DNA of 23,874 nucleotides. It comes from a virus. The stretch lies in IMG/VR virus record IMGVR_UViG_3300042894_003217, positions 1 to 23,874 of that record; one strand, written 5' to 3'. The notes beneath the pieces were generated by a model. That model did no database searches. It was not told where the DNA came from and was given only the letters and a program-made list of their open reading frames with translations. Positions 1-23,874 of this stretch are shown piece after piece. Each line of letters begins with the position of its first letter. The stretch's first letter is position 1. The position numbers and the translations under genes are program-made.

Positions 1-1
1 A

Positions 2-784
2 GAGCGCGTGGCCTTCGTGGAGGCGGTCTACGCGAAGACGCTGGACCAATCCGAGCGCAAGATGGCGTCCGAGGTCCTGACGTGGCTTCGGCGCTACGAG
101 CGCGCGCAGAAGGAGCGCCTGCGCGACGTGGCCGAGAACGGCATCGCCAGCACCTCGAAGGCGTGGACGCAGCGCGAGGTCGAGTCCTACCTCCTCCTGA
201 ACAAGGAACAATGGGCCGAGCAGCTCGACGCCTTGATCGCCCAGACCGTGACCGCGACGTGGCAGGCCGGCCTAACCGAGACGGCGCAGCTTCTCGGCAT
301 GGTGTCGGTCGACGTGACGGAGCCTCGCATCCTGCGCCTGATCGCCGACCAGCGCGCGCAGATCGTCGAAGGCGTGACCTCGCGTCTTGCCGACGAGATT
401 CGCGACCGTCTTCTCGTGAAGCTGTCGGGCCCGACTTCGACGCCTGAGTTGGCTGGCGAGTTGACCGAGATCCTGCCCGAGCTCGACGAGGAGCTGGGCC
501 GCGTGTTCGGCAATAAGGAGGCGCGTGCGCTTACGATCGCGCGCACGGAGACGGGCAAGGCGTACAACTCCGCCAGCTTCGACCGATACCAGGAGTCGGG
601 CGCGACGGGATTGCAGTGGGTGGCGTCGAACGACGCGGCCACGCGCGAGAGCCATCGTGAACTCGACGGCAGGATCGTGAAGCCCGGAGAAGAGTTCAAG
701 CCGGGCCTGCGCTTTCCGAACGACCCGAACGGCGCGCCCGAAGAAGTCATCAACTGCCGGTGCGTCATCGCGCCCATCATCTGA
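2..784 (+). CDS. Mu gpF-like minor head / head morphogenesis protein (5' partial)
   Basis: The reading frame is open to the left edge, so the true start is probably upstream; the first in-window start codon is GTG at 8. The first 150 or so visible residues are mostly helical and charged. The C-terminal 90 residues carry the Mu protein F-type signature: an ARTETGKAYNSA segment, then WVASNDAATRESHRELDG with a histidine and aspartate, then FPNDPNGAPEE followed by the terminal NCRC motif. Proteins of this family sit inside the prohead near the portal and assist head assembly. In HK97-like phages the domain is either a separate gene or fused to the C-terminus of the portal. The open frame allows either case, because a portal would be expected immediately upstream. 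The next gene starts 8 bases downstream and is the prohead protease, as expected. Confidence 0.85.
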   Translation, partial: ERVAFVEAVYAKTLDQSERKMASEVLTWLRRYERAQKERLRDVAENGIASTSKAWTQREVESYLLLNKEQWAEQLDALIAQTVTATWQAGLTETAQLLGMVSVDVTEPRILRLIADQRAQIVEGVTSRLADEIRDRLLVKLSGPTSTPELAGELTEILPELDEELGRVFGNKEARALTIARTETGKAYNSASFDRYQESGATGLQWVASNDAATRESHRELDGRIVKPGEEFKPGLRFPNDPNGAPEEVINCRCVIAPII

Positions 785-792
785 GGAACCGC

Positions 793-2634
793 ATGGAGAT
801 CCTGACCAAGAACTCGGACGTGCAGCGGCTCGCTGCCCGAATCCTGTGCGGCGTCGCGACGCTCGAGGAGTTGTCGGCTGCGAAGTCGGAGGACGTGTTC
901 GCGATCAAGACGGACACGAGCGCCATCCACGTCCGCGGCTTTGCGGCTCCCGTCATCAAGGCCGACGAGACCTCGCGCACGCGGCGCTTTGTCGCGAGCG
1001 ACGAGACGGCCGACCGCATGGGCGACGTGATCCGCGTCGCCGGCTGGAAGTTCACGGAGTTCGAGAAGAACCCGGTCGCGTTGTGGGGTCACAACTCGGA
1101 CGACTTCCCGATCGGTCGCGTGCATGACTGGTCGCAGGAAAAGCAGACCGGCCGGCCCGTGCTGATGGAGTCCATCACCTACTTCTCGGAGTCCGCGAAC
1201 CCGATGTCCGAGGCGGTGCTTCGGATGATCGACGAGGGCGGTCTGCGCGCGGTCAGCGTCGGCTTCGTGCCGACGCGCGCGTACAAGCCGAAGAACGAGG
1301 CCGAGCGCAAGGAACTCGGCCTCGGCCCCTACGGCGTCCTGTACGAGGAGCAGCAGCAACTCGAGCTGTCCAACTGCTCGATCCCGGCGAACCCGAACGC
1401 GCTGCTCTCGAAGAGCGCCAAGAAGAAGGACCCGATCGCAAAGGCGCTCGAGGACCTCGTGAAGGCGGGCAAGTTGACTCGCACGATGGCTGACGAGCTG
1501 TTGCAGCGTGTTGCCGGCAGCGTGCCGGAGCGTCGCACGTTCGCGCTGGGCGCGGTCGAAAAGCTGGAGCAGGACGAACTCGACGCGGTCTACTCGTCGT
1601 GGCGCGATGCGGTGAACATGTCGGCCGGCGAGCTGAAGGCGTGGGACGCGAACGAGTGCAGCCGCAAGGCGAGCGTCGACGCGGACGCGGTCATCAAGCG
1701 GAACCTCGAGTTGCTCGAGACGCCGAAGGACAAGTGGGACCGCCGGCTCGTGGACAACGCCAAGCGTACGGTGTCCTTCGTGGCTCGGATGAAAAACATG
1801 GAGCAGGGCGAGCCGGTCAGCGAGGCGTGCCCGATCTCCAAGCGCGACATCTCGCTGAAGAACTGGGCATACGATCCGATGAAGAAGAGCACGAAGAGCG
1901 ATGTCGCGGAGCAGACGGCGGCGACCGATCCGTTGCAGGAGTGCGTGTCTTCGAAGATTCCGAAGCTGATCGACGAGCATCCCGAGTGGAAGATCGATCA
2001 GGTGGTCGCCGTCGCGTACTCGATGTGCCGCGAGGGCACGGCGTCGGCGGACAAGTCGTGCGTGTCCTGCGGATGCCCGACGACGAAGGCCGCGCCCGAC
2101 GAACTGAAGGTCGGCGACTTCGTGATGTGGGAGTCGAGCGGCGGCGAGGCGTGCGGCGAGATCGTCGACATCGAGACGGCCGGCAAGATCGAAGTGCCGA
2201 ACTCGGACTTCTCGGTCGAGGGCACGACCGAAGACCCGGCGGCGATGATCAAGATCTACGAGAAGGAGGAGGATGGCAGCTACAGCGAGACGGACGTCTT
2301 TGTGGCGCACAAGTTCTCCACGCTGCGCAAGGTCGAGATCGAGGTCTCCTCGGAGGAAGAGGAGATGGGATACGACATGCAAGGCGAGATGGAGGACGAG
2401 TCCGAGCAGGTCATGGCGTTGCGTGCGCTGACCGATGCGATCACGGCTCTGGACAAGCGTTTCCGCGCCCTCAATGATTCGATCGAGGCGCTGGAGAAGC
2501 GCATGGACGAGGCTTCGATCGCGAAGGCGCTCGAGGTCGAGAAGAACAAGACGGCCGCTCTGCGGTCGTCTGGACGCGAGGACGCTGCGGCGTTCTTCGC
2601 GCAGGTGGCCGAGCGCGTCGCTCGGTCCCTGTGA
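793..2634 (+). CDS. HK97-type prohead protease with extra C-terminal domains
   Basis: This 613-residue protein has an S78 prohead protease domain at about residues 58-210. The candidate catalytic histidine is H100 in LWGHNSDD and the nucleophile is S155 in AVSVGF. The family cleaves the capsid scaffold (delta) segment during head maturation. I chose ATG 793 because GAGGA at 783-787 lies five bases upstream; an upstream GTG at 760 would only add overlap. The protein is about three times the usual length. After the protease come a linker, a segment bounded by C384 and C412 with IPKLIDEHPEW and VVAVAYSMC, a CVSCGCP cysteine cluster (about 423-429), a small beta domain starting LKVGDFVMWESSGG (about 436-514), and a charged coiled coil (about 535-590). 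The coiled coil could act as a scaffold. Domain roles beyond the protease are inferred. It is followed after 27 bases by the capsid gene. Confidence 0.93.
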   Translation: MEILTKNSDVQRLAARILCGVATLEELSAAKSEDVFAIKTDTSAIHVRGFAAPVIKADETSRTRRFVASDETADRMGDVIRVAGWKFTEFEKNPVALWGHNSDDFPIGRVHDWSQEKQTGRPVLMESITYFSESANPMSEAVLRMIDEGGLRAVSVGFVPTRAYKPKNEAERKELGLGPYGVLYEEQQQLELSNCSIPANPNALLSKSAKKKDPIAKALEDLVKAGKLTRTMADELLQRVAGSVPERRTFALGAVEKLEQDELDAVYSSWRDAVNMSAGELKAWDANECSRKASVDADAVIKRNLELLETPKDKWDRRLVDNAKRTVSFVARMKNMEQGEPVSEACPISKRDISLKNWAYDPMKKSTKSDVAEQTAATDPLQECVSSKIPKLIDEHPEWKIDQVVAVAYSMCREGTASADKSCVSCGCPTTKAAPDELKVGDFVMWESSGGEACGEIVDIETAGKIEVPNSDFSVEGTTEDPAAMIKIYEKEEDGSYSETDVFVAHKFSTLRKVEIEVSSEEEEMGYDMQGEMEDESEQVMALRALTDAITALDKRFRALNDSIEALEKRMDEASIAKALEVEKNKTAALRSSGREDAAAFFAQVAERVARSL

Positions 2635-2661
2635 CAACCCTAGACCGCAGAGGAAAGAACG

Positions 2662-3882
2662 ATGGAAATCAACAACCAGTCGGTCGAGGCGCTGTCGCAG
2701 GCGCTCATCGGCCAGCTCAAGTCGAATCTGGACCAGCGTGACGCCGCGTTGTGCGAGCGTCTTGCCAAGCAACTGGACGAGAAGCTGGACGCCCAGCGTC
2801 GCGAAGCCGACGCCAAGGCGGCTCGCTTCGCGGTGCCCGGTCTGGCGCAGGACAGCAAGGAGGTGAAGGAGTTCTCCTTCGCCAAGCTCATCGGCGGCCT
2901 GATGAAGGGCAACGTCGCGAAGTTCGCTCCGCTCGAGTACGAGATGTGCTCGGCCGCGGCGGGCACGATGGACTCGGCCGTGGTGACGAAGGACATGGTG
3001 ACGACCGTCGACTCGCTCGGCGGCTTCATCGTGCCGAACCAAGTCATGTCGGCCCAGATCATCCCGCTGCTGCAAGCGGCGATCGTGGCCTATCAGGCCG
3101 GCACCGTGCGCATGTCTGGCTTGACCGGCTCGCCGGTGCAGATCCCGAAGATCACGGGCGCGACCACGGCCTACTGGCTGGGTGAGGTCGAAGCCGTCAC
3201 GAGCGGCGACATGTCCTTCGGACAGATCGACCTGTACCCGCACGACGTCTTCGCGCTCTGCACGCTGTCGAATCGTCTGATCGAGCTGGGCGCTCCTGGT
3301 GCCGAGCAACTCGTGCGCACTCAACTGGCCCGCGACATCGGTCTCAAGATCGACGCGGCGGTGTTCAACGGCACGGGTGCCGCTGGTCAGCCGACGGGCA
3401 TCATGAACACGAGTGGCATCAACACCCAATCGTTCACTGGTGCTCTTGATGCGGCCACCTCGTACAACGAGCTCATCAACATGGAGCACAAGTTGTTCGA
3501 GGACAACGCGCAGACCGTGGGCGAGTTCGTGTGGGCCTTCCACCCGAACCAGTTCCGTCAACTTCGCAAGCAACTCGACACCGTGTCGAGCAGCGCGAAC
3601 GTCAACCCGAAGGTTCGTCCGTTCATCGACGGCAGCATGATCGAGCGCGTGCTTGGTCACCGCTACGTGCTGTCGACGCAGTTGCCCAACGACAAGATCT
3701 TGTTGGGTGCGTTCGCGGCTTCGATGGTCGCGGAGTGGGGCACCATGGTCCTCGCGGCAAGCCGCGAAGGCACGAACTTCACGAAGCGCCAGACCCAGAT
3801 CCTCGCCGGAATGACCGTCGACGTGGGCGTTCGTTTCCCCGAAGCCTTCTGCGTTTCGACTGGCCTCGCGGCCCAGACCTGA
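2662..3882 (+). CDS. HK97-fold major capsid protein
   Basis: This 406-residue protein has the layout of the Phage_capsid (HK97 gp5) family. Residues 1-60 are a charged helical or coiled-coil segment of delta-domain type, which the upstream protease would be expected to remove. The shell domain then follows, with VDSLGGFIVPNQV, ITGATTAYWLGEVEAV, LYPHDVFALCTLSNRLIE, DAAVFNGTGAAGQPTGI, a WAFHPNQFRQL strand and a C-terminal LAGMTVDVGVRFPEAFCV. A strong ribosome binding site, AGGAAAG at 2651-2657, sits four bases before the ATG, which suits a protein made in hundreds of copies. The exact cleavage point cannot be read from sequence; the end of the coiled coil, or the AAGTMDSAVV region near residue 100, is plausible. 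Together with the next gene it lies ahead of the terminator at 4369. Confidence 0.97.
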   Translation: MEINNQSVEALSQALIGQLKSNLDQRDAALCERLAKQLDEKLDAQRREADAKAARFAVPGLAQDSKEVKEFSFAKLIGGLMKGNVAKFAPLEYEMCSAAAGTMDSAVVTKDMVTTVDSLGGFIVPNQVMSAQIIPLLQAAIVAYQAGTVRMSGLTGSPVQIPKITGATTAYWLGEVEAVTSGDMSFGQIDLYPHDVFALCTLSNRLIELGAPGAEQLVRTQLARDIGLKIDAAVFNGTGAAGQPTGIMNTSGINTQSFTGALDAATSYNELINMEHKLFEDNAQTVGEFVWAFHPNQFRQLRKQLDTVSSSANVNPKVRPFIDGSMIERVLGHRYVLSTQLPNDKILLGAFAASMVAEWGTMVLAASREGTNFTKRQTQILAGMTVDVGVRFPEAFCVSTGLAAQT

Positions 3883-3912
3883 TCTTCGATCAACAACTAG
3901 GAGAACACTCAG

Positions 3913-4350
3913 ATGCAAATGGACTTCCGTTCACACCACAAAGTTGTGCAGGCCCTCAAGGCCGACAACTACAGCGCGGCAGTGGCCACATCCTCAGAGA
4001 TCGACACCACGGGCTTCGCCGAAGCCGTGGTGATCTTCGACGCGGGTACGGTTGGCTCAAGCGGCACGGTCGATGTGATCGTGCGCGACTGCGCTACCTC
4101 GGGCGGCACCTATGCCGACCTGACGGGCGCGGCCTTCACTCAAGTCGTCGCAGCAAACGATGAGGCCGTGTATGTGGGTCGCATTCGTCTGAACAGCGCG
4201 ACCGCTGGCACGACCGACAAGTGCGAGCGGTTCATCAAGATTCAGGCGACCGTGGGTACGGCTGCGTGTGATCTGGGCGTGACCGTCCTGTTGCTGAACG
4301 CAACTGGCACGAGCGTGACCTTGAACACGATGTCGTTCTCGATCGACTGA
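3913..4350 (+). CDS. small beta-rich capsid-associated (decoration-like) protein
   Basis: A 145-residue protein immediately after the capsid gene, preceded by AGGAGAA at 3899-3905. It opens with DFRSHHKVVQALK and continues as alternating beta strands: TTGFAEAVVIFDAG, GTVDVIVRDCATSGGTYADL, then CERFIKIQATVG and LGVTVLLLNA. Small beta-sandwich proteins with this opening commonly follow HK97-type capsid genes and are usually annotated as hypothetical or as decoration/cement proteins. The pattern GGTYADLTGAAF followed by RFIKIQATV resembles the NWSDVPGTEF / QYLRASVT and SYSNFGDAITF / LYVRALIT patterns in the genes at 4736 and 5157, suggesting a three-member family. Its position before the terminator suggests co-transcription with the capsid and high expression. 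The decoration role is inferred from place and fold pattern; a head-fibre or neck role is possible. Confidence 0.8.
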   Translation: MQMDFRSHHKVVQALKADNYSAAVATSSEIDTTGFAEAVVIFDAGTVGSSGTVDVIVRDCATSGGTYADLTGAAFTQVVAANDEAVYVGRIRLNSATAGTTDKCERFIKIQATVGTAACDLGVTVLLLNATGTSVTLNTMSFSID

Positions 4351-4368
4351 TCCAGTCGAGATGAGCAC

Positions 4369-4403
4369 GAGGGCCGTCGTCGCCGAGCGCGGCGGCGGCC
4401 CTC
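4369..4403 (+). terminator. intrinsic terminator-like hairpin after the capsid genes
   Basis: Positions 4369-4383 pair with 4389-4403 in a 15-base-pair stem (two G-U pairs, otherwise perfect) around a 5-base CGAGC loop, followed by the pyrimidine-rich TTCCTTCTGT. It starts 18 bases after the stop codon of the capsid-associated gene and ends 21 bases before the next start. It would separate high capsid and decoration expression from the tail genes. The downstream tract is not a pure T run, so termination may be partial. Confidence 0.8.
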
Positions 4404-4412
4404 TTCCTTCTG

Positions 4413-4433
4413 TAGGATCGCGGCATGAAGCTC
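4413..4433 (+). promoter_or_regulatory. TAGGAT-N6-ATGAAGCTC start module (copy 1)
   Basis: TAGGAT at 4413-4418 lies exactly six bases (ending GCGGC) before ATGAAGCTC. The same arrangement recurs at 10744-10764, each time just downstream of a terminator hairpin. The simplest reading is a Shine-Dalgarno site (AGGA, seven bases from ATG). TAGGAT also resembles a -10 box, and its distance would suit a leaderless transcript, but no -35-like sequence is visible. Confidence 0.5.
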
Positions 4434-4739
4434 ATGATGGTGAACCACGGGAACGTCCTGCACGACCCGAAGGCCGCGGGCCTCAACAAGGTCTGGCTCT
4501 TGTCCGGCCAGACGCTCGACGTGGACGACCCGTGGGTCGCGCGCGAGATCGCGGGACAGGAGTACAAGCTCGTGCCGGCGCCGATGGGCGCGGTGCTGAC
4601 GTCGAAGGCCAAGTGGCCGACGGCGATGCTCATTAGGTACACGGCTTCGGTGCCGGCGATCACGCCAGACGCGCCGCAGCAGGAATCAGGTAGCGTGGAG
4701 TCCAAGCGGCGCGGCCGCAAGAAAGCGAGCGAGGGATGA
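4425..4739 (+). CDS. hypothetical phage protein between head and neck genes
   Basis: This 104-residue protein is not recognised. The N-terminal two thirds looks like a small folded unit (LNKVWLLSGQTLDVDDPWVAREI, then YKLVPAPMG). The C-terminus is low-complexity and basic, with PDAPQQESGS followed by SKRRGRKKAS, which could contact DNA or a charged partner. There is no signal peptide or membrane segment. ATG 4425 is supported by AGGA at 4414-4417. The gene opens the transcription unit after the terminator at 4369, and its stop overlaps the next start (ATGA at 4736-4739), so the two are probably translationally coupled. Similar small proteins in this position of other phages have no assigned role as far as I can tell. 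It could be a head completion or accessory head protein, but that rests only on position. Confidence 0.75.
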   Translation: MKLMMVNHGNVLHDPKAAGLNKVWLLSGQTLDVDDPWVAREIAGQEYKLVPAPMGAVLTSKAKWPTAMLIRYTASVPAITPDAPQQESGSVESKRRGRKKASEG

Positions 4740-5155
4740 ACTTCGATAGCAGCACATCGGTCAGCGTCGGAAGCCTACGCGCGCCCGGCGTGGTGCTCAG
4801 TGCGTCGACGACTGAAACCACGGAAGCAATCACTCCGAACGGCTACCGGCACACGTTGTTCGTCGTCAACGCCAACATCACCGGCGCTCGCGCGTTCACG
4901 GGCAAGTTGCAGCAGAGCGCCGACAATGCGAACTGGTCGGACGTTCCGGGAACAGAGTTCGAGTTTTCTGTGGCTCAGGGCGATGGAACGTCCGCCTCAA
5001 GAAACATCTTGGTATCACACTCCGCTGTTCAGCAGTACTTGCGTGCTTCAGTCACGCACACCGGAGGAACCAACGTAGTGCCGATCATCGGCTACATGCA
5101 GTTCAACGCGGTCAACACATCCAAGACCAACACGGTCAACGCCTACCGAGGCTGA
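4736..5155 (+). CDS. small beta-sandwich structural protein, paralogue A
   Basis: A 139-residue, serine/threonine-rich, beta-patterned protein with no signal peptide. It overlaps the preceding stop codon by four bases and has GAGGG just upstream. Its core, NGYRHTLFVVNANITG, then QQSADNANWSDVPGTEFEFS, SHSAVQQYLRASVT and IGYMQFNAV, lines up with the next gene's ANYRHLCFLIQCN, EHSDDGVSYSNF, DHSAVKLYVRALIT and CVAIQFNEE. The two are therefore tandem paralogues. The pattern is that of small phage surface or decoration proteins, related more weakly to the gene at 3913. It may bind the capsid surface or neck; this is inference. Codon choice is slightly less GC-biased than in the protease or tape measure genes. 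Confidence 0.8.
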   Translation: MNFDSSTSVSVGSLRAPGVVLSASTTETTEAITPNGYRHTLFVVNANITGARAFTGKLQQSADNANWSDVPGTEFEFSVAQGDGTSASRNILVSHSAVQQYLRASVTHTGGTNVVPIIGYMQFNAVNTSKTNTVNAYRG

Positions 5156-5156
5156 A

Positions 5157-5549
5157 ATGTTCAACGATCAAAAGACCGGCCTCAAGGTCACGCTTGTTCG
5201 CACGGCAGGCGGCGCTTCGTCTTCGACGACGGCTGTTACTGGCGCGAACTATCGGCACCTGTGCTTCCTCATTCAGTGCAACTTCGCGTCGACTGGCAAG
5301 TCTTGCGTCGTGCAGGTCGAGCACAGCGATGACGGCGTGAGCTACTCCAACTTCGGGGATGCCATCACCTTCTCCGGCGACGTGGCACTTACATCTGGAT
5401 CGGTGATCGTCGACCACTCCGCGGTGAAGCTCTATGTGCGCGCGCTCATCACGCCGTCGAGCAGCGCGCAGACGAGCTGCGTGGCGATTCAGTTCAACGA
5501 GGAGCTGACTCCCGACGCCCTCGCCAACGTGAACCTTTCGGTGCTCTGA
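5157..5549 (+). CDS. small beta-sandwich structural protein, paralogue B
   Basis: A 130-residue protein whose ATG comes one base after the previous stop codon, so translation is probably coupled. It shares with the gene at 4736 the YRH motif near residue 35, the HSDDG turn, the strand pair ending in HSAVK-LYVRALIT and the AIQFNE strand near the end, in the same order and spacing. The C-terminus (LTPDALANVNLSVL) is unlike its paralogue's. There are no membrane segments. The pair probably arose by tandem duplication and then diverged well past the point of easy DNA alignment, which implies both copies are kept for use. A head-surface, neck or fibre-anchoring role is possible. Confidence 0.8.
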   Translation: MFNDQKTGLKVTLVRTAGGASSSTTAVTGANYRHLCFLIQCNFASTGKSCVVQVEHSDDGVSYSNFGDAITFSGDVALTSGSVIVDHSAVKLYVRALITPSSSAQTSCVAIQFNEELTPDALANVNLSVL

Positions 5550-5552
5550 CCC

Positions 5553-6170
5553 ATGGACTACACGACACGCGCACGAGTCAAGACGCTGCTCGGCATCGCG
5601 AATGCGGACGTGTCGCAGGACTCGCTGATCGACCAGCTCATCACGTCGGTGTCGGAGCGATTCGACGCCGAGATGCGGCGTCACAGCCTCCAGACCTCGC
5701 GCGTCGAGGTCTATCCGATCAAGCTGTCCCGCCGGCTGGTGACGCTGAAGGGCGCGCCCGTGAACGGCGCGGCCACGTTCACGATCAAGCTGAACGACAC
5801 GACGGACTTCACGACCGCGACGACGCTCGTGCGCAACGACGACTACGTCCTCGAGGACACGGCCGGCGTTGTCCGTCTGGTGAGCCAAGGCACGCCGTTC
5901 ACGGCCGGGTCGATGGCTCGGCCGATCCTGCCGTACTACATCCAGATCACCTACACGGGGGGTCTGGCTACGACGACGGCGAACTTGATCTCGAGCTACG
6001 CGGACCTCGCGCAGGCGTGCGACTTGCAGGTGGCCTACCTGCATCGTCGTCGGACGACGCCTGGTGGGAACGTGACGATGGGCGACAGCTCGACGCAGTT
6101 CACGAAGGACTACCAGTTCCTCGAGGAGGTTCGGTACACGCTGAACCGCTACAAGCGGATCGCGCTGTGA
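5553..6170 (+). CDS. gp6-like head-tail connector (DNA-packaging adaptor) protein
   Basis: A 205-residue protein with the head-tail connector layout. It starts with MDYTTRARVKTLLGI, then DSLIDQLITSVSERFDAEMRR, a central beta-rich insertion (about residues 50-140), and a C-terminal helix pair beginning SSYADLAQACDLQVAYLHRRR. The family forms a ring beneath the portal and helps hold packaged DNA. The N-terminal and C-terminal helices match the HK97 gp6 / SPP1 gp15 helix bundle, while the central beta domain (LVTLKGAPVNGAATFTI, YVLEDTAGVVRLV, YYIQITYTGG) is a common insertion in longer members. No good Shine-Dalgarno precedes ATG 5553, which lies three bases after the previous stop, so coupling is likely. 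The stop overlaps the next GTG start. Confidence 0.88.
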   Translation: MDYTTRARVKTLLGIANADVSQDSLIDQLITSVSERFDAEMRRHSLQTSRVEVYPIKLSRRLVTLKGAPVNGAATFTIKLNDTTDFTTATTLVRNDDYVLEDTAGVVRLVSQGTPFTAGSMARPILPYYIQITYTGGLATTTANLISSYADLAQACDLQVAYLHRRRTTPGGNVTMGDSSTQFTKDYQFLEEVRYTLNRYKRIAL

Positions 6171-6832
6171 GCAAGTTCTCGTTCGACATCGAGGGATTGC
6201 GTCGCGTGCTGGCGAAGTTGCCGAGCGCGGTGGATGTCGAGATGCGGAAGGCGTTCCGCGCGCATGGAGCCTTCTTCGAGGGCTACATGAAGGCCAAGCG
6301 GTTCCGCGGCTACTCGGGCCCGAAGAACTCAGGCGTGCTGCTCCAGAATCGCAGCGGCTTGCTGCGCAAGTCGTTCTCGCACACGGTGGGCGGTGGGCTC
6401 GGTCAGGGCCAGCCGTTGACGCTCTTGGTCTTCAGCCAAGGAACAAAGTACGCGAGGCTGCAAGAGTACGGCGGCACGATCACGCCGAAGCGTGCTCGCA
6501 ACCTGACGATCCCCTTGTCGGACAACCTGACCGGTGCCGGCGTGGCTCGGTATCCGAGCGCGCGGGACTTGCTTTCTCGCTACCCGAAGCAGGTCCACTT
6601 CCTGACCACGAAGAAGGGCAAGACGTTCATCGTGTCGGAGGGCAAGCCCGGCCGGCAGCGTGCCGACCCCAAGTCGAGCGACTTGCAGTGGCTCTGGATC
6701 CTCAAGAAGTCGGTCGAGGTCCCGCCGCGGCTGGGCTTCCGGGATTCGTGGCGATCGGTCGCCGTGACGAAGGACCGCGTGGTTCGATTCAACGAGGCCG
6801 TCAAGCGCGCCGCGGCGCGCGCGGGGAGCTGA
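6167..6832 (+). CDS. HK97 gp10 / Mu gpG-like head-tail joining protein
   Basis: A 221-residue protein starting at GTG 6167, which overlaps the connector's stop in a GTGA junction. It opens FSFDIEGLRRVLAKLP and then shows the family's typical signature: RSGLLRKSFSHTV followed by LLVFSQGTKYARLQEYGGTITPK. A further beta stretch (KQVHFLTTKKGKTFIVSEG) and VEVPPRLGFRDSW follow. Family members connect connector and tail terminator. Virion morphogenesis (Mu gpG-like) proteins share the RSGxLxxS and YaxxqeyG segments, so the finer assignment between gp10 and gpG families is open. The reading frame runs open upstream to 6017, but that extension lies inside the connector gene and looks like a shadow. 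Confidence 0.83.
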   Translation: MSKFSFDIEGLRRVLAKLPSAVDVEMRKAFRAHGAFFEGYMKAKRFRGYSGPKNSGVLLQNRSGLLRKSFSHTVGGGLGQGQPLTLLVFSQGTKYARLQEYGGTITPKRARNLTIPLSDNLTGAGVARYPSARDLLSRYPKQVHFLTTKKGKTFIVSEGKPGRQRADPKSSDLQWLWILKKSVEVPPRLGFRDSWRSVAVTKDRVVRFNEAVKRAAARAGS

Positions 6833-6836
6833 CCTC

Positions 6837-7172
6837 GTGGCCCTCTACACTTGGACCATGTGCCCGGCGCGCCTGATCGAGACCAGCATCCGGCGAGCCG
6901 TGCAGGCTCCCCAGCAGAGCGGCCAGAGCCGTGCCCGCCAGATCAACGAGCGGGCGCTGCGGCGCTGGGATCTCGTGTACGACAGCTCGGACGGCATCCT
7001 CGACGAGGTCGAGCGCGTGTGGGACTTGGTCGATGGGCCCGTGGGCGCGATCAGCTACACGCCTCCTGGTGGTTCGGCGCTCGACGTTCGGTTCGCCGAC
7101 GACACGCTCGATCGCGTGCGGCGCAGCTCGCAGACGGGATCTGTTACCGTGACGTTCGAGGAGATCCGCTGA
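6837..7172 (+). CDS. small neck/tail protein with a distal-tail-like domain
   Basis: A 111-residue protein starting at GTG 6837, with GGGGAG about ten bases upstream; ATG 6858 is an alternative start. Residues 42-111 run RRWDLVYDSSDGILDE, VWDLVDGPVGAISYTPPGG, LDVRFADDTLDRVR, VTVTFEEIR. The same order of elements ends the distal tail protein at 14853-17045 (RGRWTIG, FWDSHKGAEVPFSWTTPAG, ARFVVDSLSVEQV, WSVQLEEV). Both match a beta-rich minor tail / DUF2460-like pattern. It sits between the joining protein and the tail terminator, where a tail-completion role would be expected. Its stop overlaps the next ATG (TGATG). The function is inferred. Confidence 0.75.
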   Translation: MALYTWTMCPARLIETSIRRAVQAPQQSGQSRARQINERALRRWDLVYDSSDGILDEVERVWDLVDGPVGAISYTPPGGSALDVRFADDTLDRVRRSSQTGSVTVTFEEIR

Positions 7173-7636
7173 TGGCATACCCGGCATCGACAACCGTACG
7201 AGAGTCGATCTTGTCGAACATCGACACCGTGCTCGCGGCGATCGCGACGACGCCGGCGACGTACAAGACGGTGCCGAACACGGTGCGTCGCTGGGGCGGC
7301 AACGCCTTCGAGGTGCCGACCTATCCGTGTCTGATCGTCGTGCCGCAGGGCGAGACGCACGACGACAGCCGGCTTGGCATCGTGGAGCATACGATGGATC
7401 TCCTCATCGTGTGCGGCGTCTACGATTCCGCATGGAAGACAAGTTTGCAGGATCTCGTGACGGACGTGCGCGTTGCGTTGACCACGGACTGGACTCGTGG
7501 CGGCAACGCGCTGACGACGAAGATCCTCAGCGATCAAGTCTTCGAGGCCGACCCGACGAACCCGCTGGCCGAGGCGCAAGTCACGGTGCAGGTGTTGTAT
7601 CGAACGCTGTACGGCGACCCTACCACCAAGTACTGA
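7172..7636 (+). CDS. tail terminator / tail completion protein
   Basis: A 154-residue protein starting at ATG 7172, which shares one base with the previous stop (TGATG). It has a helix-strand layout: VRESILSNIDTVLAAIATTPATYKTV, then YPCLIVVPQGE, MDLLIVCGVYDSAWKTSLQDLVTDVRVAL, and a last strand AQVTVQVLYRTLYGDPTTKY. This matches tail terminators (lambda gpU-like and tail-completion proteins), which form a hexameric ring that stops tail tube growth and joins the tail to the head. The position directly before the tail tube gene supports this. The frame extends upstream to 6851, but that part overlaps the previous gene and has no ribosome binding site. Confidence 0.83.
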   Translation: MAYPASTTVRESILSNIDTVLAAIATTPATYKTVPNTVRRWGGNAFEVPTYPCLIVVPQGETHDDSRLGIVEHTMDLLIVCGVYDSAWKTSLQDLVTDVRVALTTDWTRGGNALTTKILSDQVFEADPTNPLAEAQVTVQVLYRTLYGDPTTKY

Positions 7637-7645
7637 GAGAACTAC

Positions 7646-9136
7646 ATGGCACTGACAAGACTCCAGCAACTGTGCATCGCGGCCGAGAACGTCGAAGGCA
7701 CGGTTATCTCTTCTCCCGCGTTGTTCTCTTCTGGCAATGCCAAGTACTTGGCCATCGACCCTTCGATTACCTTTGAGGTCGAAACGTACCAACGCGATGT
7801 CGCGCGCGAGACGTTCACGCCTCTGTCGCCGTTGGCTGGCGCGTTGCTTGGCAACTGCACGTTCTCGCTCGAGATGAATGCGAAAGTCTCCTCGACGATC
7901 TCGGCGATCCCGCAGTGGGACCTGCCTCTGGTCGCCTCGGGCTTCCGGCGCGAGCGCCTGATTCGTCTGACCTTTGGCGCGGGCACGACTGCCGTAATCA
8001 ACCACGGCGCGACGATCACGTCGGGATCGGGCACTGCATTTGTCGTCGGCACCTACCTCACTGGTTCGACCTACGTTTGGTGTACCAAGGGCACCAACAA
8101 CAACCTAGGCAACGGTTCGAGCCTGACGACCGCCGCTGCAACTGTTGGTGGATCGGGTGTTGGAACTACGACCGCGGTGGTGAGCGACGCTGGCGTTGGT
8201 TACTGGCCTAGCTCGGTCGCCTTGTACACAATCACGACTACGGGTGGCATCGCGGTCGCCTTGTCCGCGAACGATGTGATCGTCGGCAACTCGACGGGCG
8301 CGATTGCAATCCTCTACTACGCTCAGTCCACGACGGGTTCCGCGGTTCCGCTGTATGTCCGAAGGATCCAAGGCACCTTCACCAGCTCGGACACCAACTG
8401 CACGGTCTATCGCGATGGAGCGGTGGTTGCGTCAACGACCATTGCTGTGTCGACGTTCATCCAGTCGTTCGACACTGCTTCGGTCAAGAACATCTCGCCG
8501 ACCGTCAGCATCGGCCTGTCCAAGGACGGCGTGCGCGAGTCGATCAAGGGCGCGCGCGGCAGCGTGTCGATCTCGGGCAACGTGGGCGAGCCTGTGCTTT
8601 TGAACTTCAACTTCCAAGGCATCAAGGACAACGTGATCGATTCGGGCAGCATCTCTGGCGTTACCTACGACGACGACACGCCGCCGGTTCTTCTTGGATC
8701 TGCGATGACGGTCGCCGACGCTGGCATTACGTCGCTGGCGAACGCCAAGAGCATGTGCGCCACGTCGTTCAACATCGACATGGCGAACGATGTGCAGTAT
8801 CGCCGCTGCATCACGGCCGCGACTGGCATCGACGGGATCTACTACAACGGTCGCAGCCCGAACGGCACGATCAATCCCGACCAGTCGCCGGAGCTCGACT
8901 TCGACTACATGAACAACTACTTCACGTCGGGAAACATGCGCCTGGACGTGACTGTTGGAAGCACGGCTCCTGACAAGTTTCGCCTTTCGGCGATCAACTC
9001 GGCCATCACATCTGTCGGCCAAGGCGATCGCAACGGATTGATCACGCGCGACATCGCGTTCGCGCTGCATTCGGGCAGCTCGAGCAGCACAAGCGGCGAC
9101 AACGAGTTCGTCATCATCTGGGACTTGAGCGTCTGA
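7646..9136 (+). CDS. major tail (tube) protein, paralogue 1
   Basis: A 496-residue protein opening MALTRLQQLCIAAENVEGT and continuing FEVETYQRDVARETFTPLSP and SFRR-type GFRRERLI. This is the start expected of tail tube subunits, which polymerise as hexameric rings around the tape measure. The middle (about residues 112-285) is a threonine/serine/glycine-rich beta stretch that differs from the neighbouring paralogue. The C-terminal 210 residues (from TVSIGLSKDGVRES to EFVIIWDLSV) are strongly conserved between the two. Its length is about twice that of lambda gpV (246 residues), so it probably carries one or more surface-exposed extra domains. A weak GAGAG precedes the ATG. The next gene, a paralogue, begins 34 bases after the stop. 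Confidence 0.86.
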   Translation: MALTRLQQLCIAAENVEGTVISSPALFSSGNAKYLAIDPSITFEVETYQRDVARETFTPLSPLAGALLGNCTFSLEMNAKVSSTISAIPQWDLPLVASGFRRERLIRLTFGAGTTAVINHGATITSGSGTAFVVGTYLTGSTYVWCTKGTNNNLGNGSSLTTAAATVGGSGVGTTTAVVSDAGVGYWPSSVALYTITTTGGIAVALSANDVIVGNSTGAIAILYYAQSTTGSAVPLYVRRIQGTFTSSDTNCTVYRDGAVVASTTIAVSTFIQSFDTASVKNISPTVSIGLSKDGVRESIKGARGSVSISGNVGEPVLLNFNFQGIKDNVIDSGSISGVTYDDDTPPVLLGSAMTVADAGITSLANAKSMCATSFNIDMANDVQYRRCITAATGIDGIYYNGRSPNGTINPDQSPELDFDYMNNYFTSGNMRLDVTVGSTAPDKFRLSAINSAITSVGQGDRNGLITRDIAFALHSGSSSSTSGDNEFVIIWDLSV

Positions 9137-9170
9137 TCCAAAAGGCCCGCGGCCAAGGACGAAAGATTCC

Positions 9171-10685
9171 ATGTCACTGACACGACTACAACAGCTTTTC
9201 ATCGCGCAAGAGCGGATCGAGGGCACTGCTTCGAGCTCGAACTTCACCGCGGCCGCCGGCAAGTATTTGGCGCTCGATCCGACGATGACCTTTGAGGTCG
9301 AGACCTATCAGCGCGACGTGGCGCGTGAATCCTTTACTCCTCTGTCGCCATTGGCCGGAGCAGTTCTCGGCACCTGCTCCTTCTCACTGGAAGCGGCGGC
9401 AAAGACGGGAACCGCTGCAACGAGCACGCGGCCTGCCTTCGACTTGCCGCTGATCGCCTGCGGGTTCCGGCGCGAACTGTGCTACCGCATCACTCTCTCG
9501 CCGGCGACCATTACTGGCGGGCCTCTGCGCCACGGCACGATCATCACGCAGACTGCCAGCGGCGCGACTCTCTATGTCGTCGGCGACTACTACACGGGCG
9601 CTCCGTACGTCTGGGCCACAAAGGGAGAGATCGGTGCAACGGCCTATCTGGCGAACTCCACCGCAGTGACAAGTGGATCGGCTTGGACCTTTACTGGCGG
9701 TTCATTCTCAAGCACTGGCACGCCAGCCGTTGATGCGGTCGGATGGTTCCCGTCTTCGGTGCAGTTGTATGCGATGACATTCGCGACCGGCAGCCCACAG
9801 ACGTTTGCGAAAGGCGTGACCATTGTCGGTCAGGGATCCGGCAATGGAGTCGCAGTTGCGTACTACAACACGGGCGGAACCACTTCTCCCACATCTTCTC
9901 AATCGGTCATCGTTCGTCGGCTTCAGGGCAGCTTTGCCATCAACGAGTCAGTCAATCTCTACGATGCGGACACCGGCGTGCTTCTTGGAACGGTGTCTCT
10001 TTCTTCCTCCGTCAGCACCGCGTTCGTCCAAGTCGGGCAAGTCGGTGCCGCGGTCACGATTGGTCTGTCCAAGGATGGCATCCGCGAGAGCATCGTAGGG
10101 GCGCGTGGCAACGTGACGATCTCTGGCAACATCGGCGAGCCGATGCTGATGAACTTTACGTTCCAAGGGATCAAGGACGCGGTCGTCGACTCTGGCGGGG
10201 TTTCTGGAATCGCATATGACGACGCGACGCCGCCGGTGTTGCTCGGCAGCACGGTCTCGATTGGCAACGATGCGATCACCAGCTTTGGCGGTCAGAAGAC
10301 TCTATGCACGTCGACCTTTACGGCCGACATGGGCAACGACATCCAGTATCGTCGTTGCATGACCGCTTCGACGGGGATCGACGGAATCTACTACAACGGC
10401 CGCACGCCGACTTTGGCGATCGATCCCGAGTTGACTCAGGAAGTCAACTTCGACCTCATGGCAAGCTACTTCGCGGCGAATCGCGTGCGCATGGACGTTG
10501 TCGCTGGCGTGACGGCGCCGAGCAAGTTCCGGCTCAACTTCCCTTCGATGGCCGTGCAGTCGATTGGCCAAGGCGATCGAAACGGTCTTATCGTTCGAGA
10601 TACGAGCTTTGCTCTGCACTCAGGTAGTTCGTCCAGCGTATCGGGAGACAACGAGTTCGCGATCATCTGGGACATCGGCGTCTGA
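9171..10685 (+). CDS. major tail (tube) protein, paralogue 2
   Basis: A 504-residue protein that aligns end to end with the preceding gene. The start reads MSLTRLQQLFIAQERIEGT, followed by FEVETYQRDVARESFTPLSP and a GFRRE block. The C-terminal block from residue 294 (AVTIGLSKDGIRES) to FAIIWDIGV aligns without gaps, with well over half its residues identical by eye. The middle (about 115-293) is of similar length but largely different sequence. At DNA level even conserved blocks differ at many third positions, so the duplication is old. AAGGA at 9155-9159 serves as the ribosome binding site. The stop is followed 24 bases later by a terminator hairpin, so the two tube genes end a transcription segment. 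It could be a second tube subunit, an adaptor ring or a host-variant copy. Confidence 0.86.
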   Translation: MSLTRLQQLFIAQERIEGTASSSNFTAAAGKYLALDPTMTFEVETYQRDVARESFTPLSPLAGAVLGTCSFSLEAAAKTGTAATSTRPAFDLPLIACGFRRELCYRITLSPATITGGPLRHGTIITQTASGATLYVVGDYYTGAPYVWATKGEIGATAYLANSTAVTSGSAWTFTGGSFSSTGTPAVDAVGWFPSSVQLYAMTFATGSPQTFAKGVTIVGQGSGNGVAVAYYNTGGTTSPTSSQSVIVRRLQGSFAINESVNLYDADTGVLLGTVSLSSSVSTAFVQVGQVGAAVTIGLSKDGIRESIVGARGNVTISGNIGEPMLMNFTFQGIKDAVVDSGGVSGIAYDDATPPVLLGSTVSIGNDAITSFGGQKTLCTSTFTADMGNDIQYRRCMTASTGIDGIYYNGRTPTLAIDPELTQEVNFDLMASYFAANRVRMDVVAGVTAPSKFRLNFPSMAVQSIGQGDRNGLIVRDTSFALHSGSSSSVSGDNEFAIIWDIGV

Positions 10686-10688
10686 CAG

Positions 10689-10709
10689 CTAGGACTTGTC
10701 CCAACCTAG
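10689..10709 (+). other. small inverted repeat before the tail-gene terminator
   Basis: CTAGG at 10689-10693 pairs with CCTAG at 10705-10709 around an 11-base loop that could itself fold. It lies between the stop codon and the main hairpin and shares bases with its flank, so the two structures may be alternatives. No function is clear. Confidence 0.3.
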
Positions 10710-10738
10710 CCACGCCGCGCCCGATCAGCGCGGCGTGG
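10710..10738 (+). terminator. intrinsic terminator-like hairpin after the tail tube genes
   Basis: Positions 10710-10720 pair perfectly with 10728-10738 (11 base pairs, GC-rich) around a 7-base CCGATCA loop. A10708-T10740 and a G-U pair can extend the stem. It is followed by TTCGTTAGG, a short T-containing tract. It ends 17 bases before the chaperone gene and probably lowers expression of the downstream tail-tip genes relative to the tube proteins. Confidence 0.75.
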
Positions 10739-10743
10739 TTCGT

Positions 10744-10764
10744 TAGGATGGCGGCATGAAGCTC
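10744..10764 (+). promoter_or_regulatory. TAGGAT-N6-ATGAAGCTC start module (copy 2)
   Basis: TAGGAT at 10744-10749, six bases (GGCGGC), then ATGAAGCTC at 10756-10764. It matches copy 1 at 4413 in motif, spacing and following codons. AGGA seven bases from ATG is a normal Shine-Dalgarno position. A -10-like role for TAGGAT in a leaderless transcript is possible but lacks a visible -35 partner. Confidence 0.5.
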
Positions 10765-11127
10765 TCCATCGATCCCCGCAAGCCGCGGGAGTATGTCTTG
10801 ACCGCCGAGCGCGAGCACGCGCCGGAGGCTCGCACCGTGTTCCTGCTGCGCTGGTTCACGGTCTACGACGAGGCCGAGCTGGCCGCGTTCACGGAGGCCG
10901 AGGGCGCGACGCAGCACGCGCGGATCATGATCGAGACCGTGCGCCGATCCCTGGTCGGATGGCGCAACCTCGAAGGGCCGGATGGTGCGATTGCGTTCAC
11001 GAAGGGCGAGGACGGCTACGCGCAACGCGAGATGATCGAGGTCTTGCCGACGGCCGTCGTGCTCGAGCTGTTCAACGCCATCGTCCGGCGCGAGAGCGTG
11101 ACGAAGGACGAAGCGGGAAAGTCCTAG
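10756..11127 (+). CDS. tail assembly chaperone, short form (lambda gpG-like)
   Basis: This 123-residue protein matches the G-type chaperone layout: a start of MKLSIDPRKPREYVL, a strand TVFLLRWFTVYDEAEL, a helix IETVRRSLVGWRNLEGPDG, and a C-terminal helix EVLPTAVVLELFNAIV, ending in DEAGKS. It lies between tail tube and tape measure genes, the conserved position for G/GT pairs. In lambda, gpG and the frameshifted gpG-T bind the tape measure and recruit tube subunits during tail assembly and are absent from the virion. The stop codon lies just two codons past a slippery heptamer at 11115-11121, so a fraction of ribosomes would continue into the -1 frame. The start follows the second TAGGAT module. 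Confidence 0.9.
   Translation: MKLSIDPRKPREYVLTAEREHAPEARTVFLLRWFTVYDEAELAAFTEAEGATQHARIMIETVRRSLVGWRNLEGPDGAIAFTKGEDGYAQREMIEVLPTAVVLELFNAIVRRESVTKDEAGKS
11115..11121 (+). promoter_or_regulatory. -1 programmed frameshift slippery site G GGA AAG
   Basis: GGGAAAG is read in the G frame as G GGA AAG, the same heptamer and phase as in lambda G/T. Slippage back by one base reads GGG AAA and then GTC CTA, entering the open T frame. The zero-frame stop TAG follows at 11125-11127. A potential GC stem (11127-11131 with 11139-11143, loop of seven) begins five bases past the heptamer, a workable distance for a stimulatory structure. Confidence 0.85.
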
Positions 11128-11537
11128 CCGCCGTCCACGCGGCCTTCGGCGAACAGCCTGCCAAGTGTCCGAAGTGCAGGACGCCGGCGCTGCGTGAACG
11201 GTGGGGCTGCGACAAGCCGAGCACGAGCGCCGTATACGGCCGAACGTGCGCGTCGTGCTTTGGCCTAGACTTGGAATGTCAGGAGTGCGAAGGCCGCGGG
11301 CAGGTTCAGCGGGATCGGTGCCCGTCGAGCGACGCCGGCGATCTCGGACGCTTGGTGCTTCGCGCGTGGTCGAACGTGCAGCGTGGCGTGATGCCCGTGT
11401 CCGGCGGCTACAGCGAGCAGCCAGCGAAGCTGATGCGGCTGGTCGATATGGCGGCGAGCGAGCGCGGAAAGTTGATGGAGGCCGAGCAGAGGGCGGCGGA
11501 GTCGAGGAGCAAGGCACAGCATGGCAAACGACGCTGA
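11121..11537 (+). CDS. T part of the frameshifted tail assembly chaperone (gpG-T-like)
   Basis: This is the 138-residue -1 frame extension made by slippage at 11115-11121, giving a fusion of about 260 residues that begins at 10756. No plausible independent start or ribosome binding site exists near its beginning, which supports the frameshift route. The first half has eight cysteines at fusion residues 138, 141, 152, 165, 168, 175, 178 and 189: CPKC, a lone C, CASC, CQECEGRG and RC. The block C175-C178 matches the DnaJ CxxCxGxG zinc motif. The second half, GDLGRLVLRAWSNVQRG, then GGYSEQPAKLMRLVDM, resembles T-type chaperone ends. The stop at 11535-11537 overlaps the start of the tape measure gene by 17 bases. 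In lambda the T part binds the tube subunit. Zinc binding here is inferred. Confidence 0.8.
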   Translation, partial: VLAAVHAAFGEQPAKCPKCRTPALRERWGCDKPSTSAVYGRTCASCFGLDLECQECEGRGQVQRDRCPSSDAGDLGRLVLRAWSNVQRGVMPVSGGYSEQPAKLMRLVDMAASERGKLMEAEQRAAESRSKAQHGKRR

Positions 11538-14500
11538 ACTGAAGATCCAAGCACAGCTCGACGACAAGCTGACCGATCAGATTCGGCGGCTTGTCGGCGA
11601 GGTGCAGGGGCTTTCGACCGAGGCCAAGAAGGCTTTCGACTCGTTGGCGAAGTCCGCTGACAACGCGGCCGGTGCGGCGGGCAAGGCCGGCGACGCGCTC
11701 GACGACGTGGGCAAGAAGTCGCAGACCGCCGGCGATCAGGTCAAGAAGTTGGGCGACGAAGGCGCGAAGACTGGCGAGGGTCTTGGAGAGTCGTTCAAGA
11801 AGGCCGCGCTTCAGATCGTCTCGGTCAGCACGGCCGTCACGGTCTTGACGCAAAAGATCAAGGAGTTCCTGACAACATCGACCGAGGTGGAGGTCATCAA
11901 CGCGCGGATCCAAGCCAGCTTGGGTTCGAACGCCGCTGGCTTCGAGAAGGTCGAGCGTCAACTCACGACCTTGGCCTTGCAGTTCAAGAACTTCGTCACC
12001 GAGCAGGAGGTGGCTTCGGCCGCGCAGGTACTGCTCCAGAAGAGGTTCGCCACGACCGCGGACGTCGTGCAGAAGGTCACGGACGCGGCCACGTTTGCGC
12101 GCGTCCAAAACATCACGCTCGCGGAGTCGGTGAACCTGCTGACGAACGTGAACGACGCGTTCGCGGACGCCAGCAACAACTCGGTCGACATCTTCTCGAA
12201 GCTGCGGCTGGTGTCGAAGGAGACGTCATCCGATTTCCGAATCTTGTCGACCGGCTTCGATCGCATCGGGGACAGCGCGATCGCCTTGGGCGTGCGCCTC
12301 GAAGACGTGCTGGCTGCGTTCACGGTGCTGCGTCAGGCCGGCCAGACCGAGGCGGAGTCGCTGCGTGGCTTGGATGCCGTGCTCAAGGGTCTGCGTGCTT
12401 CGAGTTCGGACATCGAGGCGCGCTTCAAGGACGTCGGCCGTACGTTCGATGCCCAGACCTTGTCGGTCGATGGCTTGTCTACGACGCTTGGCACGCTGGT
12501 CGAGTCCATCCGAATCAGCGGCGGCGACGTGCAGGCCGAGCTGCGCAAGATCTTTGGAAGCCAAGACGTCGTCAACACCGCCGTCGCTCTTGGCGTAACT
12601 CGCGCCGATCAGTATGACCGCGCGCTTGCTGGCTTGTCCGGCGCGGCCAAGGATTACAACAAGGATCTGGCGATCATCGGTCGAACTCAAGAGAGCACAT
12701 CGCGAGCCTTCTTCGAGTTCTTCGACGTGATCGACAACGCGCGGAACACTCAGCGTCAACTGAGTGGAGAGACCGGCCAACTCAATCTGGCTTATCAGAA
12801 CTACGCTCGCGCTGCCTCTCAAGCCGGCATCGCCACGACGGAGGGTATCGTCTCGGCGCAGGAGCGTGCGAGACTGCTGCTGTCCGAGCTTGAAAAGCAA
12901 GTGACCGGCACGTCCAAGGTCGTCGTGCAGGCCACGCCAGAGATCGAGTCCTTCTATCGAGCGTTGTCCGGCGAATCGCAGGACGCCGAGCTGGAGAAGA
13001 TCAAGAAGTTCGCCGACGAACTGCGAAAGGAAGCTGCCAAGTTCAAGGAACTCGGCTTGCCTGAGTTCAGCGGGAAGAACCTGACCAAGGTGCTCGAGCA
13101 GATCGCCGCGACCGAGAAACGCCTGACCGTGGAGGTGTTCGCGCGTCGCGAAGAAGAGTTCCAAAAGTCGCTACGCGCCGAGTTGGCAAGGAGGATCGAG
13201 GCCGAGCAGGCCGAGGCCGCGCGCGTCGAGGCGGCGCAAGCAAGGCTGGCGAGCGTGCGCCTGAAAGCATCCGAGGCCGTCTCGGACTTCATCTCGCAGG
13301 GCGCAGATCAGCAGGCATCGGCGTTCGACAAGTTGGACACGAAGATCGCGTCGACGATCTCGCGACTGGAAGAAATCCGCAGCGAGCGTGCCAAGCTCGG
13401 CGAGTTCACTGCGGCCGACGCGGCCTACTTCGACGAACTCGAGGCGCGCGTGCTCGCAGTCGGAGAGCAGGTCCGGGCGTCGCTCAAGACGCAGCAGTCG
13501 CAGGAGATCCAAGAGTTCTTCGCCCAAGCGTTCGACCAGATTCGGATCGCCGGCACGGAGTCCCTCGATGCGGTGAATCAGGAGTTCGCGCGTCTTGCAG
13601 TCCAGTCGCAGCAGGCCGGCGCGGAATCGAGCAGGGCCTTCCTCGAGCAGGCACGCGCGCTCGGCATCTCGAGCGAGGCGGCGGCGGACTTGAATGCACG
13701 CCTGCGAGAAATCGAGGCAACGGCGCTCGAGGTTCAGCAGATCGAGCTTCTGCTTACGGCTTCCCTGCAAGTCGAAGGAGTCGGGGAACAGGATCTGTTG
13801 GCCGGCTTGCGCGCGCAACTTGCGCCGCTCTCCGAGGAGCTGAACGAACTCCTGGTCTTGCGTGGTGATCGCATCCTCTCGGACTCTGACGTGTCGGACA
13901 TCGACGCGCGCATCGCACAAGTCCGCGCGAGCGCGCGTGAATTGTCGCAGGAGGCGTTCCGCACTGGCGAGGCGTTCGACGCTGGCTTCGGCGACGGAAT
14001 TGCCTCTGCGATCGACAAGGCGACGAACAAGTTCCAGCAGGGCGTGGATCTCGCGAACAGCTTCTTCAACACGCTCGGCAACAGCTTCGCGACGTTGTTC
14101 AACGACATCGTCCTTGGGACGAAGGATGCGTCGGATGCCATCAAGGACTTCGTGAAGAACTTCATCGCCGGCATCGTGCAGGCCATCAACCAGTTGATCG
14201 CCTTCGAGATCGCGGCCTCGATCCTTCGCGGTCTTGGCTTCGCATCTGGTGCCGCAGGAGCAGCGGGAGGAGCACCAGTGCCGGCCGGCGAGAAGGGCGG
14301 CGTGATGCCCGGCAACATGCTCGGCAGCACGGGAGCCGACGTGTCACGCTCGAACCTCAAGCCGATGGGCGGGGCCTCCTTCTTCGCCGACGGCGGCGTG
14401 ATGCAAGGCGAGATGGAGAAGCCGAAGAAGGCCAAGCTCCCGGCATTCTTCGCCGACGGCGGGATCATGGCGGGCACCATGCTCGCGGCCGCGTCCGGCT

Positions 14501-14853
14501 TGCCGATGCGGGCTTACGCCAAGGGCGGCGTGACCACGGAACCGCAGGTCGCGGTGTTCGGAGAGGGGCCCGGCGCGGAAGCCTTCGTGCCGCTTCCCGG
14601 CCCGAACCGTGGCATCCCGGTCGAGTTCCAGAACACGCCGTCGAGCATGTCGAGCAGTGGCTCGGCCGGCGCGTCGGCTCCGACCTACAACATCGTGGTC
14701 GAGTACAACCCCAGCATCCAAGCCCTCGACGGTCAATCGACGCGCGAAGTGCTGTTACGTGAAGCGCGTATCATCGGGGACATCGTGGCGAGCGAGATCG
14801 CTACTGGCGCGAACCGCGGCCTCAAGGAGAGCGTGCGCGCGACGAGGAGCTGA
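11521..14853 (+). CDS. tail tape measure protein
   Basis: A 1110-residue protein. The N-terminus is alanine-rich and helical. Residues 120-290 resemble a phage minor tail / TMP core (FEKVERQLTTLAL, EVASAAQVLLQKRF, NLLTNVNDAFADAS, LRQAGQTEAESLRGLDAVL). Long charged coiled coil follows (about 490-830). A hydrophobic segment lies near 877-910 (FVKNFIAGIVQAINQLIAFE). The glycine-rich end repeats FFADGGVMQGEM / FFADGGIMAGTM and has the family's FGEGPGAEAFVPLPG near residue 1015. Tape measure proteins set tail length, fill the tube lumen and help DNA enter the cell. Using the usual rule of about 1.5 angstrom per residue, the tail would be roughly 165 nm or a little shorter. It follows the G-T chaperone, and its stop shares one base with the next start (TGATG). 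Confidence 0.94.
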   Translation: MANDAELKIQAQLDDKLTDQIRRLVGEVQGLSTEAKKAFDSLAKSADNAAGAAGKAGDALDDVGKKSQTAGDQVKKLGDEGAKTGEGLGESFKKAALQIVSVSTAVTVLTQKIKEFLTTSTEVEVINARIQASLGSNAAGFEKVERQLTTLALQFKNFVTEQEVASAAQVLLQKRFATTADVVQKVTDAATFARVQNITLAESVNLLTNVNDAFADASNNSVDIFSKLRLVSKETSSDFRILSTGFDRIGDSAIALGVRLEDVLAAFTVLRQAGQTEAESLRGLDAVLKGLRASSSDIEARFKDVGRTFDAQTLSVDGLSTTLGTLVESIRISGGDVQAELRKIFGSQDVVNTAVALGVTRADQYDRALAGLSGAAKDYNKDLAIIGRTQESTSRAFFEFFDVIDNARNTQRQLSGETGQLNLAYQNYARAASQAGIATTEGIVSAQERARLLLSELEKQVTGTSKVVVQATPEIESFYRALSGESQDAELEKIKKFADELRKEAAKFKELGLPEFSGKNLTKVLEQIAATEKRLTVEVFARREEEFQKSLRAELARRIEAEQAEAARVEAAQARLASVRLKASEAVSDFISQGADQQASAFDKLDTKIASTISRLEEIRSERAKLGEFTAADAAYFDELEARVLAVGEQVRASLKTQQSQEIQEFFAQAFDQIRIAGTESLDAVNQEFARLAVQSQQAGAESSRAFLEQARALGISSEAAADLNARLREIEATALEVQQIELLLTASLQVEGVGEQDLLAGLRAQLAPLSEELNELLVLRGDRILSDSDVSDIDARIAQVRASARELSQEAFRTGEAFDAGFGDGIASAIDKATNKFQQGVDLANSFFNTLGNSFATLFNDIVLGTKDASDAIKDFVKNFIAGIVQAINQLIAFEIAASILRGLGFASGAAGAAGGAPVPAGEKGGVMPGNMLGSTGADVSRSNLKPMGGASFFADGGVMQGEMEKPKKAKLPAFFADGGIMAGTMLAAASGLPMRAYAKGGVTTEPQVAVFGEGPGAEAFVPLPGPNRGIPVEFQNTPSSMSSSGSAGASAPTYNIVVEYNPSIQALDGQSTREVLLREARIIGDIVASEIATGANRGLKESVRATRS

Positions 14854-17045
14854 TGGCAACCGCGACCAACCTGACCCCGATCGAAGTCGCAAAGGGCATC
14901 TTCCCTTCGGCTGACTCGTTCGACACGTTGTCGACAACGCTGGAGTCGACGTACCTCGTCCAATACGGGAAGTTCGTCCCGTTCGCCAGCCTTGTTCTCG
15001 ACTCCACGACGTTCTATTCCTCTTCGAGCGTTCGAGCAGACTCGAACAGCGACTTGCACAACGGTTTCTTCGGAGTGGCTCCGAACGGCACGTCGTACAC
15101 TGCCAACGGATCGGCGACTTGCACGCAGCAAGGAGCGTCGGCGAACTTCGCCGCGGTGTGCGGATTCCAGTGGCGCGACTATCAAGTCGACGACGTACAG
15201 CTTCGCGGCAGCTTTCGATTCAGCGGCACGCCTTGCGACGGCAGTGGATTCATCAACTACCAAGGTTTGCGTGGGTTCTTCTTCGGACTCGCCGCGCGCG
15301 TGAACGGCACGCCGACGGGGGCTGGTACTACCAGCACTGCGACGACGAGCGTCAACGGCTACTACTTCGCGTTGGCGGGCGACCCGAATGGTGCGGCAGG
15401 AGGAAGTGGCGGCAACAGCCGCATCCGATACATCTTGGTCAAGGTGGTGTCGGGCGTCGGCACGATCGTCGCCAACTTCAACCCGGTGCCGACATACTCG
15501 CCGCCGCTGACGGGCCTGTTCGCGACAAGCAACGTCGACCGCGTGCTTCGATTCACTTGCCGCACGAACGGCGGCACGGTCGAACTCCGCGGATACGTCA
15601 CCGAAGTGGTGGCCGGACAAGAGATCGAGACTCTAGTCCTGAGCTACGACGATTCCTCGTCGCCGATCACCGCGGCCGGTCGGACGGGCATTATCCTCTC
15701 CGGCGAGAACTCGGTCTGCCCGATGCTGGTAAACGGCACCGTCGCTTCGCGTGGCACGTACCGATGCAACTGGTGGAGCGCCGGCCCGTTCTCCGGCTCC
15801 ACGGTATTCCGCGAGAACTGGACGAGGCTGTGGCAACGCAGCGGTCGAAGCATCTCGATCTCCAGCATCGGCGTGACTCATTCCATCGGTCTGCACAGCC
15901 TGATCCAAGGATGGTGGGGAGACTTCTGGACGTACAACCCGGCCGCGACGACCGACGTGTACACGAACGCGATGCGCGTCGACACGGCGAACAATCGCAT
16001 CCTCGGCAAGCCCAACGTCAACTCGACGAGCGTGTGGGCCTACCGTCCGTACATCGCGCTGGACCCGAAGTTCCAAGATCGTCAGGTGTCGATCACGTTC
16101 GAGAACGCGAACGCCGGTAACACGCGCAACTCCGGCATCATCCTGTTCGGCACTCCTGGTAGTTCGAACGTCGACTTGGCGCTGGGCTACGTGCCGTCCG
16201 GCTACTTGTGCCGCGTCGAGTACACGAACGGTCAATTCGACTTGGTGCTGTATCGCATGCGCGGCAACAACTTTGCGCCCGCACAGTTGACCAAGAAGAC
16301 CAACCTCGCCGGCCTCGCGCTGAACTCGGCGTTCACTCTCAGGTTCAGCGTGCAGACGCTCACGACGCCGAGTCCGCAGGACGGCTACGTCAAGCTGCGC
16401 GCCTACATCGGCGGCGTCTTGCAGACGTGGGACATCGGGGCCGGCGATTACAACGACAGCGGCCAGCCGGTCACCGCCGGCGCTGCGGTCTTCTCGGTGC
16501 TGTCTGATGGCAGCGTGGTCGACAAGAAGACGTCGCGAATCCGCTCGGGCAACGGCGAGGGCCTGACGTTCTCTAGTTCGACGGCGACGACCTCTGGCAA
16601 CGTGTACTTCGACGCATGGGCCATCGGTGCTGGTGGCGGTCCGGTCGACACGCAGGAGAACGATCAGGCTTCGATCCCGGTCGCCGGCGAGAACGACGCG
16701 GCCTCTGGCACGCTGTCGGTGCCCTACGAGTTCGGCTCTCAGGAGTCGGACGCCCGGCTGGCCTTCGACCACACCTTCGAGTCAGACCACCGCTACGTCG
16801 GCGTGCGCCAATCGCGCTCCCGTGGCCGCTGGACGATCGGGAACGAAGCCGCGACCGCCAGCGAGGCCACGACGCTGAAGAGCTTCTGGGACAGCCACAA
16901 GGGCGCGGAGGTGCCCTTCTCGTGGACGACCCCAGCCGGCGCGTCGATCACTGCTAGATTCGTGGTCGACAGCCTGAGCGTCGAGCAGGTCACGCCGAGC
17001 GTGTTCCGCTGGTCGGTCCAGCTCGAGGAGGTGCTCTCCGAATGA
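14853..17045 (+). CDS. distal/minor tail protein with two jelly-roll-like repeats
   Basis: This 730-residue protein occupies the place of lambda gpM. The C-terminal 100 residues (from about 633: DARLAFDHTFESDHRY, RGRWTIGNEA, SWTTPAG, RFVVDSLSV, WSVQLEEVLSE) form the conserved minor tail domain, which resembles the gene at 6837. The first 600 residues are unusual: two beta-rich units, about residues 40-310 and 345-600, share the order LRFTCRTNGGTVELRGYV-DDSSSPITAAGRTGIILSGE (from 232) and LRFSVQT-GYVKLRAYIGG-YNDSGQPVTAGAAVFSVLSD (from 496). They look like concanavalin/LamG-type jelly rolls, which often bind glycans. Tryptophans and tyrosines are frequent. There is no signal peptide. Glycan binding is inferred; a purely structural role is possible. 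The stop overlaps the next ATG by four bases. Confidence 0.82.
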   Translation: MATATNLTPIEVAKGIFPSADSFDTLSTTLESTYLVQYGKFVPFASLVLDSTTFYSSSSVRADSNSDLHNGFFGVAPNGTSYTANGSATCTQQGASANFAAVCGFQWRDYQVDDVQLRGSFRFSGTPCDGSGFINYQGLRGFFFGLAARVNGTPTGAGTTSTATTSVNGYYFALAGDPNGAAGGSGGNSRIRYILVKVVSGVGTIVANFNPVPTYSPPLTGLFATSNVDRVLRFTCRTNGGTVELRGYVTEVVAGQEIETLVLSYDDSSSPITAAGRTGIILSGENSVCPMLVNGTVASRGTYRCNWWSAGPFSGSTVFRENWTRLWQRSGRSISISSIGVTHSIGLHSLIQGWWGDFWTYNPAATTDVYTNAMRVDTANNRILGKPNVNSTSVWAYRPYIALDPKFQDRQVSITFENANAGNTRNSGIILFGTPGSSNVDLALGYVPSGYLCRVEYTNGQFDLVLYRMRGNNFAPAQLTKKTNLAGLALNSAFTLRFSVQTLTTPSPQDGYVKLRAYIGGVLQTWDIGAGDYNDSGQPVTAGAAVFSVLSDGSVVDKKTSRIRSGNGEGLTFSSSTATTSGNVYFDAWAIGAGGGPVDTQENDQASIPVAGENDAASGTLSVPYEFGSQESDARLAFDHTFESDHRYVGVRQSRSRGRWTIGNEAATASEATTLKSFWDSHKGAEVPFSWTTPAGASITARFVVDSLSVEQVTPSVFRWSVQLEEVLSE

Positions 17046-17728
17046 CACAAGACCTGACCTTACTCACGACGCAGCGCGCCCGGTCGCTGTCCGACCCGTA
17101 CCCGTGGATCTGGCTGTACGACATCGAGGTGCCGACCACGCCGCCGACGCGCTACCGACTGACCAACTACGACCGGAACGTGACGTTCGGCTTGGACTCG
17201 GTCGGCGCGGCCCTGACCTACGAGCCGTTTCCGATCGCGCAGTCGGCCGTATCGCAGTCGGCCGAGGGCGACCTGCCGCAGATCCAGCTTCAGATCTCGA
17301 ACGAGTCCCTGATCGTGCGGGCGATCCTCGAAGACCACGACGGGCTGGTCGGCCAGCCGATCGTCATCCGGCTCGTCCACGTCCTCGAGCTTGGCAACCC
17401 GGACGCGGCCCTTCGGTTCGACGGGCAGATCGTCGGATGCAAGGCCACGCTCGATCGCGTGACGTGGAACGTGTCGGCGCTCAACCTGACGCAGGCCGTG
17501 CTACCGGGCCAGAGGTACATTCGGAACCACTGCCGCTTCCGCTACGGCGACGAGCGGTGTGGGTACGACTTGAACGTCGCGGCGCTTGCTGCGGCGCATC
17601 CGACCTGCGAGAAGACCTTGTCGCAGTGCGAGGAGCGCGGCGACACGGAGGTCGCGAACGGATTTGCGCGCCAGCATCCGGCGCGCTTCGGCGGCTGGCC
17701 CGGCATCCCGCGGCAAGGACGAAGGTAG
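17042..17728 (+). CDS. lambda gpL-like minor tail protein (cysteine-cluster tip protein)
   Basis: This 228-residue protein matches the phage minor tail protein L family. It shows YPWIWLYDIEVP, YEPFPIAQSAVSQSAEGDLP, LDRVTWNVSALN, then the conserved end HCRFRYGDERCGYD, TCEKTLSQCEERG, ARFGGWPGIPR. The four cysteines are C164, C173, C189 and C196, the positions expected for the iron-sulfur cluster reported for lambda gpL relatives. The protein caps the distal tail between the M- and J-type components. The start overlaps the previous stop in ATGA at 17042-17045. It is followed within about ten bases by the K-type peptidase, as in lambda. Cluster binding is known for the family and only inferred here. 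Confidence 0.92.
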   Translation: MTQDLTLLTTQRARSLSDPYPWIWLYDIEVPTTPPTRYRLTNYDRNVTFGLDSVGAALTYEPFPIAQSAVSQSAEGDLPQIQLQISNESLIVRAILEDHDGLVGQPIVIRLVHVLELGNPDAALRFDGQIVGCKATLDRVTWNVSALNLTQAVLPGQRYIRNHCRFRYGDERCGYDLNVAALAAAHPTCEKTLSQCEERGDTEVANGFARQHPARFGGWPGIPRQGRR

Positions 17729-17738
17729 ACTCGTGCTC

Positions 17739-18194
17739 ATGCCTAGCGTCGAGCGCGACTTCTACTACGACATGCTCGGCGCTCCGCACGCCGAAGGCGG
17801 GAGAAGTCTGCGGCACGGCATCGACTGCTTGGGCGTGGCGTGGCTTGTGCTGAAGAGGATCCACGGCGAGAAGTGTCTGGACGCCGTCGAGGACTGGGAG
17901 TCGGGCCAGACTACGGCCGACAGCGCGGCGCTCCAGACGTGGAGAATGCAGTACGACGACCGATGGCGTCTTTTGTCGCGCGGATACATCTGCAAGACGA
18001 AGACGCAAGTCGGCGACATCGTCCTCCAGATGATGGGTCCCGAGCGCAACATGCCGCACGTCTCGATCGTCGTGCATTGCGGCAATGCCGAGCCGCTGAT
18101 CCTTCTGACCTCGGATCGGAAGCGTGGCGTGCGCGCGGTCGCCGAACGCATGATCGGACCAATCCACAGCGTCTATCGCCTCATCCTGAAATGA
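17739..18194 (+). CDS. NlpC/P60-type tail assembly peptidase (lambda gpK C-terminal half)
   Basis: A protein of 151 residues from ATG 17739. GTG 17733 is an equally plausible start, since GAAGG at 17721-17725 is seven bases from the GTG and thirteen from the ATG. It has the NlpC/P60 pattern: HGIDCLGVAWLVLKR with nucleophile C30, a GDIVLQMMG strand, then MPHVSIVV with H107 as the likely catalytic histidine. Lambda gpK joins an MPN/JAMM domain to an NlpC domain. Only the NlpC half is present here, a common short form. The enzyme probably cuts peptidoglycan or a tail protein during assembly or entry. It sits between L and J genes, and its stop overlaps the J start (ATGA). The frame is open upstream to 17586, which overlaps the L gene and is unlikely. 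Confidence 0.88.
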   Translation: MPSVERDFYYDMLGAPHAEGGRSLRHGIDCLGVAWLVLKRIHGEKCLDAVEDWESGQTTADSAALQTWRMQYDDRWRLLSRGYICKTKTQVGDIVLQMMGPERNMPHVSIVVHCGNAEPLILLTSDRKRGVRAVAERMIGPIHSVYRLILK

Positions 18195-21100
18195 TCGAAG
18201 TCCTCCTGATCCAGAACGTCTTCGCGGGCGCACGCGGCGCGGAGCTGTTGCGCGTCGATCGTCGGCAAGCCCTGGTGGTGGACTTGCTGCCGCCGGGCTG
18301 GATCGACCACAAGGAGAACATCATCCCGGTGCGCGGAGTGAAGCGTCTTGCTTGGGACGACGAGATCCTCGCCGGCGACCGCATCGGATTCCTGCTCGCT
18401 CCGCGCGGCATCGAGTTCACGCTTGCCGGATTCGTCAAGTACCTCGCGATCATGTTCGCCGCGAACGTGATCATGCGCGCGCTGCTACCGAAGCCTCCGA
18501 AGCCGCGCAAGGACGACAGCTCGGCGACGTACGGCTACTCGGGCATCGAGCCTTCGCGCGTCGAGGGCGAGCCGATCCCGCTCTACTACGGCAAGATGCG
18601 CGTGGGCGGTCAGGTCATCAACGAGTTCATCGACGACTTCGGCAGCGGCGGCGCGCAGTATTCGGTGCTGCTTTCTCTGGGCGAAGGGGCGCTCGAAGAG
18701 ATCGCCGGCCAGACTTCCGACACCGCCGTCCCGATCACGAGCAATTCCAGTTCAAGCGTGCTTCCGGCCGGCAAGTTGTACGTCAACGACAGCGACGCCT
18801 CGAGCCTGCAAGGCGTGACTGTGCAGGTAAGGATGGGCACGCTCGAGCAGTCCTCCATCGAGGGCTTCGAGTTCGCCTCGAGCGTCGTGGCGATCGACAC
18901 GGAACTGGTCGGTCCGGGCGACTCGATCTTCGATCAAGTCCTGAACTACAGCTCGCCGCAGTTCCTCGTCAACGGCACGACCTCGAGCAACGCGACGTGG
19001 ACGGAATTCGGCATCACTTACACGATGACGGTCGAGGGCGAAGAGGCCGTCATCAAGGTGCTGTACCCGGAGGGCTTGACGCTCTCGACGGGCGGGAACT
19101 TGGTCGCGACGAACAGCGGCATCGCGGTCCGCTACATCGAGCTCAACGCACTGGGCGTGCCGATCACGACCGGCGGTCCCGAGGGCGACGGCTATGTGCG
19201 CCTGCGCCCGACGCGTTTCGTTTCAAAACTGAATCCCGGGTCGACGGTCGACACGCGCGTGCCGCTTTACGATCCGCAGACCTTCACTCGACCGGCGCTT
19301 GCACCGTCGCTCCTGTTCGACTTCACCAGCACGCCAACCACTGCTCCCAGCGCGGCCTTCCTCAGCAGGACTGGAACTCTGACCGTGCCGGCCAATGGTC
19401 CGCTATGGACGAGCTCTGGAGCCGCGGAGTCGTTCACGGTCGAGATGTTCTGCTATGTGCAGACGAAGAGCGTAGTATTTACTGGAGTTAGTACCTTTGT
19501 CTACCGAGTCGTGCGCAGCACCACGGTGCCGGCAGGAGCGTGGTTCAAGCTCGGCCAGATTCGCGTCGGCGCTCTTCGGCCCACGTTCACGCTCGCTCCC
19601 GGGCAGAGCGTTCAACGCACAGTGCCGTACGTCCAACTGAACAGCACAACCTCCAGCCAGTTCTACGAGGGCAAGGGCGAGACGTTCTTCACTCCGAGCT
19701 TTGTGTTTGCAAACACGATCGCAGACCAGAATGCCGACGACGATGAATCGTTCACGCCGGCCGCGGCTTACGCGCCTGGCGGCTGGAAGCACATCGTCGC
19801 GACGTTCGAGACGAGCGCCGTCGGGACGTTGAACCGCGTGCGTCTGTACGCCAACGGCGTCAAGCTCGTCGACACGACGACATCGCAGACCGTCACGCTG
19901 CCCAACTTCTCGTCGATCGGCGCTGGCAACTTCGAGATCCGTGGGCCCGGCACCGATGGAATGATGCAGAACGTCGTCATCTACAAGGGCGTCATGGACG
20001 AGGACACGATCCGTCGCCAATACAACAACGGCAACGGGCGCACGAACTTCATCTCAGACTTGGTGCCGGTTTTCTACATGTCGGGCGCAAGCACGACGGT
20101 CGACGGATCCGGCAACGGAAACACGATGACGGTCAACGGGCCGAACCTTGTCTCCGATTCGACCTACAGCATCATCGAGGGCACGACACCTCCTACTCAA
20201 CGGGTCAAGAAATCCAAGTACAAGATCGAGGTCCTGCGCTCGATCGAGAACTCCTCGAGCGTGAACGCAGCGGACACGATGCGCTGGCAGTCGCTTTCGC
20301 TGCGCGAGTACGACCCGTTCACTTATCCGACAGCTCCCCTGGTCGGCGTGAACGTACGCGCCTCGAGCGAGATCAGCGGCAACACGCCGAACGTGACGGT
20401 CGTGGTGAAGGGCCGAAAGGTGCCGGTGTGGGACAAGATCTCGACCGACTTCCCGACGTTCACGGTCGAGTTCTCGCGCTGCCCTGCGTGGATCGTCGTC
20501 GACATGTTGCTCGACAAGAACTGGGGACTCGGCAATACGTTCGACAACACCGACCTCGACATCGCCACGTTCCAAGAGTGGGCCGACTACTGCGACGGAC
20601 TGGTCTACAACCAGTCCGGCTACACGGCTACCTACAGCGCGACGACCAGCGGTTCGGCGATGACGTGGAGCGACGTACTGCACACGACGGACAGCAGCGG
20701 CCGCGTGTTCGAGTTCTATGTGCCGAAGGACTCGATCCCGAGCACGGTCAAGATCGGCGACTACATCTGGGTCACGGGCACGCCTTCCTTGCCGTCTGGC
20801 GTCGCGTTCAATTCGGACAACGCAGGTGTCGCCGGCAACTACGAGATCGTCGACATCCAGCGTCCGGCCGTTGCTCCGCACAAGATCATCGTGCGCAACC
20901 CGTCGCTCTCGAACACGCCGTGGGCCGTGGGCTCGCTTATGTCCTCGGTCGTGACTCCGGCCGGCACCATCCAGACTCGGCATCCTCGATTCCAGTACGA
21001 CGGCGCGATCGACCAGCAGGGTTCGGCGTGGGATGCACTGCTCCAAGTGTGCGCCAGCGGCCGCGCGACGATCATCCGTGACGGACGCAAGGTGCGCATC

Positions 21101-23212
21101 GCGGTGTTCAAGCCGAAGAGCGTGTCCGAGATCGTCGGCATGGCGCAGATCGAGGCGGGCAGCTTCGAGGTCGAGTACCTCAACCCCAAGACGCGCTTCA
21201 ACCAGATCGAGATCGGCTTCTTGGACGAGGCGCTGTTCTACGAGCGGTCCATGGTCTCCGTAGAGCATCCGACCATCGCCGGCACGACTGACTCCGGCTT
21301 GATTCGCCGGCGGAACTTCTTCCAAGAAGGCGTGATCCGACGCGCTCAAGTTCTACGGCAGGCGCGCTACCTGCTAAACCAAGAGAACGAGGTGCGGAGG
21401 AAGGGACGCTTCGTGGGCTCGATCGACCTCGTCGGCCTCCAGCCGCTGGACGTGATTCGCATCGCGCACGACGTACTCGACCGCGGCGTCTCTGGTCGCG
21501 TGAAGCAGGACTCGAGCCTGAGCACGCAGGTGTACCTTGATCGCACGGTCGTGCTCGCGGCCGCGACGACGTACAAGCTGACCGTGCGAAGCGCGAACGC
21601 AGGCGTCTCCAACCCGCCGACGTTGACCGTCACCTCGGCGGCCGGAACCTATGCCATCGGCTCGCCGATCACGGTGTCGACGGGCTACGGCATCGCGCCT
21701 CTGAAGGACGACGTGTGGATCCTCCACACCGACGGCGAAGACCTGCTGGCGCAGGTCGACTCCATCACGTTGACGCCGGAGCTCCAGCGCGAGATCCAAT
21801 GGTCGGAGTACGTCGAAAGCGTGTACGACGTCGAGGACGTCGGCGACACGCCTGACATCGACGTGGAGTTCCTGACCGCCGAGACTCCGGCCGCTGGTCG
21901 TCAGTCGATCCCGCCGATCGTCGACAACGTGCGCGCGAAGGAAGTCGTGGCGCGTGGGCCGGGCGGATCGCATCAGCCAAGACTCCTGGTGTCGTGGGAG
22001 TACGGCGACAACTCCTCGGACACGCTGGCCGGCTTCGACGTGTACGTCGCGCCCGACATCGGCCTCCTCGAGCCGTTCTTCGAACTCAAGGCCACGGCGC
22101 TTCCCAGCGACCGTTCAGCCGTCGTCACGCTCGAGAACGCCAGCGTCGGCGATTCCTTCCTCGTGGCCGTCGTGTCGCGGAGCCAAGGCGGGCAAGCACG
22201 CCTGCCGTCGCGCAGCGGGCAGTCGTCCGTGCGCATGATCGGCCGGTCGCCGGCACCGACTGCGCCGGACTGGGACTCGTCGTTCCCATACTCCTTGGAC
22301 GGCGAGCTGGCGACGTACCGCGTCGAGCCCGGATCTGTCGACGAGTCCACCACGCTCGAGATTCGGCGCGGCGGCTGGCTGCTTGGACAGCGTGTCGGCG
22401 CGATGCCGCAGGACTCCGGCAAGTTCGGGCCGACGGCGAATTGGACCAGCGCGGTGGCGACGAGCGTCTCGGCTCGCGAGCACCTGCACGGCATCGGTCA
22501 GGCTGGTCAGTTGTTCGTGCGCGCGGTCAGCGAGCGCAACAAGTGGTCGACCGCGGACGTCGTGGCGTGGAATCCCGCTCCTGTGGACAGCGAGGCCATC
22601 GTCGACTCGGGCAACAGCACTTACTTCACTCGATCTTGGGAGGACTACGGGATCGGATGGCGCAGGTCGGGCGCGGTCACGCCGAACGCCACGCTGACGA
22701 ACTGCCAAGTGACGACCTCGATCATGTTCCCGCAGGGCTACCTCGAGTTCAGCGGCTCGAACTTGACGGCGACGTACACGACGTCCGATCCCTTGGTGCT
22801 CGTGGACCAGCGCGCCGAATGGTTCTACAACTCGGCATTCTTCGTCGGCGAGCAGATCTGGCCGACGACGTGGGACGACAGCGCGCACGTCTGGGACAAC
22901 GGCGAGGCGCAGTGGTCGTGGGAAGGGCCGTTGAACAAGCTCGCCGCGGCCGACGACCTCGGGCGCGTGGAGGTGAAGATCGAGTTTCGCACGCTGGACG
23001 AGGACGACACCTACTCGGACTTTCAGGCATACACGCCGGGCAAGGTTCGCTGCCAGCACGTCCAATGGAGGCTCACCATGACTCGTCCGAGCACGGCCTT
23101 CCAAGTCCGCATCTATCGGTTCTCGACGCAGTTGTTGCGCATCCCGCGGCAACGCTTCGAGCGCAGCGGTCTACAGTTCTTCGTCGAGCACCAGATCTTT
23201 GGGAGGACGTGA
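18191..23212 (+). CDS. tail tip attachment protein J-like, with I-like N-terminus and LamG-like insertion
   Basis: A 1673-residue central tail tip protein. Residues 1-110 look like a short gpI-like unit with a hydrophobic stretch (FVKYLAIMFAANVIMRALLP, about 80-99). J proper starts at YGYSGIEPSRVEGEPIPLYYG (about 113). A beta domain of 250 residues is inserted near 370-620 and has LamG traits: GWKHIVATF, VRLYANGVKL, NVVIYKGVMDED. The J hub resumes at TQRVKKSKYKIEVL and SSEISGNTPNVTVVVKGRKV (about 722-740), RCPAWIVVDMLLDKNWGLG and EWADYC. A second small beta insertion (about 808-930) precedes RFQYDGAIDQQGSAWDALL. Fibronectin type III-like units lie near 1240-1350 and 1355-1465, then a beta-rich end with RIYRFSTQLLRIPRQRFE. 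J-type proteins form the trimeric hub and recognise the host receptor. The start is set by the ATGA overlap; the frame open back to 17840 is within the K gene. Confidence 0.92.
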   Translation: MIEVLLIQNVFAGARGAELLRVDRRQALVVDLLPPGWIDHKENIIPVRGVKRLAWDDEILAGDRIGFLLAPRGIEFTLAGFVKYLAIMFAANVIMRALLPKPPKPRKDDSSATYGYSGIEPSRVEGEPIPLYYGKMRVGGQVINEFIDDFGSGGAQYSVLLSLGEGALEEIAGQTSDTAVPITSNSSSSVLPAGKLYVNDSDASSLQGVTVQVRMGTLEQSSIEGFEFASSVVAIDTELVGPGDSIFDQVLNYSSPQFLVNGTTSSNATWTEFGITYTMTVEGEEAVIKVLYPEGLTLSTGGNLVATNSGIAVRYIELNALGVPITTGGPEGDGYVRLRPTRFVSKLNPGSTVDTRVPLYDPQTFTRPALAPSLLFDFTSTPTTAPSAAFLSRTGTLTVPANGPLWTSSGAAESFTVEMFCYVQTKSVVFTGVSTFVYRVVRSTTVPAGAWFKLGQIRVGALRPTFTLAPGQSVQRTVPYVQLNSTTSSQFYEGKGETFFTPSFVFANTIADQNADDDESFTPAAAYAPGGWKHIVATFETSAVGTLNRVRLYANGVKLVDTTTSQTVTLPNFSSIGAGNFEIRGPGTDGMMQNVVIYKGVMDEDTIRRQYNNGNGRTNFISDLVPVFYMSGASTTVDGSGNGNTMTVNGPNLVSDSTYSIIEGTTPPTQRVKKSKYKIEVLRSIENSSSVNAADTMRWQSLSLREYDPFTYPTAPLVGVNVRASSEISGNTPNVTVVVKGRKVPVWDKISTDFPTFTVEFSRCPAWIVVDMLLDKNWGLGNTFDNTDLDIATFQEWADYCDGLVYNQSGYTATYSATTSGSAMTWSDVLHTTDSSGRVFEFYVPKDSIPSTVKIGDYIWVTGTPSLPSGVAFNSDNAGVAGNYEIVDIQRPAVAPHKIIVRNPSLSNTPWAVGSLMSSVVTPAGTIQTRHPRFQYDGAIDQQGSAWDALLQVCASGRATIIRDGRKVRIAVFKPKSVSEIVGMAQIEAGSFEVEYLNPKTRFNQIEIGFLDEALFYERSMVSVEHPTIAGTTDSGLIRRRNFFQEGVIRRAQVLRQARYLLNQENEVRRKGRFVGSIDLVGLQPLDVIRIAHDVLDRGVSGRVKQDSSLSTQVYLDRTVVLAAATTYKLTVRSANAGVSNPPTLTVTSAAGTYAIGSPITVSTGYGIAPLKDDVWILHTDGEDLLAQVDSITLTPELQREIQWSEYVESVYDVEDVGDTPDIDVEFLTAETPAAGRQSIPPIVDNVRAKEVVARGPGGSHQPRLLVSWEYGDNSSDTLAGFDVYVAPDIGLLEPFFELKATALPSDRSAVVTLENASVGDSFLVAVVSRSQGGQARLPSRSGQSSVRMIGRSPAPTAPDWDSSFPYSLDGELATYRVEPGSVDESTTLEIRRGGWLLGQRVGAMPQDSGKFGPTANWTSAVATSVSAREHLHGIGQAGQLFVRAVSERNKWSTADVVAWNPAPVDSEAIVDSGNSTYFTRSWEDYGIGWRRSGAVTPNATLTNCQVTTSIMFPQGYLEFSGSNLTATYTTSDPLVLVDQRAEWFYNSAFFVGEQIWPTTWDDSAHVWDNGEAQWSWEGPLNKLAAADDLGRVEVKIEFRTLDEDDTYSDFQAYTPGKVRCQHVQWRLTMTRPSTAFQVRIYRFSTQLLRIPRQRFERSGLQFFVEHQIFGRT

Positions 23213-23215
23213 TAC

Positions 23216-23584
23216 ATGGCACGCGGAGACATCGTCACCAGCTATTTGTCCGGGCAGACCAACGGCAAGAACATCCTCATCACAGCGACGACGAGCGGTG
23301 GAGCGCAGACGATCCACACCGTGAACTCGGGCACGACCACGCTCGAGTTCCTAACCATCGAGGCGTGCCATGTGGCTACAGGTCATGCCAGCACTGGTCT
23401 ATGGTTGTTGATGGGCGGAACGAGTTCGCCGGATGACTTGATCCATATCGACCTTGTCCACGGCGATGGTGCTGTTGTCGTTCAAGACAAGAGGCTCATG
23501 CAGAACGGCGTGATCGTGAAAGCGTACGCTGACGCCGCCAGTAGAGTCGTCGTCTACGGCTACTACCAGAGGTACACGGTGTGA
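23216..23584 (+). CDS. small beta-rich tail-tip-associated protein (hypothetical)
   Basis: A 122-residue protein with GGGAGG about ten bases before ATG 23216, three bases after the J stop. The sequence alternates hydrophobic strands with glycine/threonine turns: KNILITATTSGG, TTTLEFLTIEACH, GLWLLMGG, GAVVVQDKRLMQNGVIVKAY, RVVVYGYYQRYTV. There is no signal peptide or membrane segment. It resembles small proteins that follow J genes in other phages and are usually unnamed; some attach tail fibres or form a fibre base. Codon choice is a little more relaxed than in the J gene. The stop overlaps the next GTG start. The function is inferred from place only. Confidence 0.75.
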   Translation: MARGDIVTSYLSGQTNGKNILITATTSGGAQTIHTVNSGTTTLEFLTIEACHVATGHASTGLWLLMGGTSSPDDLIHIDLVHGDGAVVVQDKRLMQNGVIVKAYADAASRVVVYGYYQRYTV

Positions 23585-23856
23585 GTCGTTACCAGACGAA
23601 GCTTTGCAAGGCCAAGGGCGGCGGCGGTGGATCGACCGATCTCGGCTACACGGCGGCGACGCGGCTGCTGACGAGCAGCACGGGCGCGGACGTCACGCTG
23701 CCTTTGTTCTCGTCTTCGGACGCGGGCCTGACGCCGTCGAGCGGAGGCGGCACCACGAACTTCTTGCGCTCGGACGGGACGTGGGCCAGTCCTGGCAACG
23801 GCGGTGGATTGACTCAGCCGCAGATCATGACGCGCATGGCGTTCGGAGGATTCTGA
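23581..23856 (+). CDS. short tail fibre / collar-like protein
   Basis: A 91-residue protein starting at GTG 23581, in a GTGA overlap with the previous stop. After a basic start (SRYQTKLCKAK) and a GGGGG stretch it carries DLGYTAATRLLTSSTGADVTLP, then LFSSSDAGLTPSSGGG and TNFLRSDGTWASPG. This is the motif set seen repeatedly in phage tail fibre shafts (YTaatr-l-SstG-daTLP--s---aGL, FLR-DGTW). It is far shorter than usual fibres, so it may be a fibre N-terminal adaptor, with the distal fibre encoded by the next gene. The C-terminus is helical (QPQIMTRMAFGGF). GGAGGA near its end is the ribosome binding site of the next gene. Confidence 0.75.
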   Translation: MSRYQTKLCKAKGGGGGSTDLGYTAATRLLTSSTGADVTLPLFSSSDAGLTPSSGGGTTNFLRSDGTWASPGNGGGLTQPQIMTRMAFGGF

Positions 23857-23857
23857 G

Positions 23858-23874
23858 ATGGCGATCACACTCGA
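23858..23874 (+). CDS. first codons of the next tail-associated gene (3' partial)
   Basis: ATG at 23858, one base after the previous stop, has GGAGGA at 23845-23850 seven bases upstream. Only MAITL and part of a sixth codon are in the window. It is probably a further tail fibre or tip gene, but nothing about the product can be read. Confidence 0.55.

Follow-up and report, generated by a model that had tools for sequence, protein, structure and literature searches.

A LamG-like jelly-roll domain inserted in FNIII-A of a lambda-type J tail-tip hub as a putative host-surface-binding module

The tail-tip hub (host specificity) protein J encoded in the window (the whole stretch of 23,874 bases of virus DNA analysed here, which holds a capsid gene and tail genes and probably comes from a siphovirus) carries a LamG/concanavalin A-like domain inserted in its FNIII-A domain (HDII-ins2), between strands E and F. 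The existence of the domain, its place, its presence throughout the subfamily and its conservation, the lowest of any part of J, are established computationally. That it serves the hub as an accessory module for binding the host surface is held with slightly more belief than doubt, and the variability and apparent swapping of the domain suggest that it contacts the host cell surface.

J can be assigned by its profile matches to the lambda-type (TipJ) hubs through phrog_31 ‘central tail fiber J’ (PHROGs, E 1.5e-75) and PF13550, while the TipJ-related model NF040662 scores 68 bits, under its 140-bit cut-off; furthermore, the J profile retrieves the J structures 9e7m (E 1.5e-12) and 8iyk (E 5.2e-12). 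The N-terminal part of J may be likened to the plug of T5 pb3 and lambda gpI (PMC10721106), a gpI-like match to phrog_32 ‘tail assembly protein’ covers J 94-145 (E 7.3e-6), and the plug appears to be fused to J as an I-J fusion. By alignment, a similar N-terminal I-J layout is seen in L005-L008. Apart from LamG, a second insertion, for which a Pfam scan gave no family, is missing from L005-L008 and present across the LamG-bearing J group (coordinates of all features are given in Table 1). The proteins scanned downstream of J gave 0 matches to families with known function in phages. A protein of about 395-422 aa lies downstream of J at L159:7056-8240, L163:7678-8943 and L167:8043-9242, with no Pfam match and, in the two scanned, no PHROG match; it is possibly a virion or receptor protein.

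Table 1. Features of the J gene, with positions in the window and the basis of each assignment
Feature	J residues	Window positions	Strand	Basis or remark
J (tail-tip hub/host specificity) gene, 1673 aa	1-1673	18191..23212, stop included (coding 18191-23209)	+	ATG start
N-terminal part, hydrophobic stretch like lambda gpI plug	1-110	18191..18520	+	
FNIII-A (HDII-ins2) first part, strands up to E	284-361	19040..19273	+	predicted strands, alignment with insert-free J
Inserted LamG/concanavalin A-like domain	362-670	19274..20200	+	PF13385, AF2 model, VIA-align
Modelled jelly roll	about 371-664	19301-20182	+	AF2 model
PF13385-matched part of LamG	515-607	19733..20011	+	35 bits vs cut-off 27.6
Most variable LamG loop	427-447	19469..19531	+	indels even vs 96%-identical relative
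Second variable LamG loop	507-530	19709..19780	+	entropy, gaps, low pLDDT
FNIII-A second part, strands F and G	671-717	20201..20341	+	profile of insert-free FNIII-A
Second insertion relative to L005-L008, after FQEWADYCD	807-928	20609..20974	+	alignment
Phage-tail_3 hub domain	941-1104	21011..21502	+	PF13550, 32 bits vs cut-off 23
C-terminal region, most conserved part of J	1481-1673	22631..23209	+	78.3% mean identity

An earlier, sequence-only reading had seen LamG hallmarks interrupting J at 19292-20040 (J 368-617). The location was right and the 3' end fell short: the insertion extends as far as about J 670 (20200), with the modelled jelly roll ending near J 664. All three motifs are in frame, namely GWKHIVATF at J 531-539 (19781-19807), LYANGVKL at J 552-559 (19844-19867) and NVVIYKGVMDED at J 594-605 (19970-20005). 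By profile the domain would be classed as LamG, with PF13385 (Laminin_G_3) above its curated cut-off of 27.6 bits on whole J (35 bits, E 2e-8) and on the LamG segment alone (37 bits, E 4.8e-9; window range 35-38 bits). Across ten related records searched, PF13385 matches eight at E up to 1 and three above the cut-off (L002, L004 and L068), with L022-L025 and L029 below it and no match at E up to 1 in L067 and L070. L161 reaches 17 bits, and L162 and L169 give no match at E 0.1; the LamG call for these three comes from alignment to the window domain and is weakest for L169. Sequence searches of the PDB gave a best E of 0.33 with the domain and nothing at E 0.1 with the LamG alignment profile, and phage records searched with the LamG region gave no match at E 0.01. 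A first scan of genome contigs returned 0 matches, a second returned a single protein of bacterial origin (L033, from a metagenome-assembled Bacteroidetes genome), and a later profile scan retrieved solely contigs already known. L033, which resembles a pectate lyase by eye, served as LamG control and reached 93% in hhalign, against <0.5% for the inserts of L064, L041, L059 and L070; the insert of L068 reached only 26% (E 7e-4), yet scores 34 bits by Pfam.

Structure prediction bore out the jelly roll expected from the motifs: with moderate confidence, J 371-664 is predicted to be a two-sheet jelly roll of concanavalin/pentraxin type. The AlphaFold2 (AF2) model, made from a 13-row alignment, has a mean pLDDT of 63.2 and a pTM of 0.67, with the best LamG blocks at 80-91 and several variable loops below 50 (low values fall at model residues 225-247); an earlier model from seven rows, with a mean pLDDT of 34, was set aside for the fold. 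FNIII-A strands occupy model residues 2-9, 13-17, 24-35, 58-62 and 68-75 (to J 358), the jelly roll spans residues 88-381, and strands follow at 393-402 and 415-421. VIA-align 2, which re-examines Foldseek matches and speaks only for the folds on its list, gave PAPP-A (Z 15.8, 195 aligned, 3.6 A), PTX3 (Z 15.2, 178 aligned, 2.7 A), 4dqa, a putative Bacteroides carbohydrate-binding protein (Z 14.1), CBM40 with sialyllactose (11.2) and neurexin LNS (11.2-10.8). The predicted concanavalin-like fold is shared with pentraxins, LNS and CBM40 (VIA Z 10.7-15.8) at no more than 17% identity in the 50 listed, a likeness of fold only, and a concanavalin fold does not by itself imply sugar binding. Against viral models, several proteins named LamG or concanavalin are found in the best 50 of Foldseek, many of the others being nameless.

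The proposed interruption of J was confirmed by comparison with insert-free J proteins: two flanking landmarks are 447 residues apart in the window J and 88-112 apart in J proteins without the insert. Among 148 J frames with both landmarks (out of 151 loci, same-contig repeats counted; L058 and L066 have the second landmark only), the FNIII-A span is 88-112 in 108, 162-291 in 17 and 413-482 in 23, a ratio that does not equal natural frequency, most of the 108 short-span frames having been drawn from the 80 top-ranked matches in a single scan of lambda type. The 413-482 group comprises 13 distinct records, namely the window, L002, L003, L004, L022, L023, L024, L025, L028, L029, L067, L068 and L070 (whose insert is of unproved kind). 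Because 108 of the 148 frames compared have no insert there, LamG is best taken as a true insertion added to FNIII-A and not as part of its core fold.

The split of FNIII-A was also approached with a profile built from 38 insert-free sequences, on which 20 shuffles scored at most 1.3 bits (all E >= 0.75). Joined flanks outscore the whole stretch in the window (24.2 bits, E 6.5e-8, vs 22.5), L068 (42.0 vs 34.4), L169 (29.7 vs 20.7), L025 (25.3 vs 20.1) and L161 (18.4 vs 14.8), a gain that is clear in L068 and L169 and slight in the window. In the window this profile covers the 3' half only and does not match the first part of FNIII-A on its own; the 5' half comes from alignment and predicted strands. 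PF24801 (FNIII-A_GpJ) scores 14 bits in the window, below its 27-bit cut-off, with a best E of 9.2e-5 among 7 members. Since MAFFT smeared the insert-free J proteins across LamG, the domain boundaries were taken from other alignments and the AF2 model, and by alignment the insert junctions are shared across relatives.

The FNIII-A loop looks like an insertion hotspot in J proteins. At the same place, the Aeromonas plasmid J of L017 has a different insert, and L070:3966-4997 has a 344-aa insert with LamG-like motifs by eye, which gave no significant LamG match in profile searches and was left out of the LamG count. Longer FNIII-A spans (180-291) were further observed in L017, L041, L064, L059, L062, L055, L050, L054, L039, L056, L060, L061 and L052, with no LamG match in those scanned.

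The LamG domain was found in 13/13 close J relatives (those sharing at least about 49% identity across the aligned part of J: L002, L003, L004, L022, L023, L024, L025, L028, L029, L067, L161, L162 and L163), a count favoured by the fact that six of them (L022-L025, L028, L029) were first found via a LamG query. A scan with the J C-terminus alone, a query free of LamG bias yet built from LamG-bearing J proteins, found the insert in 11 of 11 loci (L159-L169, which include records of L002, L003, L023, L028, L029, L067 and L068). L068 and L169, at 28% identity, also carry the domain, and the more distant J proteins of L005-L008 are without it. With whole J as query, 30 phage and 15 plasmid records came up, each aligning to parts of the hub alone and none over 80% of the query, and no LamG-sized span was present in the ten phage and plasmid J records examined (L017 having another insert). 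The sequence-only reading held that a domain belonging to the core fold of all close relatives would speak against an insertion; all 13 do have it, as an addition to the FNIII-A core. A shift of host range peculiar to this phage, which the same reading had raised, is not explicable by a domain common to all of them. The idea that the domain is private to the window phage was likewise rejected. A 1917-aa J frame was also noticed in L019 (Pseudomonas phage PARCL1pr, MZ496292), from about 3615 on the + strand, where the opposite-strand annotation of hypothetical proteins is likely a misannotation.

Among eight representatives (15-28 pairs for each region), LamG ranks lowest in conservation within J, with a mean identity of 46.0% (38 gaps on average), against 51.1% in the second insertion, 78.3% in the C-terminus and 57-69% in the remainder. 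Its entropy is 1.30 in loops vs 0.98 in strands and helices; J 427-446 reaches 2.2 bits with 19 gaps across 11 rows, J 507-526 has 1.6-1.9 bits, the bin J 527-536 holds 36 gaps, and L004 differs from the window by seven codons in the length of one LamG loop. Strong positive selection on LamG was rejected, dN/dS being 0.17-0.28 in group-2 pairs. Purifying selection on a domain present in 13/13 close relatives would also suit a structural decoration of the hub, such as a stabiliser or a docking site for a tail protein, with no host ligand, and in lambda the domain that hosts LamG here touches the gpI plug (PMC10721106). However, a structural part is not expected to be the least conserved, nor the centre of exchanged segments, and this explanation is regarded as quite unlikely.

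An excess of LamG dS was found in three of the 11 close pairs (plug dS below 0.2; L028, its J protein being the same as in L029, left out), namely L022/L025, L023/L025 and L024/L029, which amount to at least two exchange events. In L024/L029, dS is 1.84 in LamG and 0.06 in the plug and second insertion, with 0.60 in HDII-ins, 0.66-0.75 in FNIII-A and 0.26 in HDII; in L022/L025 it is 0.98 in LamG vs 0.05-0.32 elsewhere. Over about 7.5 kb of L024/L029, most 150-base bins have 93-99% nucleotide identity, and between J +450 and about +2200 nt identity sinks into a valley, to 75-82% over HDII-ins and FNIII-A and to 57% in LamG. L022/L025 (about 4 kb) runs at 93-100% to J +1050, at 81-55% over +1050 to +1650, at 86-89% to +2100 and at 90-99% after. 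In L022/L023 LamG is closer (dS 0.11) than HDII-ins (0.33), which also fits movement of segments. The divergence of LamG is read as recombination rather than accelerated point mutation, with LamG-centred segments of long-diverged alleles apparently swapped between close phages in two lineages.

Such exchange could be ordinary neutral mosaicism, uninformative on function. Eight of the 11 close pairs are without LamG dS excess (six of these eight come from comparisons of the window and the three contigs closest to it), the divergent segment of L024/L029 is wider than LamG (about J 150-730) and takes in HDII-ins and FNIII-A, and dips lie outside J, both upstream in L024/L029 (74% at -3750, and 85%) and in L023/L025 (57-77% at -4950 to -4500). 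Nevertheless, the upstream dips of L024/L029 are smaller, its deepest and widest valley being centred on LamG, and L022/L025, for which there is less overlap, has its sole valley below 80% at LamG. Neutral mosaicism is considered highly improbable.

A host-binding role is argued for by the low conservation of LamG with variability greater in loops, by the exchange of LamG-centred segments between otherwise close phages (in at least two lineages), by the PF13385 match above cut-off, by fold neighbours that include pentraxins, CBM40 and the putative Bacteroides carbohydrate-binding protein, by the conserved C-terminus, where no variable receptor-binding tip is seen, and by the published precedent of an evolved Dit with a carbohydrate-binding insert; the host contact envisaged by the sequence-only reading thereby gains signs in its favour. 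The LamG/pentraxin-like jelly roll would be exposed outward in the E-F loop of FNIII-A, in three copies if J is a trimer as in lambda. These copies may anchor the tail tip, before the hub opens or as it does so, to a variable surface ligand, which could be a polysaccharide or a protein of the cell surface (a pilus, for example), and ligand binding would be linked to host range. The lack of positive selection in the dN/dS values, the eight of 11 pairs without excess, the width of the L024/L029 segment, the dips outside J and the model pLDDT of 63 count against this role.

A protein ligand in place of a glycan is a serious, if unlikely, alternative, in which LamG might attach to a proteinaceous structure on the cell surface, for instance the type IV pilus. 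This pilus is the receptor of the LamG-bearing phages AXL3 and DLP3 (PMC7504290, PMC7326821), and Foldseek lists the PilC pilins 7oa8 and 7oa7 as neighbours, a match that reflects a common fold and no more. However, the available parts of those two sources do not assign pilus binding to LamG itself, and the LamG-like segment of AXL3, recognised by eye, is C-terminal and outside FNIII-A. A more far-reaching form of the host-binding role starts from the C-terminus: as this is the most conserved part, J seems to be without a variable receptor-binding tip. The LamG cassette in FNIII-A might then have taken over host recognition from a C-terminal tip, with phages retargeting by exchange of LamG alleles, and the binding of a ligand could contribute directly to setting off tail opening because LamG sits on HDII-ins2, which is mobile in lambda hub opening; this extended scenario is rather unlikely.

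Lambda provides the closest frame of reference. Its gpJ (PF24801) belongs to the same hub protein family and has the same domain that hosts the insertion; FNIII-A (residues 72-215) is contacted by the gpI plug, and the domain named FNIII-A or HDII-ins2, which in our reading is one domain, moves on hub opening (PMC10721106, PMC11101478). The lambda-type frames compared are without the insert that the window J carries. In lambda, receptor binding falls to a separate C-terminal part of J, whereas in the window J the plug is fused and no variable region is apparent at the C-terminus. Evolved Tal and evolved Dit, too, are core tail-tip proteins into which a beta domain of lectin type has been inserted, and the window J similarly has an extra domain in its hub core. 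Carbohydrate-binding Dit/Tal inserts have been described in phages of Gram-positive hosts (PMC10688798, PMC7291167), and an evolved Dit with such an insert improves adsorption to exopolysaccharide-bearing cells (PMC10688798). As far as those sources extend, the examples are mostly from Gram-positive-host phages, with CBMs often of BppA type, whereas the window J has a LamG/pentraxin-like domain, predicted from sequence, in FNIII-A of an I-J fusion hub.

LamG in tail proteins is also reported for the AXL3 central tail hub gp21 and for DLP3/DLP5 gp28, for which a host-range role was proposed from sequence variability (PMC7504290, PMC7326821). The AXL3 hub gave Phage-tail_3 only in a Pfam scan at E 0.1, and DLP gp28 stands alone as a protein of some 340 aa, whereas LamG lies within J in the window. 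Furthermore, LamG3 is mentioned in jumbo phage virions (PMC7824862) and domain shuffling in tail proteins has been described (PMC10684548). LamG tail proteins with a proposed host-range role and sugar-binding hub inserts are thus already published; no LamG within FNIII-A of J was described in the open-licence PubMed Central papers, among the matches listed, and the FNIII-A site, the lineage-wide presence and the allele exchange appear to be new.

With this finding, a putative host-binding module is located on the hub proper, within the domain whose lambda counterpart contacts the plug and shifts when the hub opens, and the FNIII-A loop emerges as a place where J proteins repeatedly carry insertions. 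J 362-670, together with the natural allele pairs, offers material for the study of hub-borne lectins and phage host range.
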